From: Chryseobacterium sp. CY350
Lineage (GTDB): Bacteria; Bacteroidota; Bacteroidia; Flavobacteriales; Weeksellaceae
Assembly (NCBI RefSeq): GCF_027945075.1
Contig: NZ_CP116034.1
Span: 186,001 to 250,000 of the forward strand
Direction of reading: 5' to 3'
Length of the DNA: 64,000 bases
This document shows positions 1 through 64,000 of this stretch, piece after piece. The position numbers and the translations under genes are program-made. The notes beneath the pieces are model-generated. The model saw nothing but the letters and a program-made list of their open reading frames with translations, was not told the origin of the DNA and ran no database searches. Position 1 is the first letter of the stretch, and every line of letters starts with the position of its first letter.

Positions 1-84
1 TTGTGATTTGCACGATTGCTTTATATTTATTAGCGAATTTACCATAATCGACCAGATATAGTCAATGGTTAGTTTTAACCAAAA

Positions 85-100
85 AATGACCAAGTCTCAC
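85..100 (+). repeat. direct repeat copy 1 (AATGACCAARTCTCAC)
   Basis: The 16-mer AATGACCAAGTCTCAC lies upstream of the first acetyltransferase and recurs at 1412-1427 with one mismatch. Both copies are in intergenic DNA ahead of plus-strand units, so a shared operator is possible. Function is inferred. Confidence 0.4.
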
Positions 101-164
101 ATTTATCAGAAGTCTGATGTTCATTATGTGATAGCAACTTTCATCGGCTTTAATAGTAATATCT

Positions 165-172
165 TAAATTTG
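165..172 (+). promoter_or_regulatory. Bacteroidota -7 box TAAATTTG
   Basis: TAAATTTG fits the Bacteroidota -7 consensus TAnnTTTG and lies 58 bp before the ATG of the acetyltransferase at 230. It is probably that gene's promoter. Confidence 0.5.
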
Positions 173-229
173 CAATAGACTTTTATGGAGAATACTTATT
201 AAGAGAATTAGATTAAAAATTAAATATCA

Positions 230-679
230 ATGAAGATCATTTCAGTAAGACAGAATCCGGAATATAAAGATAGAGCAATAAAGTATTTTCAGGAAAGTTG
301 GTCGGAGATTTCGCCGGTTATTTATGAAGATTGTATTTCTAAAAGTATAGATGCACCACAGTCCTTACCTCAGTGGTATCTATTGGAAAATAATGAAAAT
401 ATAATCGGGTGTGCCGGACTGATAACCAATGATTTTATAAGTAGAATGGACCTCTATCCCTGGATCTGTGCAATTTTTATAGATGAAGAGCATAGAGGAA
501 ATGGCTACGGTTCCTTATTGATTGACAAAGCCAAAGAAGATACAAGATTACACGGATTTAAATATTTGAATTTATGTACAGATCATATAGGTTATTATGA
601 GAAATACGGATTTGAATATATAGGCCAAGGGTATCATCCGTGGGAAGAAGAATCGAGAATTTATCAAATTGAAGTATAA
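230..679 (+). CDS. GNAT family N-acetyltransferase
   Basis: A 149-residue cytosolic protein predicted to transfer an acetyl group from acetyl-CoA to an unknown amine. The acetyl-CoA pyrophosphate-binding loop R-G-N-G-Y-G is at residues 89-94. The usual C-terminal Y-Y-E-K-Y-G-F segment (122-128) follows, as in many small-molecule acetyltransferases. Length is normal for a single GNAT domain. A -7 box TAAATTTG lies upstream and a second, unrelated GNAT gene follows after 22 bp, so the two may be co-transcribed. The substrate cannot be told from sequence. Family assignment is firm. Confidence 0.88.
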   Translation: MKIISVRQNPEYKDRAIKYFQESWSEISPVIYEDCISKSIDAPQSLPQWYLLENNENIIGCAGLITNDFISRMDLYPWICAIFIDEEHRGNGYGSLLIDKAKEDTRLHGFKYLNLCTDHIGYYEKYGFEYIGQGYHPWEEESRIYQIEV

Positions 680-701
680 AGTGATTTTATAATTTTTTTT
701 A

Positions 702-1406
702 ATGGAAAGTATTATATTAAAAATGAAAATAAATAAACTGGATAATCCGGCGTGGTATTCCTTAAATGAAAGCCATAAAGATTTCGTGATCGATTATAAT
801 AATATGAAATTTTATGATCCTGATCATTGTCCTTTCGGTGGTGCAGTGAATGATAATGAGACAGAATCAGGAATTGCAGCATATGCTTCTCTTACAGACA
901 ATTTTTTTGTAATAGGAAATAGACCTGATATCAATGACAAAGTTCAGATAGAAGGTGAATTGGTCTGCAATCAAATGTTTCTTGATCAACGCATTGACAT
1001 TGACATTCACGAAAATATTATTGAACTTCATACAGATGATCAAAGAAATGATTTATTTAAGCTTGTTAATTTGGTTCAACCTGGCTATTTCAAAAACAAG
1101 ACAGCTGATCTGGGAAGTTATTACGGTATCTATAAGAATGATCAACTAATTGCAGTTACGGGAGAGAGAATGAAAATGCATGGCTACACTGAAATGAATG
1201 CAATCATTACCCACCCTGAACAAACAGGAAAAGGTTACGCAAAACAGCTGATTGTCCACGCTAGCAATAGGATATTCAACGAATCTAAAATTCCTTATCT
1301 GCACGGCGCCGATACCAATTTTAATGCTATTAAACTGTATGAGAAATTAGGGTTTTTAATAAGAAAGAAAATTAGTTTCTGGAAATTACTTACTAAAAAG
1401 GGTTAG
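702..1406 (+). CDS. GNAT family N-acetyltransferase (FR47-like C-terminus)
   Basis: A 234-residue protein whose N-terminal half has no clear catalytic signature and whose C-terminal half is a GNAT fold of the FR47 type. The acetyl-CoA loop Q-T-G-K-G-Y-A is at about 174-180, and the terminal N-A-I-K-L-Y-E-K-L-G-F motif at about 208-218. A second in-frame ATG at 723 gives an N-terminus (MKINKLDNP) that may be the true start; the first ATG is kept because nothing rules it out. It follows the other GNAT gene closely and probably shares its transcript. Substrate unknown. Confidence 0.82.
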   Translation: MESIILKMKINKLDNPAWYSLNESHKDFVIDYNNMKFYDPDHCPFGGAVNDNETESGIAAYASLTDNFFVIGNRPDINDKVQIEGELVCNQMFLDQRIDIDIHENIIELHTDDQRNDLFKLVNLVQPGYFKNKTADLGSYYGIYKNDQLIAVTGERMKMHGYTEMNAIITHPEQTGKGYAKQLIVHASNRIFNESKIPYLHGADTNFNAIKLYEKLGFLIRKKISFWKLLTKKG

Positions 1407-1411
1407 TAAAT

Positions 1412-1427
1412 AATGACCAAATCTCAC
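1412..1427 (+). repeat. direct repeat copy 2 (AATGACCAARTCTCAC)
   Basis: AATGACCAAATCTCAC starts 5 bp after the stop codon of the second acetyltransferase and precedes the decayed reading frame at 1475. It matches the 85-100 copy in 15 of 16 bases. Confidence 0.4.
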
Positions 1428-1474
1428 TAGGCAATTTTTTTAAATATTGGAATTAAAAACATTTAGTTAAAAAG

Positions 1475-1801
1475 ATGGAAGCATTGATTGAAAAATTAAA
1501 AAGCATTGAAGACGGCTTCAAATATATCTTTTAAGCAGGAGATATTATTTTAAAAGATACTTCCATCGGTCATTTGGAATTTGCAACAAAACTGCTGGAT
1601 GATAATGCTTATCAGATTCGAATGTTAGCCACTTATCTCCTGGTACAAATAGCAGTTGAAAATGCAAAGGCACTTGAAATATTGGAGATTAGAGTTGCGA
1701 CGGATGACAACTGGAGGGTACAGGAAATGTTGGCCAAGGCATTTGACCATTACTGCGAATCTATCGGATATGAAAGGTCAATGCACGATTGGAGCATGTA
1801 A
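1475..1801 (+). pseudogene. HEAT-repeat (DNA alkylation repair-like) protein remnant
   Basis: The frame opens with ATG at 1475 (MEALIEKLKSIEDG...) and meets an in-frame TAA at 1532-1534. It then continues in the same frame as clear coding sequence to 1801. The segment N-W-R-V-Q-E-M-L-A-K-A-F-D-H-Y-C, preceded by A-T-Y-L-L, resembles the C-terminal HEAT repeats of a small DNA-alkylation-repair-like family common in Bacteroidota and Firmicutes. After the G-Y-E tripeptide the sequence loses similarity and runs into a fragment of another gene in a different frame. The stop plus the broken 3' end mark it as a pseudogene; the family call is from memory of the motif. Confidence 0.6.
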
Positions 1802-1994
1802 AAACGCGGGTAAAATACTTGAACATTTCAGAAATAAAAATTTACCATTGGTACACGTTCAGCATTTATCGTCCGTAGGATCGGAAGGCGTAAAAATTCA
1901 TGATACCGTAAAATCTTTGGAAAGTGAAAAAATTGGTTCAAAAATACTACCCGAACAGTTTCAGAGAAACAGATCTTTTACAATATTAAAGTAG
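1791..1994 (+). pseudogene. isochorismatase-like cysteine hydrolase fragment
   Basis: In a frame different from the preceding remnant, the translation N-A-G-K-I-L-E-H-F-R-N-K-N-L-P followed by H-V-Q-H-L-S closely matches residues 32-53 of the intact cysteine hydrolase at 34704-35261. Similarity continues through the I-H-D-T-V-K-S-L-E-S-E-K-I segment. The N-terminal catalytic Asp strand and everything after the Q-F-Q-R-N-R stretch, including the catalytic Cys, are missing. It is therefore a non-functional internal fragment of a paralogue, joined directly to the HEAT-protein remnant. Confidence 0.7.
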
Positions 1995-2051
1995 ATTTAC
2001 TAGGATGATAAAAAATGCTGATCTGGATTAATCTGGAAGATAAAGCAAAAA

Positions 2052-2085
2052 AAATGGCTCCATTTAGATTAAATTGGAGCCATTT
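2052..2085. terminator. hairpin, probable bidirectional terminator
   Basis: An 11-bp arm, AAATGGCTCCA (2052-2062), pairs perfectly with TGGAGCCATTT (2075-2085). It is the only clear structure in the gene-free stretch 1995-2352, which is otherwise AT-rich, and it separates the remnants from the convergent defence island. Confidence 0.55.
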
Positions 2086-2352
2086 GGATGTTTGTGAACT
2101 TGACAGGACTCTATTCAAACCATTTATTGGCAGATATAGATAATATCTTGAAGGTGTTAAATGATATTTAAATCGTGCTTTGATGTCTCAAAATTAAATG
2201 AAAAAAAATGATGTATTTGAGTACTTTCTCATAAATGAAGGATACTATAATTTAATACGTAATTTTACGTCTTCTCTAGTAATCAATATATTTTTCTTTT
2301 ATCAAAATTAATTGAGTACTTGTAAAAAAGTATATTTAATAAATATAAGTGC

Positions 2353-4248
2353 TCAATTTAATAGAAAATAATTTTTGTCATCTTCAAAAAAACGTAGTGA
2401 AAAATCTCCTTTAGGTATATCTTTTATATATAATTCTACAAAGTTCATTATCGAGTCAATTGCGTTAGGTAATTTCGCACTTAAATATTCAAACAGTAGA
2501 TCAATATAATTTTCATTGTGATATTGATAAGCTAATCTTATAACATGATATACATTTAAATATGCTTCTCCTTCCTCTAAAAGGCCTGCTACAGTTGCGA
2601 AAACCCATAACATAGGATCTTCTTTATGTAGAAGAGCAGCCATAATGTATGAAATAAATGTTTCCAGCATATTTTGGATTTTATTAGCTCTAATTCCATT
2701 TTCCACCCAAGCCTCAGAATATAATAAATCGAAGTCAAGAGAGCCATCAATGTTTTTAGTCTGCAATTCTTTACATGCTTTATCTGGTTCTCTATTCTGA
2801 TATTTCGGATAGTTATTAAGGAGTAAAGAATTAAAGCAAAAAAACTTTAAGTACCATTCATCTTTTTGTACATCATTTTTATCAAATTCTTCAGTTAAAA
2901 ATTCATCTAATAATTTAATTCCTTTTTCGTATTGCCCTTGATGTATATAAGAGTCAGCCAGAAGGGCTTTTGATAATCTATATTCTGTTTTCAATTCGAT
3001 TGCCTTTTCATAAAATCTTGCTGCAAAATTAAATTTCTTTAATTCAAATAATAACCCTGCTATTTCAAAATAATAATAGCCTTGCTTTAAATACTCTTTA
3101 TTAAACTTTCTTGCTTCAAGATAATATGCAAGCGATAATTTTGTCTTGCCAATATTTTTATGAAAACCAGCTAAATTGTAATTCGTTATTGCTATTCCTA
3201 ATTTGTAGTTTTTTGCTTTGGAATATTTAAGCTGTTTCTGCAAAAATTTCTCAAAAAGATCTTGCCTTAAGGGATTTTGATGCTTTGCAAGCGCCAATAT
3301 TGCTAACGAAGTATTTTGAATGGAATTGTCTTTTTCTAAATCAAACATAAAATCTAATTGATCTAGAACTTCTTCGGATTTATCTGACAAAAGAAGGTGT
3401 GGTAAAAAATTAATTAAAAATTCGTGATTATTCTGGAGAATTTCTATTAACGAATTTTCAAAGAAAATTTTTTCAGCATATTCAGATTTACCCGAATTAT
3501 AAAGTAATATGCAATAACAAGACAATAAAATATTTGTAAAGTATTCTAAACCTTTGTCATTTAAGCTATTTATGTCGTAACCAACTGAAGAAAATTGACT
3601 GTCTGATAATGATAAATATGTTTTGTCATTACCAACTATAATTTGGAGATTCGAATCAACTTCGTTCCTAACTAATTTAAAATAATTATTGTTTTTCTGA
3701 ATTATTCCTTTAAAAAACTGAACTGTGGAACTGGAAACAAGACTTGAATCAACTAAATTTTTTTTTATGTAAGTCGAAATAGGAAAACTGAAAATTCCTC
3801 GTTTTATATTACTAAATCTTGACAGATATTCGACAATTATATCATAACTAAGTGAATTTAAAGTTTTTTCTTCTGAAAATTTAACTTTTATTTTTTCTTC
3901 ATTTCTTATTTGTGAGGTTAAATCGTTAGCCCAATTATAGTATAATAAATCTTCTTTCATAGAATATCTTATTATCATAACAGGTATTTGATAACTTTGA
4001 AACTGTATAATTTTCTCTAGAGTAAAATGAAGATTTTTGACATGATAACTATTTGAATTTTCAGTTGCCTTTAGTTGCACCCAAAATACTAATCCAGTGG
4101 AATCTCCATCGTCATTAAAAATTTCTACTTCACAATCAATTCCATAGTCTTTGTCCTTATCCCTGATTACCCATTTTTCAGGTAAAATACTTGATAATGC
4201 TTGTCTTGATTTATCTTCTAAGATATGATTTCTAGTTCTTTTGGCCAT
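2353..4248 (-). CDS. DUF4365 (putative nuclease) - TPR protein
   Basis: A 631-residue protein with two parts. Residues 1 to about 150 match DUF4365: D-Y-G-I-D-C at 34-39, V-E-I at 41-43 and V-Q-L-K-A-T at 57-62. This resembles a PD-(D/E)xK nuclease core with a catalytic Asp, a Glu/Asp and a Q-x-K lysine. Residues about 350-451 are tetratricopeptide-like helical pairs (A-I-E-L-K, A-D-S-Y-I-H-Q-G-Q-Y). There is no signal peptide. It is the last gene of a minus-strand defence cluster, 103 bp after the AbiC-like gene. DUF4365 is frequent in defence islands; a DNA-cleaving effector with a TPR sensing part is an inference. Its composition is noticeably AT-rich compared with neighbouring housekeeping-type genes. 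Confidence 0.7.
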   Translation of the reverse strand: MAKRTRNHILEDKSRQALSSILPEKWVIRDKDKDYGIDCEVEIFNDDGDSTGLVFWVQLKATENSNSYHVKNLHFTLEKIIQFQSYQIPVMIIRYSMKEDLLYYNWANDLTSQIRNEEKIKVKFSEEKTLNSLSYDIIVEYLSRFSNIKRGIFSFPISTYIKKNLVDSSLVSSSTVQFFKGIIQKNNNYFKLVRNEVDSNLQIIVGNDKTYLSLSDSQFSSVGYDINSLNDKGLEYFTNILLSCYCILLYNSGKSEYAEKIFFENSLIEILQNNHEFLINFLPHLLLSDKSEEVLDQLDFMFDLEKDNSIQNTSLAILALAKHQNPLRQDLFEKFLQKQLKYSKAKNYKLGIAITNYNLAGFHKNIGKTKLSLAYYLEARKFNKEYLKQGYYYFEIAGLLFELKKFNFAARFYEKAIELKTEYRLSKALLADSYIHQGQYEKGIKLLDEFLTEEFDKNDVQKDEWYLKFFCFNSLLLNNYPKYQNREPDKACKELQTKNIDGSLDFDLLYSEAWVENGIRANKIQNMLETFISYIMAALLHKEDPMLWVFATVAGLLEEGEAYLNVYHVIRLAYQYHNENYIDLLFEYLSAKLPNAIDSIMNFVELYIKDIPKGDFSLRFFEDDKNYFLLN

Positions 4249-4351
4249 TCTGTAAAATTCGTTAATAATGTCAATATCAATGTCAAAATGGATGATAAAA
4301 TTATGATTTTTTTAATTCTTTATGATAATTATACTTCAAAAAAATGGCTGT

Positions 4352-5449
4352 TTAATGAAAAGAGCCTTTAAGTATTTCCCAGTCGAAGAAAGTAGAATCA
4401 GCTTTCATTTCTGCTTCGAACTTTTTATCAGGTTGTATTCCAAAGTCTGCAAATGAAAGTGGTAAATTGGTCAATAAGTGATATTTTTCAATGTACCCAT
4501 CTGAAATCCAAGAATTACCTAGAATACATATTGAATTGTAGTACAATATAACTTGTTCAAAGTTTGACAATTGTGCTCGTAATATTTTCACATAAGAATA
4601 TTTAATTTCATTATTCTCATGTTGGAAAACATCGTGTTTTTGGGAATCAACATATTTAACAGTTTGAAACAAATGTCTGTAGTAGTGACCAATTTTTGTC
4701 CCGTGCCCGGTGAATGGTTCGTAGAGAAGAATAAAAACTGCTTTTTTGCCATTATGAACTATTTCCAAATCTTTTAATCTGGTATTTTTCACTTTTTTTT
4801 CAGATTCATATCTAGCTTTTTCTCTAAGGAAATCTGAATACATTTTTTTTTCTTTTTCCAGCTTTTCAATTGTGTTCTTAAAAAATTGCTGAGAATTTAT
4901 TTGGGGTAAGATGTGCGAAAATACACTGTCACTAGCATGACCAATCCCATAAAAGAAAATTAAATAAGCCAAATTTGTTAACTGTTCTTTATTTAATCTT
5001 GTATCCGTAGGAAATTTGTCGTGCATAGATTCTAAAACGAAGTAAATATACCTTAGCTCAAAATAATATGTGGTAAATGCCTTACGACCAAAGATTTTAT
5101 TTTGAATGTTTTGTTCGTTTACATTTTCCCTGTGTAATCTTACAAGTTCAAAAAACCTATTTTCAAACCTTTCTATGACGATATCATTTGCCTGCTTGTC
5201 AAATTGATCTCTTTGATCTTTGTTAGCATCGTACTGAATATAGAATGCTAAGAACGTTAGAATAGAAGCAAACCAAGCTATTACTGGACCTGCAGTTCCT
5301 CCAAAGGCATCGCCGATTGCACCTCCTCTGTCTCCTTCGTAGAAATATCTTGACTGCACATACTCAGGTCCTTCGTAGTATAGGAATAATGCACCAAGAA
5401 TCCCTACAACCGCAGCAATAAAAAAAATAATTATATTTTTTGTTTTCAA
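4352..5449 (-). CDS. putative phage abortive infection membrane protein (AbiC-like)
   Basis: A 365-residue protein with two hydrophobic segments near the N-terminus (about 6-25 and 54-72), then a long cytoplasmic region starting with a charged helix. The segment F-E-N-R-F-F-E-L-V-R-L-H-R-E-N-V (95-110) and the later G-H-Y-Y-R-H-L-F and L-R-A-Q-L-S blocks are typical of the putative phage abortive infection family putAbiC (PF16872). It starts 18 bp after the stop of the SIR2-like gene, so the two are almost certainly one transcription unit. Role in defence follows from family and context; mechanism is unknown, but a membrane-anchored effector or sensor is plausible. Confidence 0.72.
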   Translation of the reverse strand: MKTKNIIIFFIAAVVGILGALFLYYEGPEYVQSRYFYEGDRGGAIGDAFGGTAGPVIAWFASILTFLAFYIQYDANKDQRDQFDKQANDIVIERFENRFFELVRLHRENVNEQNIQNKIFGRKAFTTYYFELRYIYFVLESMHDKFPTDTRLNKEQLTNLAYLIFFYGIGHASDSVFSHILPQINSQQFFKNTIEKLEKEKKMYSDFLREKARYESEKKVKNTRLKDLEIVHNGKKAVFILLYEPFTGHGTKIGHYYRHLFQTVKYVDSQKHDVFQHENNEIKYSYVKILRAQLSNFEQVILYYNSICILGNSWISDGYIEKYHLLTNLPLSFADFGIQPDKKFEAEMKADSTFFDWEILKGSFH

Positions 5450-5467
5450 AGCTATATATTTACTTCA

Positions 5468-6505
5468 TTACTCAACATTATTGTAAAACGCTTCTTCAGC
5501 TTTTATTAATGGTAGGTGCCATTCCCAAAGTTCCTCAAGTGTATTAAAATTATCGGGTATCTTATTTCCCTCCAGAAACATTTCTCCTGGACTAAGTGGC
5601 ATTGCCCAATGGCGATAGCTTTCGACCGTTCTTCTAGGATGAAGCGCTAAAGAACTTTTAAAGTAATCTGTACAATAGTGATAATGATGCGTATGTATGA
5701 ATCTATTCCATGCATTTCTTACATCATCTTCGGGTCTGATATCTATTAATTCAAATTCTTCCATTGCTCGATCTTCAACATCGCCCCAAGCCTCACTTAA
5801 TAAATCTATAGCTTCAACATCACTAATAGGTGCTGAATAACCAAAAACTGTTACTCTTTCTGCAATTTCCAATCGATCAGAAAGAGAATCCCACTGACCT
5901 TTTATGTAAGGATCAGTATTATAATCTTTCTTATCAACCGGATATAATAACTGAGTTGGTTCAAAAAGTTGCTCTGTTTTTTTTGAGTACATTCCAGCAG
6001 GTCCAACCGTGCCATTTGATTTGTCAAACCCTAAAGAGACGCATCCATGTAAAAACAATATACCTGGGCTTTTTGTGAATTTTCCATTCCTGACATATGC
6101 CTTATAAAGAAAGGGATCCCAATTAAAAGTTGCTATTACGTCTTTTCTAGATCTTAGAGCCAATATCATATAATCATAAATTGTTGGTTCATCGGGTAGA
6201 TCAAGCTGTTCAAAGTACTTATAAACCTCAAGCTCGATAACCTCTTTTTCATCTGGAAACCTACCTTCATTAGAGATCTTACTGTATAGCTTTTCAAAAT
6301 CATGCTTCAATGCTCTATAATCATCTGGTAAATGATCAACGATACCGTTTAGCCCAACAATATCTACAATATTCCACATTAAGGGAAGTTTTTTTTCGTT
6401 CTTTTCAGGGTTTTTTAGCGTTGATGCAAATGAGGCACCAGCCCCTAGTATTAGTACGTGCGTGCCACTGCCGTGTACTTTTTCGATTTCATCTTGCGTG
6501 GTCAT
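5468..6505 (-). CDS. SIR2-like NAD-binding protein, probable defence component
   Basis: A 345-residue protein whose Rossmann-like N-terminus carries H-V-L-I-L-G-A-G-A-S (16-25). Next come A-T-F-N-W-D-P-F-L (125-133) and F-L-H-G-C (151-155), the order GAGxS / N-x-D / HG seen in SIR2-like domains that cleave NAD in antiphage systems. The G-Y-S-A-P-I-S-D-V-E-A block further on also fits. No zinc-ribbon cysteines of deacetylase sirtuins are apparent. It lies directly upstream of the AbiC-like gene (18 bp) and downstream of the helicase gene (256 bp gap, so possibly its own promoter). NAD depletion as the outcome is inferred from characterised SIR2 defence proteins. Confidence 0.7.
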   Translation of the reverse strand: MTTQDEIEKVHGSGTHVLILGAGASFASTLKNPEKNEKKLPLMWNIVDIVGLNGIVDHLPDDYRALKHDFEKLYSKISNEGRFPDEKEVIELEVYKYFEQLDLPDEPTIYDYMILALRSRKDVIATFNWDPFLYKAYVRNGKFTKSPGILFLHGCVSLGFDKSNGTVGPAGMYSKKTEQLFEPTQLLYPVDKKDYNTDPYIKGQWDSLSDRLEIAERVTVFGYSAPISDVEAIDLLSEAWGDVEDRAMEEFELIDIRPEDDVRNAWNRFIHTHHYHYCTDYFKSSLALHPRRTVESYRHWAMPLSPGEMFLEGNKIPDNFNTLEELWEWHLPLIKAEEAFYNNVE

Positions 6506-6761
6506 GTGTTAATGTTTTTATTTTAGTAAAAATAACCTTAAATAAGTTTCTAAAAAAATATTAAAGTTTTAAACTTTTAGGATATGTTAGAATTAGAAAA
6601 AGATATGATAAAGAAATAGATGCTAGCATAACAATGTGGGACATTTTTAAGCACGGAAATCGGATTGTATGTTGCATTTGAGATCATACTAAAACTCCAA
6701 GTATTTAAGATTGGAGTTAAGAGCTTTCTTATGTATAAAATATATTTAGAAATTGAAGCTT

Positions 6762-8525
6762 TTACAAATTACTAATTTCAAATAGATGCTCTATCTTTTT
6801 GAGTTTTTCAGCACCTAAGGATGGTACGGAAATAAATAATCTTTCCTTCGCACGACTTAATGCCACATAGAATAATCTGTGAACTTCCAAGCGTAAACTC
6901 TGATTTATTAAAAAATCAAATTGCGCCTCAGTTTTCATCACAACTAAAACATTGTCGAATTCATCACCTTTGGACTTATGAATAGTTTTGCAAGATGACC
7001 TCTCATCATCTACTTTAAGGCATACAGCTATCTGCTGATAAGTGTAGCGGTCGTAGAAATCTTTTGCTTTACCTCTTGTAGCAGCAGGAAAATTATTCCT
7101 GATATCCGAACGGACATGATTGTAGAATTCAAAAAAAGACAGATTTTTATACTGATCATATTTTGACAAAAGATTGGCAAGTCCCTGAAGAGCCATAGCT
7201 TTACGGTCATTTTTATTCCCAATATGGAGGTAGTTGAACTGGATCTCCTTCATTGCATCCTTAAACCTTTTTTCTTTTGCAAATTCTACTGCTCTTACAC
7301 AAGACATGATGGCATTACGTCTATCAGAATTATCTATGTTTGTTAACTCTTCAATTAAGTTCGTTTCAGGTCTGTCTGATGTCATCTGAGTCCCAAGTTC
7401 CCGAGCTGTAAGATTATCCCATGATAATATTGTGAGATTTTCACCACAAATCTCTCTAGCATATTCACTAGCAACTCTGTGATTTCCAATTAAAAGTGTA
7501 CATCGCTCGCCGACTACATTTCTAAAAGGCCGCTGATTCATGTCTCTTCTAACATGATTAAGAATATCGATGATTTCATTTGTACTCCTTCGATTGTCAA
7601 TAATTTTATAATCTTGCAATCCCTGCAGTTGATAATCTATGAAATGAGCGGGATCTGCTCCTTGAAAGCTGAATATTGATTGTGCCTCATCACCGATAAT
7701 TCCTGTAATCGTACCCCTTGCAGCAATCATCTGTAGTATTTTCGCTTGAATAGGGGTGGTGTCTTGAAATTCATCAATAAAGAAGTAGGGATATTTTGTT
7801 TTAAGAACCTCGACAATGAAAGGATATTGTCTAAGTAAATTATAAGCAAAGAAGAGAACATCTTCATGATGCAATATACCTTTTGCCCAGAATAATTTTT
7901 TGTAAGATAATAGTTCTGGAGCCAGTATATTCAGGCAAGTTGCTGCTCCAAAATTCCTTCTTTCACCGTTATCCATAGTATAGAATGCTTTGCTATTGTC
8001 TACAGATATTAAGATCTCATCACCATCCAATTTATAGTCTATTGTTGATAGCCAGTTTGCAATACCTGGCATATAGTGTGGTAAAGTTTTTAATTGATTT
8101 AATGTGTATGGGTTTCTTAGTCTTGATGAACTATCATTTTCGTCCAGCCACTGTGTAATTTTTTTGCGACTAGCTCGATGTTCTTCATGACCATCCATTT
8201 TAATGGTATTGAATCCAAATTGTTCCGCAATGTTACCTATGAACGGTTTGACTACATTGTTGTAGAGAAAACTATGTATCGTGGATACTTCAATTCTATC
8301 CGCTCCGAACTGTAATCTTTTTGCTATCGTCTCAACAGCTACATTGGTATAAGTGATACAGGCAATTTTTTTTGTTACACCTAATCTATTGGAGTTTTGA
8401 AGCAGATGTCTCATATGATTTACGAGCCAGTGTGTTTTGCCCGCACCAGGTCCCGCAAATATTCTAAAATGCTCTTCAGTGTTTATAATGCTTTCTGATG
8501 TGATAGTTGTTACTGGCATATCCAT
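6762..8525 (-). CDS. gajB: UvrD/Rep-family helicase, GajB-like (Gabija)
   Basis: A 587-residue superfamily 1 helicase with intact motifs: Walker A A-G-P-G-A-G-K-T (24-31), motif Ia at Y-T-N-V-A (59-63), Walker B D-E-F-Q-D (251-255), motif III G-D-E-A-Q-S-I-F-S-F-Q-G-A (278-290), motif V I-H-K-S-K-G-D-E-F-D (about 515-524) and motif VI Y-V-A-L-S-R-A-K-E-R-L (about 553-563). Its start overlaps the end of the OLD-family nuclease gene by 16 bp, so the two are translationally coupled. In Gabija the GajA nuclease and GajB UvrD-like protein form a complex that stops phage. The protein is larger than the founding GajB, so a related but distinct OLD-helicase system is possible. Confidence 0.75.
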   Translation of the reverse strand: MDMPVTTITSESIINTEEHFRIFAGPGAGKTHWLVNHMRHLLQNSNRLGVTKKIACITYTNVAVETIAKRLQFGADRIEVSTIHSFLYNNVVKPFIGNIAEQFGFNTIKMDGHEEHRASRKKITQWLDENDSSSRLRNPYTLNQLKTLPHYMPGIANWLSTIDYKLDGDEILISVDNSKAFYTMDNGERRNFGAATCLNILAPELLSYKKLFWAKGILHHEDVLFFAYNLLRQYPFIVEVLKTKYPYFFIDEFQDTTPIQAKILQMIAARGTITGIIGDEAQSIFSFQGADPAHFIDYQLQGLQDYKIIDNRRSTNEIIDILNHVRRDMNQRPFRNVVGERCTLLIGNHRVASEYAREICGENLTILSWDNLTARELGTQMTSDRPETNLIEELTNIDNSDRRNAIMSCVRAVEFAKEKRFKDAMKEIQFNYLHIGNKNDRKAMALQGLANLLSKYDQYKNLSFFEFYNHVRSDIRNNFPAATRGKAKDFYDRYTYQQIAVCLKVDDERSSCKTIHKSKGDEFDNVLVVMKTEAQFDFLINQSLRLEVHRLFYVALSRAKERLFISVPSLGAEKLKKIEHLFEISNL

Positions 8526-10600
8526 TGAATTGCTTGTTGAATGTATATGGGGACATTGAAATCCTTTTTTGTTTGATCTTCAGGATTTGCAGCTATATTT
8601 GGAAGAACAAAATTATCTTCAAGTAGTGTTGCAAGTTCTAATGCATTGGCACCTTTACCTACAGAAGAAAGATATCTTTCCGCTACTATAACATTCTTCA
8701 GTTCCTGTTCTGTCCAAGCAGGATCATCTATTGATTCAATGGAAATTCGGAAGTCCCTGGCAGCGGGGCTGTCATGTATTCTATCTAGCAACTCTGCTTT
8801 TAAGCGACCAGCATTGTTCAAATTAAGCAGATCACTCAATTCCTCTTTGTTTGAAATTGAGTTTGTTAAAAGGATGTCGTTTCCGAGATTTGACAACATA
8901 AGCTCAAATTCAAATGTTTTCCCGTTTTTGTGATTTTGGCCAAAGAATCGAATATTAGGATGTGCCTGGTATTTTTCCAATTTATCATCAATGTGATTTT
9001 TGTATTCATAAACTGTATCGTTTTGCCCTGTTTCAAACGTATAACATTTGATAAATGTTCCTTGAACTTTTATTTTTTTTTCAGGATCTTTGTCTTTCAG
9101 GCAGACTATTCTTTTAGGTATTGTAAAAGGTTGTATTGAATCGAAAATACGTAGAAAGTGATCAAAATATCTTCCTCCTACTGGAACAATTGCGATGTGG
9201 TGATCTTCGATATCAACGCCAATATATTTCGAAAGTGTTGGAAGAAGAACCTGTTCTGCCAAACCTTCTACAAAGATAACTTTTTGTGCAAATAACATAT
9301 CTGACCTTGTAGCATCTAAAAAACGTTGCACGTAGGCTTTCGATTCCTGACCTGCAGAATCGTTTGCAAAACATTTTCCTGGATATCCAGCTGTAATAAT
9401 ATTGTTTTCATTATGTAGGCATATTATATCATCAAGTGATACTGCAGATGTTATCTGTGTGGAATGAGTCGTTACGAAAATCTGTCTTACCTTCCGTTCC
9501 AATCTGTTTTCCTTCAGAAATTTTAAAAATTTATACTGCATCGAAGGGTGTAGATGTGCTTCGGGTTCTTCGATGGCTAATAACGGGAAAACCTTCGCAT
9601 TGCTTCCAAGATACTTACCATCAGAATTTACCTGCATTTTGGCTAGTAATAATGACATATATATCAAATTATTGTAGCCAAGTCCATTGTGAGTAGCGGG
9701 AATCTTTATATCCAGTCCTGCGTAGCCAATAATGAGTTTTAATGCAGAAAACAGCTCTACTTCTGAAATTCCTCCATCGAAGTCAGGTGTAGCATTATTG
9801 AATGTGGCACCGGTCTGTCGCGCGTAATTTAAAATTTGATCCTTTCCTGCCAGCATCCTATTCTGTAATTGTGTGATCAATGCCCTTGCCTGTTCTGAAA
9901 ATACCTGTTTGGCCGCTTTGATTTCAGTTAGTTTTGTTGCTTCAGGCTTTATAGCTTCATCAGCTGATTTTATATCATAATCCAAAAAGAAATCAAGTAC
10001 GTCTTTGAGCATCGTATTTTTTCCTGTAAACATGTCTCTTTCGACATCTCTAATAGCATTTAAAAATTGAAAGTCAAATTTTCGAAGTGAATCTGAATCA
10101 GCTGTCTGCAAAAGGGTAGGGTCACCACCGTATATTTTATACGTGTAAAATCTGAGATAATCCTGTTTGATGACATTCCACGCTTTATCGCGTGTATCAC
10201 ATTCTTCCAATGATGACAAATATTGTTCGTGCTTATCAATGGGTAGGAAAAATTTATAAGTCAATCTTGCTTCATAATCAACATCTAAAATTGTTAACCA
10301 ATTTGATACCGTGACAAGATCTTCACTATTGGCAGGTTCATCATTACTTTTTGTAAAGGTTAGTGAGATAGTAATGGAAGGAGGTAGTCGTTTAAGATTT
10401 TCTAAAGACGTATTTTTCGAAAAATCGTCGAGTTCAAGACGTCTTGAACTTTCGCCATTTATGACAAGGCTAATAGCTTTGATGAGGCTTGTTTTTCCTG
10501 AATTGTTATGGCCAATGATAACATTGATACCATCATTAAATAAGATCTCATTTCGAGGGAAATTCCTGAATCCCTCAATTGATATTTTTGAAATATACAT
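8510..10600 (-). CDS. gajA: OLD-family ATP-dependent endonuclease, GajA-like (Gabija)
   Basis: A 696-residue protein with an ABC-type ATPase and a TOPRIM nuclease. Walker A is G-H-N-N-S-G-K-T (30-37), a degenerate signature sits near N-G-L-G-Y-N-N (305-311), Walker B is A-I-E-E-P-E-A-H-L-H-P (342-352) and the switch histidine is in T-T-H-S (377-380). The TOPRIM part follows, with the glutamate in F-V-E-G (443-446) and the D-K-D pair at 503-505. This order defines OLD-family nucleases. Followed by a UvrD-like helicase gene overlapping by 16 bp, it matches the two-gene Gabija layout. It heads the island's minus-strand operon. Gabija is the best label; other OLD-helicase systems remain possible. 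Confidence 0.77.
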   Translation of the reverse strand: MYISKISIEGFRNFPRNEILFNDGINVIIGHNNSGKTSLIKAISLVINGESSRRLELDDFSKNTSLENLKRLPPSITISLTFTKSNDEPANSEDLVTVSNWLTILDVDYEARLTYKFFLPIDKHEQYLSSLEECDTRDKAWNVIKQDYLRFYTYKIYGGDPTLLQTADSDSLRKFDFQFLNAIRDVERDMFTGKNTMLKDVLDFFLDYDIKSADEAIKPEATKLTEIKAAKQVFSEQARALITQLQNRMLAGKDQILNYARQTGATFNNATPDFDGGISEVELFSALKLIIGYAGLDIKIPATHNGLGYNNLIYMSLLLAKMQVNSDGKYLGSNAKVFPLLAIEEPEAHLHPSMQYKFLKFLKENRLERKVRQIFVTTHSTQITSAVSLDDIICLHNENNIITAGYPGKCFANDSAGQESKAYVQRFLDATRSDMLFAQKVIFVEGLAEQVLLPTLSKYIGVDIEDHHIAIVPVGGRYFDHFLRIFDSIQPFTIPKRIVCLKDKDPEKKIKVQGTFIKCYTFETGQNDTVYEYKNHIDDKLEKYQAHPNIRFFGQNHKNGKTFEFELMLSNLGNDILLTNSISNKEELSDLLNLNNAGRLKAELLDRIHDSPAARDFRISIESIDDPAWTEQELKNVIVAERYLSSVGKGANALELATLLEDNFVLPNIAANPEDQTKKDFNVPIYIQQAIQWICQ

Positions 10601-10696
10601 GATTTAATAGCTTTTCGATAAATCTACTTAAAATAATTTAATAAGACTTCATCTCGCACCGGATTTAAAAATAGCTTTTCATCCATCATATATTTT

Positions 10697-10834
10697 TTAA
10701 TTCCAAAAATCTTCATTAAGTATTTCCGAGTCAATTTTTTTGTCAAAAGAAAGAATATCCGAAAAAAGGTTCAGCTTTGAATCAATGTTTCTGAAAAATA
10801 TTGATTCTTGAACGCTTGGTACAGATACCAGCAT
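10697..10834 (-). pseudogene. short reading frame, probable 3' remnant of a lost gene
   Basis: A 45-codon minus-strand frame starts M-L-V-S-V-P-S-V-Q-E and ends N-E-D-F-W-N. Upstream codons before its ATG (T-V-I-D-C-F-K-I-D-Y) also look coding until a TAG. Balanced amino-acid use and lack of low-complexity sequence suggest the C-terminus of a once longer protein. The family is not recognised. It lies directly ahead of the GajA-like gene, so it could also be a small gene of the island. Confidence 0.35.
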
Positions 10835-10874
10835 GTAATCAATTTTGAAACAATCAATGACTGTCTAAAGCCAA

Positions 10875-10910
10875 ATCAGGCTTTAACTGAAAAATTAGTT
10901 AAAGCCTGAT
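10875..10910. terminator. strong hairpin, probable bidirectional terminator
   Basis: ATCAGGCTTTAACT (10875-10888) pairs perfectly over 14 bp with AGTTAAAGCCTGAT (10897-10910) around an 8-nt loop. It lies downstream of the DOMON gene, which reads away from 14 kb, and bounds the defence island. Confidence 0.65.
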
Positions 10911-10934
10911 GGTATTTTAGATCGTAAGTGTAGC

Positions 10935-11681
10935 CTAATTTTTTATTAGCTTTTCTATAAACTGAGTTTTGTTATTTAAGTTTATTTCTATATAATAAAC
11001 ACCATTTTTTAATTCTGAGATATTTATTCTATTCCCTTGTAATTTAATAGATTTTAACTTTCTTCCTGTCGATTCATAAATTTCAACAGACTCTATTTTT
11101 TCAGGATTTTTGAAAGTAACTATATCTTTTGCAGGATTTGGATAAAAAATAATTTTGGCACTTTCTAAATCAATATCTTGTGTTCCTAATGTAGCTGTCA
11201 TATTTAAGGATGCGTATCCTCTATTGGTACCACTATGTTGCGAGATTGTTGTAGAGCCACCTCTGGCAAAGAAAATATTTTTTACACCAGCAGTATTTGT
11301 GATCATTATATCACCTGTTCCTCCAGACAAAGACCTTGTTGCAATCACAGTTCTTATGCCGGAAGACGTGGTATTGCTTACCTCAGTCCAATCCTGTGAA
11401 GAGTCTGCAGACGGGAAGGCACCAATTCCGTTGAAAGAATAATCTCTGTTGGCAGTCGAGTTATAGATAAAACCGTCTGAGCCGGATGCCATACCAGCAT
11501 TTCCGAAGCCAATTCCCAAGTAAGAATTGTCGGCACCTGTTAGTGTAAGTGTGACTAAGGAAGGTGTGGTGTCTAATTTTACGGTCATTCCCGTTGTTCC
11601 TAAATTGACGATGCCTGAACTGAATTGTGCCTGAGCAATTGTTGCTAAAGCTAAGCTTGCAGTTAGTAATATTTTTTTCAT
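10935..11681 (-). CDS. secreted DOMON-like protein with T9SS type A sorting tail
   Basis: A 248-residue exported protein. Residues 1-18 form a signal peptide (MKKILLTASLALATIAQA). Residues about 25-160 look like a DOMON domain: G-I-G-F-G-N-A-G-M, D-G-F-I-Y-N, then the Q-D-W-T-E-V...R-T-V-I-A-T-R strand pattern, a fold that binds heme or sugar. From about 177 the I-I-F-Y-P-N-P-A-K-D-I-V segment with E-I-Y-E-S-T-G-R-K-L and N-G-V-Y-Y-I-E-I is a classic Por secretion (type IX) C-terminal sorting domain. It is the last gene of the DUF5777-cytochrome-YceI operon. A surface-exposed heme or redox partner of the upstream one-heme lipoprotein is an inference. Confidence 0.8.
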   Translation of the reverse strand: MKKILLTASLALATIAQAQFSSGIVNLGTTGMTVKLDTTPSLVTLTLTGADNSYLGIGFGNAGMASGSDGFIYNSTANRDYSFNGIGAFPSADSSQDWTEVSNTTSSGIRTVIATRSLSGGTGDIMITNTAGVKNIFFARGGSTTISQHSGTNRGYASLNMTATLGTQDIDLESAKIIFYPNPAKDIVTFKNPEKIESVEIYESTGRKLKSIKLQGNRINISELKNGVYYIEINLNNKTQFIEKLIKN

Positions 11682-11684
11682 AAA

Positions 11685-12212
11685 CTAATTTTTTAAAAGA
11701 TTAATAATTTCTTTGTTATCCGTTTTTAATGCATATTCGAAAGGGGATAGTCCCATTGAATCTTTGTGTTTTTTATCTGCTTTGTATTTTAGCAGCAGTT
11801 CGACCAATTCTTTATTTCCAGATTTTACTGCCCAAAACAGAGGCGTTGTACCGGTACTATCAGAAATATTTGGGTCTGCATTTTTATTCAGCAGATGTTC
11901 TACCAGAGCTTTGTTGTAGCGGATAGAAAGTCCGGCTAAAGCAGTTCATTCCTGGCTTTTGTAATTGAGGTCTTTCACATTATCTATCAAAAAGTTCGCG
12001 ACCTCTGTGTTCCCTCTGTAACAAGCTAAAATCAAAGGAGAAAATCCGTTTTCATTGATTTGGTTGATGATATCAGGATTTTGTATCATTAATTCTTTTA
12101 TTTCTGAAACCGTCCCGCTTCTTGCAACATCAAATACTGATTTTCCTCTTTCCTGGGCAGATATGAAAGAAAAACTACAAGTGAACAATACAAACAAAAT
12201 TAATTTTCTCAT
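11685..12212 (-). pseudogene. exported ankyrin-repeat protein interrupted by an in-frame TGA
   Basis: Reading from 12212 the frame gives a signal peptide (MRKLILFVLFTCSFSFISA) and ankyrin repeats, e.g. N-E-N-G-F-S-P-L-I-L-A-C-Y-R-G-N. It then meets TGA at 11946-11948, just after N-Y-K-S-Q-E. The same frame continues without shift as T-A-L-A-G-L-S-I-R-Y, then T-T-P-L-F-W-A-V-K-S-G-N-K-E-L-V and G-L-S-P-F-E-Y-A, to a TAG at 11685-11687. The stop falls where ankyrins usually have Gly, so a single GGA to TGA change explains it. An intact gene would encode 175 residues. It sits between YceI (4-bp-type coupling at 12212) and the DOMON gene. A sequencing error cannot be excluded. Confidence 0.8.
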
Positions 12213-12754
12213 TATTTGATAAGTATATAATTGTATTCTACATTCACATTTTCAGCCACCTTTTTCATAACCATTTTAGGTATAGTGACTTTGAAATCTC
12301 CTGTTTTGGCAATAAAAGCACCCTTCATATATATCTTTCCGTCCTTAGATGAGATCGTTGCTGTTGAAGAAATATTTCTATCGACACCGTGAAAATTCAA
12401 TACGCCTTGAAGGGTAAATTTTTGTGGGTTTTCACTTAGTTTTGTTTTATCAAAATTCAAGATCTTACCTTTGAAGGTTGTTTTCGGGTATTTTGTTGTT
12501 TCTGCATAGTTTTCATTGAAATGTTTTTCCATCAATTTTACTTTGAATTTAAAGTTTTTCACTAATGACAGTGAGGCTAAATCTCCTGTGTCAGCATTTA
12601 GGATCACCGTATTGTTGTTATCTTGTGCAAAAACGTCTTCGACCATAGGCAACGACGCTTCAAAACTTACTTTACCAATTTTAGAACTGTATTTTTGAGC
12701 TATGATCTGATTGCTGCATAAGAAGAAGACCATGATTAGAGTAAGATTTTTCAT
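12212..12754 (-). CDS. YceI family periplasmic protein
   Basis: A 180-residue protein with a signal peptide (first 19 residues, ending I-I-A-Q) and a lipocalin-like YceI barrel. The K-Y-P-K-T-T-F-K-G-K-I segment, F-T-L-Q-G-V-L-N-F-H-G-V-D-R and the C-terminal F-I-A-K-T-G-D-F-K-V-T-I-P strand are family hallmarks. YceI proteins bind long isoprenoid or fatty chains in the periplasm. The gene's last base is the first base of the ankyrin reading frame, and it follows the heme lipoprotein by 5 bp, so it is within a tight operon. In many bacteria YceI is paired with cytochromes; here a one-heme lipoprotein is the direct neighbour. Confidence 0.85.
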   Translation of the reverse strand: MKNLTLIMVFFLCSNQIIAQKYSSKIGKVSFEASLPMVEDVFAQDNNNTVILNADTGDLASLSLVKNFKFKVKLMEKHFNENYAETTKYPKTTFKGKILNFDKTKLSENPQKFTLQGVLNFHGVDRNISSTATISSKDGKIYMKGAFIAKTGDFKVTIPKMVMKKVAENVNVEYNYILIK

Positions 12755-12759
12755 ATAAT

Positions 12760-13101
12760 TTATTTTTCAATTAGACCGTCATTTTTCCACTTGACGATAA
12801 GATTAATCTGATTTGATGACATTGAGCCACCCTGTGGCATTCTTAATGGATCGCCATTGGGCCTTTGAATTCTGTTGATAATAATGTCAATATTATCTTT
12901 TACTTCGTTATAATTACTTAATGGTTTAAAACTGGAAGAAGAGTGGCAGCTTATGCAGCTGTTTTCAATAATGGGCTTCACGTTAGTTTCATATCTTACC
13001 AAATCTGCAATTGGTGTATTGTCTGAGATTTCCTCGTATGTATTGCTTTCACAAGCTATAGCAAAAAGAAGGAATCCTGTTAAATAAATAGTTTTTCTCA
13101 T
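12760..13101 (-). CDS. mono-heme c-type cytochrome-like lipoprotein
   Basis: From the ATG at 13101 the protein has 113 residues. A lipobox F-A-I-A-C puts the lipidated Cys at 17, followed by one heme-attachment motif C-I-S-C-H (49-53) and a likely distal methionine in P-L-R-M-P-Q-G-G (Met88). An ATG 30 bases further upstream would overlap the DUF5777 gene and place ten residues before the signal sequence, so it was not chosen. It fits small cytochromes that sit on the outer leaflet of the inner membrane or on the outer membrane and pass one electron. It lies in the operon after DUF5777 and before YceI. Confidence 0.8.
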   Translation of the reverse strand: MRKTIYLTGFLLFAIACESNTYEEISDNTPIADLVRYETNVKPIIENSCISCHSSSSFKPLSNYNEVKDNIDIIINRIQRPNGDPLRMPQGGSMSSNQINLIVKWKNDGLIEK

Positions 13102-13102
13102 T

Positions 13103-13945
13103 TTAAAATACTCTATAAAGGTTAAAACCAAAGAAAATCTGTCCTTTTTCCCACTTTCCAGTTGCGTTAGTCAGATAACCAATATCCGAATTCAGTTGAG
13201 AATTACTGAATAAAAGCTGAAAAACATGTCCACCTGTTTCTATATCCATACCCAGAGACAAAGGGTTTTTATAGAAACTGTGACTGTCAAAATTCACGAA
13301 ATACTCTGCGTTGATGGATACCCTTTTTGAAATTTTGTACCGTCCGCCTAATCCTGTTAAGAATTGATTTTGGTTTTCTATTGATGGATCGTACACATTT
13401 TTATGGACATAAGACGGCGTCAGTTGTAAGGAAAAATTCTCATTGAATCTCCTGGATATAAGTGCTTGCGTTAGATAAGAAAGCCTGTTGCCAAACTCTA
13501 AATAGGGATAAGTCTCAGTATCCAGATCCGTATTTAGTGCCATAACATTGTATCCGACAAGATCTACCGGTACATTGTCATTTTGTTTTAGAAGTTTGTA
13601 TTTTGCTCCAAACTCAAAAGTTTTCATGTTGGTTTCTCGGGATAAACTAAGCGAGACCGCATCGGTCAATCCGTAAATAACGCCGAGTTTTGTGGAAGCA
13701 TCATCCAAACCAAAAAAGTTTTTGAATCCGGTACTCACATCTCCAAAGCGGTGTGCGATAACTACATACCATTCATTTTTTGCAGTAAGCTTGGTTGACT
13801 GGCCAGTGACAATTTGCAATGCCTTAAATGCCGGAGGATGGGAAGTTTCTGTTGTTGAGATCGTATCGATATCTTTCAGCAAATCTTCCTGAGAGTAACA
13901 CAGGAGCGAAGAGATCATCGACACCAATATCAGTGTTTTTGTCAT
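13103..13945 (-). CDS. DUF5777 family outer-membrane beta-barrel protein
   Basis: A 280-residue exported protein: signal peptide (about 18 residues), then alternating amphipathic strands ending in an aromatic C-terminus (F-F-G-F-N-L-Y-R-V-F), as expected for an outer-membrane barrel. The segment W-Y-V-V-I-A-H-R-F-G-D-V, followed by F-F-G-L-D-D-A-S-T-K-L-G, is characteristic of DUF5777. First gene of the operon with the heme lipoprotein, YceI, ankyrin and DOMON genes. A -7 box (TAAGTTTG, minus strand, 13971-13978) and a CRP-like palindrome (14003-14016) lie upstream, so the adjacent Crp/Fnr regulator probably activates it. Biochemical role unknown. Confidence 0.82.
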   Translation of the reverse strand: MTKTLILVSMISSLLCYSQEDLLKDIDTISTTETSHPPAFKALQIVTGQSTKLTAKNEWYVVIAHRFGDVSTGFKNFFGLDDASTKLGVIYGLTDAVSLSLSRETNMKTFEFGAKYKLLKQNDNVPVDLVGYNVMALNTDLDTETYPYLEFGNRLSYLTQALISRRFNENFSLQLTPSYVHKNVYDPSIENQNQFLTGLGGRYKISKRVSINAEYFVNFDSHSFYKNPLSLGMDIETGGHVFQLLFSNSQLNSDIGYLTNATGKWEKGQIFFGFNLYRVF

Positions 13946-13970
13946 ATCTTTAAAAATTATTTCTAGGTGG

Positions 13971-14016
13971 CAAACTTACTTCTAGTCAAAAAAAAAACGC
14001 GGTGATATTTGTCACT
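13971..14016 (-). promoter_or_regulatory. promoter with CRP-like operator of the DUF5777 operon
   Basis: On the minus strand the -7 box TAAGTTTG (13978 to 13971) is preceded by the palindrome GTGATATTTGTCAC (14003-14016; GTGA-N6-TCAC). The operator centre is 31.5 bp upstream of the first base of the box, a class II activator position. A near-identical operator lies before the crp/fnr gene itself at 14892-14905. Confidence 0.6.
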
Positions 14017-14023
14017 GCGCTCT
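13990..14023 (-). terminator. Rho-independent terminator of the crp/fnr gene, overlapping an operator
   Basis: On the minus strand a stem CGCAGTGA / TCACCGCG with one mismatch is followed by a run of ten T. It ends the regulator gene. The loop and inner stem are the GTGA-N6-TCAC palindrome, so terminator and operator share bases. Confidence 0.65.
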
Positions 14024-14059
14024 TTTTATATCAATATTCACTATATTGATAATATCTAT

Positions 14060-14695
14060 TTATTTTTCTTTTACAAATCCAATGCATTGATTTGATTGTG
14101 TTATGACACCTTCATTCTCAAACTTTTTCAATATTCTACTGACAACTTCTCTGGCAGTGCCAAGAATATTTGCAATTTCCTTATGTGATATCTTCACCGG
14201 ATCACCACCGTTTTCCTCAATTTTTGTATCAAGTAAATCGATAATCCGTTTGTCCAACTTATGAAAAACTGCCTGAGTGACCATTCTCATAATATCAGAG
14301 TATCGTTTATCATATTCTTTGAAGAAAAATTGATTAAGAGCAGGGTAATCTGAAAGCCATTGCAGGACTTTAGCAGTTGGCAGCAATAGTACTTCTGAAG
14401 ACTGTTCGGCGCAAGCGTATATACGACTCTTCGCATCTGTGAAAATAGATGAGAAGGTCATTGTGCATGTTTCAAAAGGCTTGATATAATAATATAAAAG
14501 TTCTCTGTCATCATACAGCGAGTAAACTTTAACCGAACCTTTTAATAAGATAGGGATATAGGCGATTTTTTCTCCTTCAGCGATGATTTCTTGTCGTGCT
14601 GCTATGTTGGAATGTATCGAATACTCTTCCAGTTCCTGAAAAAAATCGTTCCCAACATATTCAAGCATTTTTCTAACATGTTCTTTATTTTTCAT
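14060..14695 (-). CDS. Crp/Fnr family transcriptional regulator
   Basis: A 211-residue regulator with an N-terminal cyclic-nucleotide-binding-type barrel (R-E-L-L-Y-Y-Y-I-K-P-F-E-T-C-T-M-T region) and a C-terminal winged helix. The recognition helix lies in H-K-E-I-A-N-I-L-G-T-A-R-E-V-V-S-R-I-L-K (about 170-189). No N-terminal Fe-S cysteine cluster of true FNR is seen. Downstream in the same direction is the DUF5777-cytochrome operon. The palindrome GTGATATTWGTCAC occurs before both this gene and that operon, so autoregulation and control of the operon are likely. The inducer is unknown. Confidence 0.87.
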   Translation of the reverse strand: MKNKEHVRKMLEYVGNDFFQELEEYSIHSNIAARQEIIAEGEKIAYIPILLKGSVKVYSLYDDRELLYYYIKPFETCTMTFSSIFTDAKSRIYACAEQSSEVLLLPTAKVLQWLSDYPALNQFFFKEYDKRYSDIMRMVTQAVFHKLDKRIIDLLDTKIEENGGDPVKISHKEIANILGTAREVVSRILKKFENEGVITQSNQCIGFVKEK

Positions 14696-14860
14696 AGATA
14701 GTATGGTAATTTATAACAAGTGTGAATTAATGGGATTTTAGTGGTCGTTGTGGAAAGTGTATTTTAATGACGTTAAATAACAACCCCATTTATTCAAAAA
14801 AAAATTTACTTTAATGGTAGTTTTGTTTGTATAATCTATAAAAGTATTTTACATTTTTGG

Positions 14861-14905
14861 CAAATATAAAATTACTTTGTTTGATATATCTGTGATATTA
14901 GTCAC
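14861..14905 (-). promoter_or_regulatory. crp/fnr promoter with CRP-like operator
   Basis: Minus-strand -7 box TATATTTG (14868 to 14861). Upstream is GTGATATTAGTCAC (14892-14905) within a perfect TGTGA-N6-TCACA palindrome (14891-14906). The operator centre lies 30.5 bp before the box. The transcript would have a leader of about 160 nt before the ATG at 14695. Confidence 0.6.
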
Positions 14906-15077
14906 AAATCCCTTCGAAACTGAAGTCTAATAATCCTGTCGATTTTGAATAAAAAGGTTAAAAATGAAATCAAAATCAGAGTTTATAGAATTGTCAAGAC
15001 AGTATTTAAAAGATTTATTAAAATTTTTCATACTGATATTCAATAATTTTAACCTTTTGGTAAGTGGTTTACTTTTA

Positions 15078-15117
15078 GGTGGGTACTTGTTTAAAGGTGG
15101 GTGTGTGCATAGCTTTG
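15078..15117 (+). promoter_or_regulatory. promoter with GGTGGGT direct repeat, upstream of NmrA-like gene
   Basis: A TTG at 15087-15089 and TAGCTTTG at 15110-15117 are 20 bp apart, the usual -33/-7 layout. GGTGGGT occurs at 15078-15084 and again at 15096-15102, an 18-bp period flanking the -33 element, suggesting a repressor or activator site. Confidence 0.5.
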
Positions 15118-15149
15118 TAAAAGTATTAATGTTATAAAACAATCTGAAT

Positions 15150-16046
15150 ATGAATATTTTAGTATTTGGAGCTACAGGCTCACAACAGTTTAATGTAATT
15201 GAAGAAGCAAAGAAAAAAGGTGCAGAGGTAATTGCTGCAACAAGCTCTGAAAAAAGTTTTGAAAAACTAGCCAAAGCAGGTGCAACACCGGTTGTGGCAA
15301 ATTTAAGCGATGTTGAAAAAATAAATGAAATTACAAAAGGTGTAGATGCCATCGCGTTTTTAATTCCTGTTTCGTTACCCAATCCTTTTGACGGTCTGCA
15401 ATATGCAAAAAATGTGATTGATGCGGCAAAAACAAATGGCGTAAAAAAAATAGTTTGGAATACAAGCGGCTGGTTGGAGTCTCAGAAAGTTGGGTCGCCT
15501 GTTGATGATGTGAAATTGGATGTGCAGGAATATTTAAAAAATAGTGGAGTAGATTATGTGATCATCGAACCAACTATCTATATGGAAAATATGATGGGTC
15601 CGTTCTGCGCACCTTTTATCAGCAGTGAGAAAAAACTGGCTTATCCTACACCGGAGGCAATGCCAATCGGATGGATTGCTTCGAGAGATGTAAGTGCATT
15701 TGTAGTTGAAGCTATCTACAATGAGAGTTTAAAAGCCGATAATTTCAAAATCAGCGGTTTACAAAACTTAAAAGGTAATGAATTAGCTTCAGAGTTTTCT
15801 TACGGGGTAGGAGAAACTATTAGTTATTATCCGCAGAAGCCACAAGAGTTTGGTGAAATAATGAAACCAATGGTTGGAGAAGCAGGAGCGTCAAGTGTTG
15901 CTGCTTATTATGAAAACCTTCAGAATTCAAAAGAGTTCCCTTCAAAATTCAACCCTGAAATGAACGGTATTTTGGAAAAGCTTCCTGTTGAAATGACTTC
16001 GTTATCACAGTGGGCAAGCGATAATAAAGATTTTTTTATTAAATAA
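15150..16046 (+). CDS. NmrA-like NAD(P)-binding protein
   Basis: A 298-residue atypical short-chain dehydrogenase. The dinucleotide-binding turn G-A-T-G-S-Q-Q is at residues 7-13 after the first beta strand. The later K-I-V-W-N-T-S-G-W-L segment and the E-P-T-I-Y-M-E-N stretch are typical of NmrA/HSCARG-like NAD(P) sensors and quinone reductases. The canonical third Gly of GxxGxxG is replaced, which is common in NmrA-like redox sensors. It is followed closely by two SnoaL-like genes (10 and 39 bp gaps), forming an operon ending at the hairpin at 16901. Substrate unknown. Confidence 0.82.
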   Translation: MNILVFGATGSQQFNVIEEAKKKGAEVIAATSSEKSFEKLAKAGATPVVANLSDVEKINEITKGVDAIAFLIPVSLPNPFDGLQYAKNVIDAAKTNGVKKIVWNTSGWLESQKVGSPVDDVKLDVQEYLKNSGVDYVIIEPTIYMENMMGPFCAPFISSEKKLAYPTPEAMPIGWIASRDVSAFVVEAIYNESLKADNFKISGLQNLKGNELASEFSYGVGETISYYPQKPQEFGEIMKPMVGEAGASSVAAYYENLQNSKEFPSKFNPEMNGILEKLPVEMTSLSQWASDNKDFFIK

Positions 16047-16056
16047 ATTAAATTGT

Positions 16057-16446
16057 ATGGAAGCAAAACAAGTTGTAGCAGCATATTTTGATGCATTGGC
16101 AATAGGTGATTTAGAAAAAGCATTTTCAAATTTCACACCTGAAACGAAATGGTATCAGCCAGGAGACAATAAATTTTCCGGTTTAAAAAATAACCTGGGC
16201 GAGATTTTTCAAATGCTTGAAAGCATTATGAATGACACATCAGGAAATATGGTTGTGAAACCAGCAGGACCAATGCTTCAAAGCGGAGATTTGATATCCG
16301 TTCCGGTTTGGTTTACGGCCAAAAAAGAAACGAAAGTGATGGATTTGGGCGGAATGGACTTATTTCAAGTCAAAGATGGAAAGATTGTTCACGTATGGAC
16401 ATTCTCAGATGACCAATCTCTAGATGATGATTTTTTTGGAAATTAA
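16057..16446 (+). CDS. SnoaL-like / nuclear transport factor 2 family protein
   Basis: A 129-residue single-domain cone-shaped NTF2 fold. It starts with the helix A-A-Y-F-D-A-L-A-I-G-D-L-E-K-A-F, then T-K-W-Y-Q-P-G-D-N-K-F-S-G, and ends with G-K-I-V-H-V-W-T-F-S-D-D. These are SnoaL-like features. Such proteins act as small-molecule isomerases, hydrolases or ligand binders. It is clearly a paralogue of the next gene (same length, conserved W-x-Q-P-G and K-I-V-x-V-W blocks), indicating tandem duplication. Expressed with the NmrA-like gene 10 bp upstream. Confidence 0.8.
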   Translation: MEAKQVVAAYFDALAIGDLEKAFSNFTPETKWYQPGDNKFSGLKNNLGEIFQMLESIMNDTSGNMVVKPAGPMLQSGDLISVPVWFTAKKETKVMDLGGMDLFQVKDGKIVHVWTFSDDQSLDDDFFGN

Positions 16447-16485
16447 AATGTGTAGATTAGTAATTGTATTTTAAAACCAGATATT

Positions 16486-16875
16486 ATGACAGCAATAGAA
16501 GTAGTTACAGCTTATTCGCTAGCACTTTCCCAAGGAGATATCCCTACCGCATTTGCACATTTCAGTCCAGACGCAAAATGGCACCAACCAGGAAACCATA
16601 AATTTGCTGGTACTAAAAAAGGGCTTGAAGAGATTGGCAAAATGCTCGGTGATATGATGGGCGAGACACAAGGCACATTGGTTATAAATCCTACTGGAGC
16701 TTTGATGGCTAACGGCGATTTAGTTTCATTTCCAGTACATTTTACTGGTACGATTGGCGACAGAAAAGTTGATATGAATGGCGTTGATTTGTTTGAAGTT
16801 GTCAATGAGAAAATTGTTCAGGTTTGGTTGTTTTCAGAAAACCAAGTTGCTGAAGACGAATTTTGGGGACAATAA
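16486..16875 (+). CDS. SnoaL-like / nuclear transport factor 2 family protein (tandem paralogue)
   Basis: A 129-residue NTF2-fold protein of the same length as its upstream neighbour. Aligned blocks are A-K-W-H-Q-P-G-N-H-K-F-A-G near residue 30, D-L-V-S-F-P-V-H-F-T in the middle, and E-K-I-V-Q-V-W-L-F-S-E-N at the end. Differences in the pocket-facing residues suggest separate substrates after duplication. It is the last gene before the terminator at 16901-16928. Substrate is not deducible. Confidence 0.8.
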   Translation: MTAIEVVTAYSLALSQGDIPTAFAHFSPDAKWHQPGNHKFAGTKKGLEEIGKMLGDMMGETQGTLVINPTGALMANGDLVSFPVHFTGTIGDRKVDMNGVDLFEVVNEKIVQVWLFSENQVAEDEFWGQ

Positions 16876-16900
16876 TTCCCAAAAAATGATGAAAAAAAAG

Positions 16901-16928
16901 GACGGTTAGTTTTAAAAACTATACCGTC
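16901..16928 (+). terminator. Rho-independent terminator
   Basis: GACGGT-TAGTTTT pairs with AAAACTA-TACCGTC (one bulge), and the stem is followed by a run of T (16929-16935). It ends the NmrA-SnoaL operon. Confidence 0.75.
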
Positions 16929-17071
16929 TTTTTTTATTGCAAATTTTGTTTGACCTAAATTTTAAATTATCTTATTCATTTTTAATAGTATTGATGTTCC
17001 TCAGTGGAATCTTGAATGATCCATCGAAAATAAAAACTTAATTTGACACACCTACCAGTTACTTCTACAAC

Positions 17072-17126
17072 TTGCACGCTCTGGTTAAATTAACTTACTT
17101 TGCTTTTCATACCAATTAGTATTTTT
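17072..17126 (+). promoter_or_regulatory. tetR promoter and autoregulatory operator
   Basis: TTG (17072-17074), 20 bp, then TTACTTTG (17095-17102) form a promoter one base off consensus. Immediately after it, CATACCAATTAGTAT (17108-17122) is a one-mismatch copy of the perfect palindrome at 17732-17755. The operator would lie on the transcription start. Confidence 0.6.
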
Positions 17127-17717
17127 ATGTCAAAAGCATCCACAACACGCCATCTTATTCTTGAAAAAGCATTTGAAATCATTTACACAAAAGGGTATCA
17201 GACCACAAGTATTGATGAAATTATTGCGACGACCAATGTCACGAAAGGTGCATTTTATTATCACTTTAAAACAAAAGATGAAATGGGTCTGGCAATAATC
17301 AATGAAATTTTAAAACCAACGATGCAGAATGATTTTGTGAAACCACTTCAAGATGCCGAAGAGCCAATCGCGGAAATTTATAATATGACGAAGGCGTTGC
17401 TACTTGAAAATCCATTTTTAAAACTGGAATTTGGATGTCCGGCCGGAAATCTGACCCAAGAAATGACTCCTTGGAATGTAGAATTTGGGAAAGCACTGGC
17501 TGAACTGACTTTAGAATGGCAGCAAGCACTCCAAAATAGTATCTCGAAAGCGCAAGAAAATGGAACCGTACGAGAAGACATCAATCCGATCCAAGTCGCC
17601 TATTTCATTATGTCCGGATATTGGGGTATTAGAAATTTCGGCAAAGTTTATAACAGTATTGATTGCTATCATTCTTACTTAAATGAGTTGAAAATCTATC
17701 TCAACAATTTAAGATAA
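17127..17717 (+). CDS. TetR/AcrR family transcriptional regulator
   Basis: From the ATG at 17127 the protein has 196 residues, beginning M-S-K-A-S-T-T-R-H. The N-terminal helix-turn-helix is standard: I-L-E-K-A-F-E-I-I-Y-T-K-G-Y, T-S-I-D-E-I-I, then V-T-K-G-A-F-Y-Y-H-F-K-T-K-D-E. An ATG at 17100 is in frame but lies inside the -7 box, so it was rejected. The C-terminal ligand domain contains C-P-A-G-N-L-T-Q-E-M. Matching palindromes precede this gene and the next operon (17732-17755), so it probably represses both. The inducer is unknown. Confidence 0.87.
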   Translation: MSKASTTRHLILEKAFEIIYTKGYQTTSIDEIIATTNVTKGAFYYHFKTKDEMGLAIINEILKPTMQNDFVKPLQDAEEPIAEIYNMTKALLLENPFLKLEFGCPAGNLTQEMTPWNVEFGKALAELTLEWQQALQNSISKAQENGTVREDINPIQVAYFIMSGYWGIRNFGKVYNSIDCYHSYLNELKIYLNNLR

Positions 17718-17731
17718 AATAATATTAAGTA

Positions 17732-17766
17732 AAAACATACTAATTAGTATGTTTTAAATATCTTTG
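17732..17766 (+). promoter_or_regulatory. TetR operator and promoter of the rhodanese operon
   Basis: A perfect 24-bp palindrome (17732-17755), half-site AAAACATACTAA. It is followed 3 bp later by the -7 box TATCTTTG (17759-17766), so a bound repressor would cover the -33 region. The related copy before tetR identifies the likely regulator. Confidence 0.7.
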
Positions 17767-17788
17767 CATCGTTAAATAAAAAATTGCG

Positions 17789-18247
17789 ATGTTGGAAACA
17801 CTGACATTTTACCACTCCACCATGCGATGGCTTGTTTTAGCAAGCTTAGTTTACTCCATTTATCGGGCTTACAAAGGATATTTTTCCAATGCACCATTTT
17901 CCAAAACTGATAATTACGTTCGGCATTGGACTGCAACTATTGCTCACATTCAGCTTATCTTTGGGATTGTAATTTATATGCAAAGTCCGATCATCAAATA
18001 TTTTTGGAACAATTTTGATGAAGCCATTACCAATTTAGACCTTGCATTTTTTGGCTTACTGCATATTATTTTAATGCTCACTGCAATTGTAATGATTACT
18101 GTTGGTTCTGCATTGTCAAAGAGAAGAACAACGGATAGAGAAAAATTCAAAACAATCTTGTTTTGGTTTTCGGTTTCACTTATCATCATTTTAATCGCCA
18201 TTCCTTGGCCGTTTTCACCCTTCGCAAACAGACCTTATTTTAGATAA
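17789..18247 (+). CDS. four-helix integral membrane protein
   Basis: A 152-residue protein with four hydrophobic segments, about 12-30, 50-66, 88-107 and 122-142, separated by short charged loops (Y-K-G-Y-F-S-N-A-P-F, S-K-R-R-T-T-D-R-E-K). Histidines in or near helices (H9, H46, H52, H92) could bind heme or metal but are not in a motif I recognise. It is the first gene of a TetR-controlled operon with a DUF3817 protein (1-bp gap) and a rhodanese (4-bp overlap), suggesting a joint membrane and sulfur-related role. Function unknown. Confidence 0.72.
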   Translation: MLETLTFYHSTMRWLVLASLVYSIYRAYKGYFSNAPFSKTDNYVRHWTATIAHIQLIFGIVIYMQSPIIKYFWNNFDEAITNLDLAFFGLLHIILMLTAIVMITVGSALSKRRTTDREKFKTILFWFSVSLIIILIAIPWPFSPFANRPYFR

Positions 18248-18248
18248 A

Positions 18249-18551
18249 ATGATCAATTTATTAAAAACAAAAATCGGAAGACTACGCGTTATTGGTTTTC
18301 TTGAAGGTGTTTCACTACTGGTACTCGTATTCGTTGCGGTACCGATGAAATATTATTTTGACAATCCCAGTTTAAGCAAAGCATTAGGACCTATTCACGG
18401 CTCGATATTTTTACTGTTTCTCTTTAATACAATAAGCGTTGGTGTGGAACATAATTGGAAATTTCAAACCACTACTTGGAAAGTTATTTTGTCTTGCTTT
18501 ATACCATTCGGAACGTTTTATATTGACCACAAAATTTTAAGTAAATTATGA
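18249..18551 (+). CDS. DUF3817 domain membrane protein
   Basis: A 100-residue protein with three membrane segments. The motif R-V-I-G-F-L-E-G-V-S-L-L near the start, K-A-L-G-P-I-H-G-S-I-F in the middle and F-I-P-F-G-T-F-Y-I-D near the end are the conserved DUF3817 blocks. The role of DUF3817 is not established. It starts 1 bp after the previous stop and overlaps the next gene by 4 bp (ATGA), so the three are translationally coupled. Confidence 0.8.
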   Translation: MINLLKTKIGRLRVIGFLEGVSLLVLVFVAVPMKYYFDNPSLSKALGPIHGSIFLLFLFNTISVGVEHNWKFQTTTWKVILSCFIPFGTFYIDHKILSKL

Positions 18552-18907
18552 AAACGATTTATATTATCGTAGGTGTAATTCTCTTCACTTACTTTTCTTA
18601 CCGTACCTATCGATTTGAAAAACTAGACGACGGACTTGCCGAAAAAATACAAAATGGAGCCATAATATTAGATGTGAGAACCAAAAAGGAGTATGACATG
18701 GGACATATTGAAGGTTCTACAAATATCTCATTAGGAACTATTCGCGAAAGATATACTGAGCTTGACTCCAATAGAACCTATATCACCACTTGTTCTCATG
18801 GTTTAAGAAGTGTGAAAGCAGAGAATATTTTAAAGGAAAAAGGATTTATAAATGTTTTCAATGGTGGTGCTTGGTCTGATCTTGAAACAATTATTATTGA
18901 CAAATGA
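18548..18907 (+). CDS. membrane-anchored rhodanese-like protein
   Basis: A 119-residue protein with one N-terminal membrane segment (about 4-16), then a single rhodanese domain. It has D-V-R-T-K-K-E-Y-D-M-G-H-I-E-G at about 37-51 and the active loop T-C-S-H-G-L-R-S with the catalytic Cys near residue 78. It probably moves sulfane sulfur at the membrane. It is the third gene of the TetR operon and overlaps the DUF3817 gene by 4 bp. Other rhodaneses in this window (42337-43737 and 44521-45225) belong to a separate, Crp/Fnr-associated cluster. Confidence 0.83.
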   Translation: MKTIYIIVGVILFTYFSYRTYRFEKLDDGLAEKIQNGAIILDVRTKKEYDMGHIEGSTNISLGTIRERYTELDSNRTYITTCSHGLRSVKAENILKEKGFINVFNGGAWSDLETIIIDK

Positions 18908-19009
18908 AATGTGCCCTTTTTCTTCATAAAATATAAGGAATCTCAGGTTAGTTATCAAATTGGTACTTAATCACTCACAATTGGTAGAATATGAAATTTT
19001 GCCTTGGCG

Positions 19010-19017
19010 TAAATTTG
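19010..19017 (+). promoter_or_regulatory. -7 box TAAATTTG
   Basis: A perfect TAnnTTTG 23 bp before the ATG of the MBL-fold gene at 19041, the likely promoter for the three-gene unit 19041-20692. Confidence 0.5.
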
Positions 19018-19040
19018 TATCATAATAAAATTACAACATT

Positions 19041-19808
19041 ATGAACATACAATTGATAAGAAACGCTACGATGGTTATCGATTATGCTGGAAAAAAAATG
19101 TTGGTTGATCCTATGTTTTCTGAGAAGGGTGAATTAGCTTCCGGACCAATGCCCGCAAAGGACTGGAATTGGAAAAGAAACCCGCTTTACGACCTCCCTA
19201 TTTCTGTTGAAGAAATCATAAAAGATATTGATTTTGTTTTTCTAACACATCTTCATTTTGATCATTGGGACAAAGCTGCAGAAAATGCATTGCCAAAAAA
19301 TATTAAAATTTTTGTTCAGGATGAAAACGACAAAAAAGCAATCAGTAAATTAGGATTTACCAATCTTGAGATTCTAGGTGAAGATTCAAACTTTGAAGGT
19401 GTCAAATTGAGCAGAACTAAAGCTCAACACGGCAAGGGGTTCATTCTTAAGCTTGCCGGGCAAGTGTGTGGAATGGTTTTACAACATCCAACTGAAGAAA
19501 CACTTTATATTGCTGCAGATACCGTTTGGTACGAGGAAGTTGAAAAAACAATAAATGCATATAAACCGGAAGTAATTATCGTAAACGGTGGTGATAATCG
19601 ATTCATTATTGGTGATCAGTTGATTATGAATAAAGAAGACATCTATCGCACCCACCAAGCTGCACCAAAATCAAAAATTGTGGTAATACATATGGAAGGT
19701 GTTTACCATAACACGCTATCAAGAAAAGAACTCAAAGAATTTGTTGATCATAAATCAATCAGCAATAGTATAATCATTCCCGAAGATGGAGAAAAAATAA
19801 TTTTGTAG
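19041..19808 (+). CDS. MBL-fold metallo-hydrolase, cytosolic
   Basis: A 255-residue metallo-beta-lactamase-fold enzyme. The metal motif H-L-H-F-D-H is at 70-75, with a further His in A-Q-H-G-K-G, an Asp in I-A-A-D-T and a His in V-I-H-M-E-G. The N-terminus I-R-N-A-T-M-V-I-D-Y-A-G-K-K is nearly the same as in the exported paralogue at 36885-37724, but this copy has no signal peptide. It resembles UlaG/RomA-like hydrolases. The next gene starts on a GTG sharing one base with this stop, so the two are coupled. Substrate unknown. Confidence 0.85.
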   Translation: MNIQLIRNATMVIDYAGKKMLVDPMFSEKGELASGPMPAKDWNWKRNPLYDLPISVEEIIKDIDFVFLTHLHFDHWDKAAENALPKNIKIFVQDENDKKAISKLGFTNLEILGEDSNFEGVKLSRTKAQHGKGFILKLAGQVCGMVLQHPTEETLYIAADTVWYEEVEKTINAYKPEVIIVNGGDNRFIIGDQLIMNKEDIYRTHQAAPKSKIVVIHMEGVYHNTLSRKELKEFVDHKSISNSIIIPEDGEKIIL

Positions 19809-20221
19809 TGGAAAATTTTATAGAACAAAACAAGCAATTGGCACGTGACTTTTATGCTGCTGTAAATAACGAAGATTACGACGCTGCAAGTAAATATTTG
19901 CATAAGGATTTTACTTTCTACGTTCAGGTTGATCATCCAATCCAAGGAGCTGAAGGATTTGTAGGATCAGAGAAGAAAAATTTTGATGCTTTTGGGGAGT
20001 TTTCTTTCCAAATTTTAGATCTTATTGCAGAAGGCAACAAAGTAGCAGTCTACATGTTGCACGAAGGAAAGCATAATAAAAATGCAATCATGGGACTTGA
20101 GCCAAAAGGAAATGATATTCGTTTTTCGCTCATGATGTGGCTGACTATTGAAGACGGTAAAATTATTGAAAAGCGTGCTCATTTCGACCGAACTGATATT
20201 AAAGAACAAGCAATTCGCTAA
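19808..20221 (+). CDS. SnoaL-like polyketide cyclase / NTF2 family protein
   Basis: A 137-residue SnoaL-like protein: A-R-D-F-Y-A-A-V-N-N-E-D-Y-D-A-A near the start, F-Y-V-Q-V-D-H-P-I-Q-G-A-E-G-F in the middle, and D-G-K-I-I-E-K-R-A-H-F-D at the end. The start is GTG at 19808, overlapping the previous TAG by one base. The first ATG in frame would remove most of the fold. It is the third SnoaL-like protein in the window and is translationally coupled to the MBL hydrolase, suggesting consecutive or protective reactions on one metabolite. Confidence 0.75.
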   Translation: MENFIEQNKQLARDFYAAVNNEDYDAASKYLHKDFTFYVQVDHPIQGAEGFVGSEKKNFDAFGEFSFQILDLIAEGNKVAVYMLHEGKHNKNAIMGLEPKGNDIRFSLMMWLTIEDGKIIEKRAHFDRTDIKEQAIR

Positions 20222-20278
20222 TAAAATAAAAAAACTATTAAAATCAATTTTTAAAATTCTTAACAATTTAGTAAAAAT

Positions 20279-20692
20279 ATGCAATCAACTATCAAAGCCG
20301 TTTGGCAAGGAAGTTTTAAACAAGGAAACGGACAATTCGCAACCGAAAACTCAAAATTGAGCAACTCAGCATTCAGACCATCTTATGTGAAAAATGATGG
20401 CACTTTTACCAACCCGGAGGAGTTGCTGGCTGCTGCTCACGCATCGTGTTTTACAATGACGTTGAGTTATATTTTGGGAGAAAACGGATTTTCTGCCGAC
20501 CAACTTGAAACGAGTGTTTCACTAATCATCAGCAACAATGTGATCACGAATTCCAACTTATCATTACAAGCAAAAATCGCTGGTATTACGGAAGAAGAAT
20601 TTCGCAATCTTGCATCGAAAGCCAAAGAAATGTGCCCTGTTGGAAATGTATTAAAAGCTGAGAGTAGTTTAGAGGCAACTTTAATACTATAA
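20279..20692 (+). CDS. OsmC/Ohr family peroxiredoxin
   Basis: A 137-residue OsmC-type thiol peroxidase. The two reactive cysteines are in A-A-A-H-A-S-C-F-T-M (Cys57) and K-E-M-C-P-V-G-N (Cys119). The N-terminus V-W-Q-G-S-F-K-Q-G-N-G and the conserved N-P-E-E-L-L-A-A-A-H-A block support the OsmC subgroup rather than Ohr. Such enzymes reduce organic hydroperoxides using lipoylated or thiol donors. It lies 57 bp after the SnoaL-like gene and is probably part of the same stress unit. Confidence 0.88.
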   Translation: MQSTIKAVWQGSFKQGNGQFATENSKLSNSAFRPSYVKNDGTFTNPEELLAAAHASCFTMTLSYILGENGFSADQLETSVSLIISNNVITNSNLSLQAKIAGITEEEFRNLASKAKEMCPVGNVLKAESSLEATLIL

Positions 20693-20947
20693 CAAACTAA
20701 GTCTTCAGAATAGTCTTGGTCGTAGAAATTGAAATACAGTTAAAACTTTGTATTGACTATGGACTAAAATCATTTATAATTTCTTTATATATTAAATAGA
20801 AATCTAAAGTGATGTAATTTGTACATTTTGTTAGATCGAAAAAGAATTTTCGCATTCTCCCTTTGAAGCTATTTCTGGTAAGAAAATTCTCAATATGAAA
20901 TACCCTTTGACTACAATGCAGGTATAGCATAATTGGAAATCCCTAAG

Positions 20948-21013
20948 GTACAAGCTAAGAAATAATTCCATCTCGAAACTTTCGAAATGGAATGTAGTTT
21001 AAATGGCTTGTAC
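20948..21013. repeat. nested inverted repeat (66 bp)
   Basis: Outer arms GTACAAGC (20948-20955) and GCTTGTAC (21006-21013) pair perfectly. Inside, ATTCCAT and ATGGAAT plus CGAAA/TTTCG give a second stem (about 20964-20993). It could be a folded RNA, a palindromic element or the footprint of a small mobile element. No T-run supports a terminator. Confidence 0.45.
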
Positions 21014-21069
21014 TCTAAATACCTCTGGTTATTTTCGAAGCTTATTCGACGAAAGAACAGGGACTATTT

Positions 21070-21168
21070 TTAGATCTTCAAAAATGCCAGATTTCCAACA
21101 TTACCGATCTCAGATTTTTCCATGATGGCATCCACGTCTTCTTTGGTTTCGAACAAATCAGAAGATAA
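21070..21168 (-). pseudogene. C-terminal coding remnant, family unknown
   Basis: On the minus strand an open frame of 32 codons reads L-S-S-D-L-F-E-T-K-E-D-V-D-A-I and ends G-N-V-G-N-L-A-F-L-K-I. It is bounded upstream by a TAA and has no start codon before an internal Met. Composition is protein-like. It is probably the 3' end of a gene whose body is lost. Confidence 0.3.
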
Positions 21169-21325
21169 TTATTTATATACACCACAATGAAAAAGTATAA
21201 TTAAAAGAATCAAAAGTGTAATTTTTGAAAAGGATTGCAGAATTAAATTTGCACTGGCGAAAAGATAGCTTATCCGGCATAATCTATCTCGCCTAAAATT
21301 TAATTTTAACCTTTAAAAAAATCAG

Positions 21326-22039
21326 ATGAGGCTCATGCAAATTTCACTGTTTTCACTATTTTTTCTATTATCACTCAATGTGAAAGCACAAAACAAATCA
21401 AAAGAAAATTTTAATTTCCCTAAAGACCGAAAGACCAACATCGCGGTATTGGTTTACGATGGTGTCGAGATCGTAGATACGGGCGGACCAATGGATGTCT
21501 TTATTAAAGCCAATAACTGGAATGGCAATTACAATATTTATACAGTCTCGGCCTCGGCAGATAAGAGTACGCTGATGGATGGCGGTACCTTTAATATGCT
21601 ATCTAAATACAGTATAAACGACGCTCCACAAGCAGATATTTTGATTATTCCGGGAACTTCACCGGAGATTGTACACAAGGTTTCAGCAGACCAGAAAATG
21701 ATGAACTGGATTGTAAAACAGAATGAAAAGACAATTATGACAATGTCTGTCTGCACCGGGGGATTGATTTTAGCAAATACCGGACTTTTGGATGGTCGCT
21801 CAGCTACCACTCATCATTGGTCACTCGATGAGTTAAGGTCGCATCCTAAAATCAAAGTTCAGGAAACAACACGTTTTGTTGTCGATGGTAAATTTTTGAC
21901 AGGTGCAGGTGTCACTTCAGGAATAGACGTTGCTCTTCAAGCTATTGAAATTATTCACGGCAAAGATGTAGCAGACGATTTAGCATTGGGCATGGTCTAT
22001 GATCGCTACAATACAATGGAATTTTTACCTAAAAAGTAA
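21326..22039 (+). CDS. DJ-1/PfpI family protein, exported
   Basis: A 237-residue protein with a signal peptide (about 1-21, ending V-K-A-Q) and a DJ-1/PfpI glutamine-amidotransferase-like fold. The nucleophile elbow M-S-V-C-T-G-G places the cysteine at 143. V-D-T-G-G-P-M-D-V-F (50-59) matches the Asp-containing strand of isonitrile-hydratase and GlxA-type proteins, and T-H-H-W-S-L-D-E-L is also typical of that branch. It converges on an AraC regulator across a shared terminator. A periplasmic location is unusual for this family. Confidence 0.82.
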   Translation: MRLMQISLFSLFFLLSLNVKAQNKSKENFNFPKDRKTNIAVLVYDGVEIVDTGGPMDVFIKANNWNGNYNIYTVSASADKSTLMDGGTFNMLSKYSINDAPQADILIIPGTSPEIVHKVSADQKMMNWIVKQNEKTIMTMSVCTGGLILANTGLLDGRSATTHHWSLDELRSHPKIKVQETTRFVVDGKFLTGAGVTSGIDVALQAIEIIHGKDVADDLALGMVYDRYNTMEFLPKK

Positions 22040-22053
22040 ATATTGAAAAAATG

Positions 22054-22087
22054 AAACTGCTGAACAAAATAACTTGTTCAGCAGTTT
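22054..22087. terminator. bidirectional terminator between convergent genes
   Basis: AAACTGCTGAACAA (22054-22067) and TTGTTCAGCAGTTT (22074-22087) pair perfectly over 14 bp, with a T-run on the plus side and A-tract on the other. It serves both the DJ-1/PfpI and AraC genes. Confidence 0.85.
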
Positions 22088-22091
22088 TTTG

Positions 22092-22928
22092 TTATTCAAC
22101 AGATTGTTTTCTTTGAAATCCCTTCGGAGTTTTGCCGGTATGTTTTTTGAAGAAATGGTTAAAATAGCTGTCAGTTTCAAAACCAAGTGCATAAGCAATT
22201 TCTTTTACCGAGATTTTAGACCAATACAAAAGTCTTTTAGCTTCAAGCAATAGATGCTGATCAATAAGTTGTTTAGGCGTTTTAAATGTGGATTTTTTAA
22301 TAATCTGATTAAGCGTTGCTGTTGTAACATTGAGTTCGTTCGCATAAAAGTTGACCTGATGTTGCTTGTGGTAATTTCTATTAAGCAATTTTTTGAAATC
22401 ACGATAAATTCCATAATCATCGTCATTTGCTGATAAATTACTATCTGAGATCGCTAAGCATTGAATGATCAAAACATTTAATAAAGCTTTGATAAGTTCC
22501 TCATTAGGAAATTCTTTCTTAATTTCTTTTGACTCCATCTCTATGATTTCATCCAATTCGGTAAGTTGTGTAGTAGAAATGGTGAGAAATGATCTGGAAA
22601 ATAGGTAAGTCACTTTTTCCAAAAAATAATCCGTTTCACTCGAGATAAAATCTGTTGAAAATGCAATTGATATCATTTTGCAGGAACCGATCTGCGGATG
22701 CGTATGCACTTGATCAATATCAAGCATCAAAATTGCCGGAGCGGAGACCGATTTGTTATCGAAGTCAGAATAATGATCGATTGTCCCCTCGTACAAAAAG
22801 CTGAGTATATAAAAATTATGACTGTGCGCATCAGCATTGAAATCCATAAATTCCTCCAGTTCCTTTTTCTCAAGAAACCTAAAGCTGTTTTCAATGTTGA
22901 TATTATATTTTTGTATGATATTGTCCAT
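22092..22928 (-). CDS. AraC family transcriptional regulator
   Basis: A 278-residue regulator with a cupin-like N-terminal sensing half (H-S-H-N-F-Y-I-L-S-F-L-Y-E-G-T) and two C-terminal AraC helix-turn-helix units. The last contains I-A-Y-A-L-G-F-E-T-D-S-Y-F-N-H-F-F-K-K-H-T-G, close to the family consensus. It faces the DJ-1/PfpI gene tail to tail, so it need not control that gene; its own promoter side faces the metalloprotease gene end. Target and ligand unknown. Confidence 0.87.
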   Translation of the reverse strand: MDNIIQKYNINIENSFRFLEKKELEEFMDFNADAHSHNFYILSFLYEGTIDHYSDFDNKSVSAPAILMLDIDQVHTHPQIGSCKMISIAFSTDFISSETDYFLEKVTYLFSRSFLTISTTQLTELDEIIEMESKEIKKEFPNEELIKALLNVLIIQCLAISDSNLSANDDDYGIYRDFKKLLNRNYHKQHQVNFYANELNVTTATLNQIIKKSTFKTPKQLIDQHLLLEAKRLLYWSKISVKEIAYALGFETDSYFNHFFKKHTGKTPKGFQRKQSVE

Positions 22929-22981
22929 TAATTAACTGAGATTTTATTTTAATTATAAAAAAAGAGAGTGCCTCCGATTCA

Positions 22982-25426
22982 TTAATCTTTAAAATTATTT
23001 TTATTCAGTTTGTATGTTATTCGGTCGATTTCAAGCAGTGAATTTTCAAAATGCTCTTTGTTGATTCCTATTGTTCCCTCCTTTAGCTTTGTGATTGCAA
23101 TTCTTAATTTTACAAGATGTTGTTTTGCGTATAATGCAACATCACTTCGTTGTGCAGTGGTTAATGCTTTACCTTCTTGTACATCTTTAGGTATAAGAAG
23201 TCTGCTTAATTTTTCAATATAACTACGCTGTAAACCTCTTCTGTAAAAATCGAGTTTTTCGTTTCCACTAAAGTCTACCCAAACTGTTTTTTGTACATCA
23301 TTTAAAAATTCCGTTACCGTGTAAGCTCCTTCAAACTCCATGGCTTTCAGACTTATATTATAGAGCATCCCAGAACTCAAAAGTATATTTAACATCTGAT
23401 TTTGCTGATCTGAAATTTCTTCTTCCGTTTTCAATGGAATTAACTCGCCAATTTCTTGCGGATACATCCAGAGTGGGGCGGTGAACAATTGTCTGCCGAT
23501 ATAGTCTATCGCAGCTTTTACCTTTACTTTGGGAACAGGTTGGTAGACCGAACCTTTTTCATCTGCCGTTCTTTTGGTGATGTAGTTGCTGCCAATGTAT
23601 TTCAGCACGTGATATAGATACAAACCATACTGTTTTACAACCGCTTTATGCATATCGGACAAATTATCATATGTGTCATTGGGTTCATATGTCCATTTAA
23701 TTAAGTTAGGAATTACACGCTTTAAATTCTTAATTCCGTAATCGCTTGCCAATACGGCATCATCGCCCAAATCTTCTCTCTGGCTCCGCGGATCTTCGTC
23801 TTTTCCTTCGCCTCCAAACCATAGTTTAGGATTGGCGGTTAAACTATCAGTAGTCATTTTACTGAGGATATCTTCTTCCTCAAACTCATTATTCGCTTTT
23901 GGGAAATAACGATAACCCCAATTTACAGCCCATTGGTCATAGATTCCAATACGTGGATAAATTCCTTCCGGACTAATATGATCTTCTGGCTGTGCCACAT
24001 AGTTAAGTCGGGCATAATCCATTATAGAAACGGTGTGGCCATTGGCCTCGACCCATTTTTTATCCCTGAGTTTTTCAACCGGAGTAGCGCTGCTGGCTCC
24101 CATATTGTGACGCAAACCAATGGTATGGCCAATTTCATGAGAAGAAACAAAACGGATCAGTTGTCCCATTACCTCATCATCCAAATGCATTTTTCTGGCC
24201 TTGGGATCTAAAGGTCCAACCTGGATCATATACCATTTTTGAACTAATTTCATCACATTATGATACCATCCTACATGACTTTCTATAATTTCGCCGCTTC
24301 TGGGATCGCTTACCCGAGGTCCGTACGAATTAGGTGTTTCTGATGCGTAATATCGGACCACAGAATATCTTGCATCTTCCAGGCTCATCGATTTATCATC
24401 TTCAGGCCATTCTTTACCTACAATGGCATTTTTAAAACCCGCAGCCTCAAAGGCTTTCTCCCAGTCGTTGATTCCCGCAATTAAATACGGTCTCCATTTT
24501 TTTGGCGTTGCCGGGTCGATGTAATAAATTATCTGTTTTTTTGGTTCAACCAACTGGCCCTTTAGATACTTCTTAAGGTCTTCATCTTTGGGTTCCAGTC
24601 GGTATCGCTGGATAATATGTTTTGTCTGTGCACGTTGCTGATCATCATCATACAAGACGTATTTATTAGCAAAAAATCCCACCCTTTCATCGGCAAACCG
24701 CTTACGCATCGGTATTTTTGGAAGCAGGACAATTGAGGTGTTCAATCGTAAAGTGGTACTTCCGCTGCTTGATGTAGAATTGGTGTACGTTTTTGTTGTT
24801 TTGATTTCAACGTTAATAGGATAGACATCCACTGTTTCAATAAAAGATTTATCATCTGCAAGAGAGGTTAGTTTTCGTTCCGTTTTCACTTTATTCTCAA
24901 GGGAGAACATCGCATTGTCTTTTTTGAAGGCATCTGTTACTTCAATGACAATGTCTCCTGTCTCAGGATTGATCGTTTTGATCGGAAAAGCTGTTACAAT
25001 CGGATTTTCATTGCTGCCTGCTAATGCTTTTGCCAACATCGACTCCGGATCTCGGACATCTTGCTTGTACTGCAACGATCTTAAATAAACGGTGTTATTA
25101 CCTCCTTTTTCAAAATAGATTGTCTGTTCATTGGCTTTTTCGCCACCAAAAATTCCCATTCCTTCAGGAGTTGAAAGATATCGGGTAACCACAATCATAT
25201 AGCGATTAAATAAACTGTCCGGAACCTGAAAATAATATTTATTATCCACCTCATCAACTGTAAATAAACCTGATTTACTTACGGCATTTTTCTTAATGAT
25301 CTTATCATAGGGCTGTAAACCTTTCTGCGGCGTGGTGGCGCTATCTGGTTTTTTTTCCGGTCGGGTTTGAGCAAAACCATGTTGAATAATAAACAACAAG
25401 ATTATTAATTTCAATAATTTCTTCAT
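22982..25426 (-). CDS. zinc-dependent metalloprotease (DUF5117/DUF5118 family)
   Basis: An 814-residue exported protease. Signal peptide 1-20 (ends G-F-A-Q). The zinc site H-E-I-G-H-T-I-G-L-R-H (430-440) is the extended metzincin motif HExxHxxGxxH, and a Met-turn appears in V-S-I-M-D-Y-A-R (about 463-470). DUF5118/DUF5117 N-terminal regions precede it, e.g. Y-F-Q-V-P-D-S-L-F-N-R-Y-M-I-V-V-T-R-Y. It is the third gene of an operon, 5 bp after SusD and downstream of SusC, so it probably cuts proteins into peptides for the SusCD importer. Length is typical for the family. Confidence 0.88.
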   Translation of the reverse strand: MKKLLKLIILLFIIQHGFAQTRPEKKPDSATTPQKGLQPYDKIIKKNAVSKSGLFTVDEVDNKYYFQVPDSLFNRYMIVVTRYLSTPEGMGIFGGEKANEQTIYFEKGGNNTVYLRSLQYKQDVRDPESMLAKALAGSNENPIVTAFPIKTINPETGDIVIEVTDAFKKDNAMFSLENKVKTERKLTSLADDKSFIETVDVYPINVEIKTTKTYTNSTSSSGSTTLRLNTSIVLLPKIPMRKRFADERVGFFANKYVLYDDDQQRAQTKHIIQRYRLEPKDEDLKKYLKGQLVEPKKQIIYYIDPATPKKWRPYLIAGINDWEKAFEAAGFKNAIVGKEWPEDDKSMSLEDARYSVVRYYASETPNSYGPRVSDPRSGEIIESHVGWYHNVMKLVQKWYMIQVGPLDPKARKMHLDDEVMGQLIRFVSSHEIGHTIGLRHNMGASSATPVEKLRDKKWVEANGHTVSIMDYARLNYVAQPEDHISPEGIYPRIGIYDQWAVNWGYRYFPKANNEFEEEDILSKMTTDSLTANPKLWFGGEGKDEDPRSQREDLGDDAVLASDYGIKNLKRVIPNLIKWTYEPNDTYDNLSDMHKAVVKQYGLYLYHVLKYIGSNYITKRTADEKGSVYQPVPKVKVKAAIDYIGRQLFTAPLWMYPQEIGELIPLKTEEEISDQQNQMLNILLSSGMLYNISLKAMEFEGAYTVTEFLNDVQKTVWVDFSGNEKLDFYRRGLQRSYIEKLSRLLIPKDVQEGKALTTAQRSDVALYAKQHLVKLRIAITKLKEGTIGINKEHFENSLLEIDRITYKLNKNNFKD

Positions 25427-25431
25427 TAGAA

Positions 25432-26856
25432 TTAAAAGGGAACTGTTTCGTTGGTATTTAAGGTAAGCTTTGGATTTTTTGTCAGTGCAGACAGCGGAAA
25501 AGGGACAATGTACAATCTTGAATCAGGCTGTAACGTGTACGTTTTTTGAGGAACGGTTTGGTTCACCAATGGAAATACTCTCGTGACAGTTTTTGCATAA
25601 TCGGGTTCATTATTCAATCTTTTAAGGTCAAAAAATCGATTAAACCCTAAAAGCAATTCTTTTCTGCGTTCGTTGATGACCAACTGCATCGTTGCGGTTC
25701 TGGTGGACGGAACTGTTAAATTTACAGTACCTGATAAGATTCTCTTTGCTCGTAAAGTATTTAAAATAGCTACAGCATCATTGAACCTGTTTTGTCTGGC
25801 ATAGCATTCGGCAAGCATCAGATGAACCTCAGTGGTTTTCATCCCGACAGTCGGATAGAAAAATTTAGTGTATTGAGTTGCCCAATAGGCGGTATTGGAA
25901 CCCTGATCCAGATTGGTAGTACTGGTAGAATTGAAAAACAGATTAAAACGGGCATCATTAATGCCAAACAGTGTTCGCAGCTCAGGACTGATGATATTAC
26001 TTTGAGCAAAATTCATTTCATTATGACCTGTCATGTACATATAGCTCAATACTTCGACATTACTGGCTGCAGGAACAGCAATTACGTTTGGTCCGCCATG
26101 TGTGCTGTAAGCTACAAGGTCAAATATCTGATTGTTGTAGTTTAGCGATTTTTCAGATGCTGCCTGAGCTTCGGCAATTTCACGTTTGAACAAATGAACC
26201 TTAGCTTTGAAAGCATAAGCAAATGCCAATGAAGGATGGTAAAAATCAAGTGGTTTGATCTGAATGTAGGGCAGTGCTTCTTCTATATCCTTTTGTATAA
26301 ATTCATAAACTTGTGCTACCGTTGACTTTGATGGCTGAGCTTCCAGATCGAATTTATCCATAAGGCAAATTCCTCCATCAATAGCAGCAGTTTGCGGATC
26401 ATAGGCTTTTGCATAAGTGTTGACCAGCAAAAAATGATCGTACGCTCTGTAAATTTTGGCTTCTGCTTTTGCTAATTGTTTGGTGCCTTCATCTCCTTTG
26501 CTGTTGTCAACCAATGAAATAATAGTATTCCATCGGTTAATGTAAGCATAAGCCTGATTGTAAAAGCTGGAAGTTTTCATCAGTGAAACCCGATCTACAC
26601 TTTCATCAAAGGTAAAATTGAGAATATCGATGTTTGGCGTCTTTCCTATCACATTGGCTTCCCTCATCCATTGATCGTCTGACAGGTATTGAAAATTGTT
26701 GATGGGATACCCTCTGTTTGGAAGTGATACCATTTCGTGAAACTGGTCTGCCGTCTCTATGACCAATGCTCCTTTTGGAGTAATATCTGTGTAATCTTCG
26801 CAAGATGCTGCAGTTAACATCATTAGCGACAGCAATATAATTTTTATATGTTTCAT
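25432..26856 (-). CDS. SusD/RagB family nutrient-binding outer-membrane lipoprotein
   Basis: A 474-residue lipoprotein with lipobox T-A-A-S-C (Cys19) followed by helical TPR-like repeats. The N-terminal D-I-T-P-K-G-A and the C-terminal R-R-K-E-L-L-L-G-F-N-R-F-F-D-L-K-R block are typical of SusD. It forms the lid of the SusC channel and binds substrate at the cell surface. Gaps of 5 bp to both SusC and the metalloprotease show a single operon. The protease suggests peptides as substrate, as in RagAB. Confidence 0.88.
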   Translation of the reverse strand: MKHIKIILLSLMMLTAASCEDYTDITPKGALVIETADQFHEMVSLPNRGYPINNFQYLSDDQWMREANVIGKTPNIDILNFTFDESVDRVSLMKTSSFYNQAYAYINRWNTIISLVDNSKGDEGTKQLAKAEAKIYRAYDHFLLVNTYAKAYDPQTAAIDGGICLMDKFDLEAQPSKSTVAQVYEFIQKDIEEALPYIQIKPLDFYHPSLAFAYAFKAKVHLFKREIAEAQAASEKSLNYNNQIFDLVAYSTHGGPNVIAVPAASNVEVLSYMYMTGHNEMNFAQSNIISPELRTLFGINDARFNLFFNSTSTTNLDQGSNTAYWATQYTKFFYPTVGMKTTEVHLMLAECYARQNRFNDAVAILNTLRAKRILSGTVNLTVPSTRTATMQLVINERRKELLLGFNRFFDLKRLNNEPDYAKTVTRVFPLVNQTVPQKTYTLQPDSRLYIVPFPLSALTKNPKLTLNTNETVPF

Positions 26857-26861
26857 TTTTT

Positions 26862-29800
26862 TTAAAGTGTAAGATTAAAACCGAATAGGAATGTTTTTGG
26901 CAATGGCAGATTTCGGGTACCGCTGTTGACCGAATATACTTCCGGATCAATCCGATTTCCTGCCGCACTCCGGTACCAGAGATTGTTGACCTGTAAAGTA
27001 AATTTAGCCGACACCACTTTACTTTCATCAGTAAAAGATTTCGGCAGATTATAACTTAATGAAATGTTTCTAAGCTTGATGTAATCGCCGTCTACGACAT
27101 TGGCAGTTGAATTTCGCCATTGACTGCTGATCGTTCCTGCATAATTTCTCACACTTTCATCAAAATCTACAAACAATCGTACATTGCCATTTTGGTTGGC
27201 ATCTGTATACCGATCAGCAATACCCGAAAGATTGACTTCATCTGAACTCATATCAAGAGTTTCCTTACGCATCACATTTCCTCCTGAGAACACAAACAGG
27301 AAATTCAAATCGAATCCTTTATATGAAAATCTTTGTGACATAGAACCTGTATAGGTGGGTGTCAAACTTCCCATATTGACCAAGGCGGCAGAATTTGTAA
27401 CTGTTTTTATTGCAGTTGAAACCGGGTTTCCATTGGCGTCAAAAGTAATGGATGGATTTCCATTTTCATCTAAAACATAAGGATATCCATTGATAGTTCC
27501 TCCATACTTATAAGCGTACAAACTATTGTAGGTCTCATTTTCCAAAAAGAAGTCTAGCGGAGAACTCACATACACCGACGCATTGGATTGTGCTCTTGTT
27601 ATTTTTCTAACCGTTGTATTGTTAAAACCTACAACCAGGGTAGAACCTATTCGAAATTCTCCTTTATTCAACCAATCAGAACCTATGCTGAATTCAACGC
27701 CTTTGTTGAGCAATGCTCCGGCGTTAATTCTTCTGGTGAGTGCGCCAACCGTAGGATCCAGATCTGTGGTCGCTAATAGATCGGTACTGTATTTACGATA
27801 AACGTCTACGCTTCCTCTTAATTTATTTTTAAACAAGCTGTAATCCAATCCCAGATTCCTCGTTTCTGATTTTTCCCACCTTAACAAAGGATTGGGCTGA
27901 GCTATAATATCGATATACTGTACGGATTGGTACAAGTTATCATTTCTTCTTCTCGCTGTAATGTAGGGTGTTGTGGTCTGGTCTACATTTCCGTTGACGC
28001 CATAAGTAGCTCTCAGTTTAAGTCCGTTTACCCATTGGATTTCTTTCATGAAACTTTCGTTGCTCACATTCCATCCTAAACCTACAGACCACAACGGACG
28101 GTTTTTGTACCTGGGATCTACTCCAAAGAGATCGGCTCTGTCTAACCTGTAACTTCCAGTCACATTGTATTTTGATAAAAAAGTATAACCGACACTGCTA
28201 AATACCGAAAAATAAAGATGCAAAATTTCTGTCTGCACTCTTGATCCGGCTGATAAGGTTCTGTTATTTCCGTAGATGTAACTCGGAACGCCGGTCTGGC
28301 TCAATGCAAGACTATTGATTATTGAAGAAGTGAGGGTAACAGGATCATAACCGTATCGTAACTGTTCAACTGTTCTGGGGACGAAAGTTTCACGCATTTC
28401 GGTACCTAATAAAGCTGTAATAGCATGCTTGCCTCCATCAAGATTCTGACTGAAATCCAGTTGGTTTCTAAAAGAATAATTGTTTACCTCACTGCTCAAT
28501 TGCCTGTATCGTCCTCCTGTTGAAAAACCTTCTACGTAGGTGTAGGCATTTGTTGTGGGATTATATCCGGTTAAAGAATTGATCGCATAACGCATCTTAT
28601 AAGAATTAATATCATAATACTGCTCGTTATCGTTTCTTCTTGTTTCGTACTGAAATTGTGTACTGAAACTTAAACCTCTCCAGATCTTGGCTTTTAGGTT
28701 GGCAAAGGCTCTCAAATTGAGCGAGTTTTGTTTTGTAATACCTTGTTGAAGCTCGTCTAAAATATTAAAAGTGACAGGTTTAAAACCACTTAGTCCATTT
28801 ATTTTTGCAGCCACTCCCGGATTGATAATCCCTCCGGAGGTAAAACCGTCACTGATACCCACAAATGGTGATATTACTCGATTTCCATTCTCATCAGTAA
28901 TACGTTCGTACCTTTTTTGAATATCATAATTTCCGTAACTGCCATCCGTAACATCTTCATTACTGTAAGTTCCGTTTAAACCAATGGTCGCATTTAGCCA
29001 GTTACTGACCTGAAAACTGCTCTTTGCATAAAGATTTAATGCACGGCTATCGTTGTTCACAATACGCCTGTTTGCCTGATCATAATTCAATGATACATAC
29101 GTATTGTACTTGTTGTTTCCAGCCGAAAATGCAATATTGTAACGTTGTCTTAATTCGTTTTGCCAAACATTGTCCCGATAATCTTTATTGTAGTCATTTT
29201 TTCTCCATTGGCTAAGCGTTTTATTGTAATCAGAATTGTTAATTTTACCCTCTTCCAGATCTCTGTTAAGCTGATAAAGAGGGCTGTAATACTTGATACT
29301 GCTGTTTCCGATATCTCCATAACTATTGAACATCGTGGCAACATTGGCAAATTTCGATCGCTCTCTATTATAAACATCCTGTTCAAAATCAATTAACTCA
29401 CTTGTAGAGGCATAATTCATATCCATCAAATTGGGTCTTTCAGCAAGAAATAGATCAGAATTGAAAGTCACTTTTAAGTTCCCGCTTCCTTTTTTGGTTG
29501 TTAAAACAATAATCCCATTTGCAGCTCTTGAACCATAAATAGAGGCTGCAGCTGCATCTTTAAGTACATCTATGCTTTCAATATCATAAGGGTTGATCTC
29601 ATCCAATGTCAACTCAGTGGGTAAACCATCAATGACCAACAGCGGACTGTAGCCAACCTGAAGGGAAGAAAAGGTTCCGATTCCTCTTAGAATAGGTTTG
29701 TCTCCGCCAATTCCTGCCGGATTTTTTTGAAACATCAAACCTGCAACACGTCCTTCCAGAGCACTTGCCAAATTGGTGTTGAGGTTTTCGTTTAAGGTTT

Positions 29801-30233
29801 TTTGAGAAATTTTTGTTATTGCAGCAGTGGAGGAGCTTCTGTTAAGCGTCTGATATCCTGTGACGACGACTTCTTCCAGTAATGACACTGCTGGAGTCAT
29901 TGGAATGACCATCACGGAACCTGCATTGTTTTTCGTGTATTTTTCTTCCTTTCGGTCAAAACCGAAATGTAAGAATTCTAAAGTGACTTCACTAAAGTTT
30001 GTTTCAAAGGTAAAATGACCGTACCGATCTGTTTTTAAGCTATTGGGAGTGCCTTTCTGCACTACGGTGACGCCTGATAATCCACCGCCGTCCACATCTG
30101 TTACCATACCCTGCAGCGTATAATTGGTTTGCGCAAAAGAGGAAGTGACAGTGAAAATAGAAATCAAAAAAAGGAATTTAACAAAGTGTTGATGTGATGG
30201 TAAGCTCCTTTTTTTTATATTTAATTTATACAT
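26862..30233 (-). CDS. SusC/RagA family TonB-linked outer-membrane protein
   Basis: An 1123-residue TonB-dependent transporter. A long signal region (1-34) precedes a carboxypeptidase-regulatory-like domain (Y-T-L-Q-G-M-V-T-D-V-D-G-G-G-L). The plug follows, with E-E-V-V-V-T-G-Y-Q-T-L, L-R-G-I-G-T-F, P-L-L-V-I-D-G-L-P and the signature S-I-D-V-L-K-D-A-A-A-A-S-I-Y-G-S-R-A-A-N-G. The rest is a 22-strand barrel ending in F-G-F-N-L-T-L. First gene of the SusC-SusD-metalloprotease operon. Substrate is inferred to be peptides from the attached protease. Confidence 0.9.
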   Translation of the reverse strand: MYKLNIKKRSLPSHQHFVKFLFLISIFTVTSSFAQTNYTLQGMVTDVDGGGLSGVTVVQKGTPNSLKTDRYGHFTFETNFSEVTLEFLHFGFDRKEEKYTKNNAGSVMVIPMTPAVSLLEEVVVTGYQTLNRSSSTAAITKISQKTLNENLNTNLASALEGRVAGLMFQKNPAGIGGDKPILRGIGTFSSLQVGYSPLLVIDGLPTELTLDEINPYDIESIDVLKDAAAASIYGSRAANGIIVLTTKKGSGNLKVTFNSDLFLAERPNLMDMNYASTSELIDFEQDVYNRERSKFANVATMFNSYGDIGNSSIKYYSPLYQLNRDLEEGKINNSDYNKTLSQWRKNDYNKDYRDNVWQNELRQRYNIAFSAGNNKYNTYVSLNYDQANRRIVNNDSRALNLYAKSSFQVSNWLNATIGLNGTYSNEDVTDGSYGNYDIQKRYERITDENGNRVISPFVGISDGFTSGGIINPGVAAKINGLSGFKPVTFNILDELQQGITKQNSLNLRAFANLKAKIWRGLSFSTQFQYETRRNDNEQYYDINSYKMRYAINSLTGYNPTTNAYTYVEGFSTGGRYRQLSSEVNNYSFRNQLDFSQNLDGGKHAITALLGTEMRETFVPRTVEQLRYGYDPVTLTSSIINSLALSQTGVPSYIYGNNRTLSAGSRVQTEILHLYFSVFSSVGYTFLSKYNVTGSYRLDRADLFGVDPRYKNRPLWSVGLGWNVSNESFMKEIQWVNGLKLRATYGVNGNVDQTTTPYITARRRNDNLYQSVQYIDIIAQPNPLLRWEKSETRNLGLDYSLFKNKLRGSVDVYRKYSTDLLATTDLDPTVGALTRRINAGALLNKGVEFSIGSDWLNKGEFRIGSTLVVGFNNTTVRKITRAQSNASVYVSSPLDFFLENETYNSLYAYKYGGTINGYPYVLDENGNPSITFDANGNPVSTAIKTVTNSAALVNMGSLTPTYTGSMSQRFSYKGFDLNFLFVFSGGNVMRKETLDMSSDEVNLSGIADRYTDANQNGNVRLFVDFDESVRNYAGTISSQWRNSTANVVDGDYIKLRNISLSYNLPKSFTDESKVVSAKFTLQVNNLWYRSAAGNRIDPEVYSVNSGTRNLPLPKTFLFGFNLTL

Positions 30234-30356
30234 TACGAATTAAATTATTTGATTTGTTGGATTTTGTTGATCTTGAAATTTCGTGTACTGATACCAAAAA
30301 CTTAAAATTGACTATGTGATTGTTAAGTTATATTGATTCAGTTCTCAGCAATTAAA

Positions 30357-31052
30357 TTAAAACAGAAGAAAACCTATGAAAATGCCATAACTATTTTCAT
30401 TGAATTTTTCCGGTCCGTAATAATCGATATTGGTTCCTAAACCAAATGTTACTTCTTTGTAGCTTACACCTGCACGAGCCATCAGATAGCTTCGGGTCTG
30501 CATATCGATAATGCTGCTATATTCATATAAGGCTTGAATTCGCGTGTACAAACGCCAGTTATTACTGATTTTCGGCTTGTATTCAACTAAGAACATTCCT
30601 TCTATATTGGTGTCGCTGGAGAAATCTATTCGGGAATTTGCGACGAATAACCAATCGGGGGTGGCTTTGCTGTAAATCAGTCCGGCAATCGGACGCATCC
30701 CTTTTACCGGCGTCACGTGAAAACCGGCGGCGAATTTCAGACCTTTTACAATCTCATAAGTAAGACTGGCTTGCGTCATATAATCATTCACTTTATCTTC
30801 ACCCCATTCTCCTACCAAAGAAGTAACACTGAAAAAACCGAGTTTGGGGACGCTTTTTATTTTTTTATCAATAATCATTTGAAAAGCCAGACTGCGGTTG
30901 CTCCCTAAAACTTCTGTATTGATGGGAACACTTGATACAACGGCACTTGATTGATTCTGAGCTTTAAAACAATTAGATATTGTCATAAAACAGAGTAGGG
31001 GAAAGCTTTTTATAAAACTTTTTTTTAGTAGAGTATTTGAAATGGATTTCAT
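30357..31052 (-). CDS. outer-membrane beta-barrel protein, copper-cluster associated
   Basis: From the ATG at 31052 the protein has 231 residues. Its signal peptide ends S-N-C-F-K-A-Q, and repeated amphipathic strands end in G-I-F-I-G-F-L-L-F, an aromatic outer-membrane-type terminus. An in-frame ATG at 31091 adds 13 charged and polar residues ahead of the signal peptide and is less likely. It lies downstream of the SCO1/YHS/CNGKC genes in the same direction and may be the outer-membrane part of that group. No family name is recognised. Confidence 0.65.
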   Translation of the reverse strand: MKSISNTLLKKSFIKSFPLLCFMTISNCFKAQNQSSAVVSSVPINTEVLGSNRSLAFQMIIDKKIKSVPKLGFFSVTSLVGEWGEDKVNDYMTQASLTYEIVKGLKFAAGFHVTPVKGMRPIAGLIYSKATPDWLFVANSRIDFSSDTNIEGMFLVEYKPKISNNWRLYTRIQALYEYSSIIDMQTRSYLMARAGVSYKEVTFGLGTNIDYYGPEKFNENSYGIFIGFLLF

Positions 31053-31212
31053 TAAATTGTTTTGGTTGATTAAGTTTCTTTGTGATTTCAATCGGAATTA
31101 TACCGTCTTGCGTAGGTTTTGCGCACGGATGATAATGGCAGACATTAATAATGTTGCTACTAGGTTTAATCTAATTGCTTAACAGTTCTCTTTTTTTAAG
31201 AATGAGAGTCAA

Positions 31213-31548
31213 TTAAACTGAAGGTGGACGAAATATCTTTGAATGGTATTCGGAATGATAAGGATCCGTACAGAAAGTACTGATAGAGTCTTGATGAACA
31301 CTATCGATGTCCGAGTGGGTAAATTTGAAATCTTCGGCAACCAAAAAAACATCAGTCGAAGGAACAGAGATTTTATGACCATTTTGAGTCGTCTGTTCCT
31401 GATTTGTTTTGGTCAATTCTTTGGATACATAGCATTTACCATTACACATCAGTTCAGGTTTTGCTTTGTTTTCACAAAGGTTTTCTACAATATAATCATA
31501 GTTTACTGCATAGTTTATCAGTGGCAATACAGGTCGCATTGTCATCAT
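31213..31548 (-). CDS. small membrane-anchored CNGKC-motif protein
   Basis: A 111-residue protein of a small Bacteroidota family defined by N-Y-D-Y-I-V-E-N-L-C-E-N then C-N-G-K-C (Cys25, 35 and 39). It is a paralogue of the gene at 32663-33022. Three closely spaced Cys next to an SCO1 gene suggest copper handling. The ATG at 31548 leaves only part of the hydrophobic leader. Codons upstream (frame open to a TGA at 31591-31593) encode L-K-Y-L-V-S-I-L-I-I-F, matching the paralogue's signal, so a non-ATG start (e.g. CTG at 31581) is likely. The C-terminus ends F-R-P-P-S-V, with the Pro-Pro tail shared by the paralogue. Confidence 0.65.
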   Translation of the reverse strand: MMTMRPVLPLINYAVNYDYIVENLCENKAKPELMCNGKCYVSKELTKTNQEQTTQNGHKISVPSTDVFLVAEDFKFTHSDIDSVHQDSISTFCTDPYHSEYHSKIFRPPSV

Positions 31549-31641
31549 GAAAATGATTAATATGGAAACTAAATATTTCAGAAGCTTAATTCAAAAAGTG
31601 ACTGTTAAAAGCTGAAAACCAGACTCAAATAGAATTTGAAA

Positions 31642-32331
31642 TTATTTTAGAAGCTTTCTGATATCTTCAATCAGAAGTTCTCGGTCGGGATGGTATTGTC
31701 CTTTAAGATCCGTATTGAGTCCTTCGGGATCTTCATAATTCAGTCCTGAATAATAGAGGATAGGAACATTATTTTTACCGAAACGACATCTTATGTTTCC
31801 CTCCTGATCTACCAATGCAATCATACCACTGTGGTTCAGGCTTTCAGAATCGTCATCTTTATCACCGACATAAATATTGAACTGATCGGCAATTTTTCCG
31901 ATATAGTCTCTGTCGCCTGTTAAAAGATGCCAGTTGGGAGATTTGATACCAATTTTACTTTTATGAGCCTTCAAAATCTCAGGGGTATCGTTTTCAGGAT
32001 CGATGCTGATAGAGATCACTCCAAGTTCAGGACTGTCGATTTCCTCCATTATGTGCTTCAGATTGCTATTCATAATCGGGCATATCGTAGGGCAGGTACT
32101 GTAGAAAAACTCTACCAGATACACTTTGCCCAGCATATCTTTATTAGAAGTTTTTTTATTGTTTTGGTCGGTCAGTTCAAAATCGGGAACTTTCATGACC
32201 GAGTACAATTCTTTTTTGAAGTATCCGGTTCCAAAAGAAATAACTGCAAACAGACCTGCAAAGACCAACGTAGGAACAACAAATTTTCGAATTGCTGAGT
32301 TCCTCTTTTCTGAACGATTATTTGGCTGCAT
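31642..32331 (-). CDS. SCO1/SenC family copper-binding protein
   Basis: A 229-residue membrane-anchored thioredoxin-fold protein with one N-terminal membrane segment (about 18-35). The copper motif is C-P-T-I-C (Cys80, Cys84) within F-F-Y-S-T-C-P-T-I-C-P, and the third ligand His167 lies in L-N-H-S-G-M. SCO proteins deliver copper to the CuA centre of cytochrome oxidase or reduce its cysteines. The start overlaps the end of the YHS-like lipoprotein gene by 14 bp. Neighbouring Cys-rich proteins and this gene form a copper-handling unit. Confidence 0.88.
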   Translation of the reverse strand: MQPNNRSEKRNSAIRKFVVPTLVFAGLFAVISFGTGYFKKELYSVMKVPDFELTDQNNKKTSNKDMLGKVYLVEFFYSTCPTICPIMNSNLKHIMEEIDSPELGVISISIDPENDTPEILKAHKSKIGIKSPNWHLLTGDRDYIGKIADQFNIYVGDKDDDSESLNHSGMIALVDQEGNIRCRFGKNNVPILYYSGLNYEDPEGLNTDLKGQYHPDRELLIEDIRKLLK

Positions 32332-32593
32332 ATTTCTCTGGAGTTTTTTTGAATGTTTCTTTACAGCCAGATGAACAGAATCCGTAGATTTTATTTTTGT
32401 AAACTGCAGTATCTTTTAGATATTGAGCTGTTTTCATTTTACAGATGGGATCCTCTTCATTGATCACCTTCACATTTTTTATGTCGACGCCAGCGGTCAT
32501 CGATTTTTTGTGGTTAATTTTAAATTCTTCTTCTTTTTTACAAGACGTAAGGGATAATGACAGCACTGCTATCAAAATTACTGTTGATTTCAT
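32318..32593 (-). CDS. YHS-like heavy-metal-binding lipoprotein
   Basis: A 91-residue lipoprotein: lipobox L-T-S-C (Cys18), then a YHS-type domain with D-P-I-C-K-M-K (Cys51) and Y-G-F-C-S-S-G-C-K-E-T-F (Cys73, Cys77). The final F-K-K-T-P-E-K-Y-A-A-K is typical of YHS domains that bind copper or other soft metals. It overlaps the SCO1 gene by 14 bp, indicating coupling, and is preceded by a CNGKC-motif gene. It probably serves as a periplasmic metal carrier or buffer. Confidence 0.8.
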   Translation of the reverse strand: MKSTVILIAVLSLSLTSCKKEEEFKINHKKSMTAGVDIKNVKVINEEDPICKMKTAQYLKDTAVYKNKIYGFCSSGCKETFKKTPEKYAAK

Positions 32594-32662
32594 TAGGTAA
32601 GATTTGTTAAATTTTGTTGAATAGTATTTTGAAAAAAATCAAAATACAAGTAATGCAATAAT

Positions 32663-33022
32663 TTAACTGAAGAGGGGCGGATGAAAAATGGTGAAAATGT
32701 ATCTTGAATGATACAAATTAATATATTCTGTAATGTATTGTACAGAATCAATGTATTCTGTTCCACTATCGAATGAAAAAATATCATTGGGAACAAAAAT
32801 ATCCAAACTAATCACTTTTGCGAATGTTTGTGTGGACTGTTTTTCAGTATTTGAAAGTTCTTTTGCTAAAAAGCACTTTCCGTTACATGATAATTCGGGT
32901 TTATCTCTGTTTTCACATAAGTTCTCAACGATATAATCATAGTTGACTACATAGTTGTAGACCGGCATGATCGGCCGTACAGCAATGGTAAAAACAATAA
33001 ATAAAGATAGTAGAAGTCTCAT
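32663..33022 (-). CDS. small membrane-anchored CNGKC-motif protein (paralogue)
   Basis: A 119-residue protein with an N-terminal hydrophobic leader (M-R-L-L-L-S-L-F-I-V-F). It has the block N-Y-D-Y-I-V-E-N-L-C-E-N followed by C-N-G-K-C (Cys36, 46, 50) and K-E-L, and the tail F-H-P-P-L-F-S. The same block occurs in the gene at 31213-31548, so the two flank the SCO1/YHS pair as a duplicated family. Metal binding by the three Cys is inferred from motif and context. First gene of the apparent copper operon. Confidence 0.7.
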   Translation of the reverse strand: MRLLLSLFIVFTIAVRPIMPVYNYVVNYDYIVENLCENRDKPELSCNGKCFLAKELSNTEKQSTQTFAKVISLDIFVPNDIFSFDSGTEYIDSVQYITEYINLYHSRYIFTIFHPPLFS

Positions 33023-33123
33023 TAGATTCTGCGATGATAAAATTACTACTCTTTGGTCATATAGTAAGTATGAATATTATCAGTTGAAGTCGATTTATTT
33101 TTGATTTTGTGTTATATTATAAA

Positions 33124-33450
33124 TTAAGCAAGATGATTAAGTCCAAATGTGGCTAACTGCTCAATAATTGGTAATGTGCTTAAGCCTTTTTCAGACAATG
33201 TATATTCCACTTTCGGCGGAATTTGAGGAAAAGATTTTTTTTGAACCAGTTCGTGCTCTATCAATCTATTCAATTCCTGAATAAGCATTTTTTCACTGAT
33301 TCCCGGGATTTTCCGCTTTAATTCCCCGTACCTTACTTTCTCATCATTGATCTGGTATAAAATCAATAAAGTCCATTTTCCGCTTAAAAGCTGAAGAGAT
33401 TTTCGGACAGGACAGTTTTCGTCACAAATATTAATATCGCTTAAATTCAT
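33124..33450 (-). CDS. HxlR family transcriptional regulator
   Basis: A 108-residue winged-helix regulator with the defining core C-P-V-R-K-S-L-Q-L-L-S-G-K-W-T-L-L-I-L (13-31) and the wing region K-V-E-Y-T-L-S-E-K-G. Cys9 and Cys13 near the N-terminus may sense electrophiles or quinones, as in YodB and HypR. Inverted and direct motifs around its own promoter (33476-33516) suggest autoregulation. No divergent partner gene follows, so targets lie elsewhere or downstream. Confidence 0.87.
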   Translation of the reverse strand: MNLSDINICDENCPVRKSLQLLSGKWTLLILYQINDEKVRYGELKRKIPGISEKMLIQELNRLIEHELVQKKSFPQIPPKVEYTLSEKGLSTLPIIEQLATFGLNHLA

Positions 33451-33475
33451 TGATATAACGTATTTCTTACCTTTT

Positions 33476-33516
33476 GGTATGTACCTGATTATGTGTAATG
33501 TACAGTTGCAAAGGTA
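33476..33516 (-). promoter_or_regulatory. hxlR promoter with likely operator
   Basis: The minus-strand -7 box TACCTTTG is at 33516 to 33509. Between it and the start codon lie GGTATGTACC (33476-33485) and a second ATGTAC (about 33498-33503), a pattern resembling HxlR-type operators. Confidence 0.45.
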
Positions 33517-33659
33517 AGCTAAAATATGCTATAGTCAAATTTCAGCATGAATTGAATGGAATCTTGTAAGTCGAAGAGACAATTCATGTCCTTTATCAAT
33601 GCTTCCCAATTGGTTAAATACGCAGCTTAAGAATTGTTATAAATCTGTTTGTAATAAGT

Positions 33660-34517
33660 TTACACCGTGCTTAGACTTTCCAGATATTCGGAGGTAGTCA
33701 TTCCTGTCTGCATTTTAAAAAATCTCATCATATGCCCCGGTTCAGCGTAGTTCAAATCAAAAGATATTTCCGAAACTGTTTTATTAGAGTAAACCAATCT
33801 ATCTTTTATTTCGGCCAATAAACGCTGTTTTAGAAGTTCTGTAGCAGTCACATTATATTGTTCCTTGACTGCCTTATTAAGGGTAATTCTGCTGATATTT
33901 AATAAAACGGTGTAATCTTCAATATTTTTTTTCTGACAGATGTGTTTCTCGAGAAGAGATTTATATTGTACTGCATAATTTTTATCGTCCTTCTCAATCA
34001 TTAGATCATTAGCAGAGGCATACCGTCGATTTATGGTTTGTAAAAGATAGTACAGGATCGACCTGATAATGTGAACGCTGTCTTTTTTTGTGTGCACAAG
34101 TTCAGTTTTGATTTCTACCAGAAATTCATTGAACCTTTTCATTTCAGAATCACTCACATTGAGAAGTAACTCATGGTTGAGCTGATAAAAAAACAGCATT
34201 TTGTGAGTGAAAAATTTATCAGCAAAGAATTCATTGAGAAAGTCTTCCCTGAATATTAAAGTTTTGAACTCAAGTCCATCTTGCTTAATTTTCCAGGCTC
34301 TCTTTTGAAAAGCTGAGATAAATACGATTGAGTTATCGTGAATATTAATTTTGGTATCATTAATATGTACTGTACCCTCAGCTTTCGAAAAAAAAACAAC
34401 CTCAAAATAGTCAGTATTATGTACATCGGTCTGCAGATAATTGATGGTGTCCTGATTCAGAATATTGATGAAAAAATCTACACCGCATTCTGTTTTGTGA
34501 AAATTGATTGTTTTCAT
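33660..34517 (-). CDS. AraC family transcriptional regulator (proposed master of the 34.6-39.5 kb regulon)
   Basis: A 285-residue regulator with an N-terminal sensor half and a C-terminal pair of AraC helix-turn-helix units: the first near V-L-L-N-I-S-R-I-T-L-N-K-A-V, the second V-S-E-I-S-F-D-L-N-Y-A-E-P-G-H-M-M-R-F-F. The intergenic region to the divergent cysteine-hydrolase gene holds TATCAAAA-N18-TTTTGATA-type dyad A. Three more copies (35430, 36747, 38632) precede genes further along, all at the same distance from -7 boxes. As the only regulator adjacent to this set it is the prime candidate to bind them. Confidence 0.85.
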   Translation of the reverse strand: MKTINFHKTECGVDFFINILNQDTINYLQTDVHNTDYFEVVFFSKAEGTVHINDTKINIHDNSIVFISAFQKRAWKIKQDGLEFKTLIFREDFLNEFFADKFFTHKMLFFYQLNHELLLNVSDSEMKRFNEFLVEIKTELVHTKKDSVHIIRSILYYLLQTINRRYASANDLMIEKDDKNYAVQYKSLLEKHICQKKNIEDYTVLLNISRITLNKAVKEQYNVTATELLKQRLLAEIKDRLVYSNKTVSEISFDLNYAEPGHMMRFFKMQTGMTTSEYLESLSTV

Positions 34518-34533
34518 AATAACTTTAAAGAAT

Positions 34534-34541
34534 CAAAGATA
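34534..34541 (-). promoter_or_regulatory. -7 box of the araC-type gene (TATCTTTG)
   Basis: On the minus strand TATCTTTG (34541 to 34534) lies 16 bp before the AraC gene's ATG, back to back with the cysteine-hydrolase promoter. Confidence 0.5.
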
Positions 34542-34616
34542 CAATGAAATAGTTATGATTAGAATGAAATGCGACTTAAACCGGATATTTCACTTTCCGA
34601 TATATCATAATTTCCC

Positions 34617-34682
34617 TTATCAAAATGACATTTTTTCGTAATCATTTGATATAGACACACATTCAATCAGGTGGTAATTTTG
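34617..34682 (+). promoter_or_regulatory. AraC-regulon promoter A
   Basis: TTATCAAAATG (34617-34627), ATTTGATAT (34644-34652) and the -7 box TAATTTTG (34675-34682). The first element starts 58 bp before the -7 box, as in promoters B, C and D. No TTG is present at the normal -33 position, consistent with dependence on an activator. Confidence 0.75.
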
Positions 34683-34703
34683 CGTTATAATAAATATCTA
34701 ATT

Positions 34704-35261
34704 ATGAGCAAACAAGCATTAATTATCATCGATATCCAGAATGAATATTTTGAAAACGGAAATCTCACATTGGTCAATCCTGTTGAGGCAAGTCTGAATG
34801 CTGGTAAAGTTCTTGAGCATTTTCGTGCAAAAAAGTTGCCTATTGCACACATTCAGCATCTATCGGCTGATCCCGAAGCATTGCCGATTTTTGTAGAGGG
34901 AACGCCTGGAGCTGAAATCCACGAAAATGTAAAACCCTTAAATGGAGAGCAAATCTTTCAAAAGTATTATCCAAACAGTTTTAGAGAAACTGGGCTAGGT
35001 GAATATTTGAAAGAAAACGGCGTGACAGAAGTAATTATCACAGGGATGATGACCCATATGTGTGTTGATGCTACTACTAGAGCAGCATTTGACTTTGGTT
35101 ACAAGTGTACCGTTATCGGTGATGCCTGCGCATCAAAAGATTTGGAAATCAACGGAAAGACGGTAAAGGCCGATGATGTACATCACGCTTTTTTAGCAGC
35201 ATTGGAATTTTTCTACGGCGAAATAAAAACTACGGACGAGTTTTTAAATGCTGTTTCTTAA
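34704..35261 (+). CDS. isochorismatase-like cysteine hydrolase
   Basis: From the ATG at 34704 the protein has 185 residues. The catalytic triad of cysteine hydrolases is visible: Asp10 in I-I-D-I-Q-N-E-Y-F, Lys87 in I-F-Q-K-Y-Y-P and Cys120 in M-M-T-H-M-C-V-D-A-T-T-R. An earlier in-frame ATG (34671) lies inside the promoter and was rejected. Family members hydrolyse amides such as nicotinamide or streptothricin. It is the first unit of the proposed AraC regulon and divergent from the regulator. A decayed relative exists at 1791-1994. Confidence 0.87.
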   Translation: MSKQALIIIDIQNEYFENGNLTLVNPVEASLNAGKVLEHFRAKKLPIAHIQHLSADPEALPIFVEGTPGAEIHENVKPLNGEQIFQKYYPNSFRETGLGEYLKENGVTEVIITGMMTHMCVDATTRAAFDFGYKCTVIGDACASKDLEINGKTVKADDVHHAFLAALEFFYGEIKTTDEFLNAVS

Positions 35262-35291
35262 TCAGTAGAAAACATTTTCTAACAATAGAAG

Positions 35292-35330
35292 AATATCCTT
35301 GACAATTAATTTGTTAAGGATATTTTTAAT
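35292..35330 (+). terminator. Rho-independent terminator
   Basis: AATATCCTT (35292-35300) pairs with AAGGATATT (35316-35324), with further pairing of ACAA and TTTGT inside, and is followed by T-rich sequence. It ends the cysteine-hydrolase unit. Confidence 0.65.
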
Positions 35331-35429
35331 TATACACGAAGGTCAATCCAAACAGCAGAGAACAACATGAAGCATAAAGTGTGACTCAATCAAGTAATAG
35401 ATTTCCGGAAAAATCATTTCTCTGTTGGT

Positions 35430-35495
35430 TTATCAAAATGGTATTTCTTATCTGTTTTTTGATATCTAACTAGTTTAAGAACCGGGGTAATTTTG
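35430..35495 (+). promoter_or_regulatory. AraC-regulon promoter B
   Basis: TTATCAAAATG (35430-35440), TTTTGATAT (35457-35465) and TAATTTTG (35488-35495). Here the dyad TATCAAAA-N18-TTTTGATA is perfect. Spacing to -7 is 58 bp, the same as the other three copies. Confidence 0.75.
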
Positions 35496-35520
35496 CACTA
35501 TAATTTAAAATCAAGAGGTT

Positions 35521-36633
35521 ATGAAAAATACAACAGCTGATAAAAATAAAAAAACTGCTTTTTCTCCACTGTTAAAACAAGGAAATGCACCTGTACCCCT
35601 ATCAATTCTTGACGTGTCTACTACAGGAAAAGGTCATTCTGCTATAGAAGCCATAGAAACGAGTATTAAGTTGGCAAAATATGCAGACCAGCGTGGATTT
35701 GGTCGTTATTGGGTAGCAGAGCATCATGGAATGCCAGCCGTTTCTACTTCGTCGCCCGCTGTATTGCTGTCCAGACTTATCGGAGAAACTCAGAATATAC
35801 GGTTGGGATCTGGCGGGATGATGTTACCTAACTTTCCTCCATTGGTCGTTGCTGAACAATTCGGGATGCTTCAGGCGATGGCTCCCGGACGTATAGATCT
35901 TGGAATTGGACGTGCTCCCGGAACCAATGGGCTTACAGCGTCAGCACTTCGCCGTGGTCATATAGGTGCTGAAGATTTTCCTGAGCAATTAGAGGAATTA
36001 CTGCATTTTCTTGAAGACGATTTTCCGGCAGGAAATAAGTACAAAGAAAAAGTTTTTGCTGTTCCGGGACCCGGACAGGATAAAGAAAACGGTATTGAAA
36101 GATCTTTTGACGCGCCATCTGTATGGCTTTTGGGATCATCGGGATACTCAGCTCAGTTGGCGGGTAAATTAGGTTTGCCTTTTGCATTTGCGGCACAGCT
36201 GGCTCCGGAGAATTTATCAATTGCTTTTGATCTATACAGGAAGAATTTCAGACCTTCAGAAATTCTGGATCATCCTTATACTATCGCATCATTTTCAGTA
36301 TTTGCGGCGGACAGTGAAGAAGAAGCAAGAATCCAGACGCATTCTTTTTCGCATAGTATGCTTCGGATGATGAAAGGTGAATCGTACGTCATCCCTTCAC
36401 CTGAAGAATTAAAAAATTACAACTATTCTGAATATGAAAGCTATGTGTTGGACAGCTGGAATCAAAAAATGATTCAGGGAACTGCCGATCAGGTCGTCGC
36501 CGGACTTAATGAGTTTCAAAAGATATCGGGAGCTGATGAACTGATGATCGCTAATTTGGGATATTCGCCGGAAGGTATTTTACATTCTGCTGCATTGATA
36601 GCAGATGCTTACAATATGCCTAATATTTATTAG
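35521..36633 (+). CDS. LLM class flavin-dependent oxidoreductase (luciferase-like)
   Basis: A 370-residue bacterial-luciferase-like monooxygenase. Conserved blocks are P-L-S-I-L-D (26-31), the F-G-R-Y-W-V-A-E-H-H-G-M-P strand, I-R-L-G-S-G-G-M-M-L-P-N and A-P-G-R-I-D-L-G-I-G-R-A-P-G. These fit the MsnO8/YvbT-like branch using reduced FMN, often against alkanesulfonates or aldehydes. It is single under promoter B of the AraC regulon, between the cysteine hydrolase and the secreted MBL hydrolase. Substrate unknown, but co-regulation suggests degradation of one compound. Confidence 0.88.
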   Translation: MKNTTADKNKKTAFSPLLKQGNAPVPLSILDVSTTGKGHSAIEAIETSIKLAKYADQRGFGRYWVAEHHGMPAVSTSSPAVLLSRLIGETQNIRLGSGGMMLPNFPPLVVAEQFGMLQAMAPGRIDLGIGRAPGTNGLTASALRRGHIGAEDFPEQLEELLHFLEDDFPAGNKYKEKVFAVPGPGQDKENGIERSFDAPSVWLLGSSGYSAQLAGKLGLPFAFAAQLAPENLSIAFDLYRKNFRPSEILDHPYTIASFSVFAADSEEEARIQTHSFSHSMLRMMKGESYVIPSPEELKNYNYSEYESYVLDSWNQKMIQGTADQVVAGLNEFQKISGADELMIANLGYSPEGILHSAALIADAYNMPNIY

Positions 36634-36746
36634 GAGAATATTTACATATAAAAGTTAAATTGATTCAAAGAGATTAAAAAAGCATCATCTCGAATCTCAT
36701 TCATTCAACATAATTAAAAGCGGTGAAATTTGGAAATATAAGCAGG

Positions 36747-36812
36747 TTATCAAAATGGCAGTAAATCGCATCATTTAGATACTGTAAGGATATGTTCTTA
36801 GTAAGACCTTTG
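36747..36812 (+). promoter_or_regulatory. AraC-regulon promoter C
   Basis: TTATCAAAATG (36747-36757), TTTAGATAC (36774-36782) and GACCTTTG (36805-36812) as a weakened -7 box. Offsets equal those of the other copies: the second element at +27 and the -7 box at +58. Confidence 0.7.
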
Positions 36813-36884
36813 CAGTGTAATCATTTCTGTAAAATCGTCGCTGAAAGAATTGAGATTATTAATAAAATATAAAAAAAGAATATT

Positions 36885-37724
36885 ATGAAAAAAGTAATTG
36901 TAGCATTTGCACTGACACTGTCATCTGTCTTTTCATTCGGACAGACAAAATCTGATACAAAACCCACTGTCCAGTTAGTTAGAAATGCGACCCTGGTCAT
37001 TGACTACGCAGGAAAAAAAATATTGGTTGATCCTATGCTGTCTCCTAAAGGAGCCATTGATTCATGGGCGGGTATTCAAAAAAATCCTACGGTTGAACTG
37101 ACAATGCCTGTAGAAGAAATTGTGAAGGACATTGATCTCGTTATTGTAACCCATACTCACGAAGATCATTTTGACAAGCCTGCAAGCAGCACCCTAAATA
37201 AATCTGTAGAACTGATCATGCAACCTGCCGATAAAGAATTTTTCAAAAAAGAAGGCTTTATCAATGCTACTGTTGTAGAAGGTCAAAAAGTATGGAACGG
37301 CATCACTATAAACCGTGTGGAAGGAAAACATGGTTCCGGTAAGGTGTTAGAAATGATGGGTAAAACATCAGGATTTGTTTTACAAGCTAAAAACCAACCT
37401 ACGGTTTACATTGTAGGAGATACGATCTGGAATGAAGATATTAAAAAAGATATTGAAACATTCAAACCCGATTATATTATTGTTAATTCTGGGGGAGCGC
37501 TGATGAAAGACTTTAGTGATACACCGATCATTATGAATGAAGTGCAGACGATGGCTTTGATAGCTGCCAGTGGAAAAGCAAAAGTAATAGCAGTTCACAT
37601 GGATGCATTGGATCATTGCTTTACGACCAGAGCCATTCTGAAAAAGAAAGCTTCAGAATTGAAAATCGGACAAGATAAATTGATCATTCCCGAAGACGGA
37701 GAAAAACTGATTCTATCTCTTTAG
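36885..37724 (+). CDS. MBL-fold metallo-hydrolase, exported
   Basis: A 279-residue hydrolase with signal peptide (1-19, ending F-S-F-G) and the metal motif H-T-H-E-D-H (90-95). The mature start L-V-R-N-A-T-L-V-I-D-Y-A-G-K-K-I-L-V-D-P is almost the same as in the cytosolic paralogue at 19041-19808, so the two are duplicates sent to different compartments. Later ligands are in E-G-K-H-G-S-G, V-G-D-T-I-W and A-V-H-M-D-A. Controlled from promoter C; terminated by the hairpin at 37755-37787. Confidence 0.86.
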   Translation: MKKVIVAFALTLSSVFSFGQTKSDTKPTVQLVRNATLVIDYAGKKILVDPMLSPKGAIDSWAGIQKNPTVELTMPVEEIVKDIDLVIVTHTHEDHFDKPASSTLNKSVELIMQPADKEFFKKEGFINATVVEGQKVWNGITINRVEGKHGSGKVLEMMGKTSGFVLQAKNQPTVYIVGDTIWNEDIKKDIETFKPDYIIVNSGGALMKDFSDTPIIMNEVQTMALIAASGKAKVIAVHMDALDHCFTTRAILKKKASELKIGQDKLIIPEDGEKLILSL

Positions 37725-37754
37725 TCGTACAGCATAAAATTGATGAATACAAGA

Positions 37755-37787
37755 GACAAAACCTACTTTAATTGAGTAGGTTTTGTC
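37755..37787. terminator. bidirectional terminator
   Basis: GACAAAACCTACT (37755-37767) and AGTAGGTTTTGTC (37775-37787) pair perfectly over 13 bp with flanking T and A tracts. It lies between the convergent MBL and lipoprotein genes. Confidence 0.85.
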
Positions 37788-37801
37788 TTTTAATATTTTG
37801 G

Positions 37802-38374
37802 TTATTTTACGACTTTGATCAAGCTGATATATTTCAATCCACATTCAGCAAACTTTTCATAATCATTCATTGCGTTGCCATAGTTTTGAATCATAATTCC
37901 ATTTTTATCCAATGATCCCTGAATCTCGTCAGGAAGAGAAAGATTCTTGTCAATGGCATTGCCCTCTGAATCTACCGCACCAATGTTTTTACTCCATTTT
38001 AAATTTTTTAGCGTAACAAAATAGCCCTCTTTTTTCTCATCCAATGTTAAAGTAGCGAAGTCTGTACGTGTCTGATTATCTGTTATTAAATCATATTTTA
38101 ATTTTCCTTCCGAATAATATAATTTCAGATCCATTTTACAACTGGCATTGTCTTTAGATTGATACAGTCCTTCGACAGCAAAAAGCAGATCATTATTTTC
38201 AGTAATATTTTTTTGAGAAGAATCACGTTGTAAGCTACCATTTTGTTTTGTAAGCGAATCAGGTAAGTTTGCATTAGCCCTTGCTGTATTTTCAACTTGT
38301 TTATCGCCTTTTTTAATGCAAGATTGTATTGCGAGTGCAAAAATGAGCGTAAAGATAATCGTGGTTTTTTTCAT
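37802..38374 (-). CDS. hypothetical lipoprotein
   Basis: A 190-residue protein with lipobox A-I-Q-S-C (Cys19) after a short hydrophobic leader. A polar linker rich in Asn, Gln and Ser (about 20-60) leads to a compact beta-rich domain with two Cys (C-K-M-D-L-K-L and A-E-C-G-L-K-Y) that could form a disulfide. No family is recognised. It lies tail to tail with the MBL gene and is separated from the next unit by 416 bp. It may be a stress-induced surface lipoprotein, but nothing proves it. Confidence 0.6.
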   Translation of the reverse strand: MKKTTIIFTLIFALAIQSCIKKGDKQVENTARANANLPDSLTKQNGSLQRDSSQKNITENNDLLFAVEGLYQSKDNASCKMDLKLYYSEGKLKYDLITDNQTRTDFATLTLDEKKEGYFVTLKNLKWSKNIGAVDSEGNAIDKNLSLPDEIQGSLDKNGIMIQNYGNAMNDYEKFAECGLKYISLIKVVK

Positions 38375-38790
38375 TTATAAAAGATGTATTGTGAAGATTT
38401 GTTTTATTTAATGGACATTTACGAACTAAGGTTAATGTATTGAAAGTAATGCGGAAATTTTTATCAGATAAATAGTTACGGAGATTCAATGATGAAAGAT
38501 ACAGCCAAAAAGCGAGAAATAAATTTTAATATTAAAAGATTCTCAACTATTTTGATATTTAGAAAAGAAGGCCTTTTTAAAGTTCATTATAATAATAAAA
38601 TAGGATCGAAAGAGTGTAGAAAAGATGATACTTATCAAAATGATATTTAAATAAGCGATTTTGGTATATCATAATCAATCCGTGAATTCTATTTTTGACT
38701 TAGATACACGTTTTACCAGAAATGGATATAAATTTTAGTAGATACTCAAAGTGATGAATTTTGAAAAATAGGTGAAGAATTGATAAAAAT
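38375..38790. other. intergenic region carrying regulon promoter D
   Basis: This AT-rich 416-bp stretch holds promoter D (38632-38697) and an extra half-site-like TTTTGATAT about 70 bp upstream of it. Otherwise it shows no reading frame or structured element. Confidence 0.5.
38632..38697 (+). promoter_or_regulatory. AraC-regulon promoter D
   Basis: TTATCAAAATG (38632-38642), TTTTGGTAT (38659-38667) and TATTTTTG (38690-38697). Offsets +27 and +58 match promoters A, B and C exactly. It precedes the HAD phosphatase gene by 93 bp. Confidence 0.72.
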
Positions 38791-39471
38791 ATGAAAAACA
38801 GTAAATTAGATCTCAAGGCGATCATTTTTGATATGGATGGGGTTTTGATCAATACAGAACCGCAATATGAAAATTTTTGGAGAACCGCTGCCAAGAAATA
38901 TAATGTTTACTTCGAAGGCTTTGAAAAACAGATCCGCGGAATGACAGTAAAAAAATTATTTGAAGGACAATTCAGAGATATTGGCGAGGTCGAGAAAAAG
39001 AATCTTTTAAAAGAATTTAAAGCATTTGAAGATCAGATGTCTTTTCCTGAAATTCCGGGAATTGCTACATTGTTACCGCATTTAAAAGAATCAAAAATAA
39101 AATTAGGATTGGTTACAAGCTCGGATCTGGAAAAATTAACCAGAGTCATCACACAAAAGAACTTAGATCTGTATTTTGATGTGATGATTACAGCCAACGA
39201 TTTTGTTGACGGTAAACCATCGCCTGAATGCTATTTAAAGGCTGCAGATAAGTTAGGCGTTGAGCCCGTAAATTGTATTGTATTTGAAGATTCTTTCGCG
39301 GGTATTTCCGCAGCGAGATCCGCAGGAATGGTCGTGGTGGGAGTTTCTTCTTCACATTCAAAAAGTGAATTAATGAGTGAATGTAATAATGTGGTCGGAG
39401 ATTTCCAGAGAATAGGATTAAAGGAAATAATTGATTTTCATGAATCTGCAGAACTAGAATCTAAAGTCTAA
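38791..39471 (+). CDS. HAD family hydrolase (beta-phosphoglucomutase-like)
   Basis: A 226-residue HAD-IA phosphatase. Motif I D-M-D-G-V (14-18) follows I-I-F; motif II has the serine in V-T-S-S-D-L-E; motif III/IV lies in G-K-P-S-P-E-C-Y and V-F-E-D-S-F-A-G-I-S-A-A-R-S-A-G. The cap between residues 20 and 90 is the small helical type of phosphoglucomutase-like enzymes. It probably dephosphorylates a sugar phosphate or a toxic side product. The last unit controlled by an AraC-regulon promoter (D), it sits 56 bp before a Crp/Fnr regulator. Confidence 0.85.
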   Translation: MKNSKLDLKAIIFDMDGVLINTEPQYENFWRTAAKKYNVYFEGFEKQIRGMTVKKLFEGQFRDIGEVEKKNLLKEFKAFEDQMSFPEIPGIATLLPHLKESKIKLGLVTSSDLEKLTRVITQKNLDLYFDVMITANDFVDGKPSPECYLKAADKLGVEPVNCIVFEDSFAGISAARSAGMVVVGVSSSHSKSELMSECNNVVGDFQRIGLKEIIDFHESAELESKV

Positions 39472-39527
39472 AGAGTTTTCTTATAAAATTAAAAGAGAAT
39501 TTGACTTAAGTTTACAATTTAATAATT

Positions 39528-40157
39528 ATGGAAAACTCGGTATTGGCTTCGGAATTTAAATCATCAAGTGATTTGGTGGAAAAATTATATCAAAACGGCT
39601 TTATCAAAAAGTATCAGCAAGGTGATGTTATTTTAGACGAAAATGCATCAATCCGTGCAATACCCATCGTGATGAAAGGAATGATGAAGGTCATCCGGAC
39701 TGAGCAAGACGGTAGGGAAATTCTACTGTACTACATCAAGGCCGGCGAAAGCTGTATTATGTCTTTCCTTGGCGGGATGCACCATGAGAAAAGCATCCTG
39801 AAAGCAGAAATTGAAGAGGAATCCGAGATCTTGTTTTTGCCTGTAGAAAAAGCATCTCTTTTTATGAAGGACTATCCGGAATGGGTAGATTATATTTTCC
39901 GGCTCTATCACAAGCGTTTTGAAGAATTACTGGACATCATCAATGCCATCGCTTTCAAAAAAGTGGATGAAAGATTACTACAACTGCTTGAGAAAAAGTC
40001 TGAAATTTCTCATTCTAAAACTGTTGTCACCACACACGAGCAACTTGCCAATGAGCTTGGTACAGCTAGAGTAGTGGTTTCAAGACTCCTTAAACAACTC
40101 GAAGATGCCGGTAAATTAAAACTGGGAAGAAATAAAATAGTTCTTTCAGATTCCTAA
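39528..40157 (+). CDS. Crp/Fnr family transcriptional regulator of the sulfur cluster
   Basis: A 209-residue regulator with cyclic-nucleotide-type barrel (G-D-V-I-L-D-E-N-A-S, R-E-I-L-L-Y-Y-I-K-A-G-E-S-C-I-M-S) and a C-terminal HTH with T-H-E-Q-L-A-N-E-L-G-T-A-R-V-V-V-S-R-L-L-K. A Cys in the G-E-S-C-I-M motif may sense persulfides. It heads the cluster of sulfite/thiosulfate transporters, a persulfide dioxygenase-like enzyme and rhodaneses. Two promoters downstream share a 19-base element at class II spacing, so it is the likely activator. Confidence 0.86.
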   Translation: MENSVLASEFKSSSDLVEKLYQNGFIKKYQQGDVILDENASIRAIPIVMKGMMKVIRTEQDGREILLYYIKAGESCIMSFLGGMHHEKSILKAEIEEESEILFLPVEKASLFMKDYPEWVDYIFRLYHKRFEELLDIINAIAFKKVDERLLQLLEKKSEISHSKTVVTTHEQLANELGTARVVVSRLLKQLEDAGKLKLGRNKIVLSDS

Positions 40158-40165
40158 TAACTTTC

Positions 40166-40214
40166 CTTATGTAACAAAAGTAGCGGTGCAGCAATTCTAA
40201 TATTTCCATTTTTG
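40166..40214 (+). promoter_or_regulatory. sulfur-cluster promoter 1 with Crp/Fnr-type site
   Basis: CTTATGTAACAAAAGTAGC (40166-40184) contains the dyad GTAAC-N4-GTAGC. The -7 box CATTTTTG is at 40207-40214, 41 bp after the element starts. The same 19 bases and the same spacing occur at 41049. Confidence 0.7.
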
Positions 40215-40232
40215 CGTTATTAAAGTTAAAGT

Positions 40233-41024
40233 ATGGAAATTTTTGGATATATCGCATCTGTTTTTATCGGGATTTCATTGGGATTGCTGGGTGGCGGAGG
40301 AAGTATTCTTACTGTTCCGGTTTTGGTTTATCTTTTTGGGATTGATGTTTTTCTTGCGACAGAATATTCCCTTTTTATTGTCGGAGTCAGTAGTTTGGTT
40401 GGCTCTTTTTCTTATTTTAAAAATGGTTTGGTCAACGTAAGAACAGCGTTGGTTTTTGGAATCCCATCAGTTATTTCTATTTTCCTTACAAGAAATTTTC
40501 TCTTGCCTCTCATTCCTGATCAGGTATTTTCTTTGGGTGGTTTTCTGCTAACCAGGAATCTGCTTTTATTATTAATTTTTGCTGCTTTAATGATTATCGC
40601 CTCCTATAAAATGATTCAAAAAAATAGGGACTCGAAAGTGAAAAATATCGCATCCAAAAACAAGACAGTTCTCGCAGCAGGACAAGGTTCAGCTGTTGGA
40701 ATCATTACAGGTTTACTTGGAGCAGGCGGTGGATTTTTAATTATTCCTGCTTTGGTCAATTTGTTGAAAACGCCAATGAAAGTCGCCATTGGAACTTCAT
40801 TGGTCATTGTCTCGTTCAATTCTCTGATTGGATTTTTTTCTTCGATGAACAGTGTTGATATTGATTGGAATTTTTTAGCGACTATTTCAGCAATTTCCAT
40901 AATAGGAATTGTTATAGGTACTGAATTATCAAAGATAATTAACGGTAAAAAACTTAAGCCGATCTTTGGATATTTCATTCTCATAATGGGAATTTACATT
41001 ATCATTAAAGAAGTTTTATTTTAA
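40233..41024 (+). CDS. TSUP/TauE-SafE family sulfite exporter-like protein
   Basis: A 263-residue membrane protein with about eight segments in two repeated halves. Each half begins with a glycine-rich motif, G-L-L-G-G-G-G-S-I-L (near 18-27) and G-L-L-G-A-G-G-G-F-L (mid-protein), the hallmark of TSUP transporters that move sulfite, sulfonates or thiosulfate. It is the first structural gene after the Crp/Fnr regulator, driven by promoter 1. Export of sulfite made by the persulfide dioxygenase-like enzyme downstream is the likely role. Confidence 0.86.
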   Translation: MEIFGYIASVFIGISLGLLGGGGSILTVPVLVYLFGIDVFLATEYSLFIVGVSSLVGSFSYFKNGLVNVRTALVFGIPSVISIFLTRNFLLPLIPDQVFSLGGFLLTRNLLLLLIFAALMIIASYKMIQKNRDSKVKNIASKNKTVLAAGQGSAVGIITGLLGAGGGFLIIPALVNLLKTPMKVAIGTSLVIVSFNSLIGFFSSMNSVDIDWNFLATISAISIIGIVIGTELSKIINGKKLKPIFGYFILIMGIYIIIKEVLF

Positions 41025-41048
41025 ATTAATAAAACAGAAGATAAAATT

Positions 41049-41097
41049 CTTATGTAACAAAAGTAGCTGTAGAAAAGGATGAGAGCATCGAAATTTG
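41049..41097 (+). promoter_or_regulatory. sulfur-cluster promoter 2 with Crp/Fnr-type site
   Basis: CTTATGTAACAAAAGTAGC (41049-41067) repeats the element of promoter 1 without a mismatch. The -7 box GAAATTTG (41090-41097) again lies 41 bp from the element start, although the first base of the box is not T. Confidence 0.7.
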
Positions 41098-41176
41098 TAC
41101 TTCATAAAGAATCGGTTAAGAATCGTCAATACATACTTTCAAAAAAAGTTTCAAAAATAAATTAAAAAAATAAGTA

Positions 41177-41740
41177 ATGATAGAAATTATAAAAGAACCC
41201 TGGCCTTGGTATGTTGCAGGTCCTTTGGTAGGTCTCACTGTCCCAATTTTACTGATCTTAGGTAACAAATCTTTCGGAATCAGCTCGTCTTTACGGCATA
41301 TCTGTGCAGCCTGCGTTCCAGCCAATATCAATTTTTTCCAATACGACTGGAAAAAGGAATTATGGAATTTGTTTTTTGTCTTCGGAATTTTATTAGGTGG
41401 ATTGCTGGCTACTCAATTTCTTATGAATCCTGAAGAAATTACCGTAAACCCAAATCTTAAAGCTGAATTGAGCGGTTATGGAATTACCGATTACGGCAAT
41501 CTTATTCCTCTTCAGCTGATGAATTTTGCAAATCTATTGAATTTGAAAGGTTTTATCATTATGGTTATGGGTGGTTTTTTGGTAGGTTTCGGAACCCGTT
41601 ATGCAGGCGGCTGTACAAGTGGTCACGCTATAATGGGGCTGTCCAATCTTCAATGGCCATCTCTGGTTGCGACGATTTGTTTTATGACAGGTGGCTTTTT
41701 AATGGCGAATGTTATTTTACCCCTTATTCTTTCACTTTAA
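41177..41740 (+). CDS. YeeE/YedE family thiosulfate transporter half
   Basis: A 187-residue membrane protein with five or so segments. The signature [16 protein letters not shown] near residue 145 holds the conserved Cys that hands sulfur across the membrane in YeeE proteins. A second Cys pair in I-C-A-A-C-V-P-A-N lies near 45-53. The next gene is the second half, so a two-subunit channel is likely. Its promoter (41049-41097) shares the element of the TSUP promoter. Confidence 0.87.
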
Positions 41741-41752
41741 AATTTAATTATT

Positions 41753-42235
41753 ATGGAAAAAGACAATAATGCACTTCAGCAGAATAGTGTTTGTGTCAAT
41801 GAAAATCCTTCGCAGATTCATTGGTATCATCATATCAGATATCTCATTGTAGGAATTTTATTCGGAATTGTTTTCGTCAAGTCTGAAGTGATCAGCTGGT
41901 TCAGAATTCAGGAAATGTTCCGCCTGCAGTCATTTCATATGTTTGGCATTATCGCAAGTGCAATAGTTACAGGAATGATCTCAATTTGGGTGATCAAGAA
42001 ATTCAATATCAAAACCCTCGATGGAGAACCTATTTCTATTGCGCCAAAAAAATTCAATAAAGGTCAAATCTATGGCGGGCTCATTTTTGGTTTTGGTTGG
42101 GCAATTACCGGCGCTTGTCCTGGACCGTTGTTCGCGCAGATCGGGACAGGCTCATTGGTTGTGATTGTTACGCTGATAAGCGCTGTTTTCGGAACGTGGG
42201 TCTATGGATATTTTAGAGAAAAATTGCCGCATTAA
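41753..42235 (+). CDS. YeeE/YedE family thiosulfate transporter half (partner)
   Basis: A 160-residue membrane protein with about four segments and the second-half signature G-F-G-W-A-I-T-G-A-C-P-G-P-L-F-A-Q-I-G near residue 118-136, including the conserved Cys. It begins 13 bp after its partner and is probably co-translated with it. Split YeeE halves such as this are common in Bacteroidota and usually neighbour an MBL-rhodanese protein, as here. Confidence 0.87.
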   Translation: MEKDNNALQQNSVCVNENPSQIHWYHHIRYLIVGILFGIVFVKSEVISWFRIQEMFRLQSFHMFGIIASAIVTGMISIWVIKKFNIKTLDGEPISIAPKKFNKGQIYGGLIFGFGWAITGACPGPLFAQIGTGSLVVIVTLISAVFGTWVYGYFREKLPH

Positions 42236-42336
42236 AGGCTATCGACAGAATTTTTGGCGAGATAAAAGTTTCGGTTTAAAAAAAGATTATTCTGGAATTT
42301 GGTTTAAATAAATTAAGTTTAATAAAAATAAAAGTT

Positions 42337-43737
42337 ATGTTTTTTCAGCATATTTATGATAAAAGCCTTGCGCAGGCAAGTTACCTGATCGGTTGTCAGG
42401 CAAAAGGAGAAGCGATTGTTATCGATGCAAAAAGAGATATTGATACCTACCTTCAGATAGCAAAAGAAAATAATCTTAAAATAACACATATCACAGAAAC
42501 CCATATTCACGCAGATTTTCTGTCCGGCTCACGTGAACTGGCCGCAGTGACTGGTGCTGATCTTTATCTTTCTGATGAAGGCGGTGATGATTGGCAATAT
42601 CAGTTTCCACATATCGGTTTAAGGAACGGCGATGAAATAAAAGTTGGAAACCTGACTTTAAAAGTAATTCATACACCCGGACATACACCTGAAAGTATCA
42701 GTTTTTTGCTGACCGATCATCCGGCTACAGATGAGCCTGTTATGATATTCACCGGAGATTTTGTTTTTGTAGGCGATGTCGGAAGACCGGATCTTTTGGA
42801 AAAAGCAGCCGGAATTGAAGGAACTCAGGAAAAGGGAGCGAAAGAAATGTATCAGTCGGTACAGGATTTTAGTATACTTCCTTCATATATTCAGGTTTGG
42901 CCGGGACACGGTGCCGGTTCTGCTTGCGGGAAATCTCTTGGAGCAGTACCGAGTTCTACCATTGGCTATGAAAAGATCCGTAATTGGGCATTTCAATATA
43001 AAGATGATGAAGATGGTTTCATTGATTATCTTTTGGAAGGACAGCCTGAGCCTCCAAAATATTTTTCAATGATGAAAAAACTCAATAAAATGGATAGACC
43101 TTTACTGACAGAAGTTCCTCAGCAGAGAAAACTTTCCAAAGAAGAATTTCTCAAAGCATATTCTGAAGATGTGACCGTCATTGATACAAGAGATAAAGTG
43201 GATTTTGCAAACGGTTTTATTCCTAAAAGTATCAATATTCAGGGTAATAATTCTTTTTCGACGTGGATGGGATGGATTTTAGATTACTCTCAACCATTTA
43301 TTCTGATTGCAGAACAAGATAAGATGGATGTTCTTACAAGAAAACTCATGCGAATCGGAATGGATCAGATGATGGGTTTTGTGGAAGATGTAAATGATTT
43401 TGGTTTAGATTTGCTGACCTCTGATATTATTGATATTAATGAGTTCAAAACGTATCTGAAACGAGACGATATACAGATTGTAGATGTGAGGAACAAAACA
43501 GAGTATGAAGATGCGCACATAGAAAACGCAGACAATGTTTTTGTCGGTACTTTGGAGGACCATCTTTATGAAATTTCTAAAGATAAAACGGTGATCATTC
43601 ATTGTCAGAGTGGTGATAGGGCAGCGATCGCATATTCACTTCTAAGAAAAAACGGTTTTGAAAGAGTGAAAAATTTTTCTGGCGGAATGAGAGAATGGTT
43701 GGCTACAAATGGTGCAACTTCTATCTGTAAGATTTGA
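42337..43737 (+). CDS. MBL-fold / rhodanese fusion, persulfide dioxygenase-like
   Basis: A 466-residue enzyme. The N-terminal MBL domain has T-H-I-H-A-D-F-L-S-G (55-64) and H-T-P-G-H-T-P-E-S, the iron site of ETHE1/CstB-type persulfide dioxygenases. Two rhodanese domains follow. The first (about 275-360) has an Asp/Glu region F-I-L-I-A-E-Q-D in place of the Cys loop and is probably inactive. The second has I-H-C-Q-S-G-D-R-A-A with the catalytic Cys. Such enzymes oxidise persulfide to sulfite and thiosulfate, fitting the neighbouring sulfite and thiosulfate transporters. Confidence 0.87.
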   Translation: MFFQHIYDKSLAQASYLIGCQAKGEAIVIDAKRDIDTYLQIAKENNLKITHITETHIHADFLSGSRELAAVTGADLYLSDEGGDDWQYQFPHIGLRNGDEIKVGNLTLKVIHTPGHTPESISFLLTDHPATDEPVMIFTGDFVFVGDVGRPDLLEKAAGIEGTQEKGAKEMYQSVQDFSILPSYIQVWPGHGAGSACGKSLGAVPSSTIGYEKIRNWAFQYKDDEDGFIDYLLEGQPEPPKYFSMMKKLNKMDRPLLTEVPQQRKLSKEEFLKAYSEDVTVIDTRDKVDFANGFIPKSINIQGNNSFSTWMGWILDYSQPFILIAEQDKMDVLTRKLMRIGMDQMMGFVEDVNDFGLDLLTSDIIDINEFKTYLKRDDIQIVDVRNKTEYEDAHIENADNVFVGTLEDHLYEISKDKTVIIHCQSGDRAAIAYSLLRKNGFERVKNFSGGMREWLATNGATSICKI

Positions 43738-43772
43738 AATCACTAAATTGAAACAAAATAAAAAACATTAAT

Positions 43773-44411
43773 ATGGAAGATCATAAAGTAAACGATCTGT
43801 GGACTTCGAGATGGGATGACAGATATAGCAAGGAAGAGTTTGCTTATGGTGAAGAACCCAATAATTATTTAAAAGAACAATTGTCAAAACTAACGGTTGG
43901 TTCCATTCTTTTCCCTGCAGAAGGGGAAGGACGAAATGCCGTTTATGCTGCCAAAAGAGGTTGGAATGTTTCTGCGTTCGACATTAGTGTTGAAGGTAAA
44001 AACAAAGCGGTTAAACTTGCTAACAAAAATGATGTGACAATCAATTACAAAGTTGGTGAATTGGAAACTTTGGATTTTGAAAATGAACAATTTGATGCAA
44101 TCGCTTTGATCTACGCACATTTTCCTCCAACTATCAAATCGCTTTACCATCAAACATTTGACAGATTACTGAAAAAAAATGGAACCATCATCTTTGAAGC
44201 ATTTAGTAAAAAACATATCGATTATGTTACGGCAGACGATAAAGTAGGTGGACCAAAAGATATTGAAAGTTTATTTTCAATAGAAGAGATCAGATCAGAC
44301 TTCCCAAACTATGAAATTATTGAATTATCTGAACTGGAAATTGAACTAAGTGAAGGACTTTATCACAATGGAGTAGGCTCGGTAATACGGTTCGTTGGGA
44401 GAAAAAAGTAA
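43773..44411 (+). CDS. SAM-dependent methyltransferase, TehB/thiol methyltransferase-like
   Basis: A 212-residue class I methyltransferase. The first motif is [17 protein letters not shown], with F-P-A-E-G-E-G replacing the usual GxGxG glycine loop, as in some thiopurine/TehB-type enzymes. Next are V-S-A-F-D-I-S (acidic SAM contact) and I-A-L-I-Y-A-H-F. The start [13 protein letters not shown] is typical of TehB-like proteins. It may methylate sulfide, thiols or tellurite. It follows the MBL-rhodanese gene by 36 bp. Confidence 0.82.
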
Positions 44412-44520
44412 CACGATGCAGGGAATAGTTTTGTATGAGGAGGAATAAAATATTACGTGACCCAATTCAAGACTACAAATGATGGTATTTAGAAATGGTA
44501 ATGAAGTAAAATAGTTGAAA

Positions 44521-45225
44521 ATGTATAAAAAATTGATCACAGTATTTCTGGTACTTGTTGTACCAGGAGTTCTCATAGCACAGAATAAAACTGAACAAAA
44601 AAGTCTACCGGCTAAAGAGTTCTACAATAAAATAGAAACTGCTAAAGATGCTCAACTCGTCGATGTAAGAACTCTAGATGAATTCCTGAACGGACATCTT
44701 ATCAACGCAATGAATATCGATTGGAAAGCAGATGATTTCGAAGAGAAATCTAAAGCTTTGGATAAAAACAAACCGGTATATGTTTATTGTATGAGCGGAC
44801 CGAGAAGCACTGCTGCTAGTACAAAACTGCAGGCAATGGGTTTTAATAAAGTCTATGTAATGGAAGGTGGAATGATGAAATGGAGAAACGCAGATCTCCC
44901 GGAGATAAAAAAGTCCAACACTGTAGGAATGAGTCTTGCACACTACAATGAATTATTGGATAGTAAAACTCTTGTTCTGGTTGATTTCTACGCAGAATGG
45001 TGTGCCCCTTGCAAAAAAATGGAGCCATACCTCAAAAAAATAGGATCTGAATTGTCGGACAAAGTAAAAGTCGTAAGAATCGATGCTGATGAAAACACTC
45101 AACTATGTAAAGAACTGAATGTTTCTGCACTTCCTGTTTTAAAATTATACAAAAATAAAAATGTGATCTGGGAAAATCTGGGATTTGTGGAGGAAGCAGA
45201 AGTAAGAAAACAAATTTTGCAATAA
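44521..45225 (+). CDS. exported rhodanese-thioredoxin fusion
   Basis: From the ATG at 44521 the protein has 234 residues; an in-frame TTG two codons earlier is less likely. A signal peptide ends V-L-I-A-Q (17-21). A rhodanese domain follows, with D-V-R-T-L-D-E-F-L-N-G-H (48-59) and active Cys90 in V-Y-C-M-S-G-P-R-S. A thioredoxin domain has W-C-A-P-C (Cys161, Cys164). The fusion suggests persulfide made on the rhodanese is reduced by the attached thioredoxin in the periplasm. It lies within the sulfur cluster. Confidence 0.86.
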   Translation: MYKKLITVFLVLVVPGVLIAQNKTEQKSLPAKEFYNKIETAKDAQLVDVRTLDEFLNGHLINAMNIDWKADDFEEKSKALDKNKPVYVYCMSGPRSTAASTKLQAMGFNKVYVMEGGMMKWRNADLPEIKKSNTVGMSLAHYNELLDSKTLVLVDFYAEWCAPCKKMEPYLKKIGSELSDKVKVVRIDADENTQLCKELNVSALPVLKLYKNKNVIWENLGFVEEAEVRKQILQ

Positions 45226-45241
45226 GCACCATACGATAACA

Positions 45242-45844
45242 ATGGAAAAATCCAAAATGTGGCTCAAAAAAAACTGGAGTACTGTACTTTTCGTAGGAAT
45301 ATTTATTCTCCTCTTGGTCAGTCCGGATGCGAAAGCCTGGCTGATGCGACAAATCATTTCTACAGGTCTATTGAATTCAAAAATTGAGAAAAAAAGTGTT
45401 GGAAAACCCTTAGAGGAAATGAATCCATCCATCTCTGAAAGCTTTACTGTAAAAGATGAAAACGGAAAGATCATCAATGTTTCTGGACTAAAGGGTAAAG
45501 TGGTCTTTATTAATTTCTGGGCATCTTGGTGTCCTCCTTGCAGAGCTGAATTTCCTTCAATTCAGAAGTTTTTTGAAAAATACAGAAGCAGAGATGAACT
45601 CGTTTTCCTCACTGTAAATCTAGATGAAGATCTGGATGCTGGAAAAATGTATCTTGAAAAAGAAAAATTCACAGTGCCGTTTTTATTTCCCAATGGAAAT
45701 ATCCCAAAGGTATATTTCAATGGCTCACTTCCTACAACCGTAATTTTGGATAAGACAGGCAAAATAAGATTGCACCACGCAGGAATGGCAGATTACAGCA
45801 AAGATTCTTTCTATGAAGAAATTGATAAACTTTTGAAAGAGTAG
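45242..45844 (+). CDS. membrane-anchored TlpA-like thiol:disulfide oxidoreductase
   Basis: A 200-residue protein with an N-terminal membrane anchor (about 13-28) and a periplasmic thioredoxin fold. The active site W-C-P-P-C gives Cys97 and Cys100 within F-W-A-S-W-C-P-P-C-R-A-E-F. Catalytic features of TlpA/ResA (L-K-G-K-V-V-F-I-N-F) are present, and the cis-Pro lies in L-P-T-T-V-I-L-D. It starts 16 bp after the rhodanese-thioredoxin gene and probably keeps that protein or other periplasmic thiols reduced. Confidence 0.87.
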   Translation: MEKSKMWLKKNWSTVLFVGIFILLLVSPDAKAWLMRQIISTGLLNSKIEKKSVGKPLEEMNPSISESFTVKDENGKIINVSGLKGKVVFINFWASWCPPCRAEFPSIQKFFEKYRSRDELVFLTVNLDEDLDAGKMYLEKEKFTVPFLFPNGNIPKVYFNGSLPTTVILDKTGKIRLHHAGMADYSKDSFYEEIDKLLKE

Positions 45845-46185
45845 AGATCTTGTATTAGTAATACATTTTTAAAAATGCAGTTTAACATGTTTTTAAAACA
45901 AAAAGTGTTGTATGTGTGATATTATTCCTTCAAAATAATCCAGATATCTATCCAATTTATCCCTGTTTTTCCGGTAGACGCTTTTGTTACTATTGTTTTA
46001 CAGGCATTATTTGAATACTGCTGTGAGAAATATCGTTATCAGCATTATATTTAGATGGCTCTATTCCCAAATTAGTACAGCATTAGAAATAGAAATTTAA
46101 TTCGGTATCATCTGTTAAATTTGATCATTTTTCAGATTTTGTTTAGATTGCAATAAAAATATAATGTACTTTTGTGCCCTCGGTT
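45845..46185. other. intergenic region with promoter of the TonB receptor unit
   Basis: The only recognisable element is TACTTTTG (46167-46174), a perfect TAnnTTTG. No iron-box-like palindrome stood out by eye. A GTG at 46174 shares the last base of the box and is therefore not a start. Confidence 0.5.
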
Positions 46186-46527
46186 ATGCAAAAATCTTTC
46201 AGAAACTTTTTTGTGTTTTCATTATTGCTGTTGTTTTTTTATAACGTCAGTGGTGTAGGTATTTGCATAGAACATGCCCAACACAGCAAAAACATTTCTG
46301 CAAAATCAAAAAATTCCAAGACCGAAAAACACTCGTCTATTTCTCAGGATGACGAATGTCAGTGTGAGCTTCACATGCAGATGAATCACGTTATTATAAC
46401 GGATTCTTTCTCGCTCGAATTTCCTATAAACAATCTTATTAATCAAGAGATCCCTCATACGAAGGCGATTACCTATCGTTGTTTGCTCGACTATTTCAGT
46501 TCCAGAGCACCGCCATCATTGTCTTAA
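46186..46527 (+). CDS. small exported Cys/His-rich protein preceding the TonB receptor
   Basis: From the ATG at 46186 the protein has 113 residues. The leader F-V-F-S-L-L-L-L-F-F-Y is followed by G-I-C-I-E-H-A-Q-H, then D-D-E-C-Q-C-E-L-H-M-Q-M-N-H, and ends R-A-P-P-S-L-S. Cys and His spacing suggests metal binding. The upstream GTG is excluded by the promoter box. Such short proteins often precede TonB-dependent receptor genes in Bacteroidota and may be accessory metal carriers. The Pro-Pro tail recalls the CNGKC proteins at 31-33 kb, though the Cys pattern differs. Confidence 0.62.
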   Translation: MQKSFRNFFVFSLLLLFFYNVSGVGICIEHAQHSKNISAKSKNSKTEKHSSISQDDECQCELHMQMNHVIITDSFSLEFPINNLINQEIPHTKAITYRCLLDYFSSRAPPSLS

Positions 46528-46659
46528 TTCTGCAGTATAATATTCTGTATTTACTCCAACCAACCCATGCAGGTTTTCTGATCTGTAAGACAATATCTGT
46601 GGACTTTTTGTATTAAACCACTACAATAGCTCCTTTTACTAATAGTTGACATAATAACG

Positions 46660-49002
46660 ATGTCAGTCTCATTCATTTATTCAATGACAACCAAAAATTG
46701 CATTAATTTGGGAATAATTTATTTTATTTCCACAAAAAAAATAAGGCTACCTGCTGCCGCTTTTATCTTCATATCTCCTTTTTTTAATGCGCAGAAATCT
46801 AAAATTGATTCGGTTTCTGCAACCATCCAAACCGTAGAGATCATCGGTCGAAAATCCAAAGGATATACTTCCGATTATTCATTCGTCGCCACCAAAATAG
46901 CGATCAAAAACAAAGATCTCCCATTAACTCTGAATACGGTCACCAAAGAATTGATGAATGACCGACAGGCTTTCCAGCTTGGTGATGTGATGAAAAATGT
47001 AAGCGGTGTTTCCCCCTCGAGTTATTACAATCAATATAATATTCGGGGAATCAGTCAGAACGAAGAAGGGCAGATCATCAACGGCTTGCGGACGAGACAG
47101 TTTTATTTTCTTCAACCGATGACCTCCAATATTGAAAGGGTTGAGGTCTTCAAAGGTCCCGCAAGTATTACGATGTCCAGCGTAGATCCCGGAGGCACGA
47201 TCAATATGGTGACCAAAAAGCCATTGCTCAATTCTCTCCATGAGGTCAGTTTTTCTGGCGGAAGTTTTGATACCTACCGTGTGACTACAGATCTTACAGG
47301 TCCTATTAATAAGAGTAAGACCTTGTTCTACCGTCTCAACGGCGCTTATCAGGACGCAGGGTCATTTCGGGACAATGTAAATAATAATGGCATTTTAATT
47401 TCTCCATCCATAAGTTACGTTCCGAACGAAAAAACATCCTTAAATGTAGAATTGATCTTCAATAACCTGCACGGAAATCTTGACCGTGGCCAGCCCATTT
47501 TTGGAGCTGTGGCTGGAAAGACCGATTTGAAAAGTACTCCGAAAAGCTTAAATCTGGGTGCTCACGCTGATTATTTTAAAACAAAAGAACTGATCATTAT
47601 GGGGTTTTTTGCGCATCATTTCAACAAAAACATAAGTTTCAATGCTTCCTACATGAAACAGTTTTGGAGTGAAGATCTGCAAGAGCATCGTACAACTAAT
47701 GCTTTCGCTCCCGACATTGACAATCAACCAATTCCCAGTCTGGCAATGATGCAGTTTATCCAAAGAAGGCAAAGTTGGGAAGTTGACAATGTAAATTCCT
47801 ACTTCAATTTTGATTTTAAGACAGGAAAAGTCGATCACCAGACCTTGATAGGTTATGACACACAGATCTGGGAAAAAAGGGATGGCGGACAACAGAATGC
47901 CGCAAGAGGTTTCCTTTTGAAGGATGGTTCTGTAGCCTCTTCTTATGATCCTACTAAGGCAGACAATTATCAACTGGTTAATTACAATGGATTACTGATG
48001 CCAAAACCCAATGTTTCACCATTTGACCTGACGCCGGGAGCACAGAATCATCAGGGTATTGATTTTTATCATATGAACGTGATGACAGCATTATCGTCTG
48101 CACTTACAACCACGCATGCAGCGTATGTCCAGCATCTTTTGACTTGGAAACGATTCAAAATACTATCCGGAGTTCGGCAGGAATGGTTTCAGGATATTAC
48201 CAACTTCAAAAAGTCCGATGAAACATCTTTTGATAATGCTAAATTACTCTACAGATTAGGGATCACCTATAGCATCACAGATGAGATCAATCTTTACGGA
48301 ACCTATCTTACAGGCTATCAGCCGCAGTCTAATACGGTGACACTGATGCCAAATACGGGAAGTTTTACTGGTTCGAATTCGGCTGCAAGATTCAAGCCTC
48401 TAACTTCTGACCTGAAGGAATTTGGTATGAAAGCACAATTATTTGGAAGGATCGCGGTGAATCTGGCTTTGTATGAGATCAATCAAAGGAATATTCTGAT
48501 CAATGCCAACAATCCCGCAGAGCCAGACGAACTGATACAGCGTGGTGCCGACCGAAGCCGAGGTTTCGAAGCTGAATTCACAGGATACATTGTACCGCAA
48601 TGGCATATCTACGGTGGATACAGCTACATTGATGCCAAGGTTTTAAATGATTCTAATGCTGACCTGAACGGGAAACGGAAAGAAAACACTTCCAAAAACT
48701 CGGTCAATATCTGGACAAGATATAATTTTTCCAATATCAAAGCTTTGAGAAATTTCGGAGTTGGATTGGGAATGTTGTATCAAAGTTCAAAGGTCCCTTG
48801 GTTCACCAGAAGTTTTGAGCTTCCTTCCTATGCAACCGTAGACGCCGCTTTATATTACTCACCTTTTAGATCAAAAGTTCAATTCTCAATCAACGTGAAT
48901 AACATAACCAACACCTCCTATTGGATAGGCGCCCAAAATTATTTGAGGTTATTCCCCGGCGCTCCAAGAAATTATTTAATAACGGCTACTTATAAATTTT
49001 AA
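46660..49002 (+). CDS. TonB-dependent siderophore-type receptor
   Basis: A 780-residue outer-membrane receptor of the FecA/FhuA type. The plug carries T-L-N-T-V-T-K-E-L-M-N-D-R, N-V-S-G-V-S-P, Y-N-Q-Y-N-I-R-G-I and R-V-E-V-F-K-G-P-A-S-I, followed by P-G-G-T-I-N-M-V-T-K-K-P. The barrel ends in L-I-T-A-T-Y-K-F with the C-terminal Phe. No SusC-type N-terminal domain is present. An alternative ATG at 46684 would shorten the N-terminus. Ferric siderophore import is the likely role. An ABC exporter starts 4 bp downstream. Confidence 0.87.
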   Translation: MSVSFIYSMTTKNCINLGIIYFISTKKIRLPAAAFIFISPFFNAQKSKIDSVSATIQTVEIIGRKSKGYTSDYSFVATKIAIKNKDLPLTLNTVTKELMNDRQAFQLGDVMKNVSGVSPSSYYNQYNIRGISQNEEGQIINGLRTRQFYFLQPMTSNIERVEVFKGPASITMSSVDPGGTINMVTKKPLLNSLHEVSFSGGSFDTYRVTTDLTGPINKSKTLFYRLNGAYQDAGSFRDNVNNNGILISPSISYVPNEKTSLNVELIFNNLHGNLDRGQPIFGAVAGKTDLKSTPKSLNLGAHADYFKTKELIIMGFFAHHFNKNISFNASYMKQFWSEDLQEHRTTNAFAPDIDNQPIPSLAMMQFIQRRQSWEVDNVNSYFNFDFKTGKVDHQTLIGYDTQIWEKRDGGQQNAARGFLLKDGSVASSYDPTKADNYQLVNYNGLLMPKPNVSPFDLTPGAQNHQGIDFYHMNVMTALSSALTTTHAAYVQHLLTWKRFKILSGVRQEWFQDITNFKKSDETSFDNAKLLYRLGITYSITDEINLYGTYLTGYQPQSNTVTLMPNTGSFTGSNSAARFKPLTSDLKEFGMKAQLFGRIAVNLALYEINQRNILINANNPAEPDELIQRGADRSRGFEAEFTGYIVPQWHIYGGYSYIDAKVLNDSNADLNGKRKENTSKNSVNIWTRYNFSNIKALRNFGVGLGMLYQSSKVPWFTRSFELPSYATVDAALYYSPFRSKVQFSINVNNITNTSYWIGAQNYLRLFPGAPRNYLITATYKF

Positions 49003-49005
49003 ACG

Positions 49006-50451
49006 ATGGCAAGATCCACTTTACAACTCATCATCAGAAAAACCCGGCAGGACCTGATGAAAGGACAACAAAACCTGCTGATCACCGCCACCATACTTCT
49101 GTTTTGCTTCTTGAGTATCGGAGTTGGTTTCATAAAATATAATGACACAAGTGCTCAGATTGGAAAATATAGGAAAGAAGTGCGGGAACAGTGGGAACAC
49201 AGACCTGCAAAACATCCGCATAGAATGGCGCATTACGGCTATCTTGTTTTCAGACTGGGACATCCGCTGAGTATTTTTGATAACGGACTGGATGATTATT
49301 TAGGAAATGTCATATTTCTTGAAGCCCATAAACAAAATTCGGCCAATCTTTCGGAAGCAGGAAGCTCTGGAACCTTGGTGCGTTTCGGCACGTTTAGCAG
49401 TGCATTTATCCTTCAGTGTCTCGTACCGCTGATCATTTTATTTTTAGGTTTTGGGCTTGTAGCAAAGGAGAGGGAAGATGCAACACTTAAGATTCTTAGT
49501 ACCCAGGGCGCATCTGGAAGAGAAATTATCTGGGGTAAGGTATTGGGACTTTGGCAATTCTCATTATTGTTCTTAGTACCGGTACTACCTGTTGTCTTTT
49601 TTGTTGCTGTCTTTTCAGAAGCCGTTGTTTGGACTGATGTTGTATTTAGGCTTCTGACCATTCTCCCAGCATATATGGTGTATTATTTTTTTATTTCCAG
49701 TTTGACTATTTTCATTTCTGCAAACAGTAGAACAGCGTCATCTGCATTGGTAGGTCTAATAGGTTTTTGGCTGATCCTGATTATTTTTTTACCGAAAGGA
49801 ATTCAGTTTGCTGCACAAAATCTGTATCCAATACCTTCCAGGATCGCGTTTGAGACTGTCCTGGAAAAAGATATTCTGAAGGCCGGAGACAGTCATAATC
49901 CGGATGATCCTCATTTTAAAAATATAAAAGATTCTCTTTTGGCTCATTACAAAGTAAGCTCGACAAATGAATTGCCTTTCAATTACAGTGGTTTTGTGAT
50001 GAAGGAAGGTGAGCGCATAAGTTCGCAGATCTACATCTCGCATCAAAAAGAATTGGAAAAAACCTATGGTGATCAGCAAAGGTTTTCTGATATCAGTGCG
50101 TTTGTTGATCCGATGGTTGCCATCCGGAATTTCTCGATGATTGCATCCGGAACAGATTATTATTCATATACCCAATTTCAGAAGCAGGCAGAGGACTACC
50201 GTTACAAAATGGCACAGAAGCTAAATGACCTTCAGATTAAAAAGATCAGCAATATAAAGCCTGAGAAAGGTGGTCCGCCAGCCATCATCGAAGGTGATAA
50301 CTGGAAGAAATTTCCGGATTTCGAATACCGTTTTACTTCATTTTCAAAAAGTATTCAGCAACAATGGATGCCGGCTGCAGCCCTTATTTTTTGGTTGACA
50401 ATCTGTATCCTGATGATCGAAATATCTGTTCGAAACTTAAAATTAATTTAA
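49006..50451 (+). CDS. ABC transporter permease, DUF3526-type
   Basis: A 481-residue permease with a first membrane segment near residue 22-42. A large external loop follows, then a cluster of segments around 130-260 (L-V-P-L-I-I-L-F-L-G-F-G-L-V-A-K-E-R-E) and a final segment near 455-475. The motif V-A-K-E-R-E-D-A-T-L-K-I-L-S-T-Q-G is shared with DUF3526 permeases. It abuts the TonB receptor gene (4 bp) and the second permease (no gap). With the ATPase at 51792 it forms a complete exporter, possibly for a substrate linked to siderophore uptake. Confidence 0.8.
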   Translation: MARSTLQLIIRKTRQDLMKGQQNLLITATILLFCFLSIGVGFIKYNDTSAQIGKYRKEVREQWEHRPAKHPHRMAHYGYLVFRLGHPLSIFDNGLDDYLGNVIFLEAHKQNSANLSEAGSSGTLVRFGTFSSAFILQCLVPLIILFLGFGLVAKEREDATLKILSTQGASGREIIWGKVLGLWQFSLLFLVPVLPVVFFVAVFSEAVVWTDVVFRLLTILPAYMVYYFFISSLTIFISANSRTASSALVGLIGFWLILIIFLPKGIQFAAQNLYPIPSRIAFETVLEKDILKAGDSHNPDDPHFKNIKDSLLAHYKVSSTNELPFNYSGFVMKEGERISSQIYISHQKELEKTYGDQQRFSDISAFVDPMVAIRNFSMIASGTDYYSYTQFQKQAEDYRYKMAQKLNDLQIKKISNIKPEKGGPPAIIEGDNWKKFPDFEYRFTSFSKSIQQQWMPAAALIFWLTICILMIEISVRNLKLI

Positions 50452-51798
50452 ATGAAAAGTTATTTATACAAACAGTTTTATCGAAATAAAGCGTATATCA
50501 TCGCTTTGATATTTTTGTTAATTGCTGGTTTAATGGCCATCTACACGGGAAAGAAGTTCCTGGACAAAAATCAGGAGATCATCTCGAAAACTGAGCAGTA
50601 TCAGAAAGAAAGTATTGATAAAAATGTAAAATATCACAAAGACGATCTGGGATTGATCTTATATTACATTAAATTCAACTTCATCAATGAAACACCGAAA
50701 CTAGCTGCACTTAACATCGGGATGCGTGATATCAAGCCATCAATTCAGGGCGTCACAATCAGAAATCTGGAAGAACAGCGCTATAATGCTGATTTTTATA
50801 ATCCCGCAAATGCAGCAGTCGGTAATTTTGATTTTAGTTTCGTATTGGTCTTTCTATTTCCGCTCATCATTGTTGCATTCTGTTACAATTTGATCTCTGA
50901 AGAAGAGGAGAGTGGCAGATGGAAATTGCTTTCTGTCCAAAGCATTCATTTGGGAAAATTACTGGATGCGAAACTGCTGATTCGGTTTTTGGCTGTCAGT
51001 ACGATCTATCTGGTATTGATAGCAATAGCAATCGTTTGGATTTCAATTCCTTTAAATTTACCATTGATAGTTTTCATTCTTTCAGGTTGGTTGTATATCT
51101 TGTTTTGGTTTGTTCTTTGTCGCTGGGTCATCTCATTCAGGAGATCATCAGCTCAAAATGCATTGATCTTATTGATTGTCTGGGTAGGAATGAATTTCAT
51201 TATTCCAATGGGAAGCAACATCCTGATCCAAAAATATTATCCCGTTCAGGAATCTTTAAAAGCCGTGATGCAGCAGAGAGAAGGTTATCATAACAAATGG
51301 GACGAGGAAAAACTACCAACTATGGAAAAGTTCTACACTGCATATCCTCAATTTAATGGTTTTAAAGTAGAGGAAAATGATGAGTTTACATGGACCTGGT
51401 ATTATGCCATGCAACATATGGGAGACCTGGAAGCTTCATTGTCCTCCAGGCAGTATACAGAGAAAATGCAGAAGCGAAATAAAACTGCGGAAATTTTGGG
51501 ATACTTTCTACCAAATATCCATACTCAACTTACCGAAGCTCAATTGGCGGAAACCGGTATGAGTAATCAATTGGAGTATGGTATGGCTTTGCAGAAATTT
51601 CACGAGGAAAAAAGACTGTCATTTTATCCACTGATATTTTCCGGTCAAAATGCAGATGCTGTCAACTGGAGTTTACAAACCGCGAAATCCTTTGAAGAGC
51701 GTAAAAATATTGATTTTTTAAAGATCTTCTTACCGTATCTTATTCTTATTATTTTACTCATCATTCTTTCACAATTAAAATTTAGAAAACTATGCTAA
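50452..51798 (+). CDS. ABC transporter permease, DUF3526-type (second subunit)
   Basis: A 448-residue permease built like its neighbour: one N-terminal segment (13-31), a large loop, then segments from about 125 with F-P-L-I-I-V-A-F-C-Y-N-L-I-S-E-E-E-E-S-G-R-W-K-L-L-S-V-Q-S. Its start is the base after the previous stop, and its end overlaps the ATPase start by 7 bp. The two permeases are paralogues and probably form a heterodimer. Confidence 0.8.
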   Translation: MKSYLYKQFYRNKAYIIALIFLLIAGLMAIYTGKKFLDKNQEIISKTEQYQKESIDKNVKYHKDDLGLILYYIKFNFINETPKLAALNIGMRDIKPSIQGVTIRNLEEQRYNADFYNPANAAVGNFDFSFVLVFLFPLIIVAFCYNLISEEEESGRWKLLSVQSIHLGKLLDAKLLIRFLAVSTIYLVLIAIAIVWISIPLNLPLIVFILSGWLYILFWFVLCRWVISFRRSSAQNALILLIVWVGMNFIIPMGSNILIQKYYPVQESLKAVMQQREGYHNKWDEEKLPTMEKFYTAYPQFNGFKVEENDEFTWTWYYAMQHMGDLEASLSSRQYTEKMQKRNKTAEILGYFLPNIHTQLTEAQLAETGMSNQLEYGMALQKFHEEKRLSFYPLIFSGQNADAVNWSLQTAKSFEERKNIDFLKIFLPYLILIILLIILSQLKFRKLC

Positions 51799-52487
51799 AG
51801 ACAATTAATCTACATAAAAAATACAATGATTTCACAGCGCTAAGATCACTTGATCTTGAAGTGGGAAAAGGGGAAATATTCGCTTTGCTGGGTCAAAACG
51901 GAGCGGGGAAAAGCACCACAATCAATATTCTGCTGGGACTTATCAAAGCAACTTCCGGAGATGCTTTTATCAACGGGATCTCTGTGAACGAAAATCCTCA
52001 GGAGATCAAAAAACATTTAGCGTACATCCCGGAAACAGTATTGCTTTATCCCAAACTCAGCGGGATAGAAAATCTGGATTTCTTTTCGAAGATTGCGGGT
52101 TTCAATTACAGTAAAGATGAACTGTCATCCTTCTTGATACGAACAGGACTTCAGGAGATTGCGCATCACAAAGATCTTGGAGGATATTCCAAAGGGATGC
52201 GCCAAAAAGTTGGAATTGCCATCGCGTTGGCCAAGGATGCAAAAGTGCTATTGCTGGATGAGCCGACCAGCGGACTGGATCCCATTGCTACGGCAGAATT
52301 TACAGAAATTGTTCGTCAGTTCGGGAAAGAAGGCAGAACGGTCTTTATGGCAACCCACGATATTTTTAATGCAGTGAGTGTAGCGACCAATATTGGTATT
52401 ATGAAGCAGGGAGAATTGGTTCAGAATTTACCTTCCAGGAATTTTAATGCCGAAGATGTGCAGGAACTTTATCTTAAAACCATTTAA
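51792..52487 (+). CDS. ABC transporter ATP-binding protein
   Basis: A 231-residue ATPase with Walker A G-Q-N-G-A-G-K-S (34-41), signature Y-S-K-G-M-R-Q-K (about 133-140), Walker B L-L-L-D-E-P-T-S-G-L-D-P (about 152-163) and the switch His in M-A-T-H-D-I-F. It powers the two DUF3526 permeases just upstream, overlapping the second by 7 bp. The four genes 46660-52487 are one operon. It resembles the ATPases of NosF/GldA-type exporters. Confidence 0.88.
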   Translation: MLKTINLHKKYNDFTALRSLDLEVGKGEIFALLGQNGAGKSTTINILLGLIKATSGDAFINGISVNENPQEIKKHLAYIPETVLLYPKLSGIENLDFFSKIAGFNYSKDELSSFLIRTGLQEIAHHKDLGGYSKGMRQKVGIAIALAKDAKVLLLDEPTSGLDPIATAEFTEIVRQFGKEGRTVFMATHDIFNAVSVATNIGIMKQGELVQNLPSRNFNAEDVQELYLKTI

Positions 52488-52999
52488 ATAAGGGTAAAGC
52501 AGATCTTTGATATTAATACTGAGGATAGCAAGTTATAATGAAATGTGGATTAACTACATAAAAAAAAGGGATTGGAGAAATAAAGTAATCATCATTTTTC
52601 AAATAAGTCAGCATATTCTTATTAAAGATAAATAAAAATACCCACGCAGCGGCTGAATTAGAGAGGTATTTAGTTTAGATATTTAATAACCATACCTGTT
52701 GATAAAACTCTGTTCATCTAGAAATTGGTACTTTCAATCAATCTGAAATCGTTGACAAAGATGCTTTTATTATTGGTGTAACTCAGAGCAATATTCAAAC
52801 AAATTAATCATAAGCGTGGTATACTTTCATTATGCGAGAATGCTACAATATTGATTTTCAGGGTAACAAAATGACTTTGTAAAACTTCGTAAAGATTGAA
52901 TATTGAACAAAGTAAAATCAAAATTATATGATCGTCTACAGAGAAAGTATTTGATGTTTGATAATGGAATAATTAATCTTTACATACTGATAAAAAAAG
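52488..52999. other. AT-rich intergenic region, possible coding remnant
   Basis: No intact gene. A 33-codon open frame at 52706-52807 (N-S-V-H-L-E-I-G-T-F, then S-E-I-V-D-K-D-A-F-I-I-G-V-T) looks protein-like but has no start or recognised family. It may be a fossil of a lost gene. Confidence 0.4.
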
Positions 53000-53275
53000 C
53001 TAATCCTTCTTTCCGTATGGCGAATTAATCTCTGCAGCCTTATCACAAAGCAGGTAGGTGAAATACGATTTTTCACCGGTCTTCTCATCTTTATAAACTT
53101 CACTGTCCCATGTGATCTCCAGTTGCCAGCTGTCCCATTTTCTCATTTTATGGACATAGGGATTGAAGGAACATTTGATCTCAAAATGCCTTTTGTTTTT
53201 GTCACCTTCGAAACTGACGATGACGGAATTATGATCTGGACTTGTTTCATCAACGATGGTCGCTTTGAGTTTCAT
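53000..53275 (-). CDS. hypothetical small protein downstream of DnaE2-like gene
   Basis: A 91-residue soluble protein with alternating strands (K-A-T-I-V-D-E, H-F-E-I-K-C-S-F-N-P, S-W-Q-L-E-I-T-W) and many charged residues. No domain is recognised. It lies 35 bp after the DnaE2-like gene in the same direction, so it is probably the last gene of the damage-tolerance operon and may be an accessory factor. Confidence 0.6.
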   Translation of the reverse strand: MKLKATIVDETSPDHNSVIVSFEGDKNKRHFEIKCSFNPYVHKMRKWDSWQLEITWDSEVYKDEKTGEKSYFTYLLCDKAAEINSPYGKKD

Positions 53276-53310
53276 GTAAGAGATTGTTATTTTTTGTGTA
53301 AATATTTATT

Positions 53311-56300
53311 TTATATCATTTTCTGCCTTGGCAGTCCGATTTCATGTTCCTGTGGATAAGGTTTTCTCTGTGTCATGCTGACATCTTCGTTAAGTGTTCT
53401 TGCTGCTTCCAACGATTTTTCTTTATCCATAGAATACCTGGGATCCGGAATGAAAGGCATCTTGGCCATTTTATGAATGGTAATCGTAGGAAAGTGAAAA
53501 TCGACTTCGACCGTTCCTAATAATAAATAGCAGCCTCCGCCCTGAAAAGGATAATCTTCAAGGCAGTTCGGAAAATGTGCAGTATCAAAATATTCGCCTT
53601 CAGCATCGATCCACGTTCCGAAAAACATGGCTCCTCTTTTCGTAGGAACATGTTTTCTTGAAATAAGGTAAGCCAGCATTTTGATCTGCTTTTTATGATG
53701 CTTTACTAAGTCTTTAGCCATTACACTGCCGCGGTATTTGGTCTGCAGCAGATCAAAAGGACTGTATGATACAGAAAATCCTAAGATCTCGATTTCATCA
53801 AAAGCATCTTCAAAAGGATTTCTGATAATGGTCGGAAGTTGATATTCTTTTTGTGGTTCATCAAGTAGAGTAGGATGTCTGAATGCTGACTGATCATTCC
53901 CAAACAGAAATCTTGCCTGAATCAGAAGCTCGTGTTTCTGTTTTCCGGTAAACCTGAACGCCCCGATAAATATAAGGATCTGCAGGGTTTCAATTCCAAT
54001 AGGTATTCTTTTGACAAAGTTCTCCAGCGATGTATACTCACCGTTATTCCTTCTTTCTTCGGGAATCATCAGTGCAATTTTTCCTTCTACTTTCTCAATA
54101 TGCATTATACCCAAATATACATCTGTTCCATAGACCGTAGTCTGATATTCGCTGAGATTGACGCAAGGATTCTTGATGGTTGCTCCCGACATTTTCGCTT
54201 CATGGACATAGACCTCAGTCCTGTAAAATCCGCCACCATTGTTGATGGCACATACCATAAACTCGATAGGGTAGTATACTTTCAGGTATAAACTCTGATA
54301 ACTTTCTACAGCATAAGAAGCTGAATGGGCCTTGCAGAAGGAATAACCGGCAAAGGATTCAATCTGGCGGTAGACTTCTTTCGACAGCTGCTCAGGATGT
54401 CCCAATTCTTTGCACGATTCAAAAAAATGGTCTTTTACTTTCTGCAATGCAGACAGTGACCTGCCTTTACCGCTCATGGCTCTTCTTAAAACATCGCCGT
54501 CTGCTGCTGACAACCCTCCGAAATGTAGGGCAATTTTGATAACGTCTTCCTGGTACACCATGATCCCATACGTTTCACCGAGTTCTTCTTTAAATACATC
54601 GTGAAAGTATTCAAACTTTGTAGGATTATTATGTCGGAAAATATATTCCTTCATCATTCCGCTCTGTGCAACTCCGGGACGGATAATGGAGGAAGCAGCA
54701 ACCAGTGTCTTATAGTCTTCACATTTTAATCGTCGGAGCAATCCCCGCATCGCAGGACTCTCAATATAAAAACAGCCGATGGTTTTTCCAATGCTCAAGT
54801 ATTCATTACACTTCTCTTCATTTTTTGAAATCGTTGTGTCTTTAATGTTCACCGTAATCCCTCTTTTTTCTTTGATGAGTTCTACGGTATCTTTAATGGT
54901 TCCGAGACCTCTTTGGGATAGAATATCGAACTTTTCAAATCCGATGTCCTCAGCCGTATTCATGTCGAACTGGACAATCGGAAAACCTTTGGGCGGCATT
55001 TCCAATGCTGTAAAATTGGTAATGGGCTCCTCTGAAATTAAAATTCCGCAGGAGTGCATGCTTCTCTGATTCGGAAACTTTTCCAAGAGCTTACCGTATT
55101 TGTGCACCAATTTAAACACTGAATTGTAATCGTGCTCATTCATTGGTTTGGTCGCCAACACATCCAATTCCTCCTTCGGTAAGCCGAAAGCTTTTCCAAC
55201 TTCCCTGAAAATGGATCGGTACTTAAATTCTACATTGGTTCCGCAAAATGCGACGTGCTCTTTACCGTATTTAGTAAAAATATATTCAAGAATGGTATCT
55301 CTGGTTTGCCAGCTCCAGTCGATATCAAAGTCAGGAGGGGTTTTCCTATTGAGGTTAAGGAATCTTTCAAAATAGAGATCCAGTTCCAAAGGACAGATAT
55401 CGGTAATTCCCAAACAGTAACTGACAATGGAATTGGCACCGCTTCCTCTTCCCACATGCATAAAACCCATACGGTTGCTGTATTGAATAACATCCCAGGT
55501 AATTAGAAAATAACCGCTGAATTTTAACTGGTCGATGACTCCCAGTTCTTTTTCAACTCTGGTTTTTGCTTCGGGATGATCCTTTCCATATCTCGTTTCC
55601 AAACCTTCATATGCGAGTTGGGTCAACAGCTTAAAATCATTTTCCCGGCTGTCTGTGAAATGTTGCTTGTTTTTAGGAGTTGAAAAATCATAATCAAAAC
55701 TACACTGATCAATAATATTTGCTGTATTGTGTATGATCTGAGGATAATGACGGTATTGATCCAGCAGTTCCTTTTTATTGACAAATGTTTCCGTGTCTCT
55801 GCAACAATCATCATCAGTCAATTTGCTGATGAGCGTATTGTAATCAATGGCTCGTAAGATTTTGTGGAGATTATAATCCAGTTTGGTTTTGAAGGTAACA
55901 GGCTGTAGGATGACCATCTTATCAATCAGCTTTTTGAAATCAGGCTTTATGAGATGGTTCAATTCCTCAGGTCTGATACCAATATATTCATGATCCTGTA
56001 AAACTTCAGGAATGTTATGCAAAGGATAAATGACAATAGCATCTTTAAGCATTGGATTGTGTTTTGGAATTTCGATTCCATTACAATTGTAACCGGTCAA
56101 CAATCGGTTAATCTCCCCGACACTTTTTTGGTTTTGAGCGAGACATATATAATAGAATTCACTTTCGACTCTGATCTCAACTCCAACAATTGGTTTAATG
56201 TCATGGTCATTACAAAGTTTGAAGAAATCATAGATTCCTGTAATGGTATTGATATCCGTTAGCGCCAAGGTTCTGACTTGATGATCTACGGCTTGCTGAA

Positions 56301-56364
56301 CCAGATCCTGAATAGAAATGGTTCCATACCGTAGGCTATGATAGGAATGACAGTTGAGAAACAT
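53311..56364 (-). CDS. dnaE2: DNA polymerase III alpha subunit, DnaE2-like (error-prone)
   Basis: A 1017-residue C-family polymerase. The PHP domain begins N-C-H-S-Y-H-S-L (4-11) and A-L-T-D-I-N-T (34-40). Palm blocks follow: V-G-R-G-S-G-A-N-S-I-V (304-314), E-R-F-L-N (333-337) and the catalytic P-D-F-D-I-D (344-349). The third acidic site is in F-E-K-F-D-I-L. At this size it lacks part of the C-terminus of replicative DnaE (about 1150 residues), as expected for DnaE2. It lies 12 bp after DinB with an S24 repressor divergent, the Bacteroidota form of the mutasome. Use in translesion synthesis is inferred. Confidence 0.82.
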   Translation of the reverse strand: MFLNCHSYHSLRYGTISIQDLVQQAVDHQVRTLALTDINTITGIYDFFKLCNDHDIKPIVGVEIRVESEFYYICLAQNQKSVGEINRLLTGYNCNGIEIPKHNPMLKDAIVIYPLHNIPEVLQDHEYIGIRPEELNHLIKPDFKKLIDKMVILQPVTFKTKLDYNLHKILRAIDYNTLISKLTDDDCCRDTETFVNKKELLDQYRHYPQIIHNTANIIDQCSFDYDFSTPKNKQHFTDSRENDFKLLTQLAYEGLETRYGKDHPEAKTRVEKELGVIDQLKFSGYFLITWDVIQYSNRMGFMHVGRGSGANSIVSYCLGITDICPLELDLYFERFLNLNRKTPPDFDIDWSWQTRDTILEYIFTKYGKEHVAFCGTNVEFKYRSIFREVGKAFGLPKEELDVLATKPMNEHDYNSVFKLVHKYGKLLEKFPNQRSMHSCGILISEEPITNFTALEMPPKGFPIVQFDMNTAEDIGFEKFDILSQRGLGTIKDTVELIKEKRGITVNIKDTTISKNEEKCNEYLSIGKTIGCFYIESPAMRGLLRRLKCEDYKTLVAASSIIRPGVAQSGMMKEYIFRHNNPTKFEYFHDVFKEELGETYGIMVYQEDVIKIALHFGGLSAADGDVLRRAMSGKGRSLSALQKVKDHFFESCKELGHPEQLSKEVYRQIESFAGYSFCKAHSASYAVESYQSLYLKVYYPIEFMVCAINNGGGFYRTEVYVHEAKMSGATIKNPCVNLSEYQTTVYGTDVYLGIMHIEKVEGKIALMIPEERRNNGEYTSLENFVKRIPIGIETLQILIFIGAFRFTGKQKHELLIQARFLFGNDQSAFRHPTLLDEPQKEYQLPTIIRNPFEDAFDEIEILGFSVSYSPFDLLQTKYRGSVMAKDLVKHHKKQIKMLAYLISRKHVPTKRGAMFFGTWIDAEGEYFDTAHFPNCLEDYPFQGGGCYLLLGTVEVDFHFPTITIHKMAKMPFIPDPRYSMDKEKSLEAARTLNEDVSMTQRKPYPQEHEIGLPRQKMI

Positions 56365-56376
56365 AATTTTGTTTTT

Positions 56377-57519
56377 TTATCTTAAAAGTCCGGACGCTCT
56401 GCCCACACTTGCGGTTCCAAACCTGTTTTTGATTTTATCCATGGTCTGATACAATGAAATCAATTCCTCGGTATCTTCGAAAAGGTCCATCTGGTGACAT
56501 CCATGTACCAGTCCCGTAAACTTGACTCCGATCAGACGGATTCGCATTCTTCTGGTATAGACTTTTTTAAAGAGTTCCAATACATACTTGAGCAGAGTAT
56601 GGTCTGCTGAAGTGTAAGGAATTCTGCACTGTTTGGTCTCTGTATCGAAATTGGAATACCTGATTTTTACTGAGATGGTTGACGTCAGCCACTTTTCCTG
56701 ACGCAATTGGAAAGCCAACTGCTCAACCATTCCTGACAAAATGCTTCTCAGGTTCTCAACATCAATCGTATCCTGAGAAAAGGTATTTTCAGTTGAAATT
56801 GATTTTCTTTCTGAATACGGAACAATCGGTGTATCATCAATTCCATTGGCTTTTTTCCAAAGTTCGCTTCCGTTCTTACCGATGAGTTGATGTAAAACTT
56901 CAATGGGGGTTTCAGATAAAGTCTGAATGGTTCTTACCCCAAGTCTTGATAAAAGCTGAAAGGTTACGTTGCCAACCATCGGAATCTTTTTAACGGAAAG
57001 AGGATTTAAAAAAGGTTTGATATTCTGTTCCTGAATTTCAAATCTACCCGTAGGCTTGGATTCTCCTGTTCCTATTTTCGCTACCGTTTTATTGGTGGAT
57101 AAAGCGAAGCTTATCGGTAAGCCTGTATTCTTTGTAACCGCATCCACAATTTCATTGGTCCACTGATAACAACCGAAAAATTTGTCCATTCCTGAAAGAT
57201 CGAGATAAAATTCATCGATGCTCGCTTTTTCCAAGACAGGTACTTTTTCCTGAATCACATCGGTGACCAGATGCGACATTTTGGAGTATAGATCCATGTC
57301 ACCTTTGATGACTCTGGCTTCGGGACATAATCTTAATGCCATTTTGATCGGCATTGCACTTCGTACGCCAAAAAATCTTGTTTCATAAGAGCAGGATGCT
57401 ACCACACCACGGTCTCCACCTCCTATGATGACAGGTTTTTTCTCCAGTTCAGAGTTTTTCAACCGTTCACAGGAGACAAAAAACGTATCCAGATCCATAT
57501 GCACTATCGCTCTTTCCAT
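56377..57519 (-). CDS. dinB: Y-family DNA polymerase (DinB/Pol IV-like)
   Basis: A 380-residue translesion polymerase. The catalytic residues are Asp9 in H-M-D-L-D-T-F-F and Asp102-Glu103 in A-S-I-D-E-F-Y-L-D-L. The helix-hairpin-helix is near K-I-P-M-V-G-N-V-T-F-Q-L-L-S-R-L-G, and a little finger follows. The pentapeptide Q-M-D-L-F (343-347) fits the sliding-clamp binding motif QxxLF. It is first in the operon with DnaE2-like polymerase and divergent from an S24 repressor, so DNA-damage induction is likely. Confidence 0.87.
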   Translation of the reverse strand: MERAIVHMDLDTFFVSCERLKNSELEKKPVIIGGGDRGVVASCSYETRFFGVRSAMPIKMALRLCPEARVIKGDMDLYSKMSHLVTDVIQEKVPVLEKASIDEFYLDLSGMDKFFGCYQWTNEIVDAVTKNTGLPISFALSTNKTVAKIGTGESKPTGRFEIQEQNIKPFLNPLSVKKIPMVGNVTFQLLSRLGVRTIQTLSETPIEVLHQLIGKNGSELWKKANGIDDTPIVPYSERKSISTENTFSQDTIDVENLRSILSGMVEQLAFQLRQEKWLTSTISVKIRYSNFDTETKQCRIPYTSADHTLLKYVLELFKKVYTRRMRIRLIGVKFTGLVHGCHQMDLFEDTEELISLYQTMDKIKNRFGTASVGRASGLLR

Positions 57520-57543
57520 GGTGTAAAATTATTACGTTTTATT

Positions 57544-57580
57544 GCAAAATATTGTATATTTGCTGCTATAATTTATAGCA
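57544..57580. promoter_or_regulatory. divergent promoter region with S24-repressor operator
   Basis: TGCTATAATTTATAGCA (57564-57580) is a perfect palindrome around one central T and ends at the base before the repressor ATG. The -7 box TATATTTG (57555-57562) lies just upstream, so a bound protein would cover the start site. A second, imperfect dyad with GCAAA / TTTGC ends spans 57544-57563. Both could be repressor sites for the divergent DinB and repressor genes. Confidence 0.6.
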
Positions 57581-58345
57581 ATGTCAATTTTTTCAGAAAA
57601 CATCAGGTTTTTAAGAGATAAAATGAAAGCATCCCAACAGAAGGTTGGCGATGAAATTTCGATCACGCGCGGAAGGTATGCGACTTATGAAGACGGAAGG
57701 TCAGAACCACCTATCGAGATTCTTATCAAACTTTCGAAATACTATAAAGTGAGTATTGATTTACTTCTGACCGTTGATCTCAGGAAGTATCCTTTGGAGA
57801 ATATTGTCAATCTTCCTAATAACAGAATGTTGTTGCCGATGAAGGTAGATCATACTGGAGAAAACCGAATTGAAATTGTCCCTCAAAAAGCAAGCATGGG
57901 ATATCTCAGCGGATATAATGATCCTGAATTTGTGGAAGGATTACAACATCTTTCACTTCCATTTTTAAGAAATGGAAAGTTTCGTGCTTTTCCTGCGGAT
58001 GGTGACTCTATGCCGCCTTACAACGACGGAACTTATATTGTGGGAAAATATCTGGAAGATAAAAAGGATCTGAAAAAAGGAAAAACATACATCTTTATTA
58101 CGAAAGACGGTATTGTATATAAAAGATATTCAAAGCAAAATGATTCCGGGAGTTTCGTGAGTTCTGATAATTCTTTCTATGAGCCTTATGAAATCAAATG
58201 GTCTGAAGTTTTTGAAATCTGGGAATTTGCATGCAGCATCAATACGAAGGAACTCAGAATTGAAAACTTAGAATACCAGGAAATCAAAAGCATGTTTGAG
58301 AAACTGCGACTAGAGATTAGAAGTTCTAACAAAAATATTCATTAG
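57581..58345 (+). CDS. XRE-S24 (LexA-like) repressor
   Basis: A 254-residue protein with an N-terminal Cro/C1-type helix-turn-helix (K-A-S-Q-Q-K-V-G-D-E-I-S-I-T-R-G-R-Y-A-T-Y-E). Its C-terminal S24 peptidase domain has nucleophile Ser143 in A-D-G-D-S-M-P-P and general base Lys181 in I-V-Y-K-R-Y. No Ala-Gly cleavage pair is apparent; the hinge around K-A-S-M-G-Y (103-108) is the best place for one. It faces the DinB-DnaE2 operon across 61 bp, as LexA-like repressors do for mutasomes. A self-cleaving switch is inferred. Confidence 0.86.
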   Translation: MSIFSENIRFLRDKMKASQQKVGDEISITRGRYATYEDGRSEPPIEILIKLSKYYKVSIDLLLTVDLRKYPLENIVNLPNNRMLLPMKVDHTGENRIEIVPQKASMGYLSGYNDPEFVEGLQHLSLPFLRNGKFRAFPADGDSMPPYNDGTYIVGKYLEDKKDLKKGKTYIFITKDGIVYKRYSKQNDSGSFVSSDNSFYEPYEIKWSEVFEIWEFACSINTKELRIENLEYQEIKSMFEKLRLEIRSSNKNIH

Positions 58346-58370
58346 GATATATTTATAATTAATAGTAAAA

Positions 58371-58393
58371 AAGCTTTCCTGTTGGGAAAGCTT
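58371..58393 (+). terminator. hairpin after the S24 repressor
   Basis: AAGCTTTCC (58371-58379) and GGAAAGCTT (58385-58393) pair perfectly with a 5-nt loop. No plus-strand T-run follows, so it is a weaker terminator or a processing structure. ATCCCA/TGGGAT forms a small second stem nearby. Confidence 0.55.
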
Positions 58394-58464
58394 AAAAACA
58401 CAAATGATGAAAAAAATCCCATTGTGGGATAGGGGTAAAATTAATAAAAATAGTTAATAAAACA

Positions 58465-59076
58465 ATGGGTCAACTCAGTTTATTTAGCGCAGAAGAATTC
58501 TATACATTTCCAAAAGATCTTTTAGAGTTCAGAGAACATTTTCTAACGACGGAAGAATCAGATCGGCTTTTTTCTCAACTTTTGGAAAATACTCCTTGGA
58601 AACAGAGAACCCAGACCATGTATGACAAGAAGGTTCTGACTCCTCGTTTGACTGCTTGGTATGGTGATGGTGAAAAGTCGTATAAGTTAGGAGGAAGCGA
58701 ATTTGAAGTGAATGCCTGGATCCCTGAATTGCTATCTTTAAAGAATAGAATTGAAGAAGCTTTTGGACATCAGTTTAATTCAGTTTTGTTGAATTTGTAT
58801 CGTGATAATAATGATTCTGTAGCATGGCACCGGGACAAGGAAAGTGGGTACGGTGATAGACCGGTCATCGCATCTTTAAGTCTTGGACAAACCAGAAAAT
58901 TCGATTTTAGAAAACTCAATCATCACCAGAGCAGACACAGTATACCGCTTCCGCATGGTTCTTTGCTTTTGATGAAAGGAGATCTTCAGGAACACTGGGA
59001 GCATCGTATCGCTAAGTCTGCTTTGCAAATGAAAGAACGTATTAACCTTACGTTTCGGTTGGTGAGTGAACTGTAG
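58465..59076 (+). CDS. alkB: AlkB-like alpha-ketoglutarate-dependent dealkylase with clamp-binding N-terminus
   Basis: A 203-residue Fe(II)/2-oxoglutarate dioxygenase. Metal ligands are His122 and Asp124 in W-H-R-D-K-E and His180 in W-E-H-R-I; Arg192 and Arg198 in R-I-N-L-T-F-R bind 2-oxoglutarate and substrate. It removes methyl groups from damaged bases. Residues 3-7 read Q-L-S-L-F, matching the bacterial sliding-clamp motif, so the enzyme may be tethered to the replication fork. It lies downstream of the S24 repressor and belongs to the same damage-tolerance cassette. Confidence 0.87.
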   Translation: MGQLSLFSAEEFYTFPKDLLEFREHFLTTEESDRLFSQLLENTPWKQRTQTMYDKKVLTPRLTAWYGDGEKSYKLGGSEFEVNAWIPELLSLKNRIEEAFGHQFNSVLLNLYRDNNDSVAWHRDKESGYGDRPVIASLSLGQTRKFDFRKLNHHQSRHSIPLPHGSLLLMKGDLQEHWEHRIAKSALQMKERINLTFRLVSEL

Positions 59077-59107
59077 TAAACATCATAAATAATAAAATAA
59101 TAGTTAT

Positions 59108-59320
59108 ATGTCAATCTCGTACTACGATTTTAAAAATCTATCCATGCAATCTCAATATGAATTGGCTTTTGCCGAAGGAAAGGTCATCAGTGAAACCTCT
59201 AAGGATGGACTAAGGTTTGTATTGTATGAGCTGTCAAGTTTTACCGTTGAGATCGTATATAAGACCATCAATAACAAGATAGAAGGCCTTAGTGTATTCC
59301 AGAATAAAGGTACTCGCTGA
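59108..59320 (+). CDS. hypothetical small protein after AlkB
   Basis: A 70-residue soluble protein: M-S-I-S-Y-Y-D-F-K-N-L, then A-F-A-E-G-K-V-I-S-E-T, and beta strands R-F-V-L-Y-E-L and T-V-E-I-V-Y. No family is recognised. It starts 32 bp after AlkB and is likely co-transcribed. Charged and compact composition suggests a real protein rather than chance. Confidence 0.6.
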   Translation: MSISYYDFKNLSMQSQYELAFAEGKVISETSKDGLRFVLYELSSFTVEIVYKTINNKIEGLSVFQNKGTR

Positions 59321-59363
59321 CATGTAACTAATTTTTTATATATGTCAGCGTATTAAAATAGTG

Positions 59364-59375
59364 TGATCCGGATCA
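59364..59375. repeat. palindromic repeat TGATCCGGATCA, copy 1
   Basis: TGATCCGGATCA is a perfect 12-base palindrome, and it is followed by C/A-ATGAAAA and AGTGAT. The longer unit of about 28 bases recurs at 60735, flanking the exonuclease-like gene and the PAS remnant. Confidence 0.5.
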
Positions 59376-59530
59376 AATGAAAAAGTGATTGAGATCCTGT
59401 TTTTAAAACCAGATAAATTCCAACGTCGTATTAATAAATTAAAAGAGGTATAAAAATGAGTGAAAAAGTTTTACTTGTGCTTTTAAGCAAAGCGATATTA
59501 CGTTAAAGTCAATTAACAATATCTTTGTAG

Positions 59531-60223
59531 ATGAACTGGTCAGTAAGTTGTTTTATGGAAGATCAAGCAGTCACATATCCGGTCTATTCACCATCTTCAA
59601 TTATTGGGATTTTCAGCAACGCCCTGAAAATCAATGCTACCGTCAATCTGATCTATCTTAGAGGCAGGTATGCTTTTGGAGGTGGTAAATCTTACGGAAA
59701 CTATTATTATGACCTTTTGTTCTCAGAAGCTGATAACACTTCGATCGGCATTCGTATTTCTTCGTTGCTAAGAAGCAAGATCACCAATAATGAGATCTAT
59801 ACGCTCAGAGGGTTTATTGAGAAGAGTATTAAAAATTCTTCGATTGAACTGCGTTTTGTGGTTGATGAGATCGTACAGCAGGAAGAAAGGTCAATTTCTG
59901 AAGAAGAACTGCAAAGGTATGGGCTGATTCAGAAAAAACTGGAGACAGGATCAAAAGATCTTGAGACCCTGATCAGGGACAAAATGCTTAAAGATGAAAA
60001 GATCAGGATCGCCAATATTTACGGCAATAATGCAATTGTTCAAAAAGATTTTTTCGAAGGACTGGATGTTTCAAGAAAGTATTTTGATATTTCAGATTAC
60101 AGCTGCAACATCAATTCCTCCACGGCAATCATTTCCAAACTAAATGAAATCTCCGCTTTGGATTACGATATCGTTGCTTTGGTCAGGGGAGGAGGTGTCA
60201 GGCCAGTGATCAAATCGATATAG
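59531..60223 (+). CDS. exodeoxyribonuclease VII large-subunit-like protein, probably truncated
   Basis: A 230-residue protein resembling XseA. An N-terminal OB-fold-like part begins Y-S-P-S-S-I-I-G-I-F-S-N-A-L and includes N-L-I-Y-L-R-G-R-Y-A-F. A coiled middle follows, then a core containing Y-D-I-V-A-L-V-R-G-G-G near the end. Full-length relatives continue well past R-G-G-G into the catalytic core, but here the frame ends eight residues later. The next frame reads Q-A-S-D-Q-I-D-I-A-S-A-R-I to a stop at 60280-60282, so a frameshift in the G-rich stretch near 60190 may have broken it. A TATCTTTG (59519-59526) lies unusually close to the ATG. Confidence 0.5.
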   Translation: MNWSVSCFMEDQAVTYPVYSPSSIIGIFSNALKINATVNLIYLRGRYAFGGGKSYGNYYYDLLFSEADNTSIGIRISSLLRSKITNNEIYTLRGFIEKSIKNSSIELRFVVDEIVQQEERSISEEELQRYGLIQKKLETGSKDLETLIRDKMLKDEKIRIANIYGNNAIVQKDFFEGLDVSRKYFDISDYSCNINSSTAIISKLNEISALDYDIVALVRGGGVRPVIKSI

Positions 60224-60296
60224 CTTCCGCAAGAATCTTATTTTTCCCTCCAGCTTTGTTTTTATCAAGGGCTATTTATTAGAAAAGGGAGGGGAG

Positions 60297-60438
60297 TTAA
60301 CCTCTTAATTGAAATTTTCGCTGCTCCTCTTCTTTCAGTCCTTGAATGTCCAGCGTAGGGTTTATCCACCTCGTGATATCATCGTCCTCATTAATATGTG
60401 ACAATGCTATGTTGAGATGCCACGTATACTTACTTTCA
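60297..60438 (-). pseudogene. PAS/PAC sensor-domain fragment of a histidine kinase
   Basis: The minus-strand frame reads E-S-K-Y-T-W-H-L-N-I-A-L, then I-T-R-W-I-N-P-T-L-D-I-Q, L-K-E-E-E-Q-R-K-F and a TAA at 60297-60299. This matches the PAC end of PAS domains in hybrid kinases (W-x-L plus W-I-G-T-N-T-D-I-x-x-L-K). No start or flanking kinase sequence remains, so it is a fossil of a sensor gene. Confidence 0.6.
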
Positions 60439-60734
60439 CAGTTTTTCTAACGTAACTCACTAATACGTTGTCTGCGACTAGCAGCAGGTTCAGCGAAACT
60501 TTTCCGAAACTATTCTTCTGAAGAGTTAGTAAGGTCTCGTTATAGAGTGCTTACGAAGATGATAATTATTTAGATTCATTTGACATTGATAAGCATTTAC
60601 AACGCAAGCTGCCATAGTAGGTGCATAATCCATAAGTGTAAATCTTTAGCAAAAAGTAAGAAATTAGATATTGAAAAGTTTAGGAGTGTTTAGAAAAAAG
60701 AGTAATTTAATTTGTCTGCATATCCGAAAAAGCA

Positions 60735-60746
60735 TGATCCGGATCA
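60735..60746. repeat. palindromic repeat TGATCCGGATCA, copy 2
   Basis: Same palindrome and flanking sequence as copy 1, 1371 bp further on. It may mark the ends of an excised or decayed insertion, or two promoter operators. Confidence 0.5.
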
Positions 60747-60923
60747 CATGAAAATAGTGATAACAAAATACATTGATTGAAGAAGTCTGCAATTGGTTAA
60801 GCTTCTTTTGTAATACTTATGGAAAATATGTCTTATTACCTTTAATCCTTACGCTAATTCAGATTATTCATATTTCCGGAATTTAAGTTCAGCGTTGATA
60901 TTGAACTATTTAGAAAAATCATT

Positions 60924-62771
60924 TTAGTCTTTGATCGGTTTTAATTGTTTTAAGTTCAAAATTTTCCTTTTTTTTAAATTAATTTTGAAATGGTCAACAG
61001 GATCTCCCGAAGAGAGTTTCATCAAAACGCTGAAAAACGTTTTTAGCTGATTTAGAAATTTATCAGCTGTATTTAATTTTTCAAAATTTTCGTGCAAAAT
61101 TTTAAATTGTAAAAGTCTTCTTTCAGGAATATCCTTTTTGGCTAATTCGTCCGCAGACTGCAATTGATAAAGATTAAATAAAGCATCTTCAAAATTCCAT
61201 GTTTTAAATTTGCCTGTATTTATTTTACTTGAATTTGTCGTGTCAATACTTAAGTAGAATAAATCTTCTCCTGAAAGTTTACTGGCTTTTTCAATAAAAT
61301 TTTTTGGCCAATCTGAAGGAACTAGTCTAAGACGTACCAATTCTTTTAAGTGAAATAATGTAAAATCGTGATAATTTTTTGTTTTTAAAATATCAATATT
61401 CCAACTGTCTTTCGCGCCCTGGCTTTTTAAGGCGTCAAATTCTTTCTGATACAACGGAAACAGCTCGTCAAAACGTGGAACGTCAGTAATAGAAACAGTT
61501 TCTACATCAAAATCAGTGGGAGAATTTACTGTAAGAATTTTATATCCAGGAAGATAGGCTGCCAAAGAAGGTACCTGAACATTGACAAGCATTTTTCCGT
61601 TTTCAAACGTTTTGATTCCGGTGTCGTTGATGTGTAAATGTCCGGCAAAATGAAGTTTAAGTCCTGCATCAGCAAAAACTTTGGCAATGCTATCATGTGG
61701 CATTCTGTCAAGCTGCCATTTACTTTCACCTAATAAATTTTTAATATTTTCAGAAGCTCCGTCATTGTAATCAACCATCGGATAATGTGTAAATGCAATG
61801 AGAATTTTGTTATTTTTTTCTGCTTCTTTTGAGATTTTTTTCACCCAATCAATCAAGTGTCTTTTATTTGAAAGTATATTATTGTATCCAATGGAAGCAC
61901 TATTAAAATTATCAGGATCTGTTGGATCGTTACTGAGATTTTTTGGTAAATAGGTATTTCCATCAAGTGCTAAAAGCCAAATTCCGTTCACAGGTTCTAC
62001 TACGTAACTCAAATCAGGAATAATAAATCCCGGACTGACTTCATACATTCTTTTCGAGTATTCTGAACTTTTTAAGGCCTTTTTAAAGCTGTAATTTTCG
62101 TAAGAACTATGTTCATACGGCGATTCCCAAAACAAATCTTTTTCAGAAGGGTAGAATCCAAATTCTTCTAGCATATCCATAATTTCAAAATAACCGCACA
62201 TCGCAATATCTTTAGTAATGAAGGTTTCCTGACCATTGTCTTTAACCGAATTTTTAGTGCTGAAAATATTAATCGGGCTTCCATCTTCGCCTAAAAAATC
62301 AGATTTTCCACCATTCTTCCGAAATGGGCTTACCGGATCATGATTTCCTGTAGTTATAAAAAACCTTATGCCATATTTTTTTTGATATTCATCCAAAATC
62401 TGCTTCAGTCCCCTAAGATTGTAGGCTTGTCCATCATCAGTAAAATCACCAGGAAGAGCAACGATTTTAATCCCCCGTTTTGCCACATCATCCAAAGCTG
62501 ATAAAAAAGCAAAATAATTTTCATTAAAAATTCTGGTCGAATGGAGTTGAGAATTCATTGTTCTTAACAGGCTTTTCTTTTTAGTCTTTGGATTTTCTAC
62601 TCCCTTGAATGCATTGTCTGAAAAATCTCCGTAAAGATCCTGAAAATGAACATCTGCCAAAAATGCTATTTGAATGCCTTTGTTTTGCGAAAATAGGTTG
62701 TTACAAAGTAGCAGAGCGACCAATAAAAAAATAGGAAAATGTTTTTTCAAAGCTGTATGTATTTTAGGCAA
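60924..62771 (-). CDS. exported metallophosphoesterase
   Basis: A 615-residue calcineurin-like phosphoesterase with a signal peptide ending L-F-S-Q (about 28-29). Metal motifs are F-L-A-D-V-H (38-42), L-P-G-D-F (106-110), G-N-H-D-P (142-146), F-T-H-Y-P and G-H-L-H-I-N. It probably hydrolyses phosphodiesters or phosphomonoesters in the periplasm. It lies 11 bp after the alkaline phosphatase gene in the same direction, so the two are a phosphate-scavenging operon. The C-terminal ~200 residues are helical and of unknown role. Confidence 0.85.
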   Translation of the reverse strand: MPKIHTALKKHFPIFLLVALLLCNNLFSQNKGIQIAFLADVHFQDLYGDFSDNAFKGVENPKTKKKSLLRTMNSQLHSTRIFNENYFAFLSALDDVAKRGIKIVALPGDFTDDGQAYNLRGLKQILDEYQKKYGIRFFITTGNHDPVSPFRKNGGKSDFLGEDGSPINIFSTKNSVKDNGQETFITKDIAMCGYFEIMDMLEEFGFYPSEKDLFWESPYEHSSYENYSFKKALKSSEYSKRMYEVSPGFIIPDLSYVVEPVNGIWLLALDGNTYLPKNLSNDPTDPDNFNSASIGYNNILSNKRHLIDWVKKISKEAEKNNKILIAFTHYPMVDYNDGASENIKNLLGESKWQLDRMPHDSIAKVFADAGLKLHFAGHLHINDTGIKTFENGKMLVNVQVPSLAAYLPGYKILTVNSPTDFDVETVSITDVPRFDELFPLYQKEFDALKSQGAKDSWNIDILKTKNYHDFTLFHLKELVRLRLVPSDWPKNFIEKASKLSGEDLFYLSIDTTNSSKINTGKFKTWNFEDALFNLYQLQSADELAKKDIPERRLLQFKILHENFEKLNTADKFLNQLKTFFSVLMKLSSGDPVDHFKINLKKRKILNLKQLKPIKD

Positions 62772-62782
62772 ATAATAGAAAA

Positions 62783-64000
62783 TTACTTTATTTTTAAAAC
62801 TTTTAATATTTTATCGAAAATTTCATTATTCTCGTATACTCCAATAAAATTTTCAGATTTTGGTCCGTAAGAAAAAACAGGAATCAATGTTGCTGAATGA
62901 TCATCTGTCGTGAAGTCCCCTTCGATAGTAGAGGTCTGCAAACTTCCATGAGGAATACTGAATCCCCCTGTTTCGTGATCTGCGGTGATTACGATCAAAG
63001 TTCCTGGATTTTGGTCAGCAAACTGTACTGCTTTTGTGATGGCTTTGTCAAAATCTATTCCTTCTGTCACTATGGTTCCGGTGTTATTGCTATGACCTCC
63101 GCTGTCGATGTGTGCAGCTTCAATCATCATAAAGAAAGGTTTCTTTTTTGAATTTAAATATTGTAGCCCATTTTCAACCAAGTCGGAAAGTATGTTTCCG
63201 CGACCTTTTAAAACCGAAGGCACACTTTTGTCGGAAATGTAATAGGCTACACGTTCTGCTTTATTCGTTCCTATTTCTTCAGGTTTTGGAACGACCGTAA
63301 ATTGTGATAGGTTTGAAATTTTCGATTTTCCTCCTGCTGCGAAAAAAGTGAGTTTACTTTTTGTTAGATCTTCTGCAATTTCTTTTTCCATTCCGCGGTC
63401 TTTTTGATGGGCGTAGAAAGCAGAAGGTGTTGCGCCTACAATTTCGTCTGTTGTGATAATTCCTGTATTAAATCCTTTTTTTGATAGAATTTCGGTCAAA
63501 TTTTCAACAGCTTTTCCGTTAGCATCTACCCCGATAAATCGGTTTTTTGTTTTCGTTCCTGTGGCAAAAGCGGAAGCTCCGGCAGCCGAATCTGTTGAAA
63601 AATTATCGGTGGAGGAGGTTTTAATTAAACCTATGTTTTTAAGTTGCGTTAAAGTCAGTTGTCCTTTATTTGCTAAAACCGATGATGAAATTTGTGAAAG
63701 TCCGTTTCCGTCGCCAATTAACAAGATAACATTTTCGACTGGAATATTTTTATTTTCATAAAGAAATTGCGGAGTGTAAACTTTTGAAAAAAGATTATTT
63801 TCAAAAGTTCTTGACTTTAAAGTTGAAATATATTCAACGCAATCTTTCGGTTTGTCAGTATTTATATAGTCAACTCCTGCGTTAACAAAAAATTCCCATG
63901 AAGTTTTTGAATCAGGGATTGCCCAAAAACGAATGGGTTTTTTAAAAGTTTTTGCTTCTTTAATAACATTTGTAACTTTTATAAGATCTTCTTCCGTCAA
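62783..64000 (-). CDS. GDPD-like / alkaline phosphatase fusion (5' end beyond window)
   Basis: 405 residues are visible and the frame is open to the edge, so the start lies outside. The first ~45 residues (F-W-A-I-P-D-S-K-T-S-W-E-F, then A-G-V-D-Y-I-N-T-D-K-P) resemble the C-terminal end of a glycerophosphodiester phosphodiesterase/PI-PLC-like domain. The rest is alkaline phosphatase: L-I-G-D-G-N-G, S-T-D-S-A-A-G-A-S-A-F-A-T-G with the nucleophile Ser, A-A-H-I-D-S-G-G-H and T-A-D-H-E-T-G-G. One protein could release a phosphomonoester and then free phosphate. The phosphoesterase downstream (11-bp gap) supports phosphate scavenging. Confidence 0.83.
   Translation of the reverse strand: MTEEDLIKVTNVIKEAKTFKKPIRFWAIPDSKTSWEFFVNAGVDYINTDKPKDCVEYISTLKSRTFENNLFSKVYTPQFLYENKNIPVENVILLIGDGNGLSQISSSVLANKGQLTLTQLKNIGLIKTSSTDNFSTDSAAGASAFATGTKTKNRFIGVDANGKAVENLTEILSKKGFNTGIITTDEIVGATPSAFYAHQKDRGMEKEIAEDLTKSKLTFFAAGGKSKISNLSQFTVVPKPEEIGTNKAERVAYYISDKSVPSVLKGRGNILSDLVENGLQYLNSKKKPFFMMIEAAHIDSGGHSNNTGTIVTEGIDFDKAITKAVQFADQNPGTLIVITADHETGGFSIPHGSLQTSTIEGDFTTDDHSATLIPVFSYGPKSENFIGVYENNEIFDKILKVLKIK

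Follow-up and report, generated by a model that had tools for sequence, protein, structure and literature searches.

Regulators of the AraC/XylS family commonly, though not universally, bind two direct-repeat half-sites that are placed 21 bp apart beside the core promoter. At araI1/I2 of E. coli the site spans about 36-38 bp, contains two half-sites offset by 21 bp and ends near -35, while RhaS and RhaR are reported to bind inverted half-sites in sites of about 50 bp. RclR, the AraC-family reactive-chlorine regulator, has a key cysteine in its N-terminal part. In Bacteroidota, for which to our knowledge few regulons have been mapped, sigma-A promoters carry a TTG element at -33. For the -7 box, a passage of PMC9723704 gives the consensus TAnnTTTG. 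For Pseudomonas, a passage of PMC12903958 describes that isothiocyanate raises saxA and saxB.

We compared these systems with a locus of Chryseobacterium sp. CY350, located in a 64-kb window (the whole stretch of DNA that was analysed). The sequence TTATCAAAATG occurs in the window at 34617, 35430, 36747 and 38632, i.e. four times compared to a mean of 0.24 and a maximum of 2 in 100 shuffled sequences. These positions had been given in the earlier note and were confirmed, as were the accompanying elements at all four sites: a second element starting at +27 from the start of TTATCAAAATG (ATTTGATAT, TTTTGATAT, TTTAGATAC and TTTTGGTAT at sites A, B, C and D) and a -7 box at +58 (TAATTTTG at A and B, GACCTTTG at C, TATTTTTG at D). 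The promoters, previously counted as four, number five: an overlooked site at 18952 (E) has the form TTATCAAATTGGTAC..CAATTGGTAG with the -7 box TAAATTTG at +58. All of these features lie on the + strand. Operators A (TTATCAAAATG...ATTTGATAT, 34617..34652), B (35430..35465), C (36747..36782) and D (38632..38667) were assigned from motif count and geometry; operator E (18952..18987) contains two exact copies of AATTGGTA in direct orientation, offset by 21 bp. The corresponding -7 boxes are found at 34675..34682 (A), 35488..35495 (B), 36805..36812 (C, a variant common at other sites too), 38690..38697 (D) and 19010..19017 (E). The pattern TATCAAAA-N18-TTTTGATA is matched perfectly at B and with one mismatch each at A, C and D.

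The earlier note had also found no TTG at the -33 place of promoters A and B. This was borne out by reading and extends to all four sites A-D. Across 78 non-redundant sites, each of columns 37-56 contains at most 0.20 bit, such that no -33 element is present. The -7 box in turn has the Bacteroidota sigma-A form: 134 of the 142 sites carry [TG]AnnTTTG starting at +58 or +57. At seven of the other eight the box deviates from the strict form by one letter, and the eighth site (L156 10242) is a stray.

We consider the following mechanism, read from the sequence, to be probable as a whole. The AraC-family protein encoded at 33660-34517 would act as a local activator that binds a 36-bp operator, TTATCAAAATGGTAG-N13-TTTGGTAG, the end of which coincides with the start of the missing -33 element. 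It would recruit RNA polymerase to the lone sigma-A -7 box and switch on at least five transcription units, which comprise a cysteine hydrolase, an MsnO8-type flavin monooxygenase, two SaxA-like hydrolases and a HAD phosphatase. SnoaL and OsmC proteins would follow behind one SaxA-like hydrolase, and a MATE efflux pump would be added in relatives. The most likely role of the target set is the detoxification of isothiocyanates or comparable electrophiles that react with thiols, with Cys11 of the regulator as the probable sensor. Activation had already been thought probable for these promoters, and the analysis supports this expectation.

Regarding the operator, the boxes had been described as an inverted repeat with 18 bp spacing. 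The N18 pattern held with 0-1 mismatches, but the inverted layout could not be regarded as settled, since a direct layout fits about equally: the right box matches the first left box in inverted orientation and the second left box in direct orientation, the downstream box being also a direct repeat of TGGTAG at an offset of 21 bp. The most likely arrangement, which we favour with moderate confidence, would be a strong two-box half-site followed by a weaker direct-repeat half-site 21 bp downstream, as at araI1/I2. In both systems the site measures about 36-38 bp and stops close to -35, its half-sites are offset by 21 bp and its position is that of an activator; here, in contrast, the promoter has a -7 box of the Bacteroidota type and lacks a -33 element, the second half-site is reduced to the downstream box, and there is no link to arabinose.

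It is rather unlikely that the operator is instead a true inverted repeat, on which a dimer would contact TATCAAAA and TTTTGATA head to head in the manner of RhaS/RhaR. Overall similarity speaks for such a layout: the profile similarity of the right box over 17 columns is 6.4 for the inverted and 5.5 for the direct comparison, and 9-column letter counts at 78 sites place the inverted match ahead in 52, the direct match in 19, with a tie in 7. In addition, the column pair 16-21, which belongs to the inverted model and thus lowers the odds for the direct reading, is associated across the 78 sites (p = 0.001, uncorrected for relatedness and number of pairs). However, while T-A (24), the most frequent combination of this pair, is complementary, C-C (11) and G-G (6) are not. 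The arm centres of the inverted repeat are 26 bp apart, which by calculation corresponds to 2.5 helical turns, compared to 2.0 turns for direct boxes at 21 bp, and A is absent from column 36 at all 78 sites, despite a T in column 1 at 74 of them. At loci L207 and L213 the right box covaries with the second left box, GGCAT being found in both direct boxes, while the first left box stays TATCA. One of the two L217 sites has TTGGTAA in both direct boxes; at the second site the changed box is not repeated. Associations were also seen for two pairs of the direct model, 15-36 (p = 0.012) and 9-30 (p = 0.049), again over 78 sites and uncorrected for relatedness and number of pairs. Because most columns hardly vary, covariation across these sites is mostly uninformative. 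The evidence is thus mixed: by counts the inverted layout is about as good, while most of the sites of some diverged regulators point to a direct repeat, as do the helical phase and the layout usual for AraC proteins, which TGGTAG/TGGTAG fits. One of the folds matched by the regulator is the RhaR regulatory domain (see below), but RhaS/RhaR sites of about 50 bp compare with 36 bp here, where the half-sites are at least as likely to be direct repeats.

The genes behind the five sites, all on the + strand, were assigned by sequence searches. Site A is followed by a cysteine hydrolase of the isochorismatase family (34704..35261; PF00857, E = 7.8e-37), the most frequent first gene after a site (61 of 142). 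Site B precedes a luciferase-like monooxygenase (LLM) of the MsnO8 subfamily (35521..36633; NCBIfam TIGR03558, 369 bits at a cut-off of 167) and site D a HAD-family phosphatase (38791..39471; Pfam HAD_2, E = 7.2e-34). The target of C is a SaxA-like metallo-hydrolase (MBL) with a putative export signal recognized by eye (36885..37724; phmmer, PDB 6brm SaxA, E = 5.7e-49), in which the HTHEDH and later metal-ligand regions align with SaxA. Site E is followed by a second SaxA-like metallo-hydrolase (19041..19808; phmmer, 6brm, E = 9.3e-58), a SnoaL-like protein (19808..20221; PF07366, E = 2e-27) and an OsmC-family protein (20279..20692; PF02566, E = 1.2e-18). A relative of the latter has a site of its own in two related loci (L073 6049, L075 8622), and relatives also have a MATE efflux pump as a target. 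Another target of 300 aa, present in five loci, looked Sir2-like by eye but was left without a name, as no Pfam family matched it. Genes for HxlR, DJ-1/PfpI and NmrA-like proteins are found in the neighbourhood. The gene set agrees with the degradation or detoxification role that the earlier note had proposed; a link to isothiocyanates was absent from that note.

By sequence, both MBLs of the window are SaxA-type hydrolases, SaxA (6brm) being the best match of solved structure for each of them. This resemblance suggests a sax-type regulon for the detoxification of electrophiles or isothiocyanates, in which the MBLs would hydrolyse isothiocyanates. As in the Pseudomonas sax genes (saxCAB/F/D/G), a hydrolase of the SaxA kind is combined with a transcription regulator of its own, and efflux is represented in both systems, here by the MATE pump of relatives. 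Unlike in Pseudomonas, several separate promoters carry one operator, an MsnO8 monooxygenase, HAD, OsmC and SnoaL proteins are included, and the MBL at 36885 looks exported; the sax genes mentioned in the literature passages considered do not include LLM, HAD, OsmC or SnoaL. Within the genus, close MBLs (77-100% identity) occur in 6 of 173 genomes, all of which have the AraC, with the gene broken in one (G119). Three AraC genomes (G043, G165, G011) have no close MBL, and of the 164 genomes without this AraC, 67 encode SaxA-like proteins at 34-40% identity. SaxA likeness alone therefore does not prove the substrate. The same regulator and sites could serve a general response to electrophiles, oxidants or xenobiotics in which isothiocyanates are at most one inducer. 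OsmC, flavin monooxygenase, SnoaL, HAD and MATE among the targets would suit such a role, as would the nearby HxlR, DJ-1/PfpI and NmrA-like genes and the occurrence of the regulator on Bacteroidales plasmids and in genera that we take to be marine. We nevertheless regard it as unlikely, given that an MBL gene is the target at 41 of 142 sites, which places it among the two most frequent targets, and that SaxA is the nearest solved relative of both MBLs in the window.

The AraC gene had been named as the only adjacent regulator. Yet HxlR (33124-33450) and Crp-type (39528-40157) genes are also near, and a TetR and a second AraC gene lie near the fifth site. Despite the presence of these four within the island, it is very improbable that one of them binds the sites instead. 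In the own genome (4.09 Mb) the full geometry with at most one mismatch is found at these five sites only, with 0 matches for the reversed control. Within the genus the pattern occurs in all 9 genomes carrying an orthologue of the AraC, while 9 of the 164 genomes without it have a single stray match each; the reversed pattern gave 4 matches in 173 genomes. A -7 box accompanies 22 of 24 regulon matches but 0 of 12 strays. When 80 loci were chosen by AraC relatives alone, 79 had the site, covering 21 named genera; in the one siteless locus (L150) the contig begins 131 bases before the AraC match. Paralogous AraC loci (31-34% family) had 0 sites in the 21 loci fetched out of 34 other matching genomes, which ruled out this family as owner of the site. 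The AraC and the site are thus inherited together, and a single AraC-type regulator acting on several promoters of fixed geometry, as first proposed, is supported. Scattered sites with variable -7 spacing in relatives would have contradicted this proposal, but the outcome was in its favour: starting from 116 distinct exact left arms irrespective of spacing, the right box is at column 30 in 91, and the -7 box is at +58 in 84, at +57 in 12 and at all other offsets in 4. In the AraC loci, scores of 16, 15 and 14 were obtained for 91, 23 and 20 sites on the forward compared to 0, 2 and 10 on the reversed sequence. The chance that accident or a repeated element explains the sites is negligible: the exact left arm does occur by itself, e.g. 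within MBL genes (by eye), but the -7 spacing is fixed, spacers and flanks vary among sites, and the shuffles, genus scan, own-genome control of 0 and spacing-free count reject a chance origin.

The regulator itself (33660..34517, - strand, 285 aa) possesses the C-terminal two-HTH domain of the AraC/XylS family, with HTH_18 (E = 5.1e-16) and HTH_AraC (E = 2.2e-7) both above the Pfam cut-offs. Its structure model (pLDDT 86) is closest to ToxT/Rns/CsvR, RhaR and AraC, and 52 Foldseek matches at E <= 0.001 indicate an N-terminal cupin-like regulatory domain of the AraC/RhaR/ToxT kind. ToxT matched over the full length at 3.8e-10, with a TM of merely 0.41, and the RhaR regulatory domain with a TM of 0.72 by target length. 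Close to the N-terminus, Cys11 is kept in 81 of 81 orthologues, including all 42 without a match to the search peptide, which itself contains this cysteine, whereas 21 of 21 paralogues have Tyr there. In 11 of the 81 orthologues it is the sole cysteine. Cys11 is thus a candidate and probably the sensor, which would react as a single thiol. In RclR, likewise an AraC-type protein, the key cysteine also lies in the N-terminal part; its targets differ, and the regulator described here has one invariant cysteine.

The same regulator and operator recur widely in the phylum, including on Bacteroidales plasmids of human gut bacteria. Among the titles and abstract openings searched, which covered part of the matches, we found no description of this regulon. 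For electrophile defence in Bacteroidota it supplies a regulator, a list of targets and an operator that can be computed. Tentatively, it may represent a phylum-wide mustard-oil sensor in bacteria from soil, plants, the sea and the gut, Bacteroidales plasmids included, in which covalent reaction of isothiocyanate with Cys11 would switch on an AraC activator that drives SaxA-like hydrolases. If so, the plasmid copies could be induced by isothiocyanates from brassicas in the diet. Mustard-oil sensing by plant- and gut-associated Bacteroidota, the use of one cysteine as sensor by an AraC protein and the action of an AraC activator at Bacteroidota promoters without a -33 element can now be tested. 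On a Pantoea plasmid from rapeseed seed, a SaxA-like MBL and a cysteine hydrolase are found together with a different regulator.

The regulator is an AraC-family protein encoded at 33660-34517 (minus strand), and the 36 bp element upstream of the -7 box is taken as its operator. The earlier note had placed four TTATCAAAATG sites at 34617, 35430, 36747 and 38632, each accompanied by a second element and a -7 box that start at +27 and +58, respectively, from the first base of the left arm. All four sites were found at these positions (4 matches compared with a mean of 0.24 after shuffling of the window) and both further elements were present at each. When the full geometry (left arm, A at 14, GRTA and -7 box) was scanned over the 4.09 Mb genome allowing up to three mismatches, seven matches were obtained: four are perfect, that at 18952 has a single mismatch and two have three. 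The reversed pattern yielded none in the same scan. This fifth site, E, lies upstream of a second SaxA-like metallo-hydrolase (MBL) gene, SnoaL and OsmC. The AraC regulon is real and conserved, such that the original observation is confirmed and enlarged.

Among 173 genomes of the genus, 43 matched the AraC at E ≤ 1e-40. Nine of them carry an orthologue: the own genome (100%), seven others (100, 95, 94, 87, 57, 56 and 56% identity) and a broken ninth with pieces of 86 and 91%. In genome G119 (contig 1, 859885-860734) the orthologue is interrupted by a stop with the operators still alongside. The remaining 34 genomes hold a 31-34% family, with the exception of G081, where a partial match reaches 49%. 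A search for TTATCAAAATGNNAN17GRTA gave 36 matches, spread over 18 of the 173 genomes (reversed control: 4). Of these matches 24 fall in the nine orthologue genomes, close to araC or upstream of a regulon gene, including one on a separate contig (G105, contig 112) that precedes a cysteine hydrolase close to the contig end; the 12 strays are divided between genomes without orthologue (nine) and elsewhere in orthologue genomes (three). The scan of relatives proposed in the earlier note thereby separated the two groups: a strict -7 box accompanies 22 of the 24 regulon matches, compared with 0 of the 12 strays. Searches of the family (296 genomes) and the order (395 genomes) added four and three orthologue genomes, respectively, with identities of 52-57% and a site with its -7 box at +58 in all seven.

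An alignment of twelve AraC orthologues served as the query against named genomes, and the best 80 of the 161 loci retrieved were kept. By record title they come from 21 Bacteroidota genera, in addition to unclassified Flavobacteriaceae and a MAG with the title Massilibacillus; ten apparently belong to genomes already surveyed. In 79 of these 80 loci a site reaches a score of 15 or more out of 16; the only exception (L150) is truncated by the contig end. Site totals at scores of 16, 15 and 14 were 91, 23 and 20, compared with 0, 2 and 10 for the reversed sequence. A check of 30 whole genomes gave exact site matches in 28 (control: 0), and in the two exceptions (genomes of L123 and L161) the sites differ by one letter. 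Combining the window with loci L072-L081 and L089-L168 provided 142 sites, some counted twice via two routes, of which 119 have [TG]AnnTTTG at +58, 15 at +57 and 8 at neither. The first gene behind the site encodes a cysteine hydrolase (61), MBL (41), luciferase-like monooxygenase (15), MATE efflux pump (8), HAD phosphatase (6), OsmC (3) or an unnamed 300-aa protein (5), with one stray and two unassigned. The 300-aa protein (L144, 11021-11920, and four similar loci) appears Sir2-like by eye and matches nothing in Pfam. In a Dyadobacter genome (L177), divergent operators at 1535 (minus) and 1605 (plus), 69 bp apart, precede a MATE pump and a cysteine hydrolase.

In published work the sigma-A -7 box, TAnnTTTG, occupies positions -12 to -5 (PMC9723704), by which the operator would span about -70 to -35. 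Since columns 37-56 hold at most 0.20 bit each (78 non-redundant sites), the promoters lack a -33 element and would be expected to depend on an activator.

Diverged relatives (AraC 43%, SaxA-like MBL 46.6%) are carried by 24 Bacteroidales plasmid records. In the one that was read, a Bacteroides xylanisolvens plasmid (L207, 4956-8299), site and spacing are kept. A radical SAM mobile pair comes next behind the same operator, and the gene downstream of the site at L213, the locus of another diverged regulator, resembles radical SAM by eye.

The left 15 bases of the operator comprise two boxes, TATCA and TGGTAG, that are near-palindromic as a pair, and for this reason the right box TTTGRTAK matches the first as an inverted repeat and the second as a direct repeat. 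The inverted repeat described in the earlier note stands as a fit, being ahead in a nine-column comparison, while all six core letters match in direct orientation at 20 of 78 sites and in inverted orientation at 16. Column pairs 16-21 (inverted model) and 15-36 (direct model) are associated, both uncorrected. These counts leave the orientation unsettled with a slight lean to inverted. We nevertheless somewhat favour the right box as a direct repeat of the second left box, because 21 bp correspond to two helical turns and because repeats recur in a few lineages: at site E AATTGGTA occurs twice, 21 bp apart, at L207 and L213 both direct boxes read GGCAT with TATCA unaltered, and at one site of L217, not at its other, both read TTGGTAA.

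The MBLs at 36885 and 19041 match the isothiocyanate hydrolase SaxA (PDB 6brm) with E=5.7e-49 and E=9.3e-58, with aligned metal-ligand regions; the only other solved structure matched was the uncharacterised hydrolase 3rpc. SaxA releases an amine and O=C=S (PMC7036374), and the Pseudomonas sax genes, a saxCAB/F/D/G set (PMC8836197), encode pumps, SaxA, the regulator SaxC and the uncharacterised SaxB, of which saxA and saxB, not saxC, are slightly raised by 4MSOB-isothiocyanate (PMC12903958). On a Pantoea agglomerans plasmid from rapeseed seed (L206), two SaxA-like MBLs, a LysO exporter and a cysteine hydrolase lie together; its regulator is GlxA-like (DJ-1 plus HTH, by eye), and the Bacteroidota operator had no match there at a score of at least 13. 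The SaxA matches, the aligned ligand regions, this literature and the pairing of MBL and cysteine hydrolase on the plasmid together make isothiocyanate detoxification the probable function of the regulon, as judged from homology. Caution is advised by a close MBL in only 6 of 9 AraC-bearing genus genomes and by SaxA-like proteins (34-40%) in 67 of 164 without the AraC.

All 81 AraC orthologues have Cys11, where 21 of 21 paralogues have Tyr. Of the two peptides used as queries in the phylum scan, one contained Cys11; 42 of the 81 orthologues do not match this peptide, and all 42 still have the residue. Cys11 is the sole cysteine of 11 of the 81 orthologues, such that an intrachain disulphide cannot be required. 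In a structure model with a pLDDT of 86, residues 10-13 score below 50, a sign that a flexible arm may precede the cupin strands. The arm of E. coli AraC lies over the ligand pocket. As a speculative sensor mechanism, an electrophile would be covalently captured at the Cys11 arm.

An HxlR-type regulator (33124-33450) adjoins the AraC; its closest models, below cut-off, are the redox-sensing RrpA/RrpB. Within 39528-43737, a Crp-type regulator lies directly behind the HAD gene, together with, by eye, TauE/YeeE-type transporters and a persulfide dioxygenase-like MBL-rhodanese fusion. This sulfur-handling cluster could process sulfur freed from isothiocyanates.
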